Notes: a model not told the origin generated them from the letters alone. A stretch of 64,000 nt of DNA from Actinomycetes bacterium (GCA_021826315.1 JAKAZZ010000007.1:1-64000); one strand, 5' to 3'; numbered from the stretch's first letter, positions 1 to 64,000 are shown. Made by a program: numbers and translations.

Positions 1-2
1 AC

Positions 3-3000
3 AGCGGTCCCGGTAACACCGAGTACGTATCAGATCCGATCACTGGCAGCTTCAAGACTCAAGGCTCTCTCCAAGGTGCAATCAACCTAGGTGCCCCGAC
101 GGTAGTAGCAAATAGCCTCGATCCAGTCTCTGGCAACGTTCTAATTACCTCGATGTTTGACTCTGCTCCAACCAACATTAACCAAGGCATCAACTCGGTA
201 AGCTACAACGCCTATCTATATGATGAGACTACGGGTGGACAACCTATTGCCACCCTCGACAACGTAATGCCAGGTTCAACCCTTACCTTCCAGGCTCACC
301 AGCCAAGGGTAGGTGACCAACTCGTTGTAGTTATCGATGCCAACTACAGCTACTATATGGCAGACATCCAAGGTGCCACTTCGGCCACAGTTAGGTCCAC
401 CTCGGCTGCTACTAGCTATAGCTACACCTCAGACTATGCAAATAGTGCCTTCCCATCCACTACGACACCAACAGTTGCAGCAATAGACAATACCAACTCC
501 AACTCAGCTAGTGTCAATGTGAGCTTTACCAATCCAAATGTAGCTATCACCAACCCACCTAAGAGTTGGACCATCTCTGGCTATAGAGTCGACCTCAATC
601 AGATAGGTACCGCAACAACCCTTATCTCGTCTCAGACCATCGGTGCCACTTGCCCAGCATTTGGTAGCCCAACTGGCCAAAACATCCTCGCCTATAACTG
701 CTCAAGCACATCTGCTGGTAACAACTACTCAGTTCTGGTGGGAGATCTCACATCAACGAACACCTATGGCATAACCATTACGCCCATCTACTCAGATGGC
801 AATGGCCATGTAGCATTTGGCCCAGCGCAATCTAGTGCTAACTTCACCCCAGCTACTGTTTCAACTTCAATCATTGCTACTCCAACGAACGTCAACTTCT
901 TACCTGGTGTTGATGCACAAGGTAACGCAGATGGAACTGTTGCCTTTAGCCCAAGTACGACAGTCTCGCCATCGCTAAAGCTAACTGGCTATGTCATTGT
1001 TCTTCTTGATAAAAATGGCAATCCAATCTCATATGCCAACGTTGGTGCAAGTACCTTCACCCACACCTTCAGTGGCCTAGATCAAACAGCCTCCTATGGT
1101 GCAGAAGTATATGCAACTTACAGCGATGGAAGCGTAGCCCTCGTCTCTTACCCAGGTAAAACGACGTCGCTCGTAGCTGAGATGGACAACAACAACCCAA
1201 TTGCAGTTCAAAACCTCATGCTCTCTGCAGATGGAACTGTTGGATCACTATATGCATCATGGACTAACCCAATCACTACCAATACGGGCTTTATGCCAGC
1301 TGGTAGCTATAGGGTAACCCTCTATGACTCAAGCAACAACGTCGTAGGCGGCTATCCAGTTATCGTTAGTGGTAGCACAAACAACTACACCTTCAACAAC
1401 CTCGATGCCAATAACACCTACCACGTAACAGTCACCCCTTACTACGGTTCAAATGGTGATGGCCACGTTGGTAAGTCAGTCACCTCTAGTGCAACTAGTC
1501 CAGAGTCAATTGCAATAAATGGTGTAACTACCCAAGAGGTCACCTCTACTACCAATCCAACCCAGAGCCTCGTAGTAGGCTTCAACGGTCAAGCCAACAC
1601 CAACTATCAGGTGTGGCTAAATGGCGAGCCGGCACAGATTGTAAATGTGACTAACGCTGGTCCACAGTCAGTTACCTTTAGCCAACTTGCCCCAGGTTCT
1701 TACAACCTCTACATCCAAGCAACTCAAAATGGTAACACCACTACCTATGAGCAAGACGGAGTAGTAGTAGTAAACCCACCGAACGAGGTCAACTCGCCAA
1801 AGCTAGTTACCACTGCGACAACAGCTACCCTGACATGGAACTCGCCAAATCAGGTTGTCTCAAATGTTGTAGGTGGAAAAGATCTCTCACCGGTATCTAA
1901 CTACCACTACAACATCACCATGGTTGATAGGACCACGAATGCTTACTTCCTCTTCTCAACAGCTGGAAATAGCTTCACAACCAATGTCTTGACCCCTGGT
2001 GATCTCTACGACTTCTCTATCACCTCGGTAGATGAGTACGGTAACGTATCGCCAGCTGCGGCCCTAAGTGCAGTAGCAGCCACTTCGCCAAGTGCAGTTA
2101 CAAATCTGCAACTTAGCTCCGATGGCAAAGACCCATCTGGAATCACGGTGAACTTCAATGCTCCAGGATCAACTGGTGGCCAGACGATAACTGGCTATGA
2201 GATCACTTGGTCACTAGATGGAGTTGTACAAGGTACAGCTAGCACTGCTGCTAACGTAGGCTCCTATGACATCTCGGGTGGCACAAATACCTTGATCCCG
2301 GGTGCAACCTATACCGTATCGGTAGCACCGACCTATGTTGATGTAAACACTGGAATGCCAGCGGTAGGTAGCAGTATCTCATCAGCTATCTATACAGTCC
2401 CAGCTGTACAGCAAGCATCATCGATCGCCCTTAGCCCAGTTGGATTTGGTGGCCTAGATGCCCACCTAGTCACAGGTGCTAACGACTATGCAAATAGCTA
2501 TGAGATCTCGCTATGGCAAGGGGGCGCTGTAGTAGATAGCGTCGTAGTAGACAAGAGCCAACTTACAAATGGTGCCTTTGACTACGTCTTCTCCCCACTA
2601 GATGCCAACCTTAGCTATAGCGTCTCGGTAACTAGCTTCTCTGGCGCTGGTGCTAGCGGATTTGCCTCTACGCCATTGGCAAATACGACATCTGTATCGC
2701 CATACAACGCAGATGTCTCTAACGTCTCAGTTACCTCTGATGGAAAAGCCCTACCAGATGCAACTGTGGCCTTTGATGGAACAACTGGTACCACCTATAA
2801 CGTCTCCCTCTTTGATGCAAATGGAAACAAAGCAGCAAGTGCCCAGGTAGTAGCAACCTCGAATGTGGTCTCGACCTCCTTTACCTCGCTCCAACCAGGT
2901 ATCTACAAGTTGGTAATCACCTCATCTACCACCGGTGGAGCAACGAATACCTTCGTCCTAGGTGGCGAGATAATCGTTGCAGCGCCAAATGCAGTATCTG

Positions 3001-6000
3001 CACTAAGCGCCACCGCCAATGGCTCAGCGAGCTTGAATGTAGCTTGGGGTACGCCAAATGCAGTACCTGCAAATGGAACCCTGGCTCCCTCGACTGGTTA
3101 TAGGTACGTCGTCTCGTATGTAAATAACTCAGTTGCTAACTCAACGCCGATAAATGAGACAGTAACGGGTAATTCAACCACCCTTACAAACCTTGTTCCA
3201 GGAGATACCTACTCCATCTCGGTCAATGCAATTGACCAATATGGAAATTCAGGTAGCGCAGTTAGCACAACTGCTATCCCTGTAGCTATCCCATCTGCGC
3301 CAACGAACCTTTCTGCAACCGAGAAGGCCAATGCAATTGACCTTTCCTTTGGTGCGCCAGCAAATTCCGAAGGCCAGATGCTTACTGGTAACTACAAGAT
3401 CACCTATACCGATACGACAACTAACGTTCCGAACTCTGTCATCGCAACGCCGACACAGCTGATCAAAGATGGTCCATACACCTATACCATCCCTGCAGGC
3501 GATCTCACCCTTGGTCATAGCTACACAGTTAGCGTCCAAGCTGAGTACAGCGACGCTGTAACTGGCAAGGTTGCTTATGGCGAGGCTTCTACTAGCTCAT
3601 CAGTTACCATCCCAGAGCCAATCTCAGCATCGTCAATTGCTGTTGGTGCAACACAATCTGGTCTAAATGTCACAGTTGGTGCTGCTCTATCAACAGGGAC
3701 TTACTCGGCTCCAATGAGCTATGAGATCGACATCTATGCAAGTGGTAATACAACAACCCCAGTTGCTACACAGATCGTCGATACCTCAAGCTTCACAAAG
3801 GGTCTAGATACAGTCAACTTCTCCAACCTCGAGTCCTCGATTGGCTATGTCGCAAGCGTAACTCCATTTAGTGGTGTAGGTGGAAGTGGCACACCTGGAG
3901 ATGCAATCTGGTTCAACAACCCAGTAATGCCATATCCTGCTGCGCTCAACAACGTGACCCTAACATCTGCTAACTCTTCTGCTAGTCCAGATGTTGTTGT
4001 CTCATTTGATCCAACTGCAAATACCACCTATGAGGTATCGCTACTAAATAGCGCTGGTACCAAGGTCCTCTATGGCCCAGCTACCACAACAGCGACCTCT
4101 ACAGCTAAGACACAAGATACCTTCACCTCGGTAGCCCCAGGGATCTATACCTTAGAGATCACCTACAGCCAGCCAGGTGGTGGAAGTGGAACCTACTACG
4201 CCTATAACCAATACGTAGTAGCTGCTCCAAATCCAGTATCTTCCCTATCGGCAACTGCTAGTGGACCATCTGCTATCACTGTCAACTGGGGTGCTCCAAA
4301 TCCAGTAAGCACCAATGGAGTCCTAGCTCCTGCATCGGGTTACACCTACTTTGTTACCTATACGGACATGTCGGTAACTGGTGCGAAGCCAGTAACCATA
4401 GAAGTGACTGGAACCTCCACAACACTTACTGGCCTTACAGCTGGAGATCAATACTCGATCTCAGTTGCCACTAGAGATCAATACGGAAATCTCTCTGTTC
4501 CAGTTATGACCTCTGCCACCGCAGTTGGACTACCTGGTACAGTTCAAGACCTATCCCTAAATCAGGTGGCAAATGGACTTGTTGTAAACTTCAAGGCTCC
4601 AACTGAGACCTCGGGTCAATCTCTAACTGGTAGCTACCAGCTCACCTACACTGATCAAAACAGTGGCCAAGCAACAACCATCATGATCGATCCACCTGTA
4701 GCTTCAAATGGCGTAATCAGCTATGCGATCCCAGGTGGTAACAACTCGCTCATGGTAGGAGATACCTACTTGGTCTCAGTTGCTCCTCAGTACAAGGATC
4801 TAGCAAATGGATCAAACCTAGTGATAGGTACTCCAGTTGCTATAAGTGCTCAGGTAATAGCTGGCCCTGGGCTAGTAAATAACCTCTCGGCGATGATGTA
4901 TGACAGGTACCTCTCGGCTAGCTGGTCCCCATCAAATATGGGCTCTCCTGCAACTAGCTACATAGTTACCCTCACAGATACAACGACCAATGTGGTTACT
5001 TCCTACCAGACCACAGCTACGACCTATGTCACTCCTTCTCAATTGAAGGCTGGAGATGTATACAACGTCGCAGTTGTAGCAGTGAACCAATATGGCAAAT
5101 CTGCTCCAGCTACAGTTGTGGCCCAAGAGCTCAACTCGAACATCCAAGATGTTGCCACACAAGTTCCTGAGGTGCTCGACTCAACTGGTCATGCACCTAC
5201 CACAGGTACTGTAAATGTCGCTTTCCTACAGCCTGCATCTCCTGCTGGAACACAGATCACCTCTTATTCGGTAAGCCTGTTCAATCCAACAACAAATGCA
5301 GTCGTAGCAACGACGATGGTTCCAGCATCTAGCCTTACTGCTGGGCTAACTGCCTCCTTTAGCGGTATTGCCAATGGCCAGATGCTAGAGGCTGGTGTAT
5401 CTGCAATAACTAGCGACGGTGGAAGCTTCGCCTATGATCCAAGCAACGTCATCACAACGAGTGGCCTGCCATTTGCGCCTAGTAACCTAAGCGCAAGCGC
5501 GACAGGTGCAAGCGGAAAGGTAGACCTCTCCTGGCTAGCTGGTGGAGATAACTACTCAGCGATTACTGACTATGTCATCTACTACGGCCAAGTTGGATCA
5601 AATGGTCAGGTAACTAGCTATCAGAAGCTAGATACCATGGGTACCAAGACCAACTTCGTGGTATCTGGTCTACAAAATGGAGTGCAATATGGCTTCTATG
5701 TAGTACCAGTAAATGCCAATGGCATGGGAGAAGCCTCATCTGTAGTAAATGCAATGAGTTATGCAGCCTTTACAACGGGTGCTACCTTGGGACCAGTAAC
5801 TGCAATGGGTGCAGATTCATCTGCAAACGTTACATTTGCCCAAGTTCCAAATGCGCAGATGCCGACCTTCTATACCATTAGCTACTACGACACCTCAGTT
5901 GCTAGCTCACCTACGACAAGTGTCGATGTTCCAGCATCTGTAGTTACTGCCTCTGGTAGTGGTGCTGTGACCTACAAGATCGCTGGCCTTACAAATGGTG

Positions 6001-7520
6001 ATAACTACAAGTTCACCGTAACTTCCTATAGCGGATATGTAGGAAACACAAATCCTGGTGGATCTGAGGTAGTAGGTACTGCTACTGCTACGCCAAATAT
6101 CGTTCCAACTGCCCCTGTGATTACAACAGTTGCAGGTGGGCCACAGGCCCTGACGGTCACCTATACCGCTGGTATCTCGGCTTCACCGGTAACGAATTAC
6201 ACCATCAACGCTTATGCGCCAAATGGTGTCAAAGCTGGAAGTGTAACACTTCCTGCAAATGGCTCGGTTGGAACCATCAACGGCCTAGTAGATGGTACGA
6301 CCTATAAGGTTGTCGTAGATGAGAACACCGTTGTTGGATCTAGCCCAAGTGCCCCGGCCTTTGGGACTCCATATAGTGCTCCTACGGTTGCCAACAAGGT
6401 CGCAACCGTTGCACCTGGTAACGCAGCAGCTACCATCAACTTCCAAGCAGCTACCCCAACTGATCCAGCTTCACCAGTTGCTGGCTATGAGATCATCTAT
6501 GGACCTACAGCTACAGGATTTACCTCAACCAAGATCGTCCCTGCGACAGAGGTATCCCTAGGCGGTAATGGAACCATAACTGATACCATCGCTGGGCTTA
6601 CAAATGGAACGAACTACACCTTCCAAGTTGAGGCATTTGCTGGTAGTCAAGGAAATGTCAATGCTGAGACCAACTACAACCCAGTTGCAGCTACCCCAGT
6701 TGCTCCAGTTGCTCCAGTTTCCCCATCAGCTCCATCACAGCTACCTGCACAGGGTTACTACATGGTGGCATCTGACGGTGGAATCTTCACCTTCGGACCT
6801 AACCTCCAATTCCACGGCTCACTTGGCGATCTCCAGCTAAATAGGCCAATAGTTGGTATGGCTGGTCTACCCGATGCCTCTGGTTACTGGTTAGTCGCCC
6901 AAGATGGTGGAGTATTTGCCATCAACACCTCGGTCTACTACGGCTCACTTGGTAAAACCAATGACCCTAACGATCCAAATGGTGTTATCGGCATGGCAGC
7001 TAATGGAACCAAGGGTTACTGGATTGCAGATAGCAAGGGCTATGTCTATGGCTTTGGTAATGCTCCAGTCTTCTCTAACCCAATTGCTGGAACTGTAAAT
7101 GATATCGTCTCGATCATTGCTACCCCAGATGGTGGCGGGTACTACCTGATCGGTGCCGATGGTGGAGTATTTGCCTACGGTGATGCTACCTACTACGGTT
7201 CGCTTCCAGGAATGAAGATCACACCTAACCAACCAATCGTTGGAGCTGCTCTTACAGCTGATGGAAAGGGCTACTACCTAGTTGGAAAAGACGGTGGAGT
7301 CTTCGCCTTTGGTGATGCACAGTTCTATGGTTCAACCGGCGCAATAAAGCTGAATGCTCCGATTGTGGGAATGGCTATCGACCCAACCAATGGTGGCTAT
7401 GACCTCTTCGCAGCTGACGGTGGAGTCTTCACCTTCGATCCAAATGGAGCAAATGGCTTCTACGGTTCGATGGGTGGACAGCACCTCAACCAACCAATAG
7501 TCGGTGGCACCACCTACTAA
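3..7520 (+). CDS. Giant secreted fibronectin-III/propeller-repeat protein, 5' end outside window
   Basis: The frame is open from the first codon of the window (position 3), so the methionine at 153 is only an internal Met and the real start lies upstream; 2,505 codons are visible. The protein is rich in Thr, Ser, Asn, Gly and Ala and consists of tandem beta-sandwich units of fibronectin-III type, with recurring motifs such as PSAPTNLS, GYEITW, LTPGDLYDFSIT and DQYGN. Four-domain blocks repeat about every 1.2 kb (see repeat entries). The last 255 residues are six copies of a ~43-residue unit of the form GYYLVGKDGGVFAFGDAQFYG, probably beta-propeller blades. No LPXTG motif or C-terminal membrane anchor is seen. 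The likely role, adhesion or a cell-surface/biofilm matrix protein, is inference from architecture. Pro CCA and Val GTA look unusually favoured compared with the neighbouring genes. A terminator for this strand is not obvious. Confidence 0.85.
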   Translation, partial: SGPGNTEYVSDPITGSFKTQGSLQGAINLGAPTVVANSLDPVSGNVLITSMFDSAPTNINQGINSVSYNAYLYDETTGGQPIATLDNVMPGSTLTFQAHQPRVGDQLVVVIDANYSYYMADIQGATSATVRSTSAATSYSYTSDYANSAFPSTTTPTVAAIDNTNSNSASVNVSFTNPNVAITNPPKSWTISGYRVDLNQIGTATTLISSQTIGATCPAFGSPTGQNILAYNCSSTSAGNNYSVLVGDLTSTNTYGITITPIYSDGNGHVAFGPAQSSANFTPATVSTSIIATPTNVNFLPGVDAQGNADGTVAFSPSTTVSPSLKLTGYVIVLLDKNGNPISYANVGASTFTHTFSGLDQTASYGAEVYATYSDGSVALVSYPGKTTSLVAEMDNNNPIAVQNLMLSADGTVGSLYASWTNPITTNTGFMPAGSYRVTLYDSSNNVVGGYPVIVSGSTNNYTFNNLDANNTYHVTVTPYYGSNGDGHVGKSVTSSATSPESIAINGVTTQEVTSTTNPTQSLVVGFNGQANTNYQVWLNGEPAQIVNVTNAGPQSVTFSQLAPGSYNLYIQATQNGNTTTYEQDGVVVVNPPNEVNSPKLVTTATTATLTWNSPNQVVSNVVGGKDLSPVSNYHYNITMVDRTTNAYFLFSTAGNSFTTNVLTPGDLYDFSITSVDEYGNVSPAAALSAVAATSPSAVTNLQLSSDGKDPSGITVNFNAPGSTGGQTITGYEITWSLDGVVQGTASTAANVGSYDISGGTNTLIPGATYTVSVAPTYVDVNTGMPAVGSSISSAIYTVPAVQQASSIALSPVGFGGLDAHLVTGANDYANSYEISLWQGGAVVDSVVVDKSQLTNGAFDYVFSPLDANLSYSVSVTSFSGAGASGFASTPLANTTSVSPYNADVSNVSVTSDGKALPDATVAFDGTTGTTYNVSLFDANGNKAASAQVVATSNVVSTSFTSLQPGIYKLVITSSTTGGATNTFVLGGEIIVAAPNAVSALSATANGSASLNVAWGTPNAVPANGTLAPSTGYRYVVSYVNNSVANSTPINETVTGNSTTLTNLVPGDTYSISVNAIDQYGNSGSAVSTTAIPVAIPSAPTNLSATEKANAIDLSFGAPANSEGQMLTGNYKITYTDTTTNVPNSVIATPTQLIKDGPYTYTIPAGDLTLGHSYTVSVQAEYSDAVTGKVAYGEASTSSSVTIPEPISASSIAVGATQSGLNVTVGAALSTGTYSAPMSYEIDIYASGNTTTPVATQIVDTSSFTKGLDTVNFSNLESSIGYVASVTPFSGVGGSGTPGDAIWFNNPVMPYPAALNNVTLTSANSSASPDVVVSFDPTANTTYEVSLLNSAGTKVLYGPATTTATSTAKTQDTFTSVAPGIYTLEITYSQPGGGSGTYYAYNQYVVAAPNPVSSLSATASGPSAITVNWGAPNPVSTNGVLAPASGYTYFVTYTDMSVTGAKPVTIEVTGTSTTLTGLTAGDQYSISVATRDQYGNLSVPVMTSATAVGLPGTVQDLSLNQVANGLVVNFKAPTETSGQSLTGSYQLTYTDQNSGQATTIMIDPPVASNGVISYAIPGGNNSLMVGDTYLVSVAPQYKDLANGSNLVIGTPVAISAQVIAGPGLVNNLSAMMYDRYLSASWSPSNMGSPATSYIVTLTDTTTNVVTSYQTTATTYVTPSQLKAGDVYNVAVVAVNQYGKSAPATVVAQELNSNIQDVATQVPEVLDSTGHAPTTGTVNVAFLQPASPAGTQITSYSVSLFNPTTNAVVATTMVPASSLTAGLTASFSGIANGQMLEAGVSAITSDGGSFAYDPSNVITTSGLPFAPSNLSASATGASGKVDLSWLAGGDNYSAITDYVIYYGQVGSNGQVTSYQKLDTMGTKTNFVVSGLQNGVQYGFYVVPVNANGMGEASSVVNAMSYAAFTTGATLGPVTAMGADSSANVTFAQVPNAQMPTFYTISYYDTSVASSPTTSVDVPASVVTASGSGAVTYKIAGLTNGDNYKFTVTSYSGYVGNTNPGGSEVVGTATATPNIVPTAPVITTVAGGPQALTVTYTAGISASPVTNYTINAYAPNGVKAGSVTLPANGSVGTINGLVDGTTYKVVVDENTVVGSSPSAPAFGTPYSAPTVANKVATVAPGNAAATINFQAATPTDPASPVAGYEIIYGPTATGFTSTKIVPATEVSLGGNGTITDTIAGLTNGTNYTFQVEAFAGSQGNVNAETNYNPVAATPVAPVAPVSPSAPSQLPAQGYYMVASDGGIFTFGPNLQFHGSLGDLQLNRPIVGMAGLPDASGYWLVAQDGGVFAINTSVYYGSLGKTNDPNDPNGVIGMAANGTKGYWIADSKGYVYGFGNAPVFSNPIAGTVNDIVSIIATPDGGGYYLIGADGGVFAYGDATYYGSLPGMKITPNQPIVGAALTADGKGYYLVGKDGGVFAFGDAQFYGSTGAIKLNAPIVGMAIDPTNGGYDLFAADGGVFTFDPNGANGFYGSMGGQHLNQPIVGGTTY
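1200..4535 (+). repeat. Fibronectin-III super-repeat, about 1.2 kb per unit
   Basis: Equivalent points are Ile 1200 (AVQNLML), Ser 2091 (AVTNLQL), Ser 3294 (APTNLSA) and Gly 4536 (TVQDLSL). Units 2091-3293 (401 codons) and 3294-4535 (414 codons) have the same order: an AVTNL-type Fn3 domain; a domain opening ASSIA; a short domain with YNVSLFDANGNK / YEVSLLNSAGTK ending PGIYKLVI / PGIYTLEI; and a domain opening VAAPN.VS.LSA with DQYGN. The first block (1200-2090) lacks the second domain, and after 4536 the pattern collapses to shorter units. This indicates growth by duplication of a multi-domain block rather than of single Fn3 domains. Confidence 0.75.
6753..7517 (+). repeat. Six-copy GYxxVxxDGGVFxFGDAxFYGS repeat
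   Basis: Units start at the Gly codons at 6753, 6882, 7014, 7137, 7269 and 7395, a 123-132 bp period (41-44 residues), and fill the C terminus of the giant protein to its stop. Core: G-Y-[YW]-[LM]-V-x2-DGG-[VI]-F-x-[FY]-G-x2-x-[FY]-[YH]-G-S, then a loop and [PN]-[IV]-VG[MA]. Unit 3 is the most divergent (GYWIADSKGYVYGFGNAPVF). The pattern suits a six-bladed propeller; the fold is inference. Confidence 0.8.
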
Positions 7521-7632
7521 AGGTAGCTCGCTAAGAGAAGATACAGATAGGAGGGAGTTCTAACTAGATAGTAGGACTCCCACTATCAAAGCAGTCTTCT
7601 AAAGATCCCTTACAAGATTCAAAAGCGTGACG

Positions 7633-7672
7633 ACAAAAAATAAGAGGGAGGACCTAAAAAGATCCTCCCTCT
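7633..7672 (-). terminator. Rho-independent terminator, minus strand
   Basis: AGAGGGAGGA (7643-7652) and TCCTCCCTCT (7663-7672) form a perfect 10-bp stem. Read on the minus strand, the stem is followed by a run of six T (complement of A 7635-7640). This would end minus-strand transcripts coming from the 7749-7940 gene and possibly from aspS-rarA. Confidence 0.75.
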
Positions 7673-7680
7673 CAGTTAGA

Positions 7681-7747
7681 TAGGTTTCCTTTCAAGAAAC
7701 GGCTCACTGCGATCCTATATTAGGGTCGCAGTGGTCGTTTAAACCTA
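7681..7747. repeat. Nested inverted repeats after the small minus-strand gene
   Basis: Inner stem: CACTGCGATCCTA (7705-7717) pairs with TAGGGTCGCAGTG (7721-7733), 13 bp with one G-T pair and a three-base loop. Outer arms TAGGTTT (7681-7687) and AAACCTA (7741-7747) also pair. It abuts the stop codon of the 7749-7940 gene and lies before the minus-strand terminator. It may stabilise the 3' end of that mRNA; no T-run follows on either strand. Confidence 0.5.
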
Positions 7748-7748
7748 C

Positions 7749-7940
7749 CTAGGCGTATACCTTTCCACCTGAAGCTAGCGTTGAAAGAGCGCTCGATGAA
7801 GGGGTAGAGGTAGCCTTAGCGCCGCCTGGTTCGACTCCATGGTCGCCATCGCCGTCCTTCTTACCACCTGTTGCACCGGTTACCTGTGATGTGGTTGGTT
7901 GTGGGGCTACTGGTGGTGTTGTTGTAGCGGATACGTTCAT
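7749..7940 (-). CDS. Small Thr/Pro/Gly-rich protein with DxDxD motif
   Basis: A 63-residue protein I cannot assign to a family. It is supported as a gene by a strong ribosome-binding site, AAGGAGAG, just before the ATG on the minus strand, by its own spacing from rarA (about 100 bp) and by a terminator downstream. The N-terminal half is Thr/Pro/Val/Ala-rich; the middle holds KKDGDGDHGVEPGG, whose alternating Asp residues resemble a calcium-binding loop; the C terminus is Ser/Ala-rich and ends GGKVYA. There is no signal peptide or membrane segment. Function unknown; metal binding is only suggested by the acidic motif. Confidence 0.6.
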   Translation of the reverse strand: MNVSATTTPPVAPQPTTSQVTGATGGKKDGDGDHGVEPGGAKATSTPSSSALSTLASGGKVYA

Positions 7941-8042
7941 CTCTCTCCTTAGGATTGAAGTTCCTGTTCACCTATAGGGTCGTCGCTACCTGAAGATTGC
8001 TTTAATTGGAACGCTCAGCTTGCCTTCAGGTTGGAGAAAGTG

Positions 8043-9062
8043 TTACTTGGAGAGTTCGTTATAGAGGTCATAGCTTTCGCGTGACTTCGGTGATCGCGAA
8101 AATGCTAGGACGACGTGACCCAAAATAATGCGAGCTTCAGGCATACCAACAGATTCGCAGGAAGTTAATGCCGAAGTTGCCAGCGTAAGGGCACTATTAT
8201 CTGCGAGTGAAATATCTTCTGATGCGAAGATCACGAGGCGACGGGCAATAAATTTCGGATCTTCACCTAGAGAAAGCGCTTCAACTAAAGCTCGCATGGC
8301 GTTGTTTTCGTCAGAGGCACGCATCGCTTTAATGAGTTTCGAGGCGAGATCGTAGTGTTTGTCGTCGTCAATGAAGCTTGAGTTTGTCGTAAGTTGATCA
8401 ATTAGATTCTTGATATTTTGGTCACGATTATCCCCCTTGTGTGCCTCGACATAAGAGAGCAGTCGGAGACCTTGCCTGATATCGCTGCCGACTCTGTCGG
8501 CGATCAGGTCTAAGAGTTGCGGGTCTAGCGCGGTGCCGATCCGCTTTGCAGTACGACTCAGGATCAACCTCATTTCACTTGGATTGGGCGGTGCAACTTC
8601 AAAGATGTCAAATCTGGATACCAAAGCCCTTGAGAGTGAGTGATGGGGAGATTCGGTAGTTGTCCCTATCAACTCGATCTTTCCGGTCTCAATGGGCTCG
8701 AGGATACTGTCTTGCTGTACCTTTGACAGGCGATGGATCTCATCAACTATCAAGATCTTTCGACTTTGAAAGAGAGACCTCTTGTCTGATTGAAGATTTT
8801 CGACCAGTCTTTTGACATCTCCAACGCTCAATGTAGAACCAGTGAAGTACTCGACGTCGCAATTTACCATTCTTGTTAATTGTCGTGCGAGGGTTGTTTT
8901 GCCACACCCCGGTGGCCCCTTGATAATAACGCTTATCGGAAGATTCGACGTTGCAATTGTATATAGTGGACCGTCAGGTGGATCTATGAGGTGCCGCCCG
9001 ACGACGATCTCGTCTAGATTTCTCGGCCTTACACGTTCACCAAGGGGAGCAAGATCGGACAC
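8043..9062 (-). CDS. rarA: RarA/MgsA-type AAA+ ATPase, short at the C terminus
   Basis: Replication-associated recombination protein of the RarA/MgsA/WRNIP1 family, an AAA+ ATPase that acts at stalled forks and single-strand DNA gaps. Visible are Walker A GPPGCGKT (residues 49-56), Walker B ILIVDEIH (103-110), sensor-1 region IGTTTESP and the Arg-finger segment SRALVSRFD, followed by the family's helical C-terminal region up to AFSRSPKSRESY. The protein is 339 residues, against roughly 430-450 usual for the family, so the distal part of the C-terminal oligomerisation domain is missing. The GTG start lies one base after the aspS TGA, so the two genes are translationally coupled. I saw no frame-shifted remainder in the ~100 bp before the next gene. 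Confidence 0.85.
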   Translation of the reverse strand: MSDLAPLGERVRPRNLDEIVVGRHLIDPPDGPLYTIATSNLPISVIIKGPPGCGKTTLARQLTRMVNCDVEYFTGSTLSVGDVKRLVENLQSDKRSLFQSRKILIVDEIHRLSKVQQDSILEPIETGKIELIGTTTESPHHSLSRALVSRFDIFEVAPPNPSEMRLILSRTAKRIGTALDPQLLDLIADRVGSDIRQGLRLLSYVEAHKGDNRDQNIKNLIDQLTTNSSFIDDDKHYDLASKLIKAMRASDENNAMRALVEALSLGEDPKFIARRLVIFASEDISLADNSALTLATSALTSCESVGMPEARIILGHVVLAFSRSPKSRESYDLYNELSK

Positions 9063-9063
9063 T

Positions 9064-10806
9064 TCACTTCTTTGGAGCTAAGGTCAGGCCAACGTTTTTT
9101 AAAGTGGCCGCATCGACTGGCTTTGGAGCATCAGTCATCGGATCTAGCCCGCTTTGGGTCTTTGGAAATGCGATTACCTCACGGATGTTGTCTTCACCGC
9201 TCATAATCGCAGCGATGCGATCGATTCCAAATGCGAATCCACCATGGGGAGGAGCGCCGAACTTAAAGGCATCAAGTAGAAATCCGAATCGACTTTGAGC
9301 CTCTTCATCGGTAACGCCGATGATTTGAAAGATCTTTGATTGGATATCGGGGCGATGGATTCTTATGCTTCCACTTCCGAGTTCCCAGCCATTTAGGACC
9401 AGGTCGTAGGATTGGCTTCGCACGCGCAACGGATCGGACTCGAGAAATTCAAAGTCATCGGCGTGAGGCATCGTGAAGGGGTGGTGAGCTGAGATTGGCT
9501 TACCGCTCTCGTCAAGCCCATCGAAAAGGGGAAAGTCGACGATCCAGGTAAATGCCAGTTGATCGTGGCTGACTAGCTCCTTGCCAAGCTCGAGTCGAAT
9601 TTGACCAAGAACAGTTGTTGCGACCTTCCATTCGTCAGCAACGACAAAGATCGTATCCCCAGCTTCCGCGCCTAGTCGTTCGATTAGGGATAATGTCGGA
9701 GCCTCTTCAAGGAATTTGGCAAGGGGTGATTCGAAGGCGAGTCGATCTTCCTCTTCGACCACCTTGAAGTAGGCGAGCCCCTTTGCCCCTAATGCCTTTG
9801 CACGATCAATGAGAGCATCGAGGCGACTTCGTGTGAATGACTCACGCACCGGAGCGAGAAGTGCTTTGATTGTAGGTGCCGAGAAGGCTCTTACGCCAAG
9901 GGGCGAAAGTATTTCGGTGACATCTATCAGTGGCGATTCAAAGCGAAGATCAGGCTTATCGACACCGTACTTGTCCATTGCGTCGAACCAAGTCATCCTT
10001 GGAATTTCATTGATTTGAACGTTGCGTGTAACTTCAACGATCTCGGCAATCGCACCTCCGATAAAGGCAAAGATGTCTTCTTGGGTCACGAAAGAAGCCT
10101 CTAGATCCAACTGCGTGAATTCGAACTGTCTATCTGCGCGAAGGTCCTCGTCTCTCATGCATCGTGCTATCTGATAATAGCGATCAAAGCCTCCGACCAT
10201 GAGTAGCTGTTTGGCGATCTGCGGACTTTGTGGTAGGACATAGAAGTTGCCGGGTTGCAGTCGCGACGGTACCAAGAATTCCCGAGCACCTTCCGGAGTT
10301 GGCGTCCAGAGCATTGGCGTCTCGACTTCGGTAAATCCCTGAGCTTCGAGCGAGCGTCGAATTGCGCTATTTACGAGAGCTCGATTCCTGAGATTGCGTT
10401 GCATCTTATCGCGTCGGATGTCTAAAAATCGATACCGAAGCCGCGTGATCTCTTCTACGTCGAGTCGATCGTCGATTGAGAAAGGTAGCGTTGCCGCACT
10501 CGAAAGGATCTCGATCTCGCCGTCGTGGATCTCGATCTCGCCGGTAGCAATCGTTTTGTTGATAGTTCCCTCGGGGCGATTCGCAACAGTTCCGGTAACT
10601 CTTACAACGAATTCAGAGCGTAGGTCATTTCGACGTGGTGTAACGATCTGTACGATTCCGGTGTGGTCCCTCAAATCTATGAAGGAAAGGTGTTCTCCGT
10701 GGTCACGAATTCGATCGATCCATCCACAGAGGGCAACTGCAGCTCCAATGTCTCCGCTACCTAACTCACCGCAGTAATTACTTCTTAACCCACGGGCCAG
10801 TGTCAT
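9064..10806 (-). CDS. aspS: Aspartyl-tRNA synthetase
   Basis: Class II aminoacyl-tRNA synthetase of 580 residues, the normal length for the bacterial-type enzyme, which charges tRNA-Asp. The N-terminal OB-fold anticodon-binding domain (about 1-110, with VALCGWIDRIRDHG) is followed by motif 2, CMRDEDLRADRQFEFTQLD, the bacterial GAD insertion in the middle, and motif 3 with GGFAFGIDRI near the C terminus (about 525-540). ATG start at 10806; only a weak purine stretch precedes it. It is the first gene of a minus-strand pair with rarA and is divergent from alaS across 244 bp. Whether it also charges tRNA-Asn cannot be decided from sequence alone here. Confidence 0.95.
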   Translation of the reverse strand: MTLARGLRSNYCGELGSGDIGAAVALCGWIDRIRDHGEHLSFIDLRDHTGIVQIVTPRRNDLRSEFVVRVTGTVANRPEGTINKTIATGEIEIHDGEIEILSSAATLPFSIDDRLDVEEITRLRYRFLDIRRDKMQRNLRNRALVNSAIRRSLEAQGFTEVETPMLWTPTPEGAREFLVPSRLQPGNFYVLPQSPQIAKQLLMVGGFDRYYQIARCMRDEDLRADRQFEFTQLDLEASFVTQEDIFAFIGGAIAEIVEVTRNVQINEIPRMTWFDAMDKYGVDKPDLRFESPLIDVTEILSPLGVRAFSAPTIKALLAPVRESFTRSRLDALIDRAKALGAKGLAYFKVVEEEDRLAFESPLAKFLEEAPTLSLIERLGAEAGDTIFVVADEWKVATTVLGQIRLELGKELVSHDQLAFTWIVDFPLFDGLDESGKPISAHHPFTMPHADDFEFLESDPLRVRSQSYDLVLNGWELGSGSIRIHRPDIQSKIFQIIGVTDEEAQSRFGFLLDAFKFGAPPHGGFAFGIDRIAAIMSGEDNIREVIAFPKTQSGLDPMTDAPKPVDAATLKNVGLTLAPKK

Positions 10807-11034
10807 CTTTTGTCCATCACTTTTTCGAGTAGTTTCTAACGCCTTCGATACGGCGTATTTTTAGTGAGATAATGCGCCTCGAAGTGCAAATTTCTTTAGA
10901 TAGCCTAACTTTAGCGGGGACGTTAACGATGCCTAACGGGAGCATTTGCATCAAATTTATGACACATAGGTTGAAGCACCGAATAACGAAGCGCGATGGT
11001 TAAACCTTTACTATTGGGCTCTCACTTGACGTGC

Positions 11035-11040
11035 TAGGAT
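11035..11040 (+). promoter_or_regulatory. Probable -10 element of a leaderless alaS promoter
   Basis: TAGGAT ends 10 bases before the alaS ATG at 11051, and no Shine-Dalgarno sequence lies between. This would put the transcript start at or very near the start codon. TTGAC at 11026 is too close to serve as the -35 box for this hexamer. Leaderless starts are common in actinobacteria; this assignment is inference from spacing. Confidence 0.4.
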
Positions 11041-11050
11041 TTGTTGCATA

Positions 11051-13621
11051 ATGGACGCAAATACCCTTCGTAAAGCCTTTACAGACTTCTTTGAGTCACG
11101 AGGTCATACCCTCGTGCCATCTGCTTCGCTTATTCCTCACGATCCGACTGTGCTCTTTACAGTGGCAGGCATGGTTCCCTTTAAGCCCTACTTCTTAGGG
11201 CAAGAGCAGCCGCCATTTTCTCGTGCAACGACGATTCAGAAGTGCATGAGAGCAGGTGGTAAGCATAATGACCTCGATCAGATCGGTCGAACCGCACGCC
11301 ATCTCACCTTCTTTGAGATGATGGGTAATTTCAGCTTCGGTGACTACTTCAAAGAAGACGCCATCCCCTTCGCGTGGGAACTCATAACAGAGGTTCTTGG
11401 ATTGGATAAGGACCGCCTTTGGGTGACTGTTCACCTCTCTGATGACGAAGCTGAGGCGATTTGGCGCGACAAGATTGGGGTCGATCCATCACGTATCCAA
11501 AGGCTGGATGAAGATAACTGGTGGCAAATGGCTGATACCGGACCATGCGGCCCTTGCTCTGAGATCTATTTTGACAAAGGTGAGGAGTACGGTGCCGATG
11601 GAGGTCCAGCATTCGGTTCCGACGAGCGTTTCTTGGAGATCTGGAACTTGGTCTTCATGCAATACGATCGTGGAGAAGACGGAACTCTAAACCCACTTCC
11701 AAAGCCCTGCATTGATACCGGCGCAGGCCTCGAGAGAATCCTTCCGGTTCTTCAAGGCAAAGGGTCTGTATATGAAACAGACCTCCTTTGGCCAATTTTG
11801 ACTCGTGCAGCTGAAATTACTGGTGTTACCTATGGCGAAGACGAAGAGCGAGATGTATCACTTCGTATTATGGCAGATCACGCTCGTTCGATGACCTTCC
11901 TTGTTGGTGATGGAGTCATACCTTCAAATGAAGGCAGGGGCTACGTCCTGCGGCGAATCATTCGACGAGCGGCACTTAGGGCTTGGCGAATTCGTGAAGT
12001 TGAATCGGTCTTGATCCAGTTGGTGAATGTTGTCATCGACAATATGGGCGAAGCCTACCCAGAGATAGTCGCAGCCAAAGACTTTATTACGAAGGTGATC
12101 GATCGTGAGGAGCAGAACTTCGCCCGTACTTTACGCGCTGGTTCGACTCAATTAGACCTAGAGATGGAGAAGGGCTCGATCTCGGGTTCGGCGGCCTTTA
12201 GATTGCACGATACCTTTGGATTTCCGATCGAACTGACCATGGAGATTGCCGGCGATCGGAAGGTGGCGGTTGACATTGATGCATTCAATGCAGAGATGGC
12301 CTCGCAGCGTGAACGAGCACGCACCGATCGCAAGGGGAAGGTGCATGACAGTGAGGTCTCCGAGAGATATCGAGAGGTGCTCGAGACATTCGGAACAACG
12401 GTGTTTACTGGATATGCAAATACCTCTGGTCAAGGTCGAGTCGTTGGGATTGTCGACAACGGCAAATTTACAGACGTCTTTACCGATTCAACCTGCTTCT
12501 ATGCCGAACAAGGTGGTCAGGTGGGCGACAATGGATCGATCTCAACGGACTCCGGCAGCGCGCAGGTAATTGACACAATCTTTGTCTTGCCATCCTTGAT
12601 CTGTCACCGCGTTGAAAAGTTAGATGGAGAGTTTCGACTTGGGCAGGTAGCTTCCCTCGACGTCGATGAGGCTCGAAGAGAAAAGATCCGCAAGAACCAT
12701 ACAGCGACCCACCTTTTGCACGCGGTATTGCGTGAGACACTTGGAGATCAGGTAAAACAACAGGGTTCACTTGTTGCTCCCGATCGTTTGCGGTTCGACT
12801 TCTTCCATTGGGGTCCAATGTCGTCTTCGGAGATTGCAAGCGTTGAAAGGACTATAAACGAAGCTATAGCTGAGGGATCCAAGGTCTCGACTGAAGTTAC
12901 CTCCAAGGCAAATGCAATGGAGATGGGGGCGATCGCCTTCTTTGGAGACAAGTATGGCGATGAAGTGCGCGTGGTTCGTGCAGGCTCAAAGTCATTGGAG
13001 TTCTGTGGAGGGACTCACGTCTCCGACATAGCTTCGATTGGTCTTTTCGTAATAGTCTCCGAAGCCTCGATAGGCTCCAATACCCGTCGCATTGAAGCAC
13101 TGACCTCAGTTGCCGCTTATGAGTATTTGAGGGGTCGATCTGAAGTTCTAGACACTGTTATTGAAGCGCTTTCGGCTACCGATGCAGATGTAACTAAGAA
13201 GGTTGAGGCATTGAAGGTTAAAGAGAGGGAGCTATCGGTGCAGATAGCAGCTCGCAACTCCGAGCGTATCGCTGATATAGCTCGCCAGATTGAGCAAGCT
13301 GAGAATTCGTCTACGGTCATTTGGAGTGGTAGCGGCCTTACCAGCGATTTCTTGAAGGAGCTTTACGGCAACCTTATGTCCACTGGGAGATTTGATTTTG
13401 TAGCTCTATTTGCGACTACGCCCGACGAAAAGGTGGCGATCGTAGCAGGCAGAGGTAGTGAATTCAACCATGATGTGTCGGAGTTGATAGGCGACGTAGC
13501 TCGCACACTAGGCGGTGGGGTCGGTCGTAACGCAGACTTTATTCAAAGCGGTGGAAAATTTGTTGACAAGATTGATGAAGCCATTTCGATGTTGCGCGCC
13601 AAAATCGCAAATTTATCGTAG
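11051..13621 (+). CDS. alaS: Alanyl-tRNA synthetase
   Basis: Full-length class II alanyl-tRNA synthetase (856 residues; family about 860-880). The N-terminal catalytic domain starts MDANTLRKAFTDFFESRGH and contains the conserved GVIPSNEGRGYVLRRIIRR. The editing (SAD) domain carries HTATHLLH at about residue 552 and CGGTHV at about 651, which together provide the zinc/editing-site His and Cys residues. The C-terminal part has the coiled coil and the DHHA1-type domain with GGGVGRNADF. It heads the plus-strand run alaS-ruvX-mltG-aroE, an order typical of actinobacteria. Confidence 0.97.
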   Translation: MDANTLRKAFTDFFESRGHTLVPSASLIPHDPTVLFTVAGMVPFKPYFLGQEQPPFSRATTIQKCMRAGGKHNDLDQIGRTARHLTFFEMMGNFSFGDYFKEDAIPFAWELITEVLGLDKDRLWVTVHLSDDEAEAIWRDKIGVDPSRIQRLDEDNWWQMADTGPCGPCSEIYFDKGEEYGADGGPAFGSDERFLEIWNLVFMQYDRGEDGTLNPLPKPCIDTGAGLERILPVLQGKGSVYETDLLWPILTRAAEITGVTYGEDEERDVSLRIMADHARSMTFLVGDGVIPSNEGRGYVLRRIIRRAALRAWRIREVESVLIQLVNVVIDNMGEAYPEIVAAKDFITKVIDREEQNFARTLRAGSTQLDLEMEKGSISGSAAFRLHDTFGFPIELTMEIAGDRKVAVDIDAFNAEMASQRERARTDRKGKVHDSEVSERYREVLETFGTTVFTGYANTSGQGRVVGIVDNGKFTDVFTDSTCFYAEQGGQVGDNGSISTDSGSAQVIDTIFVLPSLICHRVEKLDGEFRLGQVASLDVDEARREKIRKNHTATHLLHAVLRETLGDQVKQQGSLVAPDRLRFDFFHWGPMSSSEIASVERTINEAIAEGSKVSTEVTSKANAMEMGAIAFFGDKYGDEVRVVRAGSKSLEFCGGTHVSDIASIGLFVIVSEASIGSNTRRIEALTSVAAYEYLRGRSEVLDTVIEALSATDADVTKKVEALKVKERELSVQIAARNSERIADIARQIEQAENSSTVIWSGSGLTSDFLKELYGNLMSTGRFDFVALFATTPDEKVAIVAGRGSEFNHDVSELIGDVARTLGGGVGRNADFIQSGGKFVDKIDEAISMLRAKIANLS

Positions 13622-13638
13622 GGCTGGGTGACTTAGGC

Positions 13639-14055
13639 TTGGCACGAATAATTGCGCTTGATATCGGAGAGAAGCGAGTAGGTGTTGCTTATTGCTCGAC
13701 CGTTGCCATGGTCGCAATCCCGGTTGATGCTTTTGTGGTGAACAAATCACTGATCGATGAGCTCGATCGCCTACTTGTACATGTGAGTGAGTATTCCCCG
13801 GACATTTTTGTCGTCGGTGATCCGATCGATCTGTCTGGGCGTGCTTCGATTGCTTCGGAAAAAGTCCATGCGATAGCTGACCAGCTCTCAAAGAAGAGCG
13901 GTGTCGAGGTGAAGTTTGTGGACGAGCGCTTAACGTCGCGAACAGCGTCAAATAGAGCAAGGGCAAGTGGACAGAGATTAAATCGTGCCTCTGGAGCATT
14001 AGATTCGATCGCTGCGGGGCTGATATTAGAAGGTTACCTAGATACTATCTCGTAA
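13639..14055 (+). CDS. ruvX: RuvX/YqgF family RNase H-fold nuclease
   Basis: 138-residue member of the YqgF/RuvX family, implicated in 16S rRNA 5'-end maturation and described as a putative Holliday-junction resolvase. The RNase H-like fold is shown by ALDIGEKRVGVAYC at the N terminus (catalytic Asp), VVGDPIDLSG in the middle and FVDERLTSRTA, followed by ALDSIAAGLILEGYL with the last Asp. The TTG start at 13639 is chosen because the family begins a few residues before the first catalytic Asp. It sits 17 bp after alaS and 39 bp before mltG, so co-transcription is likely. Confidence 0.9.
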   Translation: MARIIALDIGEKRVGVAYCSTVAMVAIPVDAFVVNKSLIDELDRLLVHVSEYSPDIFVVGDPIDLSGRASIASEKVHAIADQLSKKSGVEVKFVDERLTSRTASNRARASGQRLNRASGALDSIAAGLILEGYLDTIS

Positions 14056-14094
14056 GATATTTATGGTTTGGTATAAGTACTTTGGTGGGAAATC

Positions 14095-15156
14095 TTGAGT
14101 GACGTTCAGTTGGGTGGCGATGAGGCCCATACAAAAAGGGGAATTCGTCCGTTACGAGTCGTGCTTCTCACGATATTGGTACTTGTTCTAATAGCCGCTG
14201 GGGTCGTATTCTTTTACTACCAAAAGTATCAAAGCGCCATCTCGGGCTCTCCGTCGGGCACTCCGATTACGTTGACGGTAGCAAATGGTGACAGTTATGC
14301 GAACCTCGGTAACCAATTGGTTGCTAAGGGGATTACTCCGTCTACGACGTACTTCTTGTTGTATCTTAAGCTGAACCCCCCACCGGTATTGCTTCCGGGG
14401 CTCTACTCGATGCACACGAACGAGTCACTAAAGGATGTCTTTGCAACGTTGAAGAAGGGTCCTAATGAATTTAAGGTCACTGTTATACCGGGGATGACCT
14501 TGGCTCAAATAGCTACTGTCGTAGGAAAAGTTCCAGGTCACAGTAGTCCGAAGTTCCTCGCTGCGTTAAAAGCTGGAGGTTACTCTAGCCCATTTATCAC
14601 GTCTTCTACTCCGTCCCTAGAGGGACTACTTGCTCCGCAAACTTATTTTGTTCTTCCCGATGAGAGCGACAGGGCAGTGATACAAGAGATGATCTCCCAG
14701 ACGACTTCGAATGCACAAAGTGTCGGATTAGCTCCAAGTACGACGTTTAGCGGGCTAAATGCTTATCAGATTTTGACGATCGCGTCGCTAATCCAACGCG
14801 AAGCGCTCCTCTATAGCGACTATCCGAAGGTTGCTAGGGTGATCTATAACCGGCTCTCGGTTCCGATGAATTTGCAATTCGATTCGACAGTCCTTTATGG
14901 CTTGGGACTTACGTCAGGTTCACCTACGTTGAACCAGCTAAAGATTTCAACACCTTACAACACCTATTTGAATGCGGGCCTTCCGCCGACTCCAATTAGT
15001 GCACCGAGTCCTGAGGCGATTAAAGCGGCGTTGAATCCGGCCTCGGGGCCTTGGCTCTACTTTGTAACGATCCAATCCAACGGTCTCGAGGCTTTTTCTA
15101 CTACGTACGCCGAGCAATTAGCAAACGAGCAGCTAGCTGCCGAGAGAGGTCTTTGA
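14095..15156 (+). CDS. mltG: Endolytic peptidoglycan transglycosylase MltG
   Basis: YceG-like membrane-anchored lytic transglycosylase (353 residues) that cuts nascent glycan strands and so terminates peptidoglycan chain growth. A short cytoplasmic N terminus precedes one membrane segment (about 22-41, VVLLTILVLVLIAAGVVFF). The catalytic region IASLIQREALLYSDYPKVA contains the conserved Glu, followed by VIYNRL and the LQFDSTVLYGLG motif, and the C terminus shows the usual YNTYLNAGLPPTPI. The TTG start is preceded by GGTGGGA at 14084-14090. Its TGA overlaps the ATG of aroE (TGATG). Confidence 0.93.
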   Translation: MSDVQLGGDEAHTKRGIRPLRVVLLTILVLVLIAAGVVFFYYQKYQSAISGSPSGTPITLTVANGDSYANLGNQLVAKGITPSTTYFLLYLKLNPPPVLLPGLYSMHTNESLKDVFATLKKGPNEFKVTVIPGMTLAQIATVVGKVPGHSSPKFLAALKAGGYSSPFITSSTPSLEGLLAPQTYFVLPDESDRAVIQEMISQTTSNAQSVGLAPSTTFSGLNAYQILTIASLIQREALLYSDYPKVARVIYNRLSVPMNLQFDSTVLYGLGLTSGSPTLNQLKISTPYNTYLNAGLPPTPISAPSPEAIKAALNPASGPWLYFVTIQSNGLEAFSTTYAEQLANEQLAAERGL

Positions 15157-16037
15157 TGAGTAGTTTTGAAGCTGAACCGAGGATGGCCTCCTGGGCCTGG
15201 CCTACAAGTGGAACTAAGGTGCTTGCAATTCTGGGTGATCCAGTTGAGCATTCCCTATCACCTGTAATTCATAACTCCGGCTTTAGGCGCCTCGGCCTTG
15301 ACTGCGTCTATGTCGCTCTTCGGGTGCCAGAAGGCGAGATAGGAAAGGCGGTAGAGGCACTTCGATTCTTTGGCGTGATCGGGTTTTCGGTCACCATGCC
15401 CCATAAAGAGTCGATTATCCCCTACCTCGACGAGGTGACTGATAGAGCTAAGAGGTTGCAGAGCGTTAACTTTGTATATCGCCAAGACGACCGATTCATT
15501 GGAGATTCGACCGATGGGCAGGCACTCGTCGAGGCCCTCCGTGATGAATTCGATCTATCTGTTCATGGTAGGAGCGTTGCAGTCCTAGGTAGCGGAGGAG
15601 CAGGTAGGGCAATTTCTTTAGCGTTGGCTGACAGTGGGGCGAAAGAGGTATACGTAATTTCACGAAACCTCTCAACTGCGTCGGCCGCTGCAGAGCTAGC
15701 CGGGTCAGTGGGTTACGTCGGAGTCAATGAAGACCTAGAGCGTGTGTCAGTTATAGTAAATACAACCCCAATTGGCATGGCTGGAACTAATCTCGCGGGC
15801 TTGACTCCTATAAGGGGAGATCAGCTTAGAGACGGTCAATGGGTTTATGACATCGTCTATCACCCTCACGTAACACCGTTGGTCGAAGTTGCTCGGAGTC
15901 GCGGCATTCCCGCTTCGAGTGGAGTTTCAATGCTCGTTCGACTATCGACAATCGCATTTGAAAAGTGGACTGGGGTCGAAGCGCCTATCGAAGAGATCCG
16001 TTCGGCGGTCAGGGCGGAGACTTTAAGGCGAGGATAG
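15156..16037 (+). CDS. aroE: Shikimate dehydrogenase
   Basis: Reduces 3-dehydroshikimate to shikimate with NADPH in the aromatic amino-acid pathway. A longer reading frame begins at 15051 inside mltG, but the ATG at 15156 is the better start: it overlaps the mltG stop (TGATG), has AGAGAGG seven bases upstream and gives 293 residues, close to the usual length. Substrate-side motifs are GDPVEHSLSPVIHN and VTMPHKE with the catalytic Lys, then DSTDG with the catalytic Asp. The dinucleotide-binding loop is VLGSGGAGRA. The Ser in DSTDG replaces the more common Asn of NTDG, while the key Asp is kept. Confidence 0.94.
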   Translation: MSSFEAEPRMASWAWPTSGTKVLAILGDPVEHSLSPVIHNSGFRRLGLDCVYVALRVPEGEIGKAVEALRFFGVIGFSVTMPHKESIIPYLDEVTDRAKRLQSVNFVYRQDDRFIGDSTDGQALVEALRDEFDLSVHGRSVAVLGSGGAGRAISLALADSGAKEVYVISRNLSTASAAAELAGSVGYVGVNEDLERVSVIVNTTPIGMAGTNLAGLTPIRGDQLRDGQWVYDIVYHPHVTPLVEVARSRGIPASSGVSMLVRLSTIAFEKWTGVEAPIEEIRSAVRAETLRRG

Positions 16038-16076
16038 CTATTTGTGACAAAATAGTGTTGAAGTTTTTGCTCATCG

Positions 16077-17846
16077 TTGACGAAATTCAATGTGATGAGT
16101 CTTCCAGTTCCGCCGACAACAAGTGGTGAAAGGTCCCTGCCGGGGAGACATATGCCCGGTGGCGGTGGGATTTTAAGCCCTCTTGCGCGATTTTTGCTTC
16201 AAGAGAGGGTCGTAGACGAAGATTCTTTGCGACGAGCGACAGAGGAACAACGGCGACGAAACCTCCCTCTGACGAGGATCTTGATAGAAAACAAGGTCGT
16301 TGATGAAGTCGTACTGGGAAAGATACTTGCTACTCGACTTGGACTTGAATTTGTTGAACTAGCAAAGCTTCCTGTTGATCCTGGCGCAGCCTCGTTGATT
16401 TCGAGGAACTTAGCTGTGAAGCACGAGATGATTCCGATTGGGCACAGGGAAAATCGAATCGTGGTTGCTGCGGCGGATCCCAATAACGTCTCCGGTATCG
16501 ATGACTTTCGCGCATATCTCCGAAAAGAGATAATCGTTGTAGTTGCTTCGCGTACTGCAATACTTTCAACCATCGATCGCCTAATAGGACTTGGCAGTGA
16601 ATCGGTTGAAGCAAATGCACTCGCGGCCTCTGAGATCGCAGATAGCGCTAATGACCCTACTGCCAATCTCAAAGAGATAGCAGATGAAGGTCCAATTGTA
16701 AAGTTGGTAAATGCCACTATTGCACAAGCAGTGAACGATCGTGCTTCGGACATTCACATCGAACCTCAGTCTGATGGGGTTCGTCTAAGACATCGCATCG
16801 ACGGAGTTTTACACGAAGTCTCTAATCTGCCAAAGAACCTTCAATCGGGTGTGATCTCTCGCATTAAGATTATGGCCGACCTAAATATTGCAGAGCGACG
16901 CGTCCCTCAGGACGGACGCATATCTGGCGTCATTGGAGGTCGTTCTATCGACCTTCGCGTTGCTACTCTTCCAACCAACTACGGCGAAAAGGTCGTACTT
17001 CGAGTGCTCGAGACCTCCACTGCTATGCGAGACCTTGCTGACCTTGGCTTTTTGCCTAAATCCCTTGAGTCCTATAGCAAGAACTTCAAAAAGCCTTACG
17101 GTACGATTTTGGTAACTGGTCCTACCGGATCGGGTAAATCGACGACCCTTTACGCGACTTTGAATGTGTTGAATTCAAAGGAAAAAAATGTCATTACAGT
17201 AGAAGATCCGGTCGAGTATCGGATCGCTGGCATCAACCAAGTTCAGGTAAATTCAAAGGCTGGCCTTTCGTTTGCGTCGGTCCTACGGTCGATCCTACGA
17301 AGCGATCCTGACATCGTAATGGTTGGTGAAATTCGAGATCGAGAGACAGCGGTCATTGCGACCGAGTTAGCTTTAACTGGACACCTGGTCCTATCAACCA
17401 TCCACACCAACGACGCGGCGTCTACTCCAGCAAGGCTCATTGAGATGGGAGTGGAACCGTATTTGGTATCGAGCGCACTCGACTGCATTGTTGCGCAACG
17501 CCTAGCTAGAAAGTTGTGTGACAACTGTAAGGTCGCTTATAACCCAACGAGTGAAGAGTTAAAGGCGTTGAATTTAGATCGGTATGAGATCGCCACTCCA
17601 TCTCAGCTATACCGTCCAGAGGGTTGTGCAATTTGCTCAGGGACTGGATACCGCGGGCGTTTCGCAATCCACGAGGTTATGACGATAAGCGACGAAATCG
17701 AGCGACTTATAGCGAGTAACGGAAACAGTCATGAATTGAGAGATCTCGCGATTGCCCAAGGGATGATCCCAATGCGCGCCGCTGGACTGCAACAAGTTGC
17801 GTCGGGCGTAACGACAGTCGAAGAGATCTTCCGCGTAATCGCCTAA
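16077..17846 (+). CDS. pilB: Type IV pilus assembly ATPase PilB (GspE family)
   Basis: Hexameric secretion ATPase that drives pilus extension. The MshEN/GspE N-terminal domain (about 40-180, with LLQERVVDEDSL and FVELAKLPVDP) precedes the catalytic domain with Walker A GPTGSGKST at about 347, the Asp box VGEIRDRET, the His box LSTIHTNDA, and two zinc-binding CxxC pairs (CDNC about 481, CAIC about 517). Length 589 is normal. The TTG at 16077 and an ATG at 16095 are both possible starts; neither has a strong ribosome-binding site. It is followed by pilT and pilC, forming a pilus motor cassette; no pilins or assembly proteins PilM-Q are in the window. Confidence 0.93.
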   Translation: MTKFNVMSLPVPPTTSGERSLPGRHMPGGGGILSPLARFLLQERVVDEDSLRRATEEQRRRNLPLTRILIENKVVDEVVLGKILATRLGLEFVELAKLPVDPGAASLISRNLAVKHEMIPIGHRENRIVVAAADPNNVSGIDDFRAYLRKEIIVVVASRTAILSTIDRLIGLGSESVEANALAASEIADSANDPTANLKEIADEGPIVKLVNATIAQAVNDRASDIHIEPQSDGVRLRHRIDGVLHEVSNLPKNLQSGVISRIKIMADLNIAERRVPQDGRISGVIGGRSIDLRVATLPTNYGEKVVLRVLETSTAMRDLADLGFLPKSLESYSKNFKKPYGTILVTGPTGSGKSTTLYATLNVLNSKEKNVITVEDPVEYRIAGINQVQVNSKAGLSFASVLRSILRSDPDIVMVGEIRDRETAVIATELALTGHLVLSTIHTNDAASTPARLIEMGVEPYLVSSALDCIVAQRLARKLCDNCKVAYNPTSEELKALNLDRYEIATPSQLYRPEGCAICSGTGYRGRFAIHEVMTISDEIERLIASNGNSHELRDLAIAQGMIPMRAAGLQQVASGVTTVEEIFRVIA

Positions 17847-17874
17847 TCGAGAGAGGTTATGGGATAAGAGGCTA

Positions 17875-19476
17875 ATGAATGTTGAGTTAGTTCTAAGTGT
17901 TTTAGGCGATAGGGGAGTAGTCGAAGTTGCATCCGCTAAGGATGCAATTGCTGATACTTCAAATCCTGTCGACGTAGCGGCTGTACTTGCTACTGTATTT
18001 TCTCTCTCCGAGGACTTTCTTCTAGCTTCATTTGCCGAGATTCAAAGGGTACGCATCGTACCTTCAGATGTCGTCCTCTCCTCCAAGGTCGTTGAGAGGA
18101 TCGCATCGGCTGAATTGTTCAAGCGATTTTGGGTGATTCCATTTGAGGTTGCTAACTCCAAGTTACAGATTGCAACCATCGATCCTTATCGCCCCGAATT
18201 TGCCAAGGGACTTGAATCGGCACTTGGATATGGAGTCGAGCTCGTACAGATCTCATATCAAGAGATTATAAAAGTGGCTTCTACTCTCTTTGGAAATGAG
18301 GTGCAAGAGGCCTTTGTTGAGGCCAATCCAAAGAAAAAAATCGAAACGAAGGGACCAAAGCTCGCCTCTACAGCAAATATTGATTCATCGATTCCATCTA
18401 TCGCCGAGCTTCTGAGGATCGCAGCCTCCAAAAAGGCTTCGGACCTCCACCTTTCAGTGGGTACCCCTCCTACAATTCGAATCGACGGTCGCCTTGTGCG
18501 TTTAGATGAGTTTCCGAAGTTGTCGAACCAGAGCATTCGAGAGTTGGTATATTCGATCCTTACTGACAGCCAGCGCGATCGCTTTGAGGCAAACAAGGAG
18601 CTTGATGCTGCATATGGGGTAAGTGGCATCGGTAGATTTCGAGTCAACGTCTTGATGCAGCGAGCCAGTATCGGCGCCGTTATGCGTAGTATCCCCGACA
18701 AGATCGCTGCACTCGATACTTTGGGTCTGCCACCCGTAGTTAGTGCTTTCGCAAATATCCCAAGGGGCTTGATTCTTGTTACCGGCCCTACGGGATCCGG
18801 AAAGTCAACGACGCTAGCGTCGCTTATCGACTCAATTAACGCGAGTCGCGATTGCCACATAATGACAATTGAGGATCCAATCGAGTTCCTCCATAACCAT
18901 AAGCGAGCGGTAGTAAACCAGCGCGAGGTGGGCGAGGATACATTGAGCTTTTCTGATGCCCTTCGCCACGTATTGAGGCAAGATCCAGACGTAATCCTCG
19001 TTGGGGAGCTAAGGGATCATGAAACGATATCTATGGCTCTTACGGCTGCTGAGACTGGCCATGCGGTCTTTGCGTCGCTCCATACCCAAGACGCGCCACA
19101 GGCTATCGACAGAATCATCGACGTGTTTCCGAGTTATCAACAGTCGCAGATTCGCGTGCAGCTCGCCGCAAGCCTTCAAGGAGTTGTTACGCAACAGCTT
19201 TTGCCGAAGATATCTGGCGGTAGGACGGTAGCCGTCGAGGTCTTGGTGGTAACTCCAGCAGTGCGAAACCTCATTCGCGAAGCCAAAATCCATCAGGTCT
19301 ATTCGTCGATGCAGGCTGGTGGCGCATATGGAATGCAGACCATGGAGGCCTCGCTTGCCTCACTTGTTCGAAGTAAGGTCATCTCTCCCGAGGTTGCGGC
19401 AGCAGCCTCGTCGAATCCTGATGAGCTAAAGCGTCTCGTAACATCTATGCCCTCGGTGCAACGCAGGGGTGCTTAG
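17875..19476 (+). CDS. pilT: PilT-type retraction ATPase with GspE-N-like N-terminal extension
   Basis: The C-terminal ~350 residues are a PilT-type pilus retraction ATPase: SDLHLSVG at about 190, Walker A GPTGSGKSTT at about 303, Asp box VGELRDHETI, His box FASLHTQDA and the PilT signature AAETGHAV. The first ~170 residues are extra: SEDFLLASFAEIQRVRIVP followed by FWVIPFEVANSKLQIATIDP resembles the MshEN/GspE_N domain normally found on PilB rather than PilT. PilT proteins are usually about 340-370 residues; this one is 533. The zinc-binding CxxC pairs of PilB are absent, as expected for PilT. ATG start with AAGAGG just upstream; 28 bp after pilB. Confidence 0.9.
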   Translation: MNVELVLSVLGDRGVVEVASAKDAIADTSNPVDVAAVLATVFSLSEDFLLASFAEIQRVRIVPSDVVLSSKVVERIASAELFKRFWVIPFEVANSKLQIATIDPYRPEFAKGLESALGYGVELVQISYQEIIKVASTLFGNEVQEAFVEANPKKKIETKGPKLASTANIDSSIPSIAELLRIAASKKASDLHLSVGTPPTIRIDGRLVRLDEFPKLSNQSIRELVYSILTDSQRDRFEANKELDAAYGVSGIGRFRVNVLMQRASIGAVMRSIPDKIAALDTLGLPPVVSAFANIPRGLILVTGPTGSGKSTTLASLIDSINASRDCHIMTIEDPIEFLHNHKRAVVNQREVGEDTLSFSDALRHVLRQDPDVILVGELRDHETISMALTAAETGHAVFASLHTQDAPQAIDRIIDVFPSYQQSQIRVQLAASLQGVVTQQLLPKISGGRTVAVEVLVVTPAVRNLIREAKIHQVYSSMQAGGAYGMQTMEASLASLVRSKVISPEVAAAASSNPDELKRLVTSMPSVQRRGA

Positions 19477-19555
19477 TCACCAGCGGCTTTAGAAAAAAGT
19501 TTTCTCTGTCGATGTAGAAAGGGTGGGCAGACCCTAACAGAAGGGGCCAATAAAA

Positions 19556-20776
19556 GTGAAAACCTTTGAGTACCAGGCTAGAGATCGAAAGACCGGTTCC
19601 AAGATAAGTGGCGAGATCGAGGCGGAGAGTGAGTCTCGGGTACAAGAACGCTTGCGCGAGATGGGTTACCTTCCTATTCAAGTTCGACCAAAGGGCAGAG
19701 GGGGCCTCCAGGCAGATATTCGGATCCCCGGCCTTACGGACCGTGTAGGAGCCGACGACTTAGCTACATTTTCGCGACAATTTGCTACAATGATCGCCGC
19801 TGGCCTGCCGTTAGTTCGCTCCTTGGCAATCCTTTCAGGACAAGTAGAAAATAAGGCGCTAGCAGAAGCTTTGGTTCAAATACGTCAAGAGATCGAAAGA
19901 GGGCAGTCACTCTCAAATGCCATGGCATCCCACAAGAAGATCTTCGATCGCCTTTACATATCGATGATTCGTTCGGGCGAGGTGGGTGGAGTGCTCGATA
20001 AGGTCCTTCTTGACCTTGCGACCGCCCTTGAGAATGCAGCCTCCATTCGCCGTAAGATCAAATCCGCGATGACCTACCCTGTGGCAGTGTTGATTCTGGT
20101 TGTGTTGATTCTGACGGCAATGATGCTCTTCGTGATTCCGCAATTCAAGTCGATCTTTGCCTCTTTGAATGGAACGTTGCCGCTTCCTACACAGATCCTG
20201 TTGGACGTGTCTAATATCGTGGTCCACTACTTCCTGGAAGTAGTTGTGCTTGTGGGACTTGCCATCTTTGGGCTCGTTCGATATATCAAGACTCCAAGCG
20301 GCAGGGCGATCAAAGACCGTATCGTCTTGAAGGTTCCTATCTTTGGAAAATTGCTCCATAAAAGTGCTGTAGTGCGATTCTCGCGAACATTAGCTTCTCT
20401 GGTGCGATCTGGAGTTCCGTTACTAGAGGCCCTCGACATCACTAAGGGTACAGCTAATAACACGATGTTCGAGATAGCTATCGGTGAGATGCAAAACGGC
20501 GTCAAGCAAGGCATCTCTCTCTCGGCGACCATGGCGAGCCACTCAGTATTTCCACCGATGGTCGTCCAAATGGTAGCCGTCGGTGAAGAGACAGGCGAGG
20601 TCGATGGAATGCTCGAGAAGATCGGACAGTTCTACGCTGAGCAGGTTGAGGCTATGGTTGCATCGCTTTCATCGCTGTTGGAACCGGTGATGATTGTTGT
20701 TCTAGGTGGCGTCGTAGGTTCGATGGTTATCTCTTTGTACCTCCCGATGTTCAACGTCATCAAACTAATCCATTGA
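19556..20776 (+). CDS. pilC: Type IV pilus inner-membrane platform protein PilC
   Basis: Polytopic platform protein of the pilus/type II secretion family (406 residues). It begins with the typical MKTFEYQARDRKTG and has two T2SSF domains: the first with FSRQFATMIAAGLPLVRSL (about 65-85), the second with FSRTLASLVRSGVPLLEAL (about 275-295), and three hydrophobic segments near 170-195, 215-240 and 375-400. Both repeats keep the GE.G motif (RSGEVGG; VGEETGEVDG). The GTG start is supported by AAGGGG nine bases upstream. The last 12 bases overlap the convergent Nudix-regulator gene. Confidence 0.93.
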   Translation: MKTFEYQARDRKTGSKISGEIEAESESRVQERLREMGYLPIQVRPKGRGGLQADIRIPGLTDRVGADDLATFSRQFATMIAAGLPLVRSLAILSGQVENKALAEALVQIRQEIERGQSLSNAMASHKKIFDRLYISMIRSGEVGGVLDKVLLDLATALENAASIRRKIKSAMTYPVAVLILVVLILTAMMLFVIPQFKSIFASLNGTLPLPTQILLDVSNIVVHYFLEVVVLVGLAIFGLVRYIKTPSGRAIKDRIVLKVPIFGKLLHKSAVVRFSRTLASLVRSGVPLLEALDITKGTANNTMFEIAIGEMQNGVKQGISLSATMASHSVFPPMVVQMVAVGEETGEVDGMLEKIGQFYAEQVEAMVASLSSLLEPVMIVVLGGVVGSMVISLYLPMFNVIKLIH

Positions 20777-21517
20777 CTCTTCGTTGACTACGTGTTGACG
20801 CAAGATTGGCGGGTGAAGAAAGTTGGCGCTGCCCCTACGGTACAAGGTTGCAGGACGACCGCCTTTGCTGCTAGGAATTGCTGCCTTTCCGATTGCTTCA
20901 ACGAAACCTTGAGTTGATAGTATTTTGCGTCGAAAGTTTGCAATGTCTGGGGCTCTTCCCCAAACTGCCTCATAGACGTTGCGAACGTCCGCTAATGAGA
21001 ATGGTTCGTTGAGCAGCGCCGCTGCAAGGGTGGTGTACTCGAGCTTTGACCTTACCCTTTCAACGGCGTCTTTGATAATTTGGGCATGGTCGAAGGCTAG
21101 GTTGATCGACCCCGTTGACTTTGAAGATGGAAGGTTCAACTCGCTTACCTTGACCAAAGTTGCCGCACTAGCACCACCACCCGCGACGATCTTACCCACG
21201 GATGGTACGAGGGCTACGTGCGCTACAGAAATTACGCGCATTCGTGGGTCTCTGTCGCGGCGCCCATAGGTCCCAAGCTGTTCCAAGTGGCTCTTTTGAA
21301 GATCCACGCCAGTTTCAATTTGGAGTTCGCGGCGAGCGGCATCTTCAACGTCGTCTTTGATATCGACAAAACCACCAGGGAGCGCCCAGCTACCCGCAAA
21401 GGGATCTTCGGCACGTTTGATTAGAAGGATGCTTAAGCTTCCTTCCTTGATAGTGAAGATGGCTAAGTCGACTGTCAGTGCGAATTGAGCTTGATGTTCG
21501 TTTGACTTTAAAGGCAT
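20765..21517 (-). CDS. NrtR-like Nudix transcriptional regulator
   Basis: 250 residues: an N-terminal Nudix domain (about 10-140) and a C-terminal winged-helix region (about 165-250, with YTTLAAALL, LADVRNVYEAVWG, NFRRKIL and GRPATLYR). This is the layout of NrtR, the Nudix-related regulator of NAD metabolism that senses ADP-ribose or related ligands. The Nudix box is degenerate: the stretch after GGFVD reads IKDDVEDAARREL, then QIETGV, so the Glu of GX5E is Asp and the first Glu of the EE pair is Ile. Loss of catalytic residues suits a sensor rather than a hydrolase. NAD genes nadC, nadA and nadB lie about 23 kb away in this window, which makes that pathway a plausible target; direct evidence is lacking. 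Confidence 0.8.
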   Translation of the reverse strand: MPLKSNEHQAQFALTVDLAIFTIKEGSLSILLIKRAEDPFAGSWALPGGFVDIKDDVEDAARRELQIETGVDLQKSHLEQLGTYGRRDRDPRMRVISVAHVALVPSVGKIVAGGGASAATLVKVSELNLPSSKSTGSINLAFDHAQIIKDAVERVRSKLEYTTLAAALLNEPFSLADVRNVYEAVWGRAPDIANFRRKILSTQGFVEAIGKAAIPSSKGGRPATLYRRGSANFLHPPILRQHVVNEESMD

Positions 21518-21574
21518 TGCGATCTTTGTAAATAACTTTTTCTACTGATCGTAGACGGCATGTACATTTTGAAT

Positions 21575-21590
21575 AGTTGCTTTAGCAACT
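21575..21590. promoter_or_regulatory. Palindrome AGTTGCTTTAGCAACT in the regulator's upstream region
   Basis: A perfect 6-bp inverted repeat (AGTTGC / GCAACT, 4-bp centre) lies 58 bp upstream of the NrtR-like gene and about 150 bp upstream of the divergent DsbA-like gene. Position and symmetry suit an operator of the regulator. A short T-rich stretch follows on the plus strand, so a small terminator-like hairpin is the alternative reading. Confidence 0.35.
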
Positions 21591-21737
21591 TTTATTGTTC
21601 AAAGCAAACCCTCAGTGACTGATTTCACACCGCGACACCTGGTTACAATGCAATTCCCAGCAACCGAAATTTAGAGGAGCTCTTAGGAGTTTAGGCTGTT
21701 TGAAGAGTTGTGGTTGAGAAAGTTGTGGTAACTAAAC

Positions 21738-22394
21738 GTGGTAAATGTAGAGGTCTTTCTTGATATCCTTTGTCCTTGGTGCTTCGTCGGCCGTCGTCGA
21801 TTAAAGAGCGCAATTGAACAATTCGAAGGCCAAGTGAACGTGAACTATCGTGCCTTTGAGCTCGATGCGAACGCGCCTATTCACAAAGGCATGAAGATCG
21901 ACGAACTACTTGCTAAAAAGTATCGAGTTTCGATCGATCAGGCGCGTGAGATGAATGGCCGTTTATCGACGATCGGAGACCAAGAAGGGATAGCTTTTGA
22001 CTTTAGTGAAATGAAGTCGACTAACTCTTTCGACGCGCTCTCGATGATGAAGTTTCTTCAGAGCAAGGGCTTTGCGGATCAATACCTAGACAGGGTAATG
22101 AACGGATACTTTGAATCGGGTGCTCTGATTTCAGATCGCAACTACCTTATTGATCTTGCAACCCTTTTCGTTGAGGATGATGAATCTTTTAGCAGCGATG
22201 ACATCTTTGGTGAGGAGAATTTTGGTGCTGAGGTCCGCAACGACGAGGCATATGCGAACGAACTTGGGGTTACGGGAGTACCGTTCTACCTCTTCGAATC
22301 CAAATACGTCATATCCGGAGCTCAAGAGTCGGCGACTTTTTTATCTGCACTTAGAAAGGTTGCAGAGCTAAAGGCGGGGACATCTTCCAATTAG
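21738..22394 (+). CDS. DsbA/FrnE-family thiol oxidoreductase
   Basis: 218-residue protein of the DsbA family, FrnE-like subgroup. Thioredoxin-fold start MVNVEVFLDILCPWCFVGRRRL contains the CPWC active site at residues 12-15; an all-helical insert follows, and the cis-Pro loop is GVTGVPFYLFESKYVISGAQ. There is no signal peptide, so it is probably cytoplasmic, as in FrnE proteins. Its substrate is unknown. GTG start at 21738; no strong ribosome-binding site is visible. It is divergent from the NrtR-like gene and 62 bp ahead of an acyl-CoA dehydrogenase. Confidence 0.85.
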   Translation: MVNVEVFLDILCPWCFVGRRRLKSAIEQFEGQVNVNYRAFELDANAPIHKGMKIDELLAKKYRVSIDQAREMNGRLSTIGDQEGIAFDFSEMKSTNSFDALSMMKFLQSKGFADQYLDRVMNGYFESGALISDRNYLIDLATLFVEDDESFSSDDIFGEENFGAEVRNDEAYANELGVTGVPFYLFESKYVISGAQESATFLSALRKVAELKAGTSSN

Positions 22395-22456
22395 CCCCAC
22401 GCCGTCCTAAAACTTTCGATAGTTTATGAACGATAGAACGTCGTTAGGAGGACGGA

Positions 22457-23665
22457 TTGGATTTTGAATTCAGCGAAAAGTCGAAAGGGCTTCAGGCGAG
22501 GCTAAAGGATTTTATGGAGTCAGAGGTGATTCCGGGCGAGGCCGTCTATGAAGAACAGATGGCTGAGTCTGGTGATCTTCACTTTCATCCACAGATAATT
22601 GAGGATCTAAAGGCGAAGGCTAGAGGCCTTGGCTTGTGGAACCTATTTCTACCACATAAGACCGAGTGGACGGATGGACTCTCCAACCTTGATTACGCTC
22701 CGTTGGCTGAGATTGCGGGTATGAGCCATCTTGGCCCAGAGGTGATCAACTGCTCCGCGCCAGACACTGGCAACATGGAGATCCTTACGATGTTTGGTAC
22801 AGAGACCCAAAAAGAGCAGTGGCTCCGTCCTCTTTTGAATGGCGAGATTAGATCCTGCTTTTCGATGACGGAACCCGCCGTTGCATCCTCTGATGCAACG
22901 AACATCGAATGTTCCATCGTTCGTGATGGTAATGAGTATGTCATAAATGGACGCAAATGGTGGTCGTCCGGTGCGATATCGTCGCGATGCAAGATCGCTA
23001 TCGTCATGGGGAAGACGGACCCCACGGCGCAAACTTATCGCCAGCAGTCGATGATCTTGGTTCCACTCGATGCTCCCGGTGTAAAGATCGTACGGGACCT
23101 TTCAGTCTTTGGTTACGTCGACAGAGAGGGTCACGGAGAGATTCTCTACGATAACGTACGCGTTCCGGTAGAGAACCTTTTGGGTGAAGAGGGCGGCGGT
23201 TTCGCTATTGCTCAAGCACGTTTGGGACCTGGGAGAATTCACCACACAATGCGTTCGATTGGCGCTGCCGAGAGAGCCTTAGCATTGATGTGCCAGAGAG
23301 CGAGGCAGCGTGTTGCATTCGGCAAGACTCTAGCAGAGCAAGGAGTGGTTCAAACTTGGATCGCTGACTCTCGGATTGAAATTGACCAAGCTCGCCTGTT
23401 GACTTTTTATGCAGCCTATTTGATGGATACCGTTGGCAACAAAGGTGCGCGAACTGAAATCTCGGAGATCAAAGTAGTTGCGCCAAATGTTGCACTGCGC
23501 GTTATCGATCGAGCTATTCAGGTCTATGGTGCAGCTGGCGTTAGCCCCGATACGCCGTTGGCGAGGATGTACGCAGGGCAAAGAACACTCCGACTAGCCG
23601 ATGGTCCAGATGAGGTCCACCGTATGACTATTGCCCGGCGTGAACTGCGAAAGTACGAGGGATAG
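22457..23665 (+). CDS. Acyl-CoA dehydrogenase (ACAD10/11-like)
   Basis: FAD-dependent acyl-CoA dehydrogenase of 402 residues. FAD/substrate motifs [18 protein letters not shown] and [10 protein letters not shown] are present; the C-terminal half has [37 protein letters not shown] and ends with [20 protein letters not shown], a signature of the ACAD10/11-like group that often acts on long or 4-hydroxy acyl-CoAs. The TTG start is well supported by AGGAGG at 22446-22451. The substrate cannot be named. A second, different acyl-CoA dehydrogenase lies at 27311. Confidence 0.9.
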
Positions 23666-23759
23666 TCGCCAGAGGGGCGACGGAAAATATCTCACCGCCA
23701 TTCAAAACTTCTATGATATTGGCTAGTACTTTTATTTAGTCGATTGGGATGGTCTAAGA

Positions 23760-24881
23760 ATGGCGGGAGATCTTCAGGGAAGGGATCGGGTCGAGAAACT
23801 TAATCTTGACCCGGCCAACTCGAATGAGAGAGTTTCAAAGTATCTCGTCGATAAAGTTGAAAATCCAAAAGTCAAAAGTGATGCCGAACGATTTATCGAA
23901 GAGGCAAGGACGCGCATAGAGAGCCGTGTCGCTGAACTCAAATCAAGCGGCAAGTTTCCAGCGTCGAAGATCGACCGCATGAATCGCATCTACCACCAGC
24001 TCTTGCCCAAAGGAACGGGGAAGTATGTGGGAGATTTCGAGGCAGCATACAAGCTCACGGATCGCGTTGCTTTCATGGACGTTGACGTTCCGACGGAGAG
24101 CCGGAAGCCGGTCGTAGGCCTAGTTAAAAAGGTTCTACGCCTTTCGATGGCTTGGTATCTAACCTACCTAGCCCAGCAGTTCAATAACTTTACCTCCAAT
24201 CTGATGAGGTTACTTACTATCTTCGACGGGCGCCTTAGTCGCATGGAGACCGAACTTGATCGTCGTTCGTTTCCTCCGCTCGACCTTTTGGGTGAGACGG
24301 TTTCAATAAAAGTTGCTGACAGTGCAGTAGAGATCGTTTTATCCTTGGTCGGCGATATCTCGGGTCGCATCTGCCACTTGGAGTCGGGAAATGGAAGCGT
24401 TGCCAAGGCTCTTGGATCAAAGGGTTGTAACGTCTACTGCGTTGAAACGCGTCATCGATTCATAGATGAAGTTGAATTGGCGGGCATTGAAGTAGTAATT
24501 GATCAGCCGATCCGGCACCTAAATACGGTCAAAGAGGGTTCCCTTGCAGCATTAGTTGTAAGTGGTGTCGTCGACAGAGCTTCCAATAGCGACCGAGTTG
24601 ACCTCCTGCAAAATTGCGCTACCGTTTTAGAGCCAGGGGCAAGGTTGGTACTTTTGCTAGCTTCGCCAGCTTTGTTCGATGAGCCAGTCAACCATCTAGA
24701 GCACGACCTATCGTCCGGTCGACCGCTCGCAGTTGAGACGTGGACCTTCCTCCTAGATCTTTTGGGTTTTGACGAAGTCGAGCTCTTTGAGCTACCTGAT
24801 TCAATCGGTTTCGTCGTAACAGGATCGAGGCGTTTAGTTGGTTTGTCTTCCAACTCCGATGGCGAGGTAGCAAAAGGTTAA
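23760..24881 (+). CDS. Methyltransferase-like protein beside two glycosyltransferases
   Basis: 373 residues. The N-terminal half (1-190) is charged and helical, with a hydrophobic stretch around 118-135 (VLRLSMAWYLTYLAQQF). The C-terminal half (about 180-350) has a Rossmann-type core like class I SAM methyltransferases: ICHLESGNGSVAKAL takes the place of the usual D.GCG.G loop, then GCNVYCVETR and LAALVVSGVVDR. The glycine loop is weak, so enzyme activity is uncertain. Its TAA overlaps by one base the ATG of the following glycosyltransferase. The context suggests a role in decorating or building a surface glycan. Confidence 0.6.
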   Translation: MAGDLQGRDRVEKLNLDPANSNERVSKYLVDKVENPKVKSDAERFIEEARTRIESRVAELKSSGKFPASKIDRMNRIYHQLLPKGTGKYVGDFEAAYKLTDRVAFMDVDVPTESRKPVVGLVKKVLRLSMAWYLTYLAQQFNNFTSNLMRLLTIFDGRLSRMETELDRRSFPPLDLLGETVSIKVADSAVEIVLSLVGDISGRICHLESGNGSVAKALGSKGCNVYCVETRHRFIDEVELAGIEVVIDQPIRHLNTVKEGSLAALVVSGVVDRASNSDRVDLLQNCATVLEPGARLVLLLASPALFDEPVNHLEHDLSSGRPLAVETWTFLLDLLGFDEVELFELPDSIGFVVTGSRRLVGLSSNSDGEVAKG

Positions 24882-26008
24882 TGCCAGCTATACACCACTT
24901 CATACCGACCATTTCGGACGGCGATGGAACTTCCAACTGCGTGCTTTCTATGCAATTGAGGATGCGGGAGTTAGGCGTGGACTCTGAGATCTTCGTCATC
25001 GAAGATCTATCTAAGCGATCCCTCCCCAGTTACCTTGACTACAAGGGCAATAGCGACGATATTCTGATTTACCACCTCGCGACCGCGTCACCTATGCCTC
25101 GTTACCTCGCTGGATTAGAAAATCCGATAGCAGTGATGTATCAAAATGTTACCCCAGCACATTACTTTGCTGACTTTGATCCATTGGCTGGACAGATACA
25201 AGAGCATGCAAAGGCGGATCTTGATTTTCTAGCGACAAGAGCTATAGCTGGTATCGCGCCCTCAAGATTCAACGCTCAAGATCTCTTCGAAGCAGGGTTT
25301 TCTGAAGTCCTCCATGCCCCGATCGTCTTTAATCCTGAAGATTTCATGGTAGAAGGTGATCCGGAAGCCGACAAGATGTTGTGGAACCTTGGTGAAAGAG
25401 GCTTTTCCAATTGGGTCTTCATAGGCAGGTTGGTCCCAAACAAGGCACAAGAGAAGCTAATCATGACTCTAGCTGTGCACAGGGAGATCTTTGGTGATAG
25501 CGCTTATCTCCATCTTGTCGGCAGACCGTCTTACAAGGGCTATGTCAAGGCGCTCTTTGATTTAGCTAAAGAACTTGGAGTCGACGATCGTCTTAACATT
25601 ACCTTTGGGGTATCCACAAGTGCACTGTCGTCGTTCTACTCCATGAGCGACCTCTTCATCTCAACCTCCGAACATGAGGGGTTTTGCATGCCTTTAGTGG
25701 AGGCGATGTACAATCGACTCCCCGTTTTAGCGGTCGACTCTAGTGCAGTTGGGGAGACCCTTGGTGGAGGGGGGATTTGCCTCGATACCTTTGACCCACG
25801 CCAACTCGCTGCGTACGCCCATGAGATATGCTCCCTTCCGTCAATGGCTCAAAGCCTTAGGGAAAGGGCGAGATTGCGCCTCGATGAGATCGGCGCGAAG
25901 GCCACCGTTCCGCAATTGGATGTCGCGATTAGAAGGCTTTTGGAGGTAGCGGGCATCCCCTTCGACCTGCCAACGGACAGGCCTTCAAAACTTGTCGTAT
26001 CCAGTTAG
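24881..26008 (+). CDS. Glycosyltransferase, GT4 type
   Basis: 375-residue retaining glycosyltransferase with GT-B fold. The N-terminal half shows FIPTISDGDGTSNCVLSMQ; the C-terminal nucleotide-sugar domain begins NWVFIGRLVPNKAQEKLI and carries ISTSEHEGFCMPLVEAM, the E-x7-E donor-binding motif of GT4. No signal peptide or membrane segment, so it is cytosolic or peripheral. It overlaps the upstream methyltransferase-like gene by one base and is 30 bp ahead of another glycosyltransferase. Acceptor and sugar are unknown. Confidence 0.88.
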   Translation: MPAIHHFIPTISDGDGTSNCVLSMQLRMRELGVDSEIFVIEDLSKRSLPSYLDYKGNSDDILIYHLATASPMPRYLAGLENPIAVMYQNVTPAHYFADFDPLAGQIQEHAKADLDFLATRAIAGIAPSRFNAQDLFEAGFSEVLHAPIVFNPEDFMVEGDPEADKMLWNLGERGFSNWVFIGRLVPNKAQEKLIMTLAVHREIFGDSAYLHLVGRPSYKGYVKALFDLAKELGVDDRLNITFGVSTSALSSFYSMSDLFISTSEHEGFCMPLVEAMYNRLPVLAVDSSAVGETLGGGGICLDTFDPRQLAAYAHEICSLPSMAQSLRERARLRLDEIGAKATVPQLDVAIRRLLEVAGIPFDLPTDRPSKLVVSS

Positions 26009-26038
26009 TGGCTGTACAGCGATAAGGAATCTGATCAT

Positions 26039-27226
26039 TTGACTTCTATAACATACATTGTCCCTCGCTACGGTGACGAGGTGGTTGGAGGGGCAGAGAG
26101 CGCAGCCCGTACCTTAGCGGAGGCTCTAGCCCAAGCGGACGTTGATGTTCGCGTCTTGACGACAACTGCTCGCGACTACTCAACTTGGGCACCCTACTAC
26201 TCAGTTGGCGAGAGTGTGATAAATGGTGTGCGCGTTAGGCGATTTGATGTCGATCGTGAGAGGCCATCTAACTTCGACCGGCACTATCGAAGAGTTCTTT
26301 CTCATCCGCAATCTGCGGATTTAGAGGAATCAAAGGCATTGATATGGGATCAAGGCCCAGATTCGCGTGAATTGCTCGATGCTATTGCGAAGTTAGAAGA
26401 GGGGGTAGTGGTGTTTTATCCCTACCTTTACCTTCCAACGGTCGAAGGGGTAATGCGGACCGCTTTGCCGAAGATAATGCACCCAGCTGCGCACGATGAG
26501 CCGATAATCGATCTGCCAATCTTCGCAAATGTCTTTACGGCAGTTGATGGCATCGTCTATCAAACGCGAGCGGAGCGTAGCTTCGTTGAACGGCGCTTCA
26601 AGGTTGGGCATATTCCCTCTGTTGACCTTGGAATGGGCGTAAACGAAGTCACTCCAGTCGAGGAGGTGGTTAGTGGCCGAGTTAGAGAGGTCGCCGCAAA
26701 TCGATTCATCTTGATTCTAGGTCGTGTTGACAGAATGAAGGGCTCTCAAATGGCCTCCTCCTTCTTTACGAATGCACTCGAAAACCTTCCATCTGACCTT
26801 AGGTTGGTATTTGCTGGTCCGATCGGAGAAGGGTTTGAAGTTGGGGAGCGAGTTACCCTACTTGATCGAGTGAGTGAGGCTGAGAGACAGTTTTTGCTGC
26901 AGAATTGTCTATTTTTGCTGTCACCCTCTTTCCAAGAGTCATTTGGGTTGGTTATCCTCGAGGCTTGGCAATTTGGAAAGGCAGTTCTTGTGAATAAGGG
27001 GTGTGAAGCCACGAGTGAACTCGTGGTTCAAAGCGGTGGTGGAGCTCTCTTCGATGACTATCAATCTTTTGTAGCTGCAATCTCAGTCCTCGCCGATGGT
27101 GACGTCCTTCGGGATCGGTTAGGTGGCATAGGTAAGGCATACGGCGAGAGGCGTTACGGTCTAGATCGCGTTATTGAACGCTATGTGGCCTTTGTCAACA
27201 ACATCGCCCAAACTCGGCGAGATTAG
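26039..27226 (+). CDS. Glycosyltransferase, GT4 type
   Basis: 395-residue GT-B glycosyltransferase. The N terminus reads YIVPRYGDEVVGGAESAARTLAEAL, as in many actinobacterial GT4 enzymes working on surface polysaccharides; the donor domain has FILILGRVDRMKGS and LSPSFQESFGLVILEAWQ with the E-x7-E motif. TTG start at 26039 has no clear ribosome-binding site. It ends the methyltransferase-glycosyltransferase-glycosyltransferase unit. The product is unknown. Confidence 0.88.
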   Translation: MTSITYIVPRYGDEVVGGAESAARTLAEALAQADVDVRVLTTTARDYSTWAPYYSVGESVINGVRVRRFDVDRERPSNFDRHYRRVLSHPQSADLEESKALIWDQGPDSRELLDAIAKLEEGVVVFYPYLYLPTVEGVMRTALPKIMHPAAHDEPIIDLPIFANVFTAVDGIVYQTRAERSFVERRFKVGHIPSVDLGMGVNEVTPVEEVVSGRVREVAANRFILILGRVDRMKGSQMASSFFTNALENLPSDLRLVFAGPIGEGFEVGERVTLLDRVSEAERQFLLQNCLFLLSPSFQESFGLVILEAWQFGKAVLVNKGCEATSELVVQSGGGALFDDYQSFVAAISVLADGDVLRDRLGGIGKAYGERRYGLDRVIERYVAFVNNIAQTRRD

Positions 27227-27310
27227 TTAGTTATTTGCCGTGCAAAAGGTCCGCGGTTGGGTAAGGATGTTCAAAAGAATAGAGTCCTCCTTTGAAAGCG
27301 GTCTTGGTAT

Positions 27311-28453
27311 ATGAATGAGATCTTTGAAGACGAGCACATTGCCTTCGGTGAGTCGGTAAAGCAATTTATCGATCGTCACATCGCTCCAAACTTTGAAGAT
27401 TGGGAGAAGAATAAGATCGTGGATCGATCCCTCTTCTTGGAGGCGGGTAAGGCTGGTTTCATCGGTGTCGACGTCGACGAGGAGTTCGGCGGTGGGGGAG
27501 TGCACGACTTTAGGTACAACGCGATACTTGACCGCGAGATCTCAAAGAGTGGATTTTCCGGTGCTGCGCTCGCCCTAGCTCTTCAAAATGATGTGGTTCT
27601 TCCCTACTTTTCCGATCTTACAAATGCCGAGCAGAAGCAGAGGTGGCTTCCAAAGATTGTGACTGGCGAATATGTCATCGCCATTGCAATGACAGAGCCA
27701 AACACCGGCTCAGATCTAGCTGGAATCCGAACTAGCGCCACTCTTGAGGGCGATGAGTACGTCATAAATGGGTCTAAGACTTTTATTTCTAACGGTCAAA
27801 ATGCAGATTTGGTTGTCGTCGCTGTAAGAACATCTCCAGATCCCCATAGAGGTCTATCGCTGATCGTCGTAGAGCGCGGTACTAAAGGTTTCAACCGAGG
27901 GAGGAACCTCGATAAGATCGGCTTAGCCTCCCAAGATACCTCCGAACTGTTTTTTGAAAACTGCCGTGTGCCTCGTGAGAACCTTCTCGGCGAAGAGAAT
28001 CAAGGCTTTTATTACTTGGTCAAGAACCTTCCTCAAGAGCGCCTTTCACTTGCTATTGGAGCACTTGGTGCGGCGGAGGGAGCCTTTGAATGGACAATCG
28101 ACTACGTAAAAGAGCGAAAGGCTTTTGGGGTACCTATTGGTTCTTTTCAAAATAGCCGATTTCAGATTGCGGAGTTGTCGACGGAAATTGATGTGGCGGG
28201 TAGCTTCGTAGCAAGCTGCCTCACTTCCCACCTTCAAGGTAGGCTTGATGCCATTCGTGCTGCTAAGGTGAAACTTCATACAACCGAAATGCAGCTAAGG
28301 GTCGTTGATCGATGTCTGCAACTTCATGGTGGTTACGGATACATGAAGGAGTATCCGATTGCTAGGGCTTATGTCGACGCTCGAATTCAAACGATCTACG
28401 GCGGAACATCGGAGATAATGAAGGAGATTATTGGCCGCAGCTACGGCCTCTAA
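27311..28453 (+). CDS. Acyl-CoA dehydrogenase (long-chain type)
   Basis: 380-residue acyl-CoA dehydrogenase with complete family motifs: AMTEPNTGSDLAGIRT, NGSKTFISNGQNADL, LPQERLSLAIGALGAAEGAFE (read as two parts), YVKERKAFGVPIGSFQ, LQLHGGYGYMKEYPI and TIYGGTSEIMKEIIGR. The Glu just before TIDYVKERKAFG is in the position of the catalytic base of long-chain and isovaleryl enzymes, whereas the 22457 gene is of a different subgroup. The start ATG at 27311 has no strong ribosome-binding site. Probable role: fatty-acid beta-oxidation. Confidence 0.92.
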   Translation: MNEIFEDEHIAFGESVKQFIDRHIAPNFEDWEKNKIVDRSLFLEAGKAGFIGVDVDEEFGGGGVHDFRYNAILDREISKSGFSGAALALALQNDVVLPYFSDLTNAEQKQRWLPKIVTGEYVIAIAMTEPNTGSDLAGIRTSATLEGDEYVINGSKTFISNGQNADLVVVAVRTSPDPHRGLSLIVVERGTKGFNRGRNLDKIGLASQDTSELFFENCRVPRENLLGEENQGFYYLVKNLPQERLSLAIGALGAAEGAFEWTIDYVKERKAFGVPIGSFQNSRFQIAELSTEIDVAGSFVASCLTSHLQGRLDAIRAAKVKLHTTEMQLRVVDRCLQLHGGYGYMKEYPIARAYVDARIQTIYGGTSEIMKEIIGRSYGL

Positions 28454-28478
28454 TCAGAGATAGTTGGAGATCTGTCTT

Positions 28479-29771
28479 TTGAGAAAGCCAATATCAACGT
28501 CAATTTTTGGAGTCGTCCTCTCATTGCTAGTGGCCTCTTGTGGTTCAGGAAGTGCTGCTTCGACGTCTACTACCAGCAGACCCGCAGGAACTACTTCTTC
28601 GACCACTTTGGCAGCTAGTACTTCTACGACCACACCCGCTACGACCACTACGACAGCACCGCCTCTACCGACGACCGTTGGTGCTCCCTCTGACTTTGCC
28701 CCCCACAATTTTTCGTTCGTCTCCTCGACGATGGGTTTCATGTTTGGTTCGTATAAGCAGGGGTGTTCGACCACCTCGAGTTGCTCGGGCACTTTACGTA
28801 CGAGTGATACGGGGCACTCGTGGGGCTTAATACAGAGCCACGGTGTTTATGATTCATCGCCTCTATTGACGAATGTTTCGCCAAGTGGCTCGGGAGTGGC
28901 TGTTAGTAAAGTTTCGTTTCTGTCCCCACTGGTCGGGTACGCCTTCGATCCCGCACTTGCATTTACCATCGACGGTGGAGTTAACTTCTCGCCGTTGTTG
29001 GCCTCGTTTGCTACTTCAACGACTCGTTTTCTCGACGTTGAAGTTGCGGGATCAACAACCTACTTTGTTGCAGTTGGCCTCAACTTTAGTGGAGTCTCCC
29101 CCAATTCAATCGTCTTTGGATCGTTTCCGAACATCTCCACCGCGAATGTAAATCCCTCGATAAAGGTAATATCGTCGTCCGCAATAAGCGCGGGCTCGCT
29201 GCAAAATGCCGTTGCATCGATTCGCGCCTATCCATTTGGGGTAGCGGTTGAGTTCGGCGTAAATAACTACACAACCGCACTGATCGGTGCAGCAGGATCC
29301 CCTAACTTTACTGCGGTCGGGCAAAATCCGTGTTCGCAGGTTCAATACTCTCAACCTTATCTTCCACCTTTGGCGATCGCAGATACCTCACCGATATCGA
29401 TCTATGCGCTCTGCACCTCTAATCCAGCAGCGGGCTCGAGCCAGAAGACGATCTTTACATCTACCAATATGGGTGCATCGTGGACCAACGATGGAAGTGC
29501 TCCCAATGGTGGGCAGTCGTATGGAATCGATGCCACTGCCCCATCGACCGTGATCGTATCTGCATCATCGGGAGCGACATTCTTCTACACTTCGACCGAT
29601 GGTGGAAAAACGTTCAAGACGGCATTTACTGGGTTTCCTGGCGGGAGTGAGTACCTCTATGGGCCATACTTCCTTTCGTCGTCACTTGCCGCTGTACTTT
29701 CATACTCGCAAGGTTCTCCCTTTTCTTTCTTGGTTTCAACTGACGGCGGTGCCTCATTCTCACCTTCCTAG
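28479..29771 (+). CDS. Secreted lipoprotein with BNR/Asp-box repeats
   Basis: The TTG at 28479 (rather than 28464) is preferred because TTGGAG lies ten bases upstream and it gives a clean lipoprotein signal: MRKPISTSIFGVVLSLLVASC, with lipobox VASC. A Ser/Thr/Pro linker of about 45 residues follows the Cys, typical of an actinobacterial cell-surface spacer. The body has Asp-box (BNR) motifs SDTGHSWG, TIDGGVNFS, TNMGASWT, STDGGKTF and STDGGASF, which mark a beta-propeller of the sialidase/photosystem-II-stability-factor type. No sialidase catalytic residues are recognised. Ten bases separate the upstream dehydrogenase stop from the alternative TTG at 28464. Confidence 0.8.
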   Translation: MRKPISTSIFGVVLSLLVASCGSGSAASTSTTSRPAGTTSSTTLAASTSTTTPATTTTTAPPLPTTVGAPSDFAPHNFSFVSSTMGFMFGSYKQGCSTTSSCSGTLRTSDTGHSWGLIQSHGVYDSSPLLTNVSPSGSGVAVSKVSFLSPLVGYAFDPALAFTIDGGVNFSPLLASFATSTTRFLDVEVAGSTTYFVAVGLNFSGVSPNSIVFGSFPNISTANVNPSIKVISSSAISAGSLQNAVASIRAYPFGVAVEFGVNNYTTALIGAAGSPNFTAVGQNPCSQVQYSQPYLPPLAIADTSPISIYALCTSNPAAGSSQKTIFTSTNMGASWTNDGSAPNGGQSYGIDATAPSTVIVSASSGATFFYTSTDGGKTFKTAFTGFPGGSEYLYGPYFLSSSLAAVLSYSQGSPFSFLVSTDGGASFSPS

Positions 29772-29933
29772 TTGGCAAGAAGGTTTGGTGAAGGGGAATG
29801 CCTGCCCTTAATCGATCTTTGGGTAGGTGATGAGGGCGTGAGCGCGCGAAAGTGCGCTTTGGAGCTACGATTACCAATATCAGGGGTGCATCTTCAGCAC
29901 GTTTGAAGGTTTTCTATGAAAATGGCACCGTAG

Positions 29934-30389
29934 CGCGAAATCTTGGTGTGTCAAAGAATACTTGACTGCCACCAAATGCGTTCGATGGATTTCGCTGTTC
30001 AACTCGGCTGGCAATGCAGTCGCACTTGCCAACAACTCAGTCCGATGGCCGAGCGTGGCCTCGTTACTCGCTAGGAGTGTGATACCGATCGGCGCGGTTT
30101 GATCGAGGTGCTCACTGCGGGAGGGCTAGAGTGAATCACGACTGCAGCGCCGATTCATGCCCAAACAGTTAATCACTGCTTCGCAAACGTATTGGGCGAC
30201 GAACAGTTGACCGCGCTTTTGGAGATCAGCCTTACGATTTTGACGTACCTCAAATCTAAACACCCCAACGAAAATACCCAAAGAATAGTGCTATTTCGTG
30301 GGCTTAAGGAACTATTGAATCGACAGAAAAGACAATCTCTCGGCGGTTCGCGGAGCACATCTGACCTAGGTTGCCAAAGCAAACGATAG
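29934..30389 (+). pseudogene. Decayed MarR-family regulator with two in-frame stops
   Basis: One reading frame continues through two stop codons, TAG at 30072-30074 and TGA at 30132-30134, and matches the winged-helix part of a MarR regulator. Segments in order: FAVQLGWQCSRTCQQLSPM and AERGLVTR (recognition helix and start of wing), stop, ECDTDRRGLIEVLTAGGLE (wing, DRR motif), stop, ITTAAPIHAQTVNHCFANVL and GDEQLTALLEISLTIL (C-terminal dimer helices). The N-terminal ~40 residues of the family are missing; the frame is closed at 29931. The last part is stop-free to 30389 but runs past the usual MarR end. It is clearly not expressed as a full protein without readthrough. Confidence 0.65.
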
Positions 30390-30416
30390 AACCTAGGTTT
30401 GAACTGTTATTTTTTG
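30364..30416 (+). terminator. Possible terminator formed by two ACCTAGGTT copies
   Basis: ACCTAGGTT occurs at 30364-30372 and 30391-30399. Since the core is palindromic, the first copy can pair with AACCTAGGT at 30390-30398 (9 bp, 17-base loop). A run of six T follows at 30410-30416 on the plus strand after an 11-base gap. This could end transcription from the MarR remnant side before the convergent GT2 gene. The gap makes it a weak candidate. Confidence 0.3.
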
Positions 30417-30418
30417 AA

Positions 30419-32332
30419 TCAGTGGTGATTTTGCTCCAACAGTCGCAGTGAATTTGTGCCTTTGTGCTCGGCGATGAGTGGCAGCGTCAGGAGGGCCTCG
30501 ATAAGTATGAGTCGCTTGATGAGGGCGTAGACAAAGTATGACGGAAGACTAGCGAGCGTCCTGACACCAGAGTATCGAACAGCTAGAACGGCAATTGTGC
30601 CGAAATTAATACCTTCCGCCAGGGCGGTTGCCACTAACGCATGGATAGCAAGATTCCACTGTGTAATTGTAGAAGCTGCAATCCAGATCGGAACGACTCC
30701 TCTCGCCAGAGAGAGGGCCCTTATCGAGAACATTTTGGGGTAGAAGAACCAGGTTCGTGGTCCTACGCTTCCAGCATAGAGAGGATTGTGGCGAGCCCAT
30801 GAGTGAATTATTGCCCGATTCCATCTAACGCGCTGTTCCCTGAAGGCACTGAGATCGGAGGGCACGTCCTCTTGGATCCTAATTCGCGTATCGACGACTG
30901 CACTGTATCCAAGTCGAGATATTACCATCGTGAAGTCCGCGTCTTCTCCATTCATGCCGTGAACAAACCCTCCAGTTTGGATTGCTGCACTTCGCCTAAA
31001 GGCGACGAACGTACCAGGAATGCAGTTGATCGCGCGTAGGCGGGACTGCGCTATTAAGTTGAAGCCAAACGTCTTCAACTCCTCGAATCTGCGCATCTTA
31101 TCGAACCACGTAATTCCGTTGTCGGTACGCGGACTTGGAAGGGCTCCGACCACTCCTACCTGAGGGTTGTTAAACCACTTTGGTAGTTGAGAGAGGCTTT
31201 CTTCTTCGATAATGATGTCGGCGTCGATTCGGATAACGATCTCCGCTTCGCCCGCCATGAAAGCTCCATTTAGGGCAAACCCCTTTCCTTGGTGATCGAG
31301 GTCAATAACGCGCCCATGCAAATACGTACATTGGCGGAGGGCCTTTTTGGCAATAGTTGAAGTATCGTCGGTTGAGCCATCATTTCCAATGATCAGCGTT
31401 ACGATTCCTCGGTAACCTCGAGCGGCAGTATCTAAAGCCTTAATTACCAATTCAATTGAGGCCGCTTCGTTATAGGCAGGCATTATTACTTCGAGTGGAG
31501 GTTGTAGCGTTGGTTCGTCGCCGGGCCGGATCTTTGTAAGGGCCAATAGGAGTATGAGCGACGAAAGGGTGTAAAAGCTAGGGTAAGCCAAAATAGAAAT
31601 TATTGAGATCTCTTGAATGGGAATCGCATAGAGAGTTGCTGCGGCGAACAGCCCCGCCCCAAGGGTCACAATTAATAATAGGGCGACGATAGTGAGTGAG
31701 GCGGATTCTGAGGCGTAGGCCCATCGCTTTGGGCGGCGAACGGCAGTTCCCCTCGGCAGAACGAAGGTTGTCTGAATGAAGCGCATGTATACGGCGGTAG
31801 AGATGACGATTACTAGTACCGAACCTTGAATCGCAAATGGGCCGACCGGAAGTTTCGTGAGTGTTGCAACCGCACTCTCTAAGGCGTCGACAAAAGCGAG
31901 TAGAGCAAATAGAACGAGCCCGTGTACAGCAATCTTTAGCCGAACTACAGGCGGTGCCTTCATAACAATCGCGAGAACTGGAAAGTCAACGAGCGATAGA
32001 AGTCGGATCGCTATTGCCAACTGCCCTGCAGTCTTTAAAGATGCTCCACCGGTGCCAACGATCAGGTAATTGGCCAGGATTTGGATTAGGTTCTCATATG
32101 CAGATGTCACGGTTGCTGAGAAGATGATCGTGGCTGCAGAAAGGATAGCAATCGCAACCATAAAGATAGTTGGCCTTTTCAGATCGCCCTTTGCGGGTTT
32201 TGGAATCTCAACTATGCAAAGCCCATCTCCCTTATCGAGCTTCGACTCTCTCGAGATACCTTCAAATAGATAAAGTAAGGCGATGAACAGCGGTATTGAA
32301 AATAAGAATAGGTGAAATACGGCTACAGTCAT
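30419..32332 (-). CDS. Membrane-bound processive glycosyltransferase, GT2 family
   Basis: 637 residues. The N-terminal ~265 residues form several membrane segments, the central part (about 275-510) is a GT2 catalytic domain, and further hydrophobic helices follow. Catalytic landmarks: EVIMPAYNEAASIE, NDGSTDDTS, the DxD in RIDADIIIE, GEDADFTMVISRLG (ED motif) and QRVRW, the QxxRW signature of processive synthases such as cellulose, hyaluronan and poly-GlcNAc synthases. It is 24 bp after the HlyD-like gene, so the two probably make and export or assemble one exopolysaccharide. The polymer cannot be predicted. Confidence 0.88.
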   Translation of the reverse strand: MTVAVFHLFLFSIPLFIALLYLFEGISRESKLDKGDGLCIVEIPKPAKGDLKRPTIFMVAIAILSAATIIFSATVTSAYENLIQILANYLIVGTGGASLKTAGQLAIAIRLLSLVDFPVLAIVMKAPPVVRLKIAVHGLVLFALLAFVDALESAVATLTKLPVGPFAIQGSVLVIVISTAVYMRFIQTTFVLPRGTAVRRPKRWAYASESASLTIVALLLIVTLGAGLFAAATLYAIPIQEISIISILAYPSFYTLSSLILLLALTKIRPGDEPTLQPPLEVIMPAYNEAASIELVIKALDTAARGYRGIVTLIIGNDGSTDDTSTIAKKALRQCTYLHGRVIDLDHQGKGFALNGAFMAGEAEIVIRIDADIIIEEESLSQLPKWFNNPQVGVVGALPSPRTDNGITWFDKMRRFEELKTFGFNLIAQSRLRAINCIPGTFVAFRRSAAIQTGGFVHGMNGEDADFTMVISRLGYSAVVDTRIRIQEDVPSDLSAFREQRVRWNRAIIHSWARHNPLYAGSVGPRTWFFYPKMFSIRALSLARGVVPIWIAASTITQWNLAIHALVATALAEGINFGTIAVLAVRYSGVRTLASLPSYFVYALIKRLILIEALLTLPLIAEHKGTNSLRLLEQNHH

Positions 32333-32356
32333 CGAATTGTTAGTTCCGTTAGATCT

Positions 32357-33871
32357 CTAATTTAATGAACCGAGTAGACCTTGATAGAGTCCCGAAGGCA
32401 TAGAGCCCTTTTCGTTGACCGTTATTTGAAAGTAGGAGATTCCATTCTCGTCAACCTGAATAGGACTTGTCTCGGCAATGACGCCGGTAAAAGTTCTTTT
32501 ATTTGGTATTTGAAATGATGTTTTGACTATTTTTCCTGGTGCGAATTGGCCAATCTTGCTTTGAGGAACCAGTAACTTCACCTCCCATGAGCTCCGACTG
32601 TCGATTACGATTAGCGGAAGTGACGGATTGTTAGAGGCAGCACCTTGCACCCTGCCAACGCTTTGGAAGAGCGGTTGAGCGGTGTTTTCGGCCGCAGTGG
32701 TTCCACTTTGCTGGAAGTTAGCCGTTCCGTTTGGACCAGCTAGTTGTCCGACATTTCCATTAATCTCCTCTATCACCCCAGAGATTGGAGCCTTAAGGAC
32801 GGTTTGGCCCAACCCTTGAAGGTCTTGATTGAGAATGTTTTGATCGGCTGTCAACTTTGCCTCTAGCTGCTCAATTGTCGTCGATGACGCCTCAGTTGTA
32901 GAAATCTGAGCCTGATCCTGGGATAGTTGATTGATGGCCTGATTCAATCGGCTTTGTACTTGATCTCGTGCAAGCACTGCATTTGCTTCGGCCGAATTGA
33001 CGTCCCCTGCAGCTGCCGTTAACGCTCTCTTGTCCGAGTCGATCTGGTCATAGAGGTTGGAGCAAGTATTCGAACCAAGTTGATTGTTTTGAGAAGCTAG
33101 GCCTGCTGGGCAGATATTTGAATAATTCGATTCGTCGCTCTGTTCGACTTGGAGTAGCGAATTGTATTCATTTGCAGCGGTGGTAATAATTTGGTTTTCA
33201 GAGGATATAGTGTCGTTTAGTTCGATTTGAAGCTGAGCAATATTTGCATTGTCGCCGTTAATGCTCGCTAGTTGAGCGGTAGTTGGTTGACTGTTCTGCC
33301 GTTGTGCCGCAGCAATTGCGCTTTGATCAGAACTAATGTTGGCCTGGTCGGCCTTTACCTTTGCGTCGGTTATGGCAGCATCTTGTGTCGCGAGTACCTG
33401 GCCTTTCGTTACGAATTGACCGGTATGAACCGCCATCGAACTCACAGTGGCCGTATTTTGAAAGTTCAAAATAACTTGCTCTCCGCTCGATGCGGCTACC
33501 TTGACCTGCGATTGGGATGCTTGCGTTGCTCGCACTATTATCAGTCCAATAAGAACGAACAAAGCTAAAGCTAACAAAAGTGAAATGTATTCGCGTTTTT
33601 TGTCCTTCGACCGTGGTCCGTGGATAGATTTTGGCTGAAGGAAGTACTCTTCACTAAATGGAATTAGGTGGTTCGAAGTTTTATGAGCGCCTTCAGAGCC
33701 GCTAGCGGCCTTTGTTGGGGTCGCCGTCAATACTGTGCCGTGCAGCTTTTCACCTATGAATTGTGACTGTTTAAGACTTTCTGAGTGGTTTGACGTTGCG
33801 TTATCTAGGTCTCGTAGATCGATGACAACGTTCTCGACATCGTCACTTCTAGACTTGCTCAATTCGTCCAT
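32357..33871 (-). CDS. HlyD-like membrane-fusion/adaptor protein
   Basis: 504 residues. A cytoplasmic N-terminal region of about 95 polar residues precedes one membrane helix (about 96-115, ISLLLALALFVLIGLIIV). Then come a half-lipoyl segment (VSSMAVHTGQFVTKGQVLATQD), a long coiled coil rich in Gln/Asn/Ala (about 170-350), a second half-lipoyl segment (TVLKAPISGVIEEINGNVGQL) and a beta-barrel part (SWEVKLLVPQSKIGQFAPG). This is the layout of HlyD/EmrA-type adaptors. In a monoderm-like actinobacterium it more likely couples to polysaccharide synthesis than to an outer-membrane channel; the GT2 gene directly downstream supports that. No strong ribosome-binding site is seen. Confidence 0.82.
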   Translation of the reverse strand: MDELSKSRSDDVENVVIDLRDLDNATSNHSESLKQSQFIGEKLHGTVLTATPTKAASGSEGAHKTSNHLIPFSEEYFLQPKSIHGPRSKDKKREYISLLLALALFVLIGLIIVRATQASQSQVKVAASSGEQVILNFQNTATVSSMAVHTGQFVTKGQVLATQDAAITDAKVKADQANISSDQSAIAAAQRQNSQPTTAQLASINGDNANIAQLQIELNDTISSENQIITTAANEYNSLLQVEQSDESNYSNICPAGLASQNNQLGSNTCSNLYDQIDSDKRALTAAAGDVNSAEANAVLARDQVQSRLNQAINQLSQDQAQISTTEASSTTIEQLEAKLTADQNILNQDLQGLGQTVLKAPISGVIEEINGNVGQLAGPNGTANFQQSGTTAAENTAQPLFQSVGRVQGAASNNPSLPLIVIDSRSSWEVKLLVPQSKIGQFAPGKIVKTSFQIPNKRTFTGVIAETSPIQVDENGISYFQITVNEKGSMPSGLYQGLLGSLN

Positions 33872-34026
33872 GAGAAGAAAACCCTTTGATTAGCGGTGTC
33901 GACGCTTTGGTTTTCGAAGTTATAAACCCAACAATCTGCGTCAACCGACAGAACTAAGATTACATACTCAGAACCTTAAGAAAGCTAAATTAGCCAGATT
34001 ATTTTGGCTAAAAATATTTACCATTG

Positions 34027-34070
34027 ATAATAAAAAAGAGTGCCGTAGTTACTGCACTCTTTTTTATTAT
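34027..34070 (-). terminator. Bidirectional-type rho-independent terminator
   Basis: A perfect 17-bp inverted repeat: the GC core AGAGTGC (34037-34043) pairs with GCACTCT (34054-34060), extended by an A-run on the left and a T-run on the right, with a ten-base loop. It reads as a strong terminator on either strand. It lies 23 bp after the stop of the minus-strand pspA gene and is its natural terminator; it also insulates the HlyD-GT2 unit from pspA read-through. Confidence 0.9.
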
Positions 34071-34092
34071 TCCAAATCTAGAAAAGCTTGGA

Positions 34093-35142
34093 TTACTCTA
34101 TTTCGAGGAGGTGCTTAGCTTCACTGATTGACATGTCCTTGCTCGGCACTACCAGGTCTGAGGTTACAATCTGCTCTGCTGGTACAACCTTTCCGATCGT
34201 CGTAATCAAATGGGCTAAGTTGGCGGCACACGCCGCAAAGGCAGCTTCGTCCATCTGATTGATCGCTTTTTCCATCTCGTCGTCGAGAGCGTCGAGTGAT
34301 GGTTTGATCGAAAGTGGAACACTGTAGATCTCGTCTCCGGCGATACGAATGTAGATGCTATTTGGCGCACTTTGGGTCGCAGTCTCAATTGCTTGTTGGG
34401 CCGGTGCTGCTAGCGCCTCTTGCGTAGCAGTTGCCCCCATCCCTAATTCGGCCTTCATCTTCTCTAGCTCAATATCTACGCCCTGTCCGGTACGGCCAGA
34501 AGAAAGGGCTTTCTCGATATCGTCACTACCTCCAGCTCCGAGAGTCAGTGAATCGAGTACCCCTGAGTCAGATAGCTCGCCGAGAGCTGCCGATCTAGCT
34601 TGATAATTATTGATCTTGTCTTGGGCTCGATCGAGCATTAGGTTAACATCAGTCATATGCTCCGACAGTCCCGATAGGTTTTCGACTGCTTCGGTCGATG
34701 CCTTCGCCGCGGTGTACTGCGCCTTCATGGTTTCGCGCTGGGTTCGGAAGGTTTCAATCTTTGTTTGAAGCTTTCTACCAGTATCTTCAAGTGCGGCACT
34801 TTGCGTCTTGAGCTGATCAATTTGAGGTTGAAGAGCATCTATCTGCCCTTGTACTCCCCGTGCTCTTTCAAGAGCTAGGCGTGCCACATCTTCTTGATTC
34901 TGCTGTAGCGCTTGCCTTGCTTGACCTTGGAGTTTGTCGAATTGACTAGATAGGTGGGCCTTTTGAGCCTCGAGTCGCTTCTGGGATGTCACCACATCGG
35001 CAATAGACCTTCGTACTTGTTGAAGATTTTCGAGCATCTTTTGATACGAGAGATCTAGAGCCTGGGTTGGATCTTCAACTTTGTCGAGCGCAGCATTGGC
35101 TTTTTGTTGAAATACTTGGGAAATTCTTTTAAAGACGCTCAC
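34093..35142 (-). CDS. PspA/IM30 family protein fused to a PspA-associated (PspAA) domain
   Basis: Membrane-stress protein of the PspA/IM30/Vipp1 (ESCRT-III-like) family, 349 residues against about 220-280 usual. Residues 1-235 are the coiled-coil PspA part, starting MSVFKRISQVFQQKANAALDK (amphipathic helix), with EDPTQALDLSYQKM and LARERA-like LALERARGVQGQ. After a linker with a Gln/Ala/Thr stretch, residues about 262-349 match the PspAA domain normally encoded as a separate small protein beside pspA: YIRIAGDEIYSVP, LDALDDEMEKAI, DEAAFAA, IVTSDLVVPSKDMSISEA. Start is GTG at 35142, without a strong ribosome-binding site. It is a single-gene unit with its own terminator. Role: protecting the membrane under envelope stress. 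Confidence 0.88.
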   Translation of the reverse strand: MSVFKRISQVFQQKANAALDKVEDPTQALDLSYQKMLENLQQVRRSIADVVTSQKRLEAQKAHLSSQFDKLQGQARQALQQNQEDVARLALERARGVQGQIDALQPQIDQLKTQSAALEDTGRKLQTKIETFRTQRETMKAQYTAAKASTEAVENLSGLSEHMTDVNLMLDRAQDKINNYQARSAALGELSDSGVLDSLTLGAGGSDDIEKALSSGRTGQGVDIELEKMKAELGMGATATQEALAAPAQQAIETATQSAPNSIYIRIAGDEIYSVPLSIKPSLDALDDEMEKAINQMDEAAFAACAANLAHLITTIGKVVPAEQIVTSDLVVPSKDMSISEAKHLLEIE

Positions 35143-35474
35143 TTGGGCTTGGTCCCTTCCACTTTGCTCTATCGCTCCACTCTTCGAAGTCGGTCTTGGA
35201 GCGGCTAAGACACATCTTTAGATCAACTATTAATTTAGTGCTCTGCGTCTGAGAATTTCCCAAGAGTTGGACAATAATGTATCTAATCCTTGGCCCGAGG
35301 CGCTCGTTGAGCATCGATTGCCTAGAATCGTCGCATTTTTCAACTAGAATAGGGAAAAATTCCTTTGGCTAGTTTTGTACTTGAGGTGCGCATAGTCACA
35401 GGTTACCTTTGAAGTTTGAGTCGGTCGAGCGATAATTCAGTTTCGATTGAGACACGAGAGATCTTTGGAGATGG
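35143..35474. other. Intergenic region between divergent pspA and rodA
   Basis: 332 bp without a gene. It must hold the promoters of both divergent genes. The rodA side has TTGAAG (35409-35414) and GATAAT (35431-35436). For the pspA side I could not pick a convincing promoter. No hairpin stands out. Confidence 0.5.
35409..35436 (+). promoter_or_regulatory. Candidate rodA promoter
   Basis: TTGAAG (35409-35414) and GATAAT (35431-35436) are separated by 16 bp and lie about 40 bp upstream of the rodA GTG, which has GGAG just before it. The match to a housekeeping sigma promoter is good but was judged by eye. Confidence 0.45.
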
Positions 35475-36662
35475 GTGACTAATTTTTCGATCGTTCAGAG
35501 TCGGCGACGGATCGTCAAAGAGAGCTTGATGCACTTTGACTATTCGCTGATGATAGTGACCATTGGCCTTGCGATGGTTGGAGTGCTCATGGTCTATAGT
35601 GCCACCAAGGGCTTATTGACCTCGAAGGGTTTGAACCCCAAGTACTACCTCGAGCGACAAGCGCTATGGGTCGTACTTGGAACTGTGGCGATGTTCGTCA
35701 CCATCTTTGTCGATTACCGTCACATTCGGCGTTTGGCTTATGTCATCTATGGAGGCGTAGTCTTGGGACTTGTTGGAGTCCTATCGCCATTCGGTCATAG
35801 TGCTCTCGGTGCGCAGCGTTGGTTCCAGCTCGGACCATTGCAGTTGCAGCCCTCGGAGTTCGCAACATTAGCTATCTTGATCATGGTTGCCTTTTACCTT
35901 GGTGACGAAGAGGGCTATCTATCGCTGAAAAAACTCGGTGGCGTCCTCGTGCTTGCAGGACTTCCGATGGCTCTCGTTGTGAAGCAGCCAGACATTGGAA
36001 CGGCGATCATCATCGGCATAGTCTTGCTGTCACAGTTGGTAGTGTCACGCATCAAGCTTTCGCACCTTCTTGTCCTCGTGCTCTTTGGAGTCTTGGGGAT
36101 CTATGCCGTAATTAAGTTGCATATCCTTCAAAAGTACCAATTAGATAGATTGACATCTTTTCTAAATACCAAGTCCAACTCTTCGACTACCGGGTACAAC
36201 CTTGCACAGTCAAAGATCGCGATAGGTGCTGGCGGCGTATACGGTAAGGGACTATTTCACGGAACTCAGACGAATTTATCGTACGTCCCCGAGCAGCAGA
36301 CCGACTTTATCTTTACTGCGCTTGGGGAGCAATTCGGCTTTGTGGGTGGATCGATTGTAATTGCGGCGTTCGGTTACGTGTGTTGGCGAGTGTGGCACGT
36401 CGTCTCGATTGCGCGCGATAAGACCGGAAGAGTCCTTGGCGCTGGCGTACTTTCGCTCCTAGCATTTTCGATATTTCAGAACGTCGCAATGACTATGGGT
36501 ATTATGCCAATTACCGGAATACCCCTTCCATTCATGAGCTATGGCGGCTCGGCGGCTCTCTCTTTCTTTACGGCGGTTGGGATTGCCCTAGGGATAGGGT
36601 TTCGCAATGCGCGATACCTACCCGAGGATAAGCGAGCACTCCAAATGATGAGGCGCGAGTAG
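35475..36662 (+). CDS. rodA: RodA-type SEDS peptidoglycan polymerase
   Basis: 395-residue polytopic SEDS protein (RodA/FtsW/SpoVE) that polymerises glycan strands during elongation. About ten membrane segments; conserved stretches are LGAQRWFQLGPLQLQPSEFA, the loop KQPDIGTA with the catalytic-site Asp, YNLAQSKIAIGAGG, PEQQTDFIFTALGEQFGF and GIPLPFMSYGGSAALS. GTG start with GGAG a few bases upstream. It is followed by a bifunctional-nuclease-family gene after 37 bp. No cognate class B PBP is adjacent. A second, longer SEDS protein is encoded at 42384-43859. Confidence 0.93.
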   Translation: MTNFSIVQSRRRIVKESLMHFDYSLMIVTIGLAMVGVLMVYSATKGLLTSKGLNPKYYLERQALWVVLGTVAMFVTIFVDYRHIRRLAYVIYGGVVLGLVGVLSPFGHSALGAQRWFQLGPLQLQPSEFATLAILIMVAFYLGDEEGYLSLKKLGGVLVLAGLPMALVVKQPDIGTAIIIGIVLLSQLVVSRIKLSHLLVLVLFGVLGIYAVIKLHILQKYQLDRLTSFLNTKSNSSTTGYNLAQSKIAIGAGGVYGKGLFHGTQTNLSYVPEQQTDFIFTALGEQFGFVGGSIVIAAFGYVCWRVWHVVSIARDKTGRVLGAGVLSLLAFSIFQNVAMTMGIMPITGIPLPFMSYGGSAALSFFTAVGIALGIGFRNARYLPEDKRALQMMRRE

Positions 36663-36699
36663 ACGCCATACATTGCTACTGTCGGTAGCGAATTTATAA

Positions 36700-37263
36700 G
36701 TGATGAACGAATGGGAAAATACGGTGACCGCTGGTTTTGAGGAAGATGATCCTTACATCGATGTAAGCGATTTAGGGAGTGATGCTTCCCGCATTGATTC
36801 CAGTGACGGTTTAGGCGACATCGTCGACATCCATAGTAGTGAGACCATTTCTCGCCTTGCGAAGATGCGAAGGTGTGTGGTTGAGGACGTAAAGGTGTCT
36901 CTCCCTGAAACTAACGGTACTTTAATTATCAAAGAGGTCGACGAACCGAACCGTCGTCTTTTGGTTCCTATCGGTTTGGATCAGGCATCTACACTTTCTC
37001 TTTACCTCAAGGGAGTATCTAGGGTTCGTCCGCTTCTTCCTGAAGTTGTAATCGACATACTCAATCAGTATTCGATCACTATAGTTATGGTCTCAGTTAC
37101 TTCGAAAGATGGTGGCATCTTTCGAAGCGAGGTGACAACGGTCGATTCGAGTGGAAGATCGAAGAGCGCACCTTCTCGACTGAGTGATGCTGTACTACTG
37201 TCGCTTGCATCGCCTCTTTCACCGCCGATAATGGTCGATGAGGGCCTCTTGGAAGGCAGATAG
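36700..37263 (+). CDS. Bifunctional nuclease family (DUF151) protein
   Basis: 187 residues. The first ~60 are acidic and variable (EEDDPYIDVSDLGSD); the rest is the BFN/DUF151 domain: VSLPETNGTLIIKEVDEPN, LLVPIGLDQAS, RVRPLLPEVVIDIL, then IFRSEVT and SRLSDAVLLSLASPLSPPIMV, corresponding to the family's RPSDAIALA motif. In this gene that motif reads SRLSDAV, with the Pro changed to Leu. Members are reported to have RNase/DNase activity in plants, but the bacterial role is poorly known. GTG at 36700 and ATG at 36703 are both possible starts. Likely co-transcribed with rodA. Confidence 0.8.
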   Translation: MMNEWENTVTAGFEEDDPYIDVSDLGSDASRIDSSDGLGDIVDIHSSETISRLAKMRRCVVEDVKVSLPETNGTLIIKEVDEPNRRLLVPIGLDQASTLSLYLKGVSRVRPLLPEVVIDILNQYSITIVMVSVTSKDGGIFRSEVTTVDSSGRSKSAPSRLSDAVLLSLASPLSPPIMVDEGLLEGR

Positions 37264-37286
37264 CAGAACATCATGGGTGAGACGTC

Positions 37287-38192
37287 CTAGTAGTCTCCGT
37301 GAATGACATTGAGCGGCTCTTGGCCTTGGGCGAATCGGGATAGGTTTTCTTCGATTAGGGATATCCCTTTGTAGAAGAAGCTCTTCGTGGCTCCTCCAAC
37401 ATGGGGCGTAATGATGACATTCTTCATCGTCCAAAGCTCACTCTCCGCCGGAAGAGGCTCAGGGGTGACTACGTCGAGAGCGGCGTTGAAACGTCCACTA
37501 CGAAGGGATTCAATCATTGTATCTTGATCGACCACTTCGCCACGGGCGACGTTGACGAATAGAGCCCCATCTTTAATCTTGGAGAAGAACGACGCGTCAA
37601 ACATCGATTTCGTCTCATTTGTTAAGGGTACAACTGCTACCACTAAGTCGGCAGAGCGAAAGAGCTCGTCAGCTTCGCCAAAAGCGACAGTACCGTTGCT
37701 TCCGCTTCGCGATACAAATGAAACTTTGCCACCGAGAGCTTCGATTAAACGGCCAATCTCTCGTCCGATCGACCCCGCTCCAACTATTGTGACGGCGCTA
37801 TTGAAAAGGGTTGGCCGGATTCTTCTGGTTGACCATCCGCTATTGCCGGCGCGTACAGTCTCAACGATTCCTCTCATTGACGCAAGGATCAGCCCCAAGG
37901 TGTGTTCGGCTGTTCCAAGGTCGTGTACGCCGCGAGCGTTACATATGGTAAGTCCCTCGCGCATAAATGGAGTTACCTTGTCTACACCTGCAGTGAGAAG
38001 TTGAATGTAACGCAAGTTTGGCATGTCGTGAATTATCTCGTACACCCCTGCGCTCCCCATGTAGGTTGGAACGTAGATCTCGACTTTATCGAGCGATGCC
38101 GGCGATGGGTCGACATCGCCATCGAAGACCTCCACCTCGATGGTAGGTGGTGTTTTAGCGCTTGAAAAGTTTTTGGGAAGATAAGCGAGCAT
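37287..38192 (-). CDS. D-2-hydroxyacid dehydrogenase family protein
   Basis: NAD(P)-dependent oxidoreductase of 301 residues, slightly short for the family. The Rossmann loop is VTIVGAGSIGREIGRL; the catalytic triad is present as Arg in FVNVARGEVVD, Glu in DVVTPEPLP and His in ITPHVGG. Substrate-side motif NARGVHDLGTAEHTLGLIL is typical of glyoxylate/hydroxypyruvate-type or uncharacterised members. The substrate cannot be named. Its 3' end is 23 bp from the end of the convergent BFN gene; upstream it is divergent from the MBL-fold gene. Confidence 0.88.
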   Translation of the reverse strand: MLAYLPKNFSSAKTPPTIEVEVFDGDVDPSPASLDKVEIYVPTYMGSAGVYEIIHDMPNLRYIQLLTAGVDKVTPFMREGLTICNARGVHDLGTAEHTLGLILASMRGIVETVRAGNSGWSTRRIRPTLFNSAVTIVGAGSIGREIGRLIEALGGKVSFVSRSGSNGTVAFGEADELFRSADLVVAVVPLTNETKSMFDASFFSKIKDGALFVNVARGEVVDQDTMIESLRSGRFNAALDVVTPEPLPAESELWTMKNVIITPHVGGATKSFFYKGISLIEENLSRFAQGQEPLNVIHGDY

Positions 38193-38293
38193 AGTGACTA
38201 TAACTTAGAGCCTTGGTTCCCATGGTCGCCACTGTGTTTGGGTCAATAGACGAATTCATCTTTTTTTCGAAGGTAGCAGTAACTCCTTTGACG

Positions 38294-38299
38294 TAATAT
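38294..38299 (+). promoter_or_regulatory. -10 element of a likely leaderless promoter
   Basis: TAATAT ends six bases before the ATG at 38306, so transcription would start at the A of the start codon. No Shine-Dalgarno sequence is present. The -35 region is poor, as often with actinobacterial leaderless genes. Confidence 0.5.
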
Positions 38300-38305
38300 C
38301 TTGCT

Positions 38306-38875
38306 ATGACAGCTACTTATTATGTATTGACTGAGGGTTATATCTCACCCGGAGTCGCCTCTACAGTGTCGTTAGTCGTCGATGGCGAACGAAAGATAGT
38401 AATAGATCCAGGAATGGTCGCAAGTCGAGTAAATATTCTTGCGCCACTTGAGAAGCAAGGTGTGTCGCCTGCCGATGTAACCGACGTTGTCGTCTCGCAC
38501 CTTCACATCGATCACACCATAAATATCGCAATCTTCCCGAATGCGACAGTTCACGACTTCATGGCCAGTTACAAGAATGACTCTTGGGTGGATCACGAAG
38601 AGAGCCCCTTCCAGCTCTCAACAAATGTTTCCTTGCATGCAACTCCGGGCCATACTCGGGAAGATATAACAACTGTTGTAAACACTGCCGATGGCATCGT
38701 TGCGTTCACACACCTTTGGTGGACGAAGAAGGGCCCGATCGAAGATCCATACTCCTATGACCTAGGCGAACTTAGGGCTTCGCGAAAGTTGATTTTGAAT
38801 ATGAATCCTTCCGTTATTGTTCCGGGCCACGGGAGTCCATTTGCCTTTGACGGCGATTCGTCCAAGTTGCTTTAG
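38306..38875 (+). CDS. MBL-fold metallo-hydrolase (MBLAC1-like)
   Basis: 189-residue metallo-beta-lactamase fold protein. Metal ligands: HLHIDH (HxHxDH motif), the His in ATPGHTREDI, a position after it occupied by THLWW rather than the usual GD Asp, and the final His in VPGHGSPF. The sequence order and short length resemble the MBLAC1-like group. The bridging Asp is not obvious, so the metal site may be modified. Substrate unknown. Single gene with a leaderless-type promoter; the peroxiredoxin gene follows after about 80 bp. Confidence 0.8.
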   Translation: MTATYYVLTEGYISPGVASTVSLVVDGERKIVIDPGMVASRVNILAPLEKQGVSPADVTDVVVSHLHIDHTINIAIFPNATVHDFMASYKNDSWVDHEESPFQLSTNVSLHATPGHTREDITTVVNTADGIVAFTHLWWTKKGPIEDPYSYDLGELRASRKLILNMNPSVIVPGHGSPFAFDGDSSKLL

Positions 38876-38955
38876 GAATATTTTTTCACTTTTCGCTCTT
38901 TGACTCTACGGCGCATAGCGCGTCTTTAATTTTTTGAATGCGAAACGGGGAGAAG

Positions 38956-39438
38956 ATGGCAATTTCAATAGGGGATTCGATTCCTGAGGTGAATTTTACG
39001 GTAGTAAAAGGTGGCGAGTTTACACCTGCAACGTCGAGCGAAGTTTTAGGCAAAGGCAAGGTAGTACTCTTCGCAGTACCTGGAGCCTTTACTCCAACTT
39101 GTAGCGACTACCACCTCCCTGGATTTATGGTCCGCTCTGATGAGATCTTCGCCAAGGGCGTAACTACGATCGCTTGCATTTCGGTGAACGACGCTTTCGT
39201 TATGTCTGCCTGGGGTAAGTCCCAAGACCTTGGAGAAGAGATCGTTCTTATTGCAGACGGCAATGGTGACTTTGCCAAGGCAATCGGACTTGAGCTCGAT
39301 GGATCTTCATTTGGGATGGGTCTTCGCTCACAAAGGTACGCGATGGTCATAGAGGATGGCGTCGTACAATCTGTAGACGTTGAGCCAGGCGGCGGATTAA
39401 CGGTTAGCTCGGCAGAGGCGATCCTAGCCAAGATCTAA
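38956..39438 (+). CDS. Peroxiredoxin, Prx5 type
   Basis: Thiol peroxidase of 160 residues that reduces peroxides. It has the Prx5 signature FAVPGAFTPTCSDYHLPGF with the peroxidatic Cys in PTCS, followed by SVNDAFVMSAWG, and RSQRYAMVIEDGVV. The ATG at 38956 is chosen over the one at 38938 because GGGGAGA directly precedes it and it gives the usual start IGDSIPEVNF. I see no resolving Cys in the C-terminal part, so recycling probably uses an external thiol. It ends with a strong terminator. Confidence 0.92.
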   Translation: MAISIGDSIPEVNFTVVKGGEFTPATSSEVLGKGKVVLFAVPGAFTPTCSDYHLPGFMVRSDEIFAKGVTTIACISVNDAFVMSAWGKSQDLGEEIVLIADGNGDFAKAIGLELDGSSFGMGLRSQRYAMVIEDGVVQSVDVEPGGGLTVSSAEAILAKI

Positions 39439-39488
39439 CCTTCGGGCCATAGCTCGGAGTACGGACCATAAATCAAACACGCTTATGC

Positions 39489-39519
39489 GGAGTCGAGCCC
39501 TTGCTCGGCTCCGTTTTTT
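39489..39519 (+). terminator. Rho-independent terminator after the peroxiredoxin gene
   Basis: GGAGTCGAGC (39489-39498) pairs with GCTCGGCTCC (39503-39512) over a CCTT loop, a 10-bp stem with one G-T pair, followed by GTTTTTTA. It is 50 bp after the stop codon. Confidence 0.92.
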
Positions 39520-40032
39520 ATGCATTGAATGAAGGCTCGCGATAATAATCCGCTTTCAATCGCCGTCCATTTGGAAAACATCAACTATCGAAGTTGCAGC
39601 CTACGAACTTAAGTAACGGCGACGAGTCACCTTACGAGCCAAGGTGGTTCGATCGCTAATTCGAGCGACGATCATATGGTTGGTAGCGGATCCTTCAACG
39701 TCAGTGTTTATACGAATGGAAGCCATGCAAGCTAGTAAGAGATTCCAATGATCAGGCGACTTAATCGCATATTCGACATGATTCGCTCAGACTGCGATGG
39801 GGCGACAATCGACCGTCGGTAGATGGGTGGCCGTACTTCAGCCAAAGATGAGCCGCTCTCCTCCATACGATCCAAGACATCAATAGGGTTACAGCCCGTA
39901 CGGTGGGATTTTGATGCTTCTCGACCGATGTAGTTGCATTCACGTGTGCTTGGTATTTGTGCACTTCGGATTGGTATCTTTGTCCGTACAAGGTAGGAGA
40001 TCGTGGTAACTTTCGGGCTCGAATGAGCCGAT
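39520..40032. other. Intergenic region, no recognisable gene
   Basis: About 510 bp. Open frames here (for example on the minus strand, 39732-40199) run into the diguanylate-cyclase gene and have no family resemblance or good ribosome-binding site. CACCTT / AAGGTG near 39627-39645 is a small inverted repeat. Decayed sequence is possible, but I found no alignment to a known family by eye. Confidence 0.4.
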
Positions 40033-40038
40033 GATAAT
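40033..40038 (+). promoter_or_regulatory. -10 element of a likely leaderless promoter
   Basis: GATAAT ends six bases before the ATG at 40045, the same geometry as at 38294-38299. No Shine-Dalgarno sequence is visible, so the diguanylate-cyclase mRNA probably starts at its start codon. Confidence 0.45.
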
Positions 40039-40041
40039 GGT

Positions 40042-41829
40042 GTGATGCAATTCAACTCTGAGGATCGGGTCTTAATTAGTTCGCGCGCACTGAAGCGATT
40101 GGGCGCCGCATCGCCAGATATTGCCCTCTCGGTATTAGATGGCCTCCCCGGGATGGTGGCATTCTGGAACCGTGATCTTCGTAATGTCGTTGCCAACAAA
40201 GCCTATGTCGAGTGGTTCGGGCGGAGTCCAGAGGAGATGGTCGGAATGCACATACGTGAGGTTCTCGGCGAAGACGTATACACCTTAAATCTTCCGTTTA
40301 TGCTCCAGGCCCTTGCTGGCAAGGAACAGCTCTTCGATAGAACACTTGTTGACCAACATGGCAATACCCGCCACACCCAGGCTTCGTACATCCCACATCG
40401 AAACGATGAGACGGGAGAAATTGATGGCTTCTTGGTGCTTGTCGCAGATGTAACCGAGCGCGTAGCGGCAGAAGTGCAGGTGCGGCTATCGGTAGAACAG
40501 TATCGTGCTCTTGCCGCGAGTGTGCCGGGCAGCTTCGTAATGCTCTTCGACAGGGATCTACGCTACTCCATAGCAGAGGGTGAGGCTCTGGAGGAGTTTG
40601 GGTTCTCCTCGGTCGACCTCGAGGGTAGGACCATCTATGAAGCTTTACCGCGATGGTTAGCTGTTGAACTTGAGAAACGCTATCTTGCAGCTTTGGCTGG
40701 TGAGAGAAGTGAATGGGAACGAGTGCGTGGAGATAAGATCTTCCGATTAATGTCTGCTCCGGTCTCCGATCGGGACGGAGAGATCTTCGCTGGAATGGTG
40801 ATCGCTCAAGATGTAACATTCCGGAGGCGTACAGACGCGATCAACGCCGCACTAGGGGAGATCTCGAACGCAGTCGCGCGCCAAGCGACGACCGAGAGTA
40901 TCAGTGATCTCATCGCCACGAACCTTAGGGAGATATTCCGATCGGATACCGCTGCGGTAGTACATTTTATAGATCGGGATTATGCACGAATTATTTCGAT
41001 GTCGCCAAGTCGGCCTGAAAATATACCGGACGAACTGCATTGGCGAGGTAGGGAAAGTTCTGTAACCGCACAGGTGGCGAGGACGAGCCGACCGGCTCTT
41101 GCTCTGTATACAGAACCTAAAGATAGCTACGTAGCGGCAATGCAGGCCGACGGCCTCGTTGCAGGCGCCGCGGCACCGATCTATCACGATGGCGAGCTTT
41201 GGGGGGCAATCACGCTGAACTCCAAGGATGTCAACCGACTGAATGAGGGTTCTCTCCAAGAGTTGGCCAAATTTGCTGATTTGCTTCAAGTCGCTCTCGA
41301 AAATTTCAAGGCTTTGTCAACACTTCTAGATCAGGCTCTTGCAGATCCACTTACCGGCCTCATCAATCGCCGTGGCCTTGACCTAAGGCTTGAAAAACAG
41401 TTCAAGTTAGAGTTGTACCCGGGCCAGTCGATCAGCATTGTGACGATCGACCTAGACCACTTCAAGCAAATCAACGACGACTTCGGACACCATGCCGGCG
41501 ATCGCGTCCTGCGTGAACTAGCAGCTTTAATGACCTCGATCATTAGGGCAAACGAGTTGGTAGCCAGGATCGGTGGAGAGGAGTTCCTGTGGATCTTGCC
41601 GGATACGTCTACGCAACAGGCGTTTTGTGCCGCCGAACGCTTAAGGGTGGCGATTGAGGGTCACGATTTTGGTCTTTCGCGACCGGTGACCGCCTCGATC
41701 GGCATCGCCACAACTACTCAGGTTCGAAATTTGTCTGATGTCATCATCCAATCTGACCAGGCCTTGTATGAAGCCAAACGGAGTGGAAGGAACCGTGTTG
41801 TGGTACTTGACGCCGCTCAAGGAGAGTAG
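40042..41829 (+). CDS. PAS-PAS-GAF-GGDEF diguanylate cyclase
   Basis: 595-residue cytoplasmic signalling protein; no membrane segment. Domains: PAS 1 (about 25-140, ending VLVADVTERVAAE), PAS 2 (about 150-265, ending GMVIAQDVTFRRR), GAF (about 275-420) and GGDEF (about 425-590). The active site is intact, ARIGGEEF at about 508-515, as is DPLTGLINRRGL, so c-di-GMP synthesis is likely. The inhibitory site five residues before the active site reads RANE instead of RxxD, so product inhibition may be weakened. The start is GTG 40042 or ATG 40045; the leaderless promoter favours 40045. c-di-GMP may link to the pili or the GT2 polysaccharide unit here (inference). Confidence 0.9.
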   Translation: MMQFNSEDRVLISSRALKRLGAASPDIALSVLDGLPGMVAFWNRDLRNVVANKAYVEWFGRSPEEMVGMHIREVLGEDVYTLNLPFMLQALAGKEQLFDRTLVDQHGNTRHTQASYIPHRNDETGEIDGFLVLVADVTERVAAEVQVRLSVEQYRALAASVPGSFVMLFDRDLRYSIAEGEALEEFGFSSVDLEGRTIYEALPRWLAVELEKRYLAALAGERSEWERVRGDKIFRLMSAPVSDRDGEIFAGMVIAQDVTFRRRTDAINAALGEISNAVARQATTESISDLIATNLREIFRSDTAAVVHFIDRDYARIISMSPSRPENIPDELHWRGRESSVTAQVARTSRPALALYTEPKDSYVAAMQADGLVAGAAAPIYHDGELWGAITLNSKDVNRLNEGSLQELAKFADLLQVALENFKALSTLLDQALADPLTGLINRRGLDLRLEKQFKLELYPGQSISIVTIDLDHFKQINDDFGHHAGDRVLRELAALMTSIIRANELVARIGGEEFLWILPDTSTQQAFCAAERLRVAIEGHDFGLSRPVTASIGIATTTQVRNLSDVIIQSDQALYEAKRSGRNRVVVLDAAQGE

Positions 41830-42383
41830 GCCATCCCGCATCAACGGGGTTAATCGCAACTGACACCGTAAGCCCCGACGATACTTTTACTTTTGCCTAA
41901 AAGCAAGGAGTTCCAAAACCCCAATTCAACTTCATTGAGTACCAGTTGAATGAGTACATCATGGTCGGTTGAAATGAACAGTTCACCTTGAGGCTCGGCC
42001 GAGCACAGCCAATCTAAGTTCTATACCGCTTGAGGCAGGGTTGCATAGACTTATTATTTGTGGCTGTGCTAAATCACAAGCGAGTCCCCTTCGCCATCCT
42101 GTCGTAGTCGGTGATGAAATCTTATGAGCATGTCTATAGGAATCTCGCATGGTGCGTTTGGCGATCCATCGCTAGAGGTACTTGCGTTCGCCTATTGGAC
42201 ATTTGGATGACCGGTGTCTTCGCAGGTGGGAGGCTGAAGCGTGTTGCAATAGCGAGCTTTCATAAGATAACTTGCGATTAATTGAGATGGCTTCACCCAA
42301 GTACGAGATAAACGGATAATTAGTGGAGATTGCGCATAGAGCGGATCGGAGAGGCAAAGTTCTCGGCAGGGAGGGTTATGAAA
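41830..42383. other. Intergenic region with inverted repeats
   Basis: 554 bp between the convergent diguanylate-cyclase and SEDS genes. Two inverted repeats: ATTCAACT / AGTTGAAT (41924-41931 and 41944-41951) and AGCACAGCCA / TGGCTGTGCT (42002-42011 and 42061-42070). A minus-strand frame of about 56 codons (42021 down to the stop at 41850) is stop-free and protein-like in composition but has no start codon near its beginning, so it may be a gene remnant. No terminator with a T-run was found for either gene. Confidence 0.4.
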
Positions 42384-43859
42384 TTATCGACTCTGTGAAG
42401 ATATTAAAGAGTGGCTCCTAAAGCGAATCCTGTTGGCTTTGACGTCAGAGTCCTCAACGCTCCCTTCATCTGAGATGCGCATGATAACGGCTACAAGAAT
42501 ATAGCTAGACACAAGCGACGAGCCTCCATATGCTACAAACGGGAGGGTTACGCCGGTAAGGGGTATCAATCGAACGACTCCTCCCATGATGAAAAAGGCT
42601 TGGAGGCCCAACATTGTGGTGAAGATGGTTGCTACTAGGGCAGTGAAGTCGTTCTTCGCGCGAAGAGCTGTTCTTAGGCCGACCCCGACTAACAGGACGA
42701 AGGCGATGACCATGGCGGAAGTACCTGCTAGTCCCATCTCTTCTCCCACTGCAGCGAAGATAAAGTCGCTTGATACAACAGGTATCAAAGTCGGGTGTCC
42801 AAGTCCAAGACCCGTGCCACTCACCCCACCTGCACCCAAGGCGTATTGAGCTTGAACAATTTGGTACCCAATGGTATTTGCATACTTCCAAGGGTCGAGC
42901 CACGTGACAAGGCGCTCATTTACTTGACCGAAGAGGTGGTTTGCCAGGAGTGCTCCACCAACAAAGAGTACGATGCCACCGATCAGATAGCGAAGACGGG
43001 CAGTGGTTAACCAGATTGTGATGATAAAGACCAAGAAGAGCATGAGTGAGAATCCGACGTCGCGTTCCATGAGCATGATCAGTATCGAACCTAACCACGC
43101 CGTCAGGAGCGGTCCGAGGATGCGGGGGTTGAGTGTGTCCCGTATAGATTGCCTGCCCCTGACGCCGCCTATGACGTCGTTTTTCTCTACGAAGTATGAA
43201 GCGAAAAAGATGGCAAGAAGAAGCTTGGATATCTCCACCGGTTGAAAGGTGTAGGCGCCTAAGTGGATCCAGAGGCGTGCTCCATTTATGGATTCACCAA
43301 TTCCAGGTACCAGTGGGAGTACCAGCATTGCAAGGCCGGCAACAGCGAGCAAAAAACGAAATCTCTCGAGTATCGCGGATCTATCGATGAAGAAGAGCGT
43401 TAGGGCGTACAGAACGACACCAATGTAAGTCCAGAGGACTTGAAGGGAAGCCTCATGTAGATTGAGGCGCCATATCATCACGTAGCCAATTTCATTTAGC
43501 AGTGCAACTATCGGCATGAAAGTTGAGTCGCTATTTGGTGCGAACGCGACGTTAGCTAGGTGAATTAGAAATGGTGTGACCGCCATGAGGGTAGGAATGA
43601 TGAGCGGAATCGATGTCGAATTGGAGTAGCGACCGAAGAAGGCGAGAAAGTAGGCGAGGTAGAAGATGACCGTGACGATCAAGATCATTCCCAATTCGCT
43701 TCTTCGATTCTTGGTATAAAACTCTGTTATCTTCAGATCTGCTCCTTGGCTCTCAATGACGATTGTAGTTGCAATGGTTATCCCTACCTCGTCGGGGTGG
43801 TCAATACCTGGGTGTCGATAGTTTTCCTTGAGTTGTCGCCGAGTTCTATAAGGGCGCAC
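42384..43859 (-). CDS. Second SEDS protein (RodA/FtsW/SpoVE family, long form)
   Basis: 491-residue SEDS family protein with about twelve hydrophobic segments. Conserved parts: NGARLWIHLGAYTFQPVEISK, the loop LMERDVGFSLM with the catalytic-site Asp, YQIVQAQYALGAGGVSGTGLG, SSDFIFAAVGEEMGL and GVTLPFVAYGGSSLVSS. The N-terminal part with two extra helices after RRSELGMILI is like the long actinobacterial RodA form. The GTG start at 43859 has no ribosome-binding site; the first ~50 residues look untypical, so the real start may be internal. The role is either elongation or a division-specific glycan polymerase; I cannot decide between them. Confidence 0.85.
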   Translation of the reverse strand: MRPYRTRRQLKENYRHPGIDHPDEVGITIATTIVIESQGADLKITEFYTKNRRSELGMILIVTVIFYLAYFLAFFGRYSNSTSIPLIIPTLMAVTPFLIHLANVAFAPNSDSTFMPIVALLNEIGYVMIWRLNLHEASLQVLWTYIGVVLYALTLFFIDRSAILERFRFLLAVAGLAMLVLPLVPGIGESINGARLWIHLGAYTFQPVEISKLLLAIFFASYFVEKNDVIGGVRGRQSIRDTLNPRILGPLLTAWLGSILIMLMERDVGFSLMLFLVFIITIWLTTARLRYLIGGIVLFVGGALLANHLFGQVNERLVTWLDPWKYANTIGYQIVQAQYALGAGGVSGTGLGLGHPTLIPVVSSDFIFAAVGEEMGLAGTSAMVIAFVLLVGVGLRTALRAKNDFTALVATIFTTMLGLQAFFIMGGVVRLIPLTGVTLPFVAYGGSSLVSSYILVAVIMRISDEGSVEDSDVKANRIRFRSHSLISSQSR

Positions 43860-43932
43860 AAATGCTGAAAGCCGGATGGATCAAATCGAAGTTGCGGACG
43901 CAGCGGTGCTAAATTCTTAGGTAAGTGCGTAC

Positions 43933-44802
43933 TTGAAACTGACATGGCGGTATTTGACGTTGTTGGAAATTGATTTTGATCAACTTAGGGACGATATTCG
44001 TAGATGGCTGCGCGAAGATATCGGAAGTGGCGATATTACTACGCAGCTCACCATCGATAAGAGCTCAACTTCGAAGGGAACTCTTCTTGCTAAGAGTGAA
44101 ACTCTCCTTGCAGGCCTTGACGTCGCAAGAATGGTCTTTTCAGAAGTTGACCCATCGATTGAATTCGAGGCTCTCATTCCCGAAGGTGCTCATGTGAGCA
44201 ATCGTGATTCAATAGCAGTGCTGAGCGGTTCTTCTCGATCTATTCTCACCGGCGAGCGCCTTGGGTTGAACCTCCTTCAGCATATGTGTGCGATCGCCTT
44301 TACTACGAGCGCTTATGTTGCAAAGGTGGCGCCGTACGGTTGCAAGATTATAGATACCCGCAAGACGACGCCAGGACTTCGCCAGCTTGAAAAGTATGCG
44401 GTCCGTGTAGGCGGAGGCTTCAACCATCGATTTGGTCTTTCGGATGGAATCTTAATTAAGGACAATCATATTGAGGCTGTAGGATCGATCGCCGAGGCGG
44501 TTGCGCGGGCACGTCGCGGCGCACCGCACCTGATGAAAGTCGAAGTTGAAGTGGGAACTCTTGCCGAAGTCGCCCAAGCCTTAGAGGCTGGTGCGGAGGC
44601 GATCTTGCTCGATAATATGACTAATGACCAGATGAAGCAGGCGGTTGATCTCATTTCACACCGTGCGGTCGTCGAAGCGAGTGGTGGAATGAACCTTGCT
44701 CGCGTTGAAGAAGTGGCGAAGTGCGGCGTAGATCTGATAAGCGTCGGTGCGCTTACGCACAGCGTTTCCGCCGCAGATATCTCAATGGACTTCGAACTAT
44801 AA
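43933..44802 (+). CDS. nadC: Quinolinate phosphoribosyltransferase
   Basis: Converts quinolinate and PRPP into nicotinate mononucleotide in de novo NAD synthesis. Family motifs: WLREDIGSGDITTQ at the N terminus, the active-site stretch TRKTTPGLRQLEKYAVRVGG, GFNHRFGLSDGILIKDNHI, the EVEVGTLAEV strand and ASGGMNLARV. The TTG at 43933 gives 289 residues; TTG codons at 43960 and 43963 are alternatives closer to where most NadC proteins begin. It is the first of the three genes nadC, nadA and nadB, an order seen in many bacteria as a single transcript. Confidence 0.95.
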   Translation: MKLTWRYLTLLEIDFDQLRDDIRRWLREDIGSGDITTQLTIDKSSTSKGTLLAKSETLLAGLDVARMVFSEVDPSIEFEALIPEGAHVSNRDSIAVLSGSSRSILTGERLGLNLLQHMCAIAFTTSAYVAKVAPYGCKIIDTRKTTPGLRQLEKYAVRVGGGFNHRFGLSDGILIKDNHIEAVGSIAEAVARARRGAPHLMKVEVEVGTLAEVAQALEAGAEAILLDNMTNDQMKQAVDLISHRAVVEASGGMNLARVEEVAKCGVDLISVGALTHSVSAADISMDFEL

Positions 44803-44811
44803 GTGCCATAA

Positions 44812-44841
44812 CCACCTTCAACTAGCATTTAGTTAAAGTGG
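44812..44841. repeat. Imperfect hairpin between nadC and nadA
   Basis: CCAC-TT-AACTA (44812-44825) pairs with TAGTT-AA-GTGG (44830-44841) with small bulges. No T-run follows directly. It may be an operator (the centre AACTAGCATTTAGTT is a 5-bp inverted repeat) or an mRNA processing site between nadC and nadA. Confidence 0.3.
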
Positions 44842-44916
44842 ATGGAAGTTACTCAATGATATTTTTGTTGACTTACGTACAGAGGCCATAGCGCAGCTCA
44901 CAATAGGAGTGAATCA

Positions 44917-45846
44917 ATGTCGCTTGTCGATACCTCTCTTGCTGAAGAGATTAACCAGCTGAAAAAAGATCGCAATGCCATAGTCATTGCGCACTCGTAC
45001 GAACGCGGTGAAGTCCAAGAGGTGGCGGACTTCGTCGGTGACTCTCTTGGCCTATCGCGGATTGCCGCTTCAACGGATGCCGATGTTATTGTCTTTGCCG
45101 GAGTCCACTTTATGGCAGAGACGGCATCGATCCTCAATCCAACGAAGAAGGTACTCTTACCCGATCTTGGAGCTGGTTGTTCTTTGGCGGATACGATTGC
45201 TGCCTCCGACGTAAAGCAGTGGCGCGATGAAAACCCAGATGGGCAAGTCGTCTCCTATGTCAATACGACAGCAGAGGTGAAGGCGCTCTCGGATGTCTGT
45301 GTGACTTCTGCAAATGCAGTTGAGGTAGTAAAGAGCCTCGATCCGACTAGGCCGATATTCTTTCTACCTGACATGTTTCTTGGCGCATATGTCGAAAAGA
45401 TGACTGGTATCAAAATGCACGTATGGATGGGTGAGTGCCACGTACATGCTGGAATCGGTGACGCTGAGATCAAAGAGAAACTCGAACAATATCCAGATGC
45501 AGAATTCCTGATTCACCCCGAGTGCTCTTGCGGCTCCTCGTGCCTCTTTTTGAAGCCCGACGCAAAGATGATGAGCACGGAAGGAATGGTCAAATACGCG
45601 GCTGCAAGCGATAAAAAAGAGTTTGTGGTAGCGACAGAGGTTGGAATCATTCATCGCCTGAACAAGATGGCACCTGGGAAAAGGTTCCTTCCTGTGAAAG
45701 AGTCGGCGGTCTGTCAGTACATGAAGATGATAACCCTAGAAAAGGTAAGAGATAGTCTTCTGCTCGATCAATTCGAGATCAAAGTAGACGAAGAGATCGC
45801 CGTCCCTGCCCGCAGGGCTATCGAAAAGATGATTGCAATTGGCTAA
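44917..45846 (+). CDS. nadA: Quinolinate synthase
   Basis: Iron-sulfur enzyme that condenses iminoaspartate with dihydroxyacetone phosphate to quinolinate. 309 residues. It shows IVIAHSYERGEVQEVADFVGD, the Cys in LGAGCSLADT, WMGECHVHAGI, IHPECSC and AVCQYMKMITLEK; these include the three conserved Cys ligands of the 4Fe-4S cluster. ATG start with AGGAG upstream at about 44905. It overlaps the nadB start by 14 bases, so the two proteins, which act on consecutive steps, are translationally coupled. Confidence 0.96.
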   Translation: MSLVDTSLAEEINQLKKDRNAIVIAHSYERGEVQEVADFVGDSLGLSRIAASTDADVIVFAGVHFMAETASILNPTKKVLLPDLGAGCSLADTIAASDVKQWRDENPDGQVVSYVNTTAEVKALSDVCVTSANAVEVVKSLDPTRPIFFLPDMFLGAYVEKMTGIKMHVWMGECHVHAGIGDAEIKEKLEQYPDAEFLIHPECSCGSSCLFLKPDAKMMSTEGMVKYAAASDKKEFVVATEVGIIHRLNKMAPGKRFLPVKESAVCQYMKMITLEKVRDSLLLDQFEIKVDEEIAVPARRAIEKMIAIG

Positions 45847-47359
45847 CACTTCCTTTGAGGCAAAGCAGGTCGATCTGTTGATCATCGGATCTGGAGTTGC
45901 TGGTGCATACGCAGCGCTTCGATCGATCGAGAAGGGAGCTAAGGCTCTTTTGGTCTCTAAAACCGGATTGATCTCCGGTTCGACCTCTTGGGCTCAAGGA
46001 GGAATCGCTTTTCCAATAAGCGTTGACGATGTCGCAAGCCACCTTGAAGATACCTTGAGGGCTGGACGCGGATTGAGTGATCCGCAGGTGACGAATATGA
46101 TTCTCGAGGAGTCCCTCGGACATCTCGAGAGACTTTCAAAATTGGGTATGAAATTTGATGATGAACTTGCCCTAGAGGGCGGGCACTCTCGTCCGCGTGT
46201 TCGCCATATTGGTGGAGATCGTAGTGGATTCTTTCTTCTCAAATTCATTCACGAAACTATCTCGGAAAAGATAGATGTCCTCGATTCACACATGGTCGTC
46301 TCATTGAGAGTGGTGGACAAAAGAGTTGTGGGTGCGTGGCTAATCGCTGATGATGGGCAATTTGTCAGAGTTGACGCGTCAGTTGTTTTGTTAGCCACGG
46401 GAGGCTCTGGACAACTATATCGTGTTACCACAAATCCCCCAGAGGCAACGGGAGATGGAATATCTCTCGCCTTTGAGGCCGGTGTCACCATCCGCGATAT
46501 CGAATTGGCTCAATTCCACCCAACGGCCCTGATGGACGGCTCGTTGATCAGTGAGGCATGTCGAGGAGAAGGCGCAATTCTGCTCAATGGAAACGGCGAT
46601 CGCTTTATGAGTCGATACGACGAAGCGATGGAGTTGGCTCCTCGTGACGTGGTGGCTCGAGCGGTTCTTGACGAGCGCCGCCTAACCGGGAAGGTCTTTC
46701 TCGACCTTCGTCCCATCCATAATATCGAAGAGGCTTTCCCTACTGTTTTTGAATCGTGTCTATCTCTTGGCCTCGATCCCCGTGAGGCTCCGGTCGAGAT
46801 TGCGCCGGCCGCTCACTACCAAATGGGCGGAGTCAGAACCGATTCAAGTGGAAGGACTAATTTAAAGGGGCTTTACGCAGCTGGAGAAGTTGCGAGCACT
46901 GGTCTTCATGGTGCCAATAGATTGGCATCTAACTCCCTACTTGAAGGTCTGGTAATGGGTGATAAGGCGGTACTGGCGGCACTTGACGAAGTGGGTGGGA
47001 GTCGTCGAACCTTTGACGACTCGCCACCGACGCCCCGCGGCGTCGAATCAGCGAGCCGCGAACGAATTAAGTCCCTGATGGATGAAGTTGCTTCAGTAAT
47101 GCGCAATGGCGAAGAGCTATCTGTGGGTCTTAAAGAATTAATGACCATATCGGAAAAGGCGAGTTCCGATCGCTACGAGATTGAAAACTTCAATCTACGT
47201 AAAGTGGGCGAGTTGGTTATGCGAGGTGCCATTTTACGGCGAGAGTCAAGAGGGGCCCACTTTAGATCTGACTTTACCAACTTGTCAGAAGTTGCATTCC
47301 ACGTCGATCAATCGATAAACGCTACAGAACTTGTGGTTGTGGTCGACGCGCCCAAATAA
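45833..47359 (+). CDS. nadB: L-aspartate oxidase
   Basis: FAD enzyme that oxidises aspartate to iminoaspartate, the unstable substrate handed to NadA. 508 residues. Motifs: LLIIGSGVAGAYAALRS (FAD loop), GSTSWAQGGIA, GGDRSGFF, VLLATGGSGQLYRVTTNP, FHPTAL, RGEGAILLN and AHYQMGGVRTD, with HGANRLASNSLLEGLV near residue 360. The frame starts at TTG 45833; TTG 45839 is equally likely. Both lie inside nadA. A long inverted repeat begins at the stop codon. Confidence 0.95.
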   Translation: MQLANTSFEAKQVDLLIIGSGVAGAYAALRSIEKGAKALLVSKTGLISGSTSWAQGGIAFPISVDDVASHLEDTLRAGRGLSDPQVTNMILEESLGHLERLSKLGMKFDDELALEGGHSRPRVRHIGGDRSGFFLLKFIHETISEKIDVLDSHMVVSLRVVDKRVVGAWLIADDGQFVRVDASVVLLATGGSGQLYRVTTNPPEATGDGISLAFEAGVTIRDIELAQFHPTALMDGSLISEACRGEGAILLNGNGDRFMSRYDEAMELAPRDVVARAVLDERRLTGKVFLDLRPIHNIEEAFPTVFESCLSLGLDPREAPVEIAPAAHYQMGGVRTDSSGRTNLKGLYAAGEVASTGLHGANRLASNSLLEGLVMGDKAVLAALDEVGGSRRTFDDSPPTPRGVESASRERIKSLMDEVASVMRNGEELSVGLKELMTISEKASSDRYEIENFNLRKVGELVMRGAILRRESRGAHFRSDFTNLSEVAFHVDQSINATELVVVVDAPK

Positions 47360-47393
47360 GATAATTTCATTCGTGGACGAATGAAATTATCTT
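47358..47393. repeat. Perfect 16-bp hairpin starting at the nadB stop codon
   Basis: AAGATAATTTCATTCG (47358-47373) and CGAATGAAATTATCTT (47378-47393) pair perfectly over a TGGA loop. The stem is AT-rich and the left arm includes the last two bases of the nadB TAA. No T-run follows, so it is not a standard terminator; an mRNA 3'-end stabiliser or a two-way factor-dependent stop is possible. Confidence 0.6.
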
Positions 47394-47426
47394 CGACATT
47401 TGGGCAAACTGCGGAATGAGGGGTCG

Positions 47427-49811
47427 ATGAGTGACGGTACCGAGAGTTTTTTGGCACACTTTCCTGGTCCTAAAGGGGAGAATGCGCCATTTATCCGTGA
47501 GATGCTAGATCTAGTAATCGACGACTACTTTCATTGGCGACGTAATTACTACCCAGACGATCAAGGCGTTCTGACCTCGCACCAAGCGAACGATCTCTCA
47601 AAGGAGAGATCGGATCTCCTTGAGAAGGTAGAGCAGTTGCTGGGCCAGTTGCGGAGGAGCTTTCCGTTCTACTCCCCGCGATACATCGCCCATCAGCAGG
47701 GCGAGACGACTATTGCCGCATTGGTAGGTTCCTTGGCGGGAATCTTGTACAACTCCAACAACGTAACCAGCGAGACGGGTGCGGTCACCCTTGAATACGA
47801 GATAGATGCATGTAGCAAGATATTGACTATGGTTGGATTTACGCCACCGCCGAGGCCTCCTAAGGTAATTGATGGTGTCTCGCTTGCTAGCTATCATGCA
47901 GCTCTGTCGCGTCCTTATGGTTGGTCTCATTTGACTTCGGGTGGAACTGTAGCAAACATTGAGGCTCTCTGGGTCGCCCGTCAAGTGAGGTATCTGCCCC
48001 TTTCCTTGCTAGACGTAGCTAAGGCGTTAAAACTAGATCTCAAGTTTGGAAGCGATGGATCTCTGTTACGTTCGTATGACTACAAGGATGTTCTGACACT
48101 CACGCCAAGCGCTACGATCGAACTCTTCAAAGAGTACCTTGAGATAAGTGCTGAAATTAGCCGTGATCCATTTGAAGCGATGCGCACGCACTCGAAGTAC
48201 AGTCTTAGCGACGGAATAGCTAGGGCCATGGTCGACTTTCCTCCTGCGATCTTCGTGTCAGGTGCTGCGCACTATTCAATAGCAAAGGCCCTCGATATTC
48301 TCGGCATTGGATCCTCATCGCTCATCCGTATAGATACGGACGAATCATTTAGGTTGCGTACCTCTGATTTACGGCTTAAGATAGCCGATGCGCTGGAGCG
48401 AGGTATGGTTCCTCTGGCAGTAGTAGCTATCGCTGGTTCTACGGAGGAGGGTTCAGTCGATCCGATTGGTGAGATCTCAGCCCTTAGGGATGAGTTAACT
48501 AGTGAAGGTGCTGGATTTTGGCTGCACATCGACGGGGCATGGGGAGGCTACTTCCGGACTCTGCTAATTGAAGATGATATCTCTATTATCAAAGATTGCA
48601 TTGAGCGTTCTTTGGGCGTGATCGACTCCGAGTCGCATAGCGCCCCAATTGAACTTGCCCATCTCATCGAGGAGAGGCTGGGGCTAGCCAAGTCCGAAGA
48701 TGAACACTTCCTGCGCTACATGGCGTTACTGTTGCGCCGCGGCGAAATTGAGGAGGCCGCGGAGATCTCTCAATATTTGGGAACCACGATGTCCAATAAC
48801 GTTAACGTCGACTCTCTGATTTCAACGAGCTTTGAAGTGCAACATTCATCGTTTCAGATGGAGACAAATACCTTTCGCGAATTTCGAGAAGTCGCCGATG
48901 TGTCGTTCGATGATCGAAGCGTTATAGAGGCTCTTGGCGCCTTCGGGAGCGCCGATTCAATTACTGTAGATCCGCACAAGATGGGATACGTAAATTACCC
49001 TTGCGGCACCATTTGCTTTAAAGAGGATCTAGTTCGCTACCTCGTGCGACAAAAGGCACCCTATATAACGGTTGCATCGAACGCTTCGTGGTCTCATCGA
49101 CCACCACGCCATTTAGTTGAGGGTGGCGCTCACCTCGCAGGAGCGTCGTTTGGGAAGGTGGCGACTGAGGCATTCGCGGCCTACACATTGGAAGGATCAC
49201 GACCGAGTTTTCCGGCAACTGCTCTTTGGTTGAGCTCCGAAATGTTGCCCCTCAATCGAACGAGCCATGGACGAGTAATTAGGGCAAGTTGGATTGCGGC
49301 TCGGGAACTCTTTGAATGGTTGACGCGCCTCGATCGAGTTATGGATGAAACGGATGTCGAGCGACTTTTCAAAACCGTCCCATACTGCCATCGTGATGGC
49401 AAGTTTGTACCTCCGGATACGAATATCAACGTATTTGGTTTTGCTCCCAGAAATGGCGGCTCACTTAGGGACTTTAACTCCTTGACTGAGGCTATCTATC
49501 GTCACTTCTCGATTAGAGCCGAACACGGCGAGAGACAATACAGCTACTCGCAGCCCTTCTTTCTATCGAAGACTTCGTTTACTGCAGACCACTACAACTT
49601 CGCGTCGTTATCATCCATATTTGCCTCCGGAGATATTGAAGTCGATGAAGAAGAGTATCGTAGGGAAGGTTTGGTTGTGCTGCGTTCTACCATTATGAAC
49701 CCCTACCTTACGCCTCTTCGTGAATCGAAGCGGGGCGAGATTATCCGGGAGTTCGCATTAGCCATCTCTGACATTGCAAATATCGAGGTGCGCAAATTAG
49801 GGATGGTTTGA
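47427..49811 (+). CDS. Oversized PLP-dependent (group II) decarboxylase
   Basis: About 794 residues from the ATG at 47427, which is preferred over TTG 47400 because GAGGGG lies just upstream. Group II PLP decarboxylase features: YIAHQQGETTIAALVGSLAG, NSNNVTSETGAVTLEYE, HLTSGGTVANIEALW, SGAAHYSIAKALDILG, the cofactor Asp in HIDGAWGGYFR (about 368) and the PLP Lys in TVDPHKMGYVNYPCG (about 518). It is nearest to bacterial tyrosine decarboxylases. The Asp-to-Lys distance is about 150 residues, much more than the ~30 in glutamate or aromatic decarboxylases; the insert is acidic and helical. The substrate is unknown; decarboxylation as an acid-stress response is possible but unproven. Confidence 0.85.
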   Translation: MSDGTESFLAHFPGPKGENAPFIREMLDLVIDDYFHWRRNYYPDDQGVLTSHQANDLSKERSDLLEKVEQLLGQLRRSFPFYSPRYIAHQQGETTIAALVGSLAGILYNSNNVTSETGAVTLEYEIDACSKILTMVGFTPPPRPPKVIDGVSLASYHAALSRPYGWSHLTSGGTVANIEALWVARQVRYLPLSLLDVAKALKLDLKFGSDGSLLRSYDYKDVLTLTPSATIELFKEYLEISAEISRDPFEAMRTHSKYSLSDGIARAMVDFPPAIFVSGAAHYSIAKALDILGIGSSSLIRIDTDESFRLRTSDLRLKIADALERGMVPLAVVAIAGSTEEGSVDPIGEISALRDELTSEGAGFWLHIDGAWGGYFRTLLIEDDISIIKDCIERSLGVIDSESHSAPIELAHLIEERLGLAKSEDEHFLRYMALLLRRGEIEEAAEISQYLGTTMSNNVNVDSLISTSFEVQHSSFQMETNTFREFREVADVSFDDRSVIEALGAFGSADSITVDPHKMGYVNYPCGTICFKEDLVRYLVRQKAPYITVASNASWSHRPPRHLVEGGAHLAGASFGKVATEAFAAYTLEGSRPSFPATALWLSSEMLPLNRTSHGRVIRASWIAARELFEWLTRLDRVMDETDVERLFKTVPYCHRDGKFVPPDTNINVFGFAPRNGGSLRDFNSLTEAIYRHFSIRAEHGERQYSYSQPFFLSKTSFTADHYNFASLSSIFASGDIEVDEEEYRREGLVVLRSTIMNPYLTPLRESKRGEIIREFALAISDIANIEVRKLGMV

Positions 49812-49885
49812 AGGTCCTACACCTCTCAGCTACGGGTTAAGCAAATGTTAAATAAAAATTGGGTGTTTTCATCTCGAAAGTTGCC

Positions 49886-49891
49886 TAGCCT
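49886..49891 (+). promoter_or_regulatory. Possible -10 element of leaderless ppk1 promoter
   Basis: TAGCCT ends nine bases before the ATG at 49901, and no Shine-Dalgarno sequence is visible. The geometry resembles that of alaS. Weak evidence. Confidence 0.3.
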
Positions 49892-49900
49892 TAATGCCGT

Positions 49901-51994
49901 ATGGAAGACAAAAGCGTTGTTGCAGCACTTGGGCCAAGCAGGTTCCTAAATAGAGAGGTCTCTTGGATTCGCTTTGCGGAGAGGGTAGTTGAACTCGCCG
50001 CAGATGGTTCGATTCCACTTCTTGAACGGGTGAAGTTTCTGGCAATCTTTTCATCTGGACTAGACGAGTTCTTCCAAGTTCGTGTGGCCGGCCTCAAGGA
50101 CCGATTGGCCGCCAGCGTTAAATCGAAGAGCTCTGATGGCATGAGTACCAAGGAGCAGCTAAAGGCGATTCGAAATGAACTTGAGCCGCTGCTTGATAAG
50201 GTTGGAAAGATCTACAATCAGGATATTGTGGCGGGTTTGAAGGAGCATGGAGTTGAAGTTCTCTCCTTTGACGAACTCGATCTCAATGATAGACGCGAGC
50301 TTTCGGCGATCTTTGAAAAGCGTATATTCCCAGTATTGACCCCAATCGCATTGGATCCCGCTCATCCATTCCCCTACATCAGCAATCTTTCCCTTAGCCT
50401 CTTGGTGACGGTATCTGACCCAATATCGAAGGAGTCTCGAGTAGCTCGCGTTAAGGTACCCGCCATCTTGCCGAGGTTCGTACCCATTGGTGATGCTTAC
50501 AAATTCGTTACCTTGGAGTCAGTGATAGCGGCCCATCTCAATCGACTCTTTCCTGAGATGGAAATTGGGGATCATTACTCGTTTAGAGTCACTCGAAACG
50601 CCGACCTATCACTCGAAGAAGAAGAGGCAGATGACCTCCTTGAGTTAGTTGAAATCGAACTGCGACGTCGACGGTTTGGGCGTGCGGTTAGGGTTGAAGT
50701 CTCTCGTGGAACTCCAGCAACGGCGATCGACTTAATTTCTGAGGAGCTACGACTTCATAGAGATGATATTTATGAAGTAGATTTTCCTATCGACCTCTCC
50801 GGCCTCTGGCAAGTCCACTCGATTGGGATACCAGAGATTTCTGCGCCGAGCTTTACTCCCACTACACCTCAGGAATTCAGCGAAAGCAATACGGGGCGCA
50901 GAGCTGACATCTTTGAAGTTTTGCGAGGAAGAGATATTCTCCTTCATCATCCTTATACGTCATTTTCGAACACCGTTGAAGCCTTTATCGAGCAAGCGGC
51001 CTTAGATCCGAATGTGCTGGCTATCAAACAGACTCTCTATAGAACGTCGGGAGATTCGAGGATGATGGCGGCGCTTATCCGTGCCGCTGAAGCGGGAAAG
51101 CAAGTTGCAGTTCTGGTTGAACTAAAGGCTCGATTCGATGAGCTTGCGAATATCTCGTGGGCTAAGAGATTGGAAGAGGCAGGAGTTCACGTCGTATATG
51201 GATTGATGGGGTTGAAGACCCATATCAAGGCTGCACTAGTAATCCGAAATGAAGATGAGGGTGTGCGACTCTACTGTCACTTAGGTACGGGAAACTATAA
51301 CGCTAAGACTGCACGAAGTTACGAAGATCTTGGTCTCCTAAGTGCGGATAGCGATCTAAATCGCGACCTTGCTGAGGCCTTCAACCTCCTGACCGGCTTT
51401 TCCCGCCCCGGTGAATTTAGCAAGATAGTTTTAGCCCCGACGTTTCTGCGCAATCGAATCATGGAATTGATCGATGAGCAGGCCCAAATGGGAGAAGAGG
51501 GTCGTATAGTCATAAAGGTAAATAACCTTACCGACTCTCCGATAATCGATGCGCTTTATAATGCGTCGAACCACGGTGTTACGATCGATATTATCGCTCG
51601 CGGTATCTGTTGTCTTCGCCCAGGAGTTCCTGGACTTTCGGAGAATATACGGGTTAAGTCGATTGTTGGAAAGTTGCTCGAGCACTCGAGGATCTATGCC
51701 TTTGGGGGGACTCAAGAGACCAATCCATTCAAGGTGTACGTTGGATCGGCAGATCTCATGGAGAGAAATTTAGACCGACGAATTGAGGCCATCTTTCCGA
51801 TCAGCCAAGCTAGTGACATTGCGCAAGTAGAGGAGATTTTAAAGCTTTGCGAAGCAGATGACCATTATTCGTGGACGATGAATGCTTCTGGGTTTTATGA
51901 GCGGGATGAATCTACTCTAGGGATTTCGGTTCAGGATATTTTGATGGAGAAGGCTAACCTTGAATCAAGGAAGCCGGCTCCTTCGCTGATGTGA
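49901..51994 (+). CDS. ppk1: Polyphosphate kinase 1
   Basis: Membrane-associated enzyme that makes polyphosphate from ATP. 697 residues, normal length. It has the N-terminal helical domain (FLNREVSWIRFAERV), the head domain, and two phospholipase-D-like catalytic domains. The active-site regions LMGLKTHIKAALV (His about 442, the likely phosphorylated residue) and YCHLGTGNYNAKTARSYEDL (about 457-475) are present, as is YVGSADLMERNLDRRIEAIFPI near the C terminus. The CYTH gene follows after 6 bp, and ppx is convergent beyond it. It starts the polyphosphate gene neighbourhood. Confidence 0.96.
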   Translation: MEDKSVVAALGPSRFLNREVSWIRFAERVVELAADGSIPLLERVKFLAIFSSGLDEFFQVRVAGLKDRLAASVKSKSSDGMSTKEQLKAIRNELEPLLDKVGKIYNQDIVAGLKEHGVEVLSFDELDLNDRRELSAIFEKRIFPVLTPIALDPAHPFPYISNLSLSLLVTVSDPISKESRVARVKVPAILPRFVPIGDAYKFVTLESVIAAHLNRLFPEMEIGDHYSFRVTRNADLSLEEEEADDLLELVEIELRRRRFGRAVRVEVSRGTPATAIDLISEELRLHRDDIYEVDFPIDLSGLWQVHSIGIPEISAPSFTPTTPQEFSESNTGRRADIFEVLRGRDILLHHPYTSFSNTVEAFIEQAALDPNVLAIKQTLYRTSGDSRMMAALIRAAEAGKQVAVLVELKARFDELANISWAKRLEEAGVHVVYGLMGLKTHIKAALVIRNEDEGVRLYCHLGTGNYNAKTARSYEDLGLLSADSDLNRDLAEAFNLLTGFSRPGEFSKIVLAPTFLRNRIMELIDEQAQMGEEGRIVIKVNNLTDSPIIDALYNASNHGVTIDIIARGICCLRPGVPGLSENIRVKSIVGKLLEHSRIYAFGGTQETNPFKVYVGSADLMERNLDRRIEAIFPISQASDIAQVEEILKLCEADDHYSWTMNASGFYERDESTLGISVQDILMEKANLESRKPAPSLM

Positions 51995-52000
51995 GGCAAG

Positions 52001-52666
52001 ATGATTGAAGAAGAGGTAAAGCTAACTGCTGGGGTTGAATTTTCAGTAGTGAACTACGAGGAACTCGTAGATGGGGCGCAGATCGAAGAGGATAAAAATA
52101 TCGAAACCCTGACTACCTACTTTGATACAGCAGAATTTCTGATGACCAAAAGGAAGTCGTCACTTCGGTTCCGCTGCTATGTGGGAGACCTCGACGATAA
52201 AGTGCACCTTGGTGAAGATGTAAGTGGCACTTGGACCATAAAGGATGGGGGCGAAAGTGCGACCTCCGATGGCGTAGTCTCGGTAAAGCGCCATGAGATA
52301 AATGTCAAAGGTAAGTTCGGCGACTCGCTCGACGAGCTCTTTGGTCGTGCTGAGGTACGTCCCATTCCTCGCGAGACCCTCTCTCCAATTGCCCGAATGA
52401 TCTCCCGAAGGCATTCAACGACGATCTCACTGGCAGGCGAAAAGGTCGCTGTCGACGACGATGTAGCCGATATTTTGCGCATCGAGAATAATCAGGTTGT
52501 GCATACATTTAGAGAGATTGAGGTTGAGCTACTTAGCGATGAAGGTGGTCTCACCTTGCGCAATGCTCTAGTTTCGAAGCTTATCGAGCTGGGGGCACGC
52601 TACTCCGACTCACCCTCCAAGCTCCACCTCGCGCTCTCTCTTCTCTACCCCAACGAAGGAATCTAG
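52001..52666 (+). CDS. CYTH-domain triphosphatase-like protein
   Basis: 221 residues forming a CYTH (triphosphate tunnel) domain. The N-terminal ExExK motif is present as EEEVK (Glu3, Glu5, Lys7). Other tunnel residues fit: TTYFDTAEF, SSLRFRCYV, TWTIKDGG, FREIEVELL and SPSKLHLAL near the C terminus. CYTH proteins next to polyphosphate genes hydrolyse tripolyphosphate or bind polyphosphate. Many carry a C-terminal CHAD domain; this one does not. Six bases separate it from ppk1, so the two are co-transcribed. Confidence 0.88.
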   Translation: MIEEEVKLTAGVEFSVVNYEELVDGAQIEEDKNIETLTTYFDTAEFLMTKRKSSLRFRCYVGDLDDKVHLGEDVSGTWTIKDGGESATSDGVVSVKRHEINVKGKFGDSLDELFGRAEVRPIPRETLSPIARMISRRHSTTISLAGEKVAVDDDVADILRIENNQVVHTFREIEVELLSDEGGLTLRNALVSKLIELGARYSDSPSKLHLALSLLYPNEGI

Positions 52667-52684
52667 GGTTCTTTTTCCTTCGGG

Positions 52685-54277
52685 CTAATTTGTTATTAAA
52701 TGAACGTCGAGTTTGAAGACATCTTCAAAGAGCTGTCGCTTTCGACGGAGTCCATACTCCTCTAATTCAACAGCACTGCTGCTGTCGACAAAGAGAAGAA
52801 GTTGCTCGCGTTCGATCACCACTTTGACGGATTCTACAATTGTTCGATGAGAGCGATCGAGTGCGTCAGCAAGTCGAAGTAGTGCCGTTAACTTAAGCAC
52901 ACTGCTTGCTTGCGCCTTGTTCAGCTCCGCAAATGGAGGATAATCGTTCTTGGGTGTTCCCTTGCGGTGAAACCTGACGACTGAAAGAAGGCAGTTGCGT
53001 TCGTTTATGTCAAAACCAGGGAGTCGAGAGTTTTCAAGTAGATATGCGCTATGTCTGTCGTGACCTTCGACGGAGATGAACTCGCCGATGTCATGTGAGA
53101 GCCCCGCCAAATAGAGGATCTCTCGCTCTTTCTCACTAAGGCCATGGAGCTTTTTGGTCTGGTCGAATATCGATACTGCTAACTCAGCTACCTTCCGTGA
53201 GTGGCGCTCGTTCCACTTGTACCTTTCGGCGATGGCCGTTATTGACTCAACTTTGAGCGATGGATTGTCACCTTCAAATTCACTCTCGCTCACGAGGGAA
53301 AGTTCTTTGAGTATGATCCCTTCACGAAGTGCCCACTCACTCGCTAGGACTCTCTTGGGGTTTACTATGGCGAGCAATTCGGTCAAAACGATTGCGGCCG
53401 ATGGTAGGAGGTCAACCCTTTTATCGTCAACGCCTAAAAGTTTGGATCTACCTTTGAAGTCCGAGGAGATGATCATTTTGCAGGTCGTCCTGAGCTCGTC
53501 AATCGGAATCTCGCTCTGGTTTATAGATAGGTCATTCCAGCGCTTTTCATCGATTCTAAGAAGAGTCATACGAGCAATGTTTAGGAGCGATCCACTTGAG
53601 AGAATGAGTGTCGAGGGTTTGCTTTGTGAAATGGTATCGATCATCTCTTCGTCGAGATTTTGACGAATTGCTCTAGCGACCTCTTCTTTGTCAATCCCAG
53701 GTACGGTTCCAGGTGCCCGATACCTGCTAGTTAATTTTCCAACGCCAAGAGGGTAACTTGCGCAGTGGATTAGTTGACTCTGCTCCCCGACCATAATTTC
53801 CAATGAGCCACCGCCAAGATCCGCACCAACTACGGTGTCTCCCCCAAAGTCAACCCCTTGGCTTAGTGCCGTCCAAATAAGTTCTGCTTCGGTTCTACCA
53901 GCGATAACGCTTACTTTGATCCCAAGGCTCTCCTCTAGTTCGTCGACGACGACACCGGCGTTCCTTGCATCTCGAAATGCTGCGGTTGCGACTGCCTTCA
54001 TTGTCGTCGCCCCAACTGCCTTGGAGAGAGTTGTCATTCGGGCAACCACTTCGGCGATTCGTAGTCGAGTCTCATCTGAAAATCTCTTGGTGGCTGCGAC
54101 TTCGTCACCGAGGCGCATCATCTCTTTCTCTTTCAGAATTACCTCGAAGTTGTTGCGGCCGTGTCCTCTTGCTACTACCAAGTGGAAAGAGTTCGACCCC
54201 ATATCGAGCGCCGCCACGGTCACACCCTTGGGCGCCATATTTGCTAGCTCGCTATCTTTGAGGTAGTCAATCTCCAC
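52685..54277 (-). CDS. ppx: Exopolyphosphatase, Ppx/GppA family with HD-type C-terminal domain
   Basis: 530 residues. The Ppx/GppA actin-like domain (about 15-320) starts ALDMGSNSFHLVVARG and contains AVATAAFRDARN, VIAGRTEAELIW, VVGADLGGGSLEIMVG and LILSSGSLLNIARM. The C-terminal domain (about 345-500) is HD-like: LAGLSHDIGEF, EGHDRHSAYLLENS, FHRKG and LLRLADALDRSH. It degrades polyphosphate from the ends and may also cleave pppGpp. The GTG start has AAAGGAGAG upstream. It is convergent with the ppk1-CYTH pair (stop codons 18 bp apart), so synthesis and breakdown genes face each other. Confidence 0.92.
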   Translation of the reverse strand: MEIDYLKDSELANMAPKGVTVAALDMGSNSFHLVVARGHGRNNFEVILKEKEMMRLGDEVAATKRFSDETRLRIAEVVARMTTLSKAVGATTMKAVATAAFRDARNAGVVVDELEESLGIKVSVIAGRTEAELIWTALSQGVDFGGDTVVGADLGGGSLEIMVGEQSQLIHCASYPLGVGKLTSRYRAPGTVPGIDKEEVARAIRQNLDEEMIDTISQSKPSTLILSSGSLLNIARMTLLRIDEKRWNDLSINQSEIPIDELRTTCKMIISSDFKGRSKLLGVDDKRVDLLPSAAIVLTELLAIVNPKRVLASEWALREGIILKELSLVSESEFEGDNPSLKVESITAIAERYKWNERHSRKVAELAVSIFDQTKKLHGLSEKEREILYLAGLSHDIGEFISVEGHDRHSAYLLENSRLPGFDINERNCLLSVVRFHRKGTPKNDYPPFAELNKAQASSVLKLTALLRLADALDRSHRTIVESVKVVIEREQLLLFVDSSSAVELEEYGLRRKRQLFEDVFKLDVHLITN

Positions 54278-54531
54278 GTTGCTCTCCTTTGCCCACCTCT
54301 AATCTAGGGGAAGTTTTGATGAAAGGACTTTTGCCACTGAAGATAGGGTATTGCATCACTATATGCCATCGGTGATTGATGAATACTATTACAGATGAGG
54401 TTTGACAAGTAGAGTAATTCGTGAAGGGTATTTTCTAACTTTCCCGACAGTTGATCTCTATGAAGTCTGTGCGATGAATTGATTTTGCCCCGAGAGGTGC
54501 ACGAAACTAAAGAAGGCTTAGGTGACCCAAA

Positions 54532-54831
54532 GTGGCAGGAACTAAACGCGGATGGACATTTTTGACCAATCATGGCCACGTTTTCATCGCAGTGAATGCA
54601 GCACCAGATGCACTTATGAAAGATATTGCCAAAGAGGTTGGAATTACCGAACGTGCGGCTCAGATGATCCTCGCTGACCTTGTGGCCGATGGCTACATCG
54701 AAGTAACGCGGGTTGGGCGCCGTAATCACTACAAGGTAAATCCTGATACGTACTTTAGGCACCCCAACGAGGCTACGCAACAGGTGGGGATGCTTTTGAA
54801 CATCTTTAGCCAGACAAAGGTAGAGGCCTAA
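54532..54831 (+). CDS. Small winged helix-turn-helix regulator
   Basis: 99 residues forming a single winged-helix domain: WTFLTNHGHVFIAVNAAPDAL, the HTH segment MKDIAKEVGITERAAQMILADL and the wing YIEVTRVGRRNHYKVNP. It resembles small MarR/ArsR-like regulators of actinobacteria. The GTG start is placed after AGGTGA. There is no ligand-binding domain. It is divergent from ppx across 254 bp and convergent with the LPG-synthase-like gene. The target is unknown; its position suggests ppx or its own gene. A longer antisense frame (54304-54780) is a shadow. Confidence 0.8.
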   Translation: MAGTKRGWTFLTNHGHVFIAVNAAPDALMKDIAKEVGITERAAQMILADLVADGYIEVTRVGRRNHYKVNPDTYFRHPNEATQQVGMLLNIFSQTKVEA

Positions 54832-54891
54832 CGAATGGTGGGTTTCTAGAAACCGACTTTTCTACATGGTAGGCCTCTTCTTGGTTTATCC

Positions 54892-55986
54892 TTATCCTTG
54901 GGTATCTTCTTGGTCATCCAGCGTGACTGGTCCTTTCCCGAGGCCAAGCGAGACTAGGCCCCCAATGGGTATGGGGAGCCAAAAATTTATGAGTCGATAG
55001 CCGATGACGCCAAGGATCGCGATAGCTCGAGGCGAACCGAAGCCTACTAACGTTGAAGTCAGAACGCCTTCAATAACGCCTAATCCGCCAGGCGTTATCG
55101 GTATTGCTGCGAGTACATTAGCCAAACCATAGCTAACCAAAAGTGCGTCTGGATTTACGTAGTAGCCGAAGGCTGCCATAAATACCCATAGGGATGCCGC
55201 GTCAAGTATCCAGTTGAAGAATGCAAATATGACCGCACGTCGCAAAAGGTCGGGATTTGACTCAAGGTCTTTTATGCGAAGCGCAACACGTGCGAGTATT
55301 GGCATTAACTTTTCGACTCTAATAAATTTAATGTGCTCGCTTAGGCGAACGATTATACGAGCGATTCGGTCTTCTCCCCTGGTCAACGCGATTACGGTGA
55401 GGATGAAGAACGTAAAGACGAAGAGGCCAAGGCCTACGGCGATCGCATACGAAGCACTGAGTCCGTGGAGCGGAATCGATACGATTAGGGCTACCCAAAG
55501 AATGGCGTTTAAGACTACGGCCGAACCTATTCCCTGAGTTGCAATTGCGAATGCGGCGTCCGTAGTACGGGCACCTACATTAGTCATCAACCTTATTGAA
55601 AGACCGGTTCCTCCTGCAGTTCCAGCAGGAATAATGTGAGAAGTAGCCAACGCAGCTAGGTCGATTCGAAAGATCTTGCTAAAGCTAATTGCTCCCTTTG
55701 GGAGCATGGCCTCCGTCAACTTTGCATAGGCAACGAGAGCTGCAACTTCTAGCGCTATTCCTAGACCAATCCATGCGATATTTACCGTTGAAAGTACGTG
55801 GATATCTTTTCTGGCGCCAGCAATCTGTGGAAAGACTAGGTACTCAAGTACGAGTACGATTAGCACGCCCTTTGCGCCTCCAAATGCAAAGCGACGCATC
55901 GGACCCTTCTTTCGCCAAAGTTTTCGGCGCTCTTTCTTTTGCTCTTCGTGCTCTTCGATTATTGTAGCTCCGCCTTTGAACGGCAC
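54892..55986 (-). CDS. LPG-synthase-type membrane protein (flippase-like, AglD/UPF0104)
   Basis: 364 residues with a charged cytoplasmic N terminus (EEHEEQKKERRKLWRKKG) and about eight membrane segments, matching the lysylphosphatidylglycerol synthase transmembrane region without its catalytic soluble domain. Conserved marks: ATSHIIPAGTAGGTGLSIRLM, NVLAAIPITPGGLGVIEGVLT and GYRLINFWLPIPIGG. Such proteins are linked to lipid or glycolipid flipping. Neighbours of envelope type (NodB deacetylase, glycosyltransferase) support a role in glycolipid handling; that is inference. Confidence 0.85.
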   Translation of the reverse strand: MPFKGGATIIEEHEEQKKERRKLWRKKGPMRRFAFGGAKGVLIVLVLEYLVFPQIAGARKDIHVLSTVNIAWIGLGIALEVAALVAYAKLTEAMLPKGAISFSKIFRIDLAALATSHIIPAGTAGGTGLSIRLMTNVGARTTDAAFAIATQGIGSAVVLNAILWVALIVSIPLHGLSASYAIAVGLGLFVFTFFILTVIALTRGEDRIARIIVRLSEHIKFIRVEKLMPILARVALRIKDLESNPDLLRRAVIFAFFNWILDAASLWVFMAAFGYYVNPDALLVSYGLANVLAAIPITPGGLGVIEGVLTSTLVGFGSPRAIAILGVIGYRLINFWLPIPIGGLVSLGLGKGPVTLDDQEDTQG

Positions 55987-56090
55987 AATGGCCGTCTTGC
56001 CAATGCCCCTTCTCGGCTAGCTTGACTTTCTACAGCTTAATAGCAAATTGTACGGATGTGAACTAAGGTGGCATGGAGTGAGGTGAGCAG

Positions 56091-57176
56091 TTGGATCGTA
56101 AAGAGTTCATGAAGCGCGTTTTTCTAATTGACGCCATTGCCATAGCGACGATTCTGTCGATCTTCCTAGTGGTAGTCTTACACGGCTTTCTTTTGGATCT
56201 TTTGATCTCGACCATCTTTGCTATCGTTTTACATCCGATAGTCAGATTTATGGTCCGTCACAAAATTCGCCGATCCATCGCGGTTGTTGTGGTTGTCCTT
56301 GTGGGCCTTGCCGCCCTTACGGCGTTGGTTTACGTATTTACAAAACCCCTCTATTCAGCTGCGTTTACCTTTGCGCACCAGCTCCCAACCCTTGTGGCCC
56401 AAGCCCAAAGTGGAAAAGGGCAACTTGGTGCGCTCATTACGCGATTTCACATAGAGTCATTCGTTTCGTCAAATGTCTCCAAGATAACGAGTGCCGCTGG
56501 AAATCTGACTGGGACGCTCCTGTCTGCGACGAGAACATTTTTAACGGGACTTACCGGAGTAATCACCATAGCCCTACTTTCGGTATTCATTCTTCTCGAA
56601 GGGCCGAAGGTGGTTCAAAACACCCTTGGATTATTGCCCGTGGAAACTAGGGCACTTGTTCATCGAATCCTCGAACGGAGTGAGAAGGCAGTCGCCGGTT
56701 ACGTCTTCGGTAATCTCGCTACTTCAGTCATTGCAGGAGTCGTAGTTGGTGCTTCGCTCTCCATTCTGGGCGTTCCATTTGCGCTCCTACTAGCCCTTTG
56801 GGTTGCGATAGTAGACCTGCTTCCCCTTGTCGGTGGATTACTTGCTGGTGTTCCAACGGTATTTATAGCTTTTCTGCATTCGCCGATCGCTGGGGTAGTC
56901 ATGCTGGTTGTCTTCTTGACCTATCAGCAAATTGAGAATCATATCTTAAATCCCGTAGTCATGGCTCGAACGGTCAGCTTGAACCCTCTTTGGATCTTGA
57001 TCGCCGTATTGGTAGGAACTGATCTTTCAGGTTTCACAGGCGCACTTATAGGCATTCCCGTAGCTGCTATGATCCAAGTAACCTCCCAAGAACTCTGGCA
57101 CAAGTACGGCTCTTCGCGAACCATATCAAGCCAAAAAGAAGAGGATGCGCTCCCCGAGGATCCTAGCGACTTGTAA
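56091..57176 (+). CDS. AI-2E family transporter (PerM/YdiK type)
   Basis: 361-residue polytopic protein of the AI-2E transporter family. Hydrophobic pairs at about 12-35 and 40-85, a soluble loop at about 95-145, and further helices to about 335. Family marks: ILGVPFALLLALWVAIVDLLP, GGLLAGVPTVFIAFLHSP, YQQIENHILNPVVMARTVSLNP and GFTGALIGIPVAAMIQV. Substrate unknown; some members are Na+/H+ antiporters or export small molecules. TTG start with GAGGTGAG upstream. The 3' end overlaps the convergent NodB gene by 14 bases. Confidence 0.87.
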   Translation: MDRKEFMKRVFLIDAIAIATILSIFLVVVLHGFLLDLLISTIFAIVLHPIVRFMVRHKIRRSIAVVVVVLVGLAALTALVYVFTKPLYSAAFTFAHQLPTLVAQAQSGKGQLGALITRFHIESFVSSNVSKITSAAGNLTGTLLSATRTFLTGLTGVITIALLSVFILLEGPKVVQNTLGLLPVETRALVHRILERSEKAVAGYVFGNLATSVIAGVVVGASLSILGVPFALLLALWVAIVDLLPLVGGLLAGVPTVFIAFLHSPIAGVVMLVVFLTYQQIENHILNPVVMARTVSLNPLWILIAVLVGTDLSGFTGALIGIPVAAMIQVTSQELWHKYGSSRTISSQKEEDALPEDPSDL

Positions 57177-57867
57177 TTGGCCCGATCTCAATCGACTCGT
57201 CACGAAGGCGATCAATTATCAGGGGTAGTGCTCCGATCGTTGAGTTGATCGAGCCTGGCGCAGAGGTGCAGTCACTGTCGTGCAAAAGGATAGTTCCACC
57301 ACGGGGGTCGTAGCGAAAGACGTCATCTACTACAGTCTGTGCTGTAGCCACCGCTCTCCAGTCCCGCCCCCAATTTGTCCAGGTTATGACCTTAAGATCA
57401 TTCTTGTGGCACCCATAAATAGTTCCACCCGATATCACGCCGTAGGGAGGTCGATACAGTTCGATCTTCCGTTCGGTTGTCTCTTCTACGACCTCTTTGC
57501 CACGCCTGAGGTCAAAGGCGATGGTCTTGGCGCTACGAAACAGGTGATTTCGATGTTCATAACCGTGTAGGGCGATGGCGTGGCCCTCATCGGCAACCTC
57601 TTTGGTAAGAGATTTGTACTTTTCAACCATCTGTCCCAGCATGAAAAAGGTGGCTTTAGTGTTGCTATTCGCCAGGATCTCAAGGATCAAAGGAGTGTAA
57701 GAGGGGTCTGGGCCGTCGTCGAATGAGATTGCGGTGTAGCGTTGTCCATGGTTATAGCCGGTAATCGTTGGCAATATCTTCTTGGTGAGGGGGAAGAACC
57801 ATGATAGGGCACTTGCGCTATGACCAACTGTTGCGATCGATATTGCGCTCATGGCTATCTTGTTCAT
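57163..57867 (-). CDS. Polysaccharide deacetylase (NodB domain)
   Basis: 234 residues. A short N-terminal hydrophobic stretch (about 4-25) may be a signal anchor. The NodB domain is complete: motif 1 AISFDDGPDPSYTP (metal Asp), KATFFMLGQMVEKY, motif 2 HGYEHRNH (HxxxH metal ligands), motif 3 YRPPYGVISG and motif 5 TILLHDSD. So this should be an active metal-dependent deacetylase acting on GlcNAc-containing glycans outside the membrane. It follows by 28 bp a glycosyltransferase carrying what looks like a degenerate NodB domain; both are on the minus strand and probably one operon. Confidence 0.92.
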   Translation of the reverse strand: MNKIAMSAISIATVGHSASALSWFFPLTKKILPTITGYNHGQRYTAISFDDGPDPSYTPLILEILANSNTKATFFMLGQMVEKYKSLTKEVADEGHAIALHGYEHRNHLFRSAKTIAFDLRRGKEVVEETTERKIELYRPPYGVISGGTIYGCHKNDLKVITWTNWGRDWRAVATAQTVVDDVFRYDPRGGTILLHDSDCTSAPGSINSTIGALPLIIDRLRDESIEIGPITSR

Positions 57868-57895
57868 AGTACTTCTTGCCCTTTAAGCGATTGAT

Positions 57896-59671
57896 CTACT
57901 GTACGTGGGTGGCAAAGTCAGTAGGTGTGAGTTGCGAGAATGGTAAGATCGTGAAGCTTTGCTTGTTCAGCGCTGTCAGGACGTGCTTGATCTCGACTAA
58001 CGCCGCGGAAGAGGTGAGCTTCTCCGTGGGAATGAGGTACGTGCGTCCAGATACTGCCTTGAACAGAAGGGGATTTTCGAGTCCATACGCCTTTACTACA
58101 GGGCTGTGTGAGATAGATGCCCAAGCAAGGTCGACGCTAGAGAGGATGCTCTCTGGAGAGTAGATCAGATTCGTCTCACCCGTTATCCTGCTTAGAATCT
58201 TCTCTGCTTTGGTGGCTCCCTCAATAGGGGCGAGAAGGCGAATACCTGAATTTATCGGCCAACCTCCATTTACGACCGTAACGCCCTTTGCTACCAAGTT
58301 TCGCACTTGGTCAGGATATTCAAGGGCTAAAGGTCCGCTCACTACTGCGCCAATCCCGGTGGTAGCTAACATCCGAATCACTTGTGGATTAGAGATCGTC
58401 GCACTTGTCATAGGTACTTCGAGATACGCATATGGTGTGGCGACTGCTGCACTTGCTATGTTGACCTCGTTTGTCGCTGCGTTTGTCGCTACATTTGCAA
58501 GGGTGACGAGCGCAATTGAACCAAAGGCAACTTTGGCGGATGTAACGAATGGACGAGGTTGGCTTGATCGTTGTCGCCTCGGGATTTCAGTTCCGGTAAA
58601 TAGGTTGGAAATCACACGCGCTGGATCGTCGACAAAGACTTGAGAAGCACGCCTTGTCGTAAGTTCAGGGTTGCGTGCTAGCTCGTGGATCGTCTCGATC
58701 AGTTCGTTTCGATTCTTTGCCCAGAGTGAGACTCCGGCAGCTTCCATCTCAATGACGTTCCGCAACCCGTGGCCCTTTATTGGGTTGTAGCTAATAACTG
58801 GAACTCCGGCTGCGAATGCCTCATTAGCAGTCAATCCGCCAGCGTTTTGTATTACCACGTCGCAGGCTGCCATAAGCTCTGGCATGCGTTCGGTCCATCC
58901 GACTACTTTTCCTACATTGAGCTTGGTCAAATCATCGAAGAGAGCCTTATTTTTACCGCAGATAACGACTGGGAAGATATCGGGTGCATCGGCAAGCGAA
59001 GTTACGGTGTCTTTGAGGTCGCCGACTCCCCAACTTCCCGCAACGATAAGTGCTGCAGCTTGGTCGGTTGGAATCTCAAATTCTTCACGAATCTGTTTTG
59101 CCAAAGATTTATCGATGTTCTTGAATCGAGAAGATACGGCCGGTCCACTCACCGATGGAGTCTTGTCTACGAGCCGCTCGACCTGCCTCACACTGATGTG
59201 GTGAACGGCTAGATACTCGTCGATTCCTTCGTCAACCCACATGGTGTGGACTGAGAAGTCGGTAAGAAATGTATAAGCCGGCACCTTCATTGGTCGTACT
59301 AGAGAGCGACGTGCTCGTCCGAGAACCAACGACGCGAAGGGGTAGGTGGTGATAACTAGATCAGCGTCGAGCTCTTTGATCCACTTGCGAATTCGCGGGA
59401 AGAAGATCTTGTAGAAGATGGTTACGATCGGCGGCTTGATGGCTTTGAATGATGCAAAGATGCGAAATAGAGCCTCGTAACTCCACTGCGCGTGGTCGAG
59501 CTGGAGTTCGTAAGTCTTTTCGAGGAATCGTCCGATCCTAGGCGCCGCATCAAGGAAGTCGCGAATTTCAACTTCGAAACCGTGGCTTTGAAGGCTTTGT
59601 GCGATCTCTTTAGCTGCGCCATCGTGTCCGGCGCCCATGCGAGCGGAGATGATCAGCACTCGTTTCGGCAT
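57896..59671 (-). CDS. MGDG-synthase-like glycosyltransferase fused to a degenerate NodB domain
   Basis: 591 residues in three parts. Residues 1 to about 360 are a GT28-type enzyme like MGDG synthase/UgtP/MurG: VLIISARMGAGHDGAAKEIA, YTFLTDFSVHTMWVDEGID, GWTERMPELMAACDVVIQNAG and GGLTANEAFAAGVPVISYNPI. About 375-398 is hydrophobic (VAFGSIALVTLANVATNAAT), a probable membrane anchor. From about 415 to 585 the chain follows the NodB fold: NPQVIRMLATTGIGAVVSG, YPDQVRNLVAKGVTVVNGG, IYSPES in the RPPYG place and ALVEIKHVLTALNKQSFTIL. The metal Asp-Asp and HxxxH motifs are absent, so this part should be inactive. It directly precedes the intact NodB gene. Confidence 0.82.
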   Translation of the reverse strand: MPKRVLIISARMGAGHDGAAKEIAQSLQSHGFEVEIRDFLDAAPRIGRFLEKTYELQLDHAQWSYEALFRIFASFKAIKPPIVTIFYKIFFPRIRKWIKELDADLVITTYPFASLVLGRARRSLVRPMKVPAYTFLTDFSVHTMWVDEGIDEYLAVHHISVRQVERLVDKTPSVSGPAVSSRFKNIDKSLAKQIREEFEIPTDQAAALIVAGSWGVGDLKDTVTSLADAPDIFPVVICGKNKALFDDLTKLNVGKVVGWTERMPELMAACDVVIQNAGGLTANEAFAAGVPVISYNPIKGHGLRNVIEMEAAGVSLWAKNRNELIETIHELARNPELTTRRASQVFVDDPARVISNLFTGTEIPRRQRSSQPRPFVTSAKVAFGSIALVTLANVATNAATNEVNIASAAVATPYAYLEVPMTSATISNPQVIRMLATTGIGAVVSGPLALEYPDQVRNLVAKGVTVVNGGWPINSGIRLLAPIEGATKAEKILSRITGETNLIYSPESILSSVDLAWASISHSPVVKAYGLENPLLFKAVSGRTYLIPTEKLTSSAALVEIKHVLTALNKQSFTILPFSQLTPTDFATHVQ

Positions 59672-59700
59672 TTAGCTAATAACCTTTTCTTCAGAAACCC

Positions 59701-60570
59701 ATGGTCTACATACTTGCAATCGCATCAGCTATATCGTTTTCACTCGCTGCTATATTCCAAAAGCGGCAAGTTAGAGGTATCTCGACCGACGCGAACTTGA
59801 AGGTCACACTATTATGGCAACTCATCAAAAACCCATATTGGATTCTAGGCGTCCTTTTCGATATCTTTGCGTTTGTGGGTCAGTTCCTGGCCCTCAAGGA
59901 CGGTTCAATATTGGTCGTCTCTCCAATTTTGGCGTTTGGACTTAGTATTACCATCTTTGCCGACGCTCTCTTTGAGCGGAAGCGGCCTTCGTGGTCTATG
60001 GTTGGCTTAACCCTAGTTGCAGGCCTTTTGCTCGCAGTCTTTCTTTCGACGACGACTACAAATGCGAGCAAATTCGTTCCAAACTTCACCCTCGGAGTTG
60101 TAATCTCACTTGTGGTAACTGTGATCTTTGTCACAGCAAGGTTTGCTCCCTTTCGCCATGCAAAGTGGTGGATCGACTTTATCTTGCCGATATTCACTGG
60201 GGTTACACACGGAATTGCCATCTTCGTGACTAAAGCGACTGCCTCACTGGTGACCACATCGGGGTTTGGCGCGCTCTTTACACACTGGCCGGGTTACGTT
60301 CTAATTTTGATCGGTGCCATCGACCTAATTATGACCCAAAGTGTCTTGCAATTAGTGGAGCTAAGTGGAGTTCTTCCGGTCGTCAACTTGCTGGAGCCCA
60401 CCGTTGCAATGGCCTTGGGGGTATTCTTCTTGAAAGACCATATCCACTCTTCGATCGGTACTTTTACAGTTGCGTTGCTTCTAGTTGCCCTCGGAGGCGT
60501 AACATTTGCAATATCAGTTCTATCGTCACGATTGGTGACCGAGGGAGACGACAGTAGTGACCGCCATTAA
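59701..60570 (+). CDS. DMT/EamA-like transporter
   Basis: 289 residues, almost wholly hydrophobic, with about nine to ten membrane helices, resembling the drug/metabolite transporter superfamily (EamA- or NIPA-like). Helix landmarks: AIASAISFSLAAIFQKRQV, LKDGSILVVSPILAFGLSITI, SVLQLVELSGVLPVVNLLEP and VALGVFFL-like ALGVFFLKDH. The substrate is unknown. It starts 29 bp from the divergent glycosyltransferase gene and overlaps the PPK2 start by 14 bases, so it is translationally coupled to PPK2. Confidence 0.8.
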   Translation: MVYILAIASAISFSLAAIFQKRQVRGISTDANLKVTLLWQLIKNPYWILGVLFDIFAFVGQFLALKDGSILVVSPILAFGLSITIFADALFERKRPSWSMVGLTLVAGLLLAVFLSTTTTNASKFVPNFTLGVVISLVVTVIFVTARFAPFRHAKWWIDFILPIFTGVTHGIAIFVTKATASLVTTSGFGALFTHWPGYVLILIGAIDLIMTQSVLQLVELSGVLPVVNLLEPTVAMALGVFFLKDHIHSSIGTFTVALLLVALGGVTFAISVLSSRLVTEGDDSSDRH

Positions 60571-61378
60571 GCATTCAATCTTTAGAGCATCGCAAGCGCT
60601 CCCACACTTGGCACAGGCTACGCATCGATCATTCTTTGGTTGTGATGATATCGAAAAAGAGGTAGCCAAAAGTGAGATGGATACTTTGCGCGAGACACTC
60701 GAAGGGCTTCAAGGGCGCCTTTGGGCCGAGAAGAAGAGCGGACTGCTCTTAGTTCTACAGGGGCTAGATACAGCCGGTAAAGATGGAACAGTACGAAGGG
60801 TCTTCAGCGGCTTCAACCCACAAGGCGTACAGGTCTATGACTTCAAAGTTCCAAGTGAAGTTGAGTTGGCTCACGACTTCTTATGGAGGGTTCATATGGC
60901 CGTTCCGAGACGTGGTGAAATTGCTCTATTCAACCGCTCGCACTATGAGGACTTGTTGGTCCCGGTGGTGAACAAGGCGATAAGCGAAGCCAAATTTGCC
61001 GAGCGAGTCCGAAGCGTCAATGACTTTGAAGCGCATCTCGCGAGAAATGGCTTCCACGTAGTCAAGATCTTCATCAACATCTCGAAAGCGGAGCAAAAGG
61101 TGCGCCTCCAGGAACGCATCGACGATCCGACGAAGAATTGGAAGTTTGATGGATCGGATCTTGTAACCCGTACTCACTTCGAAGAGTACGTGCGCCAGTA
61201 TGCTCGTGTCATCGAATTGACCGACCACGAACACGCTCCATGGTACGTGGTGCCCGGAGATCAAAAGTGGTTTAGGGATCGCGCGGTACTTCAGATCGTT
61301 GCGCATCACCTAAGAAGTCTCGACCCTAAGTTTCCGCCGCCGCCAAAGCCAATTGAAGGCGTAATTATCCCGGATTAA
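60557..61378 (+). CDS. Polyphosphate kinase 2 family (PPK2)
   Basis: 273 residues, the size of a one-domain PPK2, which transfers phosphate between polyphosphate and nucleotides (AMP, ADP or both). Motifs: Walker A-like LQGLDTAGKDGTVRRVF (about 70-86), DFLWRVHMAVPRRGEIALFNRSHYEDLL (given as family lid/Walker B region, split here: VHMAVPRRGEIALF and NRSHYEDLL), RDRAV and WYVVPGDQKWFRD. The pattern is nearest to class III (AMP/ADP-phosphorylating). The GTG start lies inside the DMT gene with GAGGGAG upstream. It complements ppk1 and ppx a few kilobases away. Confidence 0.92.
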   Translation: MTAIKHSIFRASQALPHLAQATHRSFFGCDDIEKEVAKSEMDTLRETLEGLQGRLWAEKKSGLLLVLQGLDTAGKDGTVRRVFSGFNPQGVQVYDFKVPSEVELAHDFLWRVHMAVPRRGEIALFNRSHYEDLLVPVVNKAISEAKFAERVRSVNDFEAHLARNGFHVVKIFINISKAEQKVRLQERIDDPTKNWKFDGSDLVTRTHFEEYVRQYARVIELTDHEHAPWYVVPGDQKWFRDRAVLQIVAHHLRSLDPKFPPPPKPIEGVIIPD

Positions 61379-61395
61379 TTTGTGAAGGTGTTGCA

Positions 61396-61578
61396 GTGAA
61401 CGTTGTTCGTGACCTAATTGAGTTCCTCTTTGTGGTAGCAATAGGTGGAATGGCCGTTTCGTCGATTCGACGCATCAAAGCTGCCTCGATCCACCCTTAC
61501 CTCTGTAGTGCCTGCGAGCGACCAACCGCTAGGGGCTATGCCAAGTGTCGCCACTGTGGTGCTCCCGTTGAGGAATAG
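61396..61578 (+). CDS. Small membrane protein with zinc ribbon
   Basis: 60 residues from a GTG start with AAGGTG upstream. One membrane segment (about 7-24, LIEFLFVVAIGGMAVSSI), then a zinc ribbon CSACERPTARGYAKCRHCG with two CxxC knuckles. It follows PPK2 by 17 bp and may be co-transcribed. I cannot name a family; a similar membrane-plus-ribbon layout occurs in many uncharacterised small proteins. Confidence 0.7.
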   Translation: MNVVRDLIEFLFVVAIGGMAVSSIRRIKAASIHPYLCSACERPTARGYAKCRHCGAPVEE

Positions 61579-61592
61579 GTACTGATACCGCC

Positions 61593-61625
61593 GTGTTTTA
61601 CAATAGTGGTACAAAACACTACAAT
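61593..61625 (+). promoter_or_regulatory. merR-type promoter with overlapping palindrome
   Basis: TTTACA (61597-61602) and TACAAT (61620-61625) are separated by exactly 17 bp, a strong housekeeping-type promoter. GTGTTTT (61593-61599) and AAAACAC (61613-61619) form an inverted repeat across the -35 box and the spacer, a typical position for a MerR-family operator. The regulator starts 47 bp further on. Confidence 0.7.
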
Positions 61626-61671
61626 TAACGTAATTCTAGCGAGTTGAATTTCGCGAGGATTTGAGGCGCAA

Positions 61672-62418
61672 ATGGCTGTTCGACAGAGGGCTACCTCTGA
61701 ATATCAATTTCAAAGAGGGCTGTCCATTGAGGATCTCTCGACGAACACTGGTGTCGCGATAGAGACGATTCGTTATTATCAGCGTCGCGGATTGATCGAT
61801 GCCCCAGAGCGCAATGGCCGTCGAGGCTTCTACGGCGTTGAAGCTGTAGGGCGACTAAGCGAGATAACTTCTCTCCGTCAGCAAGGCTTTAGTCTGCGAG
61901 AGATCGAGCGAAAACTAGCAGACGAACCGGAAGAGTCGGCAGCTTTGATGGACTTTGATGAACTTGCGCTTCGTTCCAAGATTCCCGCCCCAATATTGCA
62001 AAGTTTGATGGCGGAGCAGATTCTTGTTCCGTTGCACGTCGATGGCGAGAGTAAATTCAACAGCAGTGACGTTGCTATGGCCCGTGCGGCTCTTCAACTA
62101 CTCGGTAAAGGACTTCCATTCAGTGAGCTGCTAGGGCTCGCAAAGGTGCATATAGAGCGAATGGAGGAGACTGTAGATGATGCAATCGGAGTCTTCGATC
62201 GGACAGTACGCCGACCTATAACCTCTACCGAAGAGCAGTTTGTCGATGAATTTAAGGAATTTATCGAAATAAGTGAAGTCCTCTCCCGACTCGTAGCGCT
62301 GAATTTTCAGCGATTACTCACAATTAGAGCCCAAAGGCATCTCGATCTAACTGGTTCGAAACTCGAAAAAGAGGTCGTAGCACGGCTGTTTAAAGAATAT
62401 TTGGAGTCCAATGTCTGA
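61672..62418 (+). CDS. MerR-family transcriptional regulator
   Basis: 248 residues. The N-terminal MerR DNA-binding domain (about 16-85) reads LSIEDLSTNTGVAIETIRYYQ, RRGLIDAPERNGRRGFYG and RLSEITSLRQQGFSLREIE, the full HTH plus wing. The rest (about 95-245) is a helical sensor region (KIPAPILQSLMAEQILVPL; LGKGLPFSELLGLAKVHI) without Cys clusters, so a metal sensor is unlikely; a small-molecule or lipid-related ligand is more plausible. The start ATG at 61672 gives a run into the palindromic promoter upstream, suggesting self-regulation. Its stop overlaps the menG ATG, so it may control menaquinone genes directly. Confidence 0.88.
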   Translation: MAVRQRATSEYQFQRGLSIEDLSTNTGVAIETIRYYQRRGLIDAPERNGRRGFYGVEAVGRLSEITSLRQQGFSLREIERKLADEPEESAALMDFDELALRSKIPAPILQSLMAEQILVPLHVDGESKFNSSDVAMARAALQLLGKGLPFSELLGLAKVHIERMEETVDDAIGVFDRTVRRPITSTEEQFVDEFKEFIEISEVLSRLVALNFQRLLTIRAQRHLDLTGSKLEKEVVARLFKEYLESNV

Positions 62419-63124
62419 AAAGAACCTAAACCGATCGTCCCCTCTGCCAACACAGGAAGATAAAGCGCGCTTTGTGCAAGAGATGTTTGACTCGATTTCA
62501 CCCCGCTATGACCTTGTCAATAGAGTGATGACGTTCAAGATGGATCAACGATGGAGGCGCTTTGGAGCCAAGTCGCTGAATCTTTTGCGCGGAAGTAAGG
62601 TCTTGGATGTTGCATGTGGAACTGGTGACTTTGTAAAGATGCTCACTTCCATGGACTATGACGTCATCGGGATGGACTTCTCAATTGGAATGTTGAGCCA
62701 TGCCAACATCGATGGTTTGACGCAGGGCGACGCGATGATGATGCCCTTCGGCGATGGCGTCTTTGACGGCGTAACCTGTGGATTCGCACTTAGAAACTTC
62801 GCTGATCTTGGAACGGTCTTTGATGAGTTTGTCCGTGTTGTGCGACCTGGGGGACGCCTCTGCCTCGTTGAGGTTTCGCGCCCATCGAACGGATTAATCA
62901 AATTCGGTCATGGCCTTTATTTTGACCGAATTGTACCCCGAGTTGGAGCACTCCTCTCCTCTAGCGAGCCGTACAAATACCTCCCAGCCTCAACTGCGTA
63001 TCTTCCAAATGAGGCGAGATTGCGCTCAATGTTGTTGGAAAGTGGTTTCGAGGGTGTCACATTCAAGTACTTTCTTGGCGGGTCGTCTCAGGTGATTATG
63101 GCCACCAAAGGTGGCCTTCGATGA
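62411..63124 (+). CDS. menG: Demethylmenaquinone methyltransferase
   Basis: SAM-dependent methyltransferase (UbiE/MenG) that does the last step of menaquinone synthesis. 237 residues. Motifs: FVQEMFDSISPRYDLVNRVMT, KVLDVACGTGDFVKML (SAM site), GDAMMMPFGDGVFDGVTCGF and VVRPGGRLCLVEVSRP. It overlaps the regulator stop by eight bases and is followed by menF with an ATGA overlap, so the three form one transcript. Confidence 0.95.
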   Translation: MSEKNLNRSSPLPTQEDKARFVQEMFDSISPRYDLVNRVMTFKMDQRWRRFGAKSLNLLRGSKVLDVACGTGDFVKMLTSMDYDVIGMDFSIGMLSHANIDGLTQGDAMMMPFGDGVFDGVTCGFALRNFADLGTVFDEFVRVVRPGGRLCLVEVSRPSNGLIKFGHGLYFDRIVPRVGALLSSSEPYKYLPASTAYLPNEARLRSMLLESGFEGVTFKYFLGGSSQVIMATKGGLR

Positions 63125-64000
63125 CATCGCTCTTAGAGTCTCTCGCCGCGGTCGACTTTCATGGCTCGGTGGCAGTTTCCGTCTTTGGTACGAACGTATT
63201 TGTCTCCCGCTCATCCACTTCATTCGATGGGGACGTAGAGGAGGTCCTCGACCACTTTGCCGATGTGATTCGAAGCGGAGACGCCAGTGTTTTGTTGTCG
63301 TCTGGGTCACTTTTACTAACTTACGGCGAGACAATAGCTCGTTTCAATTGTGATCCACGTGAGGCTTTTCATGAGTTGCGGAACGACCTTCGTGAATTCG
63401 ATGACGATCTCGCCTCTTCGATTCTGTCCTTCGCGACAATTCCATTTGATCCGAGTAGGTCTGGGGTCGACATCTCCATTCCAGCGGTTGCAATACGAGT
63501 CTCGAGCACCGTTGTTGACATTACGGTAACTTCAAAGTCGCCGAATGGAATTAATGCGATATTCGATCATCTCCGAAGCGCTGATTCGTCACAATTCGTA
63601 GAGGGACACGCTTCCGGAGAACTAATATTTCCCATTACTCGTAATGAGTGGATCAACAGTGCCGCCAATGCGATTAAGGCTATCCGGGAGAGTAAATTTC
63701 GGAAGATTGTGCTTTCGAGAAGGGCTCGGATGGCGATAGAAGGGGGTCGAGTTGACCGCCTTCGATCGATCGAAAGACTCGCAAAGCTATATACGGGAGC
63801 TACGGTTTTTTCTGTAGGAAAGCTACTTGGGGCTACTCCTGAATTGTTGATGAAGCGCGACGGTCGTTTCTTCTCGAGTCATCCTCTTGCTGGCACCACA
63901 AAGTCTGGCGGAGAGGCGGAGCTACTCGCCTCACACAAGGATAACCACGAACATCGAATAGTTGTCGATCACATACTCGAGTCCTTGGCCGATCTATCGA
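63121..64000 (+). CDS. menF: Isochorismate synthase MenF, 3' end outside window
   Basis: The ATG at 63121 overlaps the menG TGA (ATGA). 293 codons are open to the window edge. The chorismate-binding enzyme motifs that are visible are RKIVLSRRARM, LLGATPELLMKRDG, HPLAGTTKSGGEAE and HKDNHEHRIVVDHI, in the order seen in MenF/EntC/DhbC. The enzyme turns chorismate into isochorismate, the first step of menaquinone synthesis. The C-terminal active-site region with PTPAV.G lies beyond the window. Menaquinone rather than siderophore function is inferred from the link to menG. Confidence 0.92.
   Translation, partial: MTSLLESLAAVDFHGSVAVSVFGTNVFVSRSSTSFDGDVEEVLDHFADVIRSGDASVLLSSGSLLLTYGETIARFNCDPREAFHELRNDLREFDDDLASSILSFATIPFDPSRSGVDISIPAVAIRVSSTVVDITVTSKSPNGINAIFDHLRSADSSQFVEGHASGELIFPITRNEWINSAANAIKAIRESKFRKIVLSRRARMAIEGGRVDRLRSIERLAKLYTGATVFSVGKLLGATPELLMKRDGRFFSSHPLAGTTKSGGEAELLASHKDNHEHRIVVDHILESLADLS

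Follow-up and report, generated by a model that had tools for sequence, protein, structure and literature searches.

A glycosyltransferase with a degenerate CE4/NodB-derived domain encoded beside an intact NodB deacetylase in Acidimicrobiia

The window, a stretch of 64,000 nucleotides from an Actinomycetes bacterium (GCA_021826315.1, JAKAZZ010000007.1:1-64000), raises the question of why a glycosyltransferase should carry, behind a membrane segment, what appears to be an inactive relative of the deacetylase encoded next to it. By its named relatives, the window was placed in Acidimicrobiia, in the same genus as Acidithrix ferrooxidans, of which contig NZ_JXYS01000030.1 encodes a protein 67% identical to the fused protein. 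Re-checking of the ORFs placed the MGDG-synthase-like glycosyltransferase at 57896-59671 (minus strand, 591 aa) and the NodB deacetylase at 57163-57867 (minus strand, 234 aa), separated by a gap of 28 bp; the coordinates, lengths and gap given in the initial annotation were all exact. Here, CD denotes the C-terminal CE4/NodB-derived domain of the glycosyltransferase (GT), and GT-CD the whole fused protein.

The glycosyltransferase region (residues 1-345; 58637..59671, minus strand) is predicted to be cytoplasmic and is of the MGDG synthase/UgtP type (GT28-like). Pfam matches were obtained to MGDG_synth (E 7.1e-15; 55.9 bits, cut-off 25), Glycos_transf_1 (E 4.6e-10) and Glyco_tran_28_C (27 bits, cut-off 22), with residues 3-337 matching the UgtP-type PRK13609 at E 8.2e-45. 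A search of the genome found no second match to the GT protein. The neighbouring gene (57163..57867, minus strand) was identified as an intact CE4/NodB deacetylase with an N-terminal hydrophobic segment, as had been claimed for it; Pfam assigned it to Polysacc_deac_1 at E 3e-29, and the CE4 catalytic motifs were present in 33 of 33 homologues. It is the sole PF01522 match in the genome, the assembly of which is approximately 90% complete.

CD (residues 402-591, with a CE4-like core at ~412-582; 57899..58468, minus strand) is predicted to be extracytoplasmic. The window CD alone gave no match to Pfam or NCBIfam in single-sequence searches, so profiles at the level of the family were needed. With these, the NodB reading of residues ~412-582, originally made by eye, proved to be correct, as the family profiles match CE4. 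Among 58 CD members, the best Pfam match was Polysacc_deac_1 at E 0.001. In hhalign, the CD family (35 sequences) and the neighbouring NodB family (33 sequences) aligned over their full length at E 1.2e-5, whereas the best of 50 controls with shuffled columns reached 0.03 and the reversed control 0.63 (both with the 35-member alignment); with 58 CDs, the value against the NodB family improved to between 1.6e-8 and 3.3e-9 (probability ~96%). When the profile of the 58 CDs was searched against the PDB, the first 12 matches were all CE4 enzymes, the best of them (E 1.3e-4) covering most of CD. Across 3,665 ORFs of 36 neighbourhoods, all matches of the CD profile other than GT-CD itself (14/14) were the NodB genes next door to GT-CD, and in the order-wide search the profile also reached NodB genes immediately adjoining GT-CD (those of G014, G907 and G830 among them).

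Outside the class, the CD search of the phylum gave weak matches that fell without exception on NodB domains or on the domain fused in L083. This protein, from genome G471, has the same three-part build as the window GT-CD. Its fused domain scored 27 bits with the profile of the neighbouring NodB and matched Polysacc_deac_1 at E 0.011 (16 bits, below the curated cut-off, positions 6-122 of 124), while L123, a relative of L083, reached 32.8 bits with the NodB profile. By these profile scores, L083 is a bridge between CD and CE4 from outside the class. Together, the profile comparisons show that residues 402-591 are CE4/NodB-derived.

Structure prediction was consistent with this ancestry. An AlphaFold model of CD from six CD rows only had a pLDDT of 45 and no significant fold match; the order of helices and strands over its first 120 residues was CE4-like, but the model was set aside as evidence given its low pLDDT and the lack of a usable fold match. 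Addition of four NodB rows raised the pLDDT to 82 (pTM 0.81) and yielded matches to CE4 structures (Foldseek 1e-8, Z 15.7), with BA3943 among the best, a result that serves as a check of compatibility rather than as independent proof, due to NodB rows having been supplied. The fold predicted for the C-terminal part, with NodB rows in the alignment of the model, is thus that of CE4, in line with the initial annotation. The hhalign comparison, the PDB search and the search of neighbourhood ORFs are lines of evidence for ancestry, at the level of sequence, that are independent of this NodB input.

The initial annotation had also described CD as lacking the metal-binding Asp-Asp motif, HxxxH and RPPYG. 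This loss was found to be both real and general. The MT1, MT3 and MT5 patterns were identified in 0/65 CDs compared to 33/33 neighbouring NodBs, the loss including the MT3 arginine and the MT5 histidine; HxxxH was seen in the MT2 region of one of the 65 CDs. None of the 65 retains the metal-site motifs, and judged by its motifs CD does not qualify as a CE4 deacetylase.

The former active site was nonetheless found to hold the five most conserved residues of CD, namely N468, G469, G470, P506 and D514 (each in 57 or 58 of 58 members). NGG (residues 468-470; 58262..58270, minus strand) takes the place of CE4 motif 2 (HxxxH), with N in 57/58, G in 58/58 and G in 58/58, and the segment from P506 to D514 (58130..58156, minus strand; P in 57/58, D in 57/58) corresponds to CE4 motif 3 (RPPYG) and the following loop. 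CD has only one near-invariant acidic residue, and a histidine at 522 is kept in 42/58. For CD, dN/dS was 0.075 and 0.118, and the active NodB gave 0.118 and 0.090, these values coming from the only two pairs, both of G004, that yielded ratios for all three parts; comparisons of the window with its nearest relatives were unusable as synonymous sites were saturated. CD is therefore as constrained as the active NodB in these pairs. The invariance of NGG, P and D at the former motifs, together with the low dN/dS, indicates a repurposed site and not decay, and a decaying CD was rejected on these grounds. The invariant residues suggest a rebuilt pocket.

GT and CD are joined by a single predicted membrane segment (residues ~381-399; 58475..58531, minus strand), recognized as a hydropathy peak with a charge bias and preceded by the basic stretch RRQRSSQPRPF..K (N-in, C-out). 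An Arg-rich stretch precedes the single hydrophobic segment in nearly all members, and by a crude count the flank before the segment is more positive than the flank after it at 28 of 36 loci. This arrangement predicts that GT lies inside the cell and CD outside. The N-terminal hydrophobic segment of NodB is weak in the window (peak 1.27) and stronger in other members, and it is likely from these features that CD and NodB are both extracytoplasmic.

The fusion through a membrane segment, as originally described, was found to be conserved across the class and beyond. GT-CD was present in nearly all sampled members of the family of the window, and CD in 50 of 298 genomes sampled across the order (about a dozen of these matches being weak, at ≤31 bits) and in 29 of 345 sampled across the class, the weakest of which, in G064, is a NodB. 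The fusion was also identified beyond the class, in G471 and G559, both genomes of a single other family. Carriers are mostly uncultured actinobacteria, and the domain is maintained across this class and occurs in a second one; a single scan of genome contigs for GT-CD yielded matches in close relatives only. An intact NodB fused to the same type of GT was not seen among the homologues examined. Several candidates for further fusions were rejected. The weak out-of-class matches L081, L082 and L084-L086 are NodB proteins, of which L082, L084 and L085 were scanned against Pfam and found to be without such a GT, and in a 1,053-aa open frame of L037 Pfam finds the GT alone. Separately, one frame in L044 (1381-4911) joins an N-terminal MMPL transporter to an MGDG-synthase-type GT (residues ~835-1143), another possible fusion of a GT with a membrane protein.

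The pairing of GT-CD with an intact NodB, also noted initially for the window, extends across the class and beyond: NodB directly follows GT-CD at 34 of 36 loci and in five of six further genomes. An adjoining NodB was absent, in the sequence at hand, for L149 and for two second copies on G116:C123 (L111, 5155-5685) and G150:C69 (L113, 8632-9183), both genomes of which also have a paired copy. These unpaired copies suggest that CD may work without NodB. At the Acidithrix ferrooxidans locus (L034:6750-8398), approximately 1.6 kb of extra sequence was observed between GT-CD and NodB.

After NodB, the neighbour found most consistently is a candidate lipid flippase of the DMT type (59701..60570, plus strand), an EamA/NIPA-like membrane protein with ~9 hydrophobic segments. 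Its gene adjoins at 31 of 36 loci; it is divergent in the family of the window, and immediately 3' of NodB on the same strand at nine loci of distant families. Homologues gave weak EamA/NIPA matches, with one NIPA match above cut-off. A gene for an LPG_synthase_TM protein (PF03706, MprF flippase-like, E 2.2e-27; 54892..55986, minus strand) lies on the same strand as GT, beyond an AI-2E family transporter gene (56091-57176) that is convergent with NodB and overlaps its end by 14 bp. PF03706 homologues were found within ~4 kb downstream at 14/36 loci, and at 13 of these 14 the convergent AI-2E gene intervenes (in place in 13/36 loci overall). They were limited to the family of the window and a few relatives in the order, none being seen nearby in distant families among the 36 loci. 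The window also contains a polyphosphate gene set (49901-54277 and 60557-61378) with Ppx/GppA and PPK2 identified by Pfam and PPK1-like and CYTH-like ORFs named by eye; in several family members, homologues of PPX and PPK1 are found on the downstream side of the GT-NodB-flippase block.

As the pairing has been kept across the whole class, the inactive CD probably serves its own function. On balance, we lean towards a module that makes an amino-glycolipid, in which the CD of the synthase holds the product and/or docks NodB and so couples synthesis to deacetylation. The cytoplasmic GT would add an N-acetyl-hexose to a diacylglycerol-type lipid, which would be moved to the outer leaflet by a flippase, either the DMT-type protein or, in the family of the window, the PF03706 protein. 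There the membrane-anchored NodB product would deacetylate it, while the outer CD, tethered to GT by one span, would hold the flipped glycolipid and/or dock the active NodB, coupling the two steps across the membrane. Binding of a glycan or positioning of the deacetylase, the roles first proposed for CD, would fit the invariant residues, the topology predicted for GT-CD and the way the genes are ordered. An argument against an amino-glycolipid product is that if the donor of GT is UDP-glucose, there would be no acetyl group to remove.

The pairing of genes at 34 of 36 loci and the homology of CD to the neighbouring NodB would also be accounted for if CD were a scaffold independent of substrate and without a pocket function, which recruits NodB (or the flippase) by protein contact and possibly arose by NodB duplication and fusion. 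For the fused domain of L083, the profile of the neighbouring NodB gives a higher score than Pfam CE4 (27 and 16 bits), as expected of a NodB copy, though this is not proof. We consider a pure scaffold unlikely, given that conservation peaks at motifs 2 and 3 of the former active site and not on an arbitrary surface, and that some GT-CD copies have no adjoining NodB. Alternatively, CD might be an enzyme that works without metal and whose active site has moved, to which the near-invariant N, GG, P and D would then belong; metal-independent NodB-fold enzymes without the MT1 aspartates exist (PMC10967932). The PuuE allantoinases have a NodB fold and no metal site. This is very improbable for CD, in which MT1, MT3 and MT5 are gone, with the MT3 arginine and MT5 histidine among the losses, and in which one acidic residue is near-invariant and His 522 is only partly kept.

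It is also doubtful, to a degree between these two, that the substrate of the pair is not a glycolipid but, for example, peptidoglycan or a cell-wall glycan, with GT performing ordinary glycolipid synthesis and linked by chance. The closest solved relatives of NodB do include peptidoglycan GlcNAc deacetylases, and NodB is the sole PF01522 match in the genome, but a chance link is difficult to reconcile with class-wide pairing with an MGDG-synthase-type GT that is itself fused to a NodB relative, and with conserved neighbours that are membrane proteins. Within the amino-glycolipid reading, a more speculative and rather unlikely elaboration is that the outer CD acts as a product sensor, where binding of the flipped N-acetylglycolipid (or its deacetylated form) would regulate the inner GT and hand the lipid to docked NodB, making GT-CD a feedback-coupled transmembrane synthase.

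CD is hardly recognized by Pfam despite its conservation across the class and its reach into a second one. It is a clear example, and an old one, of a former enzyme that became a partner, being joined to the probable maker of the substrate and encoded beside its active relative. Aminoglycolipids are predicted in Acidimicrobiia, and if the proposed coupling is true, it would show how an inside synthase and an outside deacetylase stay together.

Literature searches found nothing on Acidimicrobiales with aminoglycolipid and, by title, nothing on a GT fused to a polysaccharide deacetylase domain; no description of a three-part synthase (GT, membrane segment, CE4 pseudoenzyme) was found in the open-access literature searched. 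Related systems are known for its parts. UgtP, the processive diacylglycerol glucosyltransferase (PRK13609), matches the GT half of the window protein with a score of 153 against a cut-off of 500, and differs in that the window protein adds a membrane segment and a CE4-derived domain. The CE4 pseudoenzymes BA3943 (PDB 7bkf, 6hpa, 6hm9) and BA0150 (4M1B) have, like CD, a NodB fold with an impaired catalytic site, and the CD model with NodB rows in its alignment superposed on BA3943 (7bkf) with Z 15.7 and rmsd 3.7 over 176 residues. Unlike CD, they are not described as fused to a GT. Activity of BA3943 is restorable by mutation according to the title of 6hm9, while CD is entirely without MT1, MT3 and MT5 and has its own near-invariant NGG, P and D.

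The gene set of the window resembles the hexSDF and gpgSDF aminoglycolipid operons. In Clostridioides difficile, the GT and the deacetylase of hexSDF, encoded next to a flippase-like gene, produce an aminohexosyl lipid, with the acetylated lipid as an intermediate; HexS is annotated as an MGDG synthase and HexF as MprF-like (PMC10128005, PMC11898633). The window shares with it an MGDG-synthase-type GT that adjoins a polysaccharide deacetylase, and the PF03706 gene beyond the AI-2E gene is a candidate counterpart of the MprF-like flippase gene of that cluster. HexSDF removes the acetyl group from an N-acetylhexosyl lipid, and the same logic is proposed for the window, where the lipid is inferred. 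No CE4 domain is mentioned for HexS in the available portions of these sources, unlike the window GT with its membrane-spanning CE4 pseudoenzyme, and the most constant third neighbour of the window module differs from that of hexSDF as there described, being the DMT-type protein. The gpgSDF operon of Pseudomonas aeruginosa likewise combines a GT, a deacetylase and a UPF0104 flippase to make an amino-sugar lipid via an acetylated intermediate (PMC12713373). GpgS is of the GT4 type (cd03814) and GpgD is a COG3233 deacetylase, both without predicted membrane segments, unlike the window pair, and no pseudoenzyme domain like that of GT-CD is mentioned (PMC12713373). The site of action of HexD and GpgD is unsettled even in their own systems. 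Of the new arrangement claimed in the initial annotation, CE4 pseudoenzymes and GT-deacetylase glycolipid operons are thus each already known, while their combination in one membrane-spanning synthase is new.
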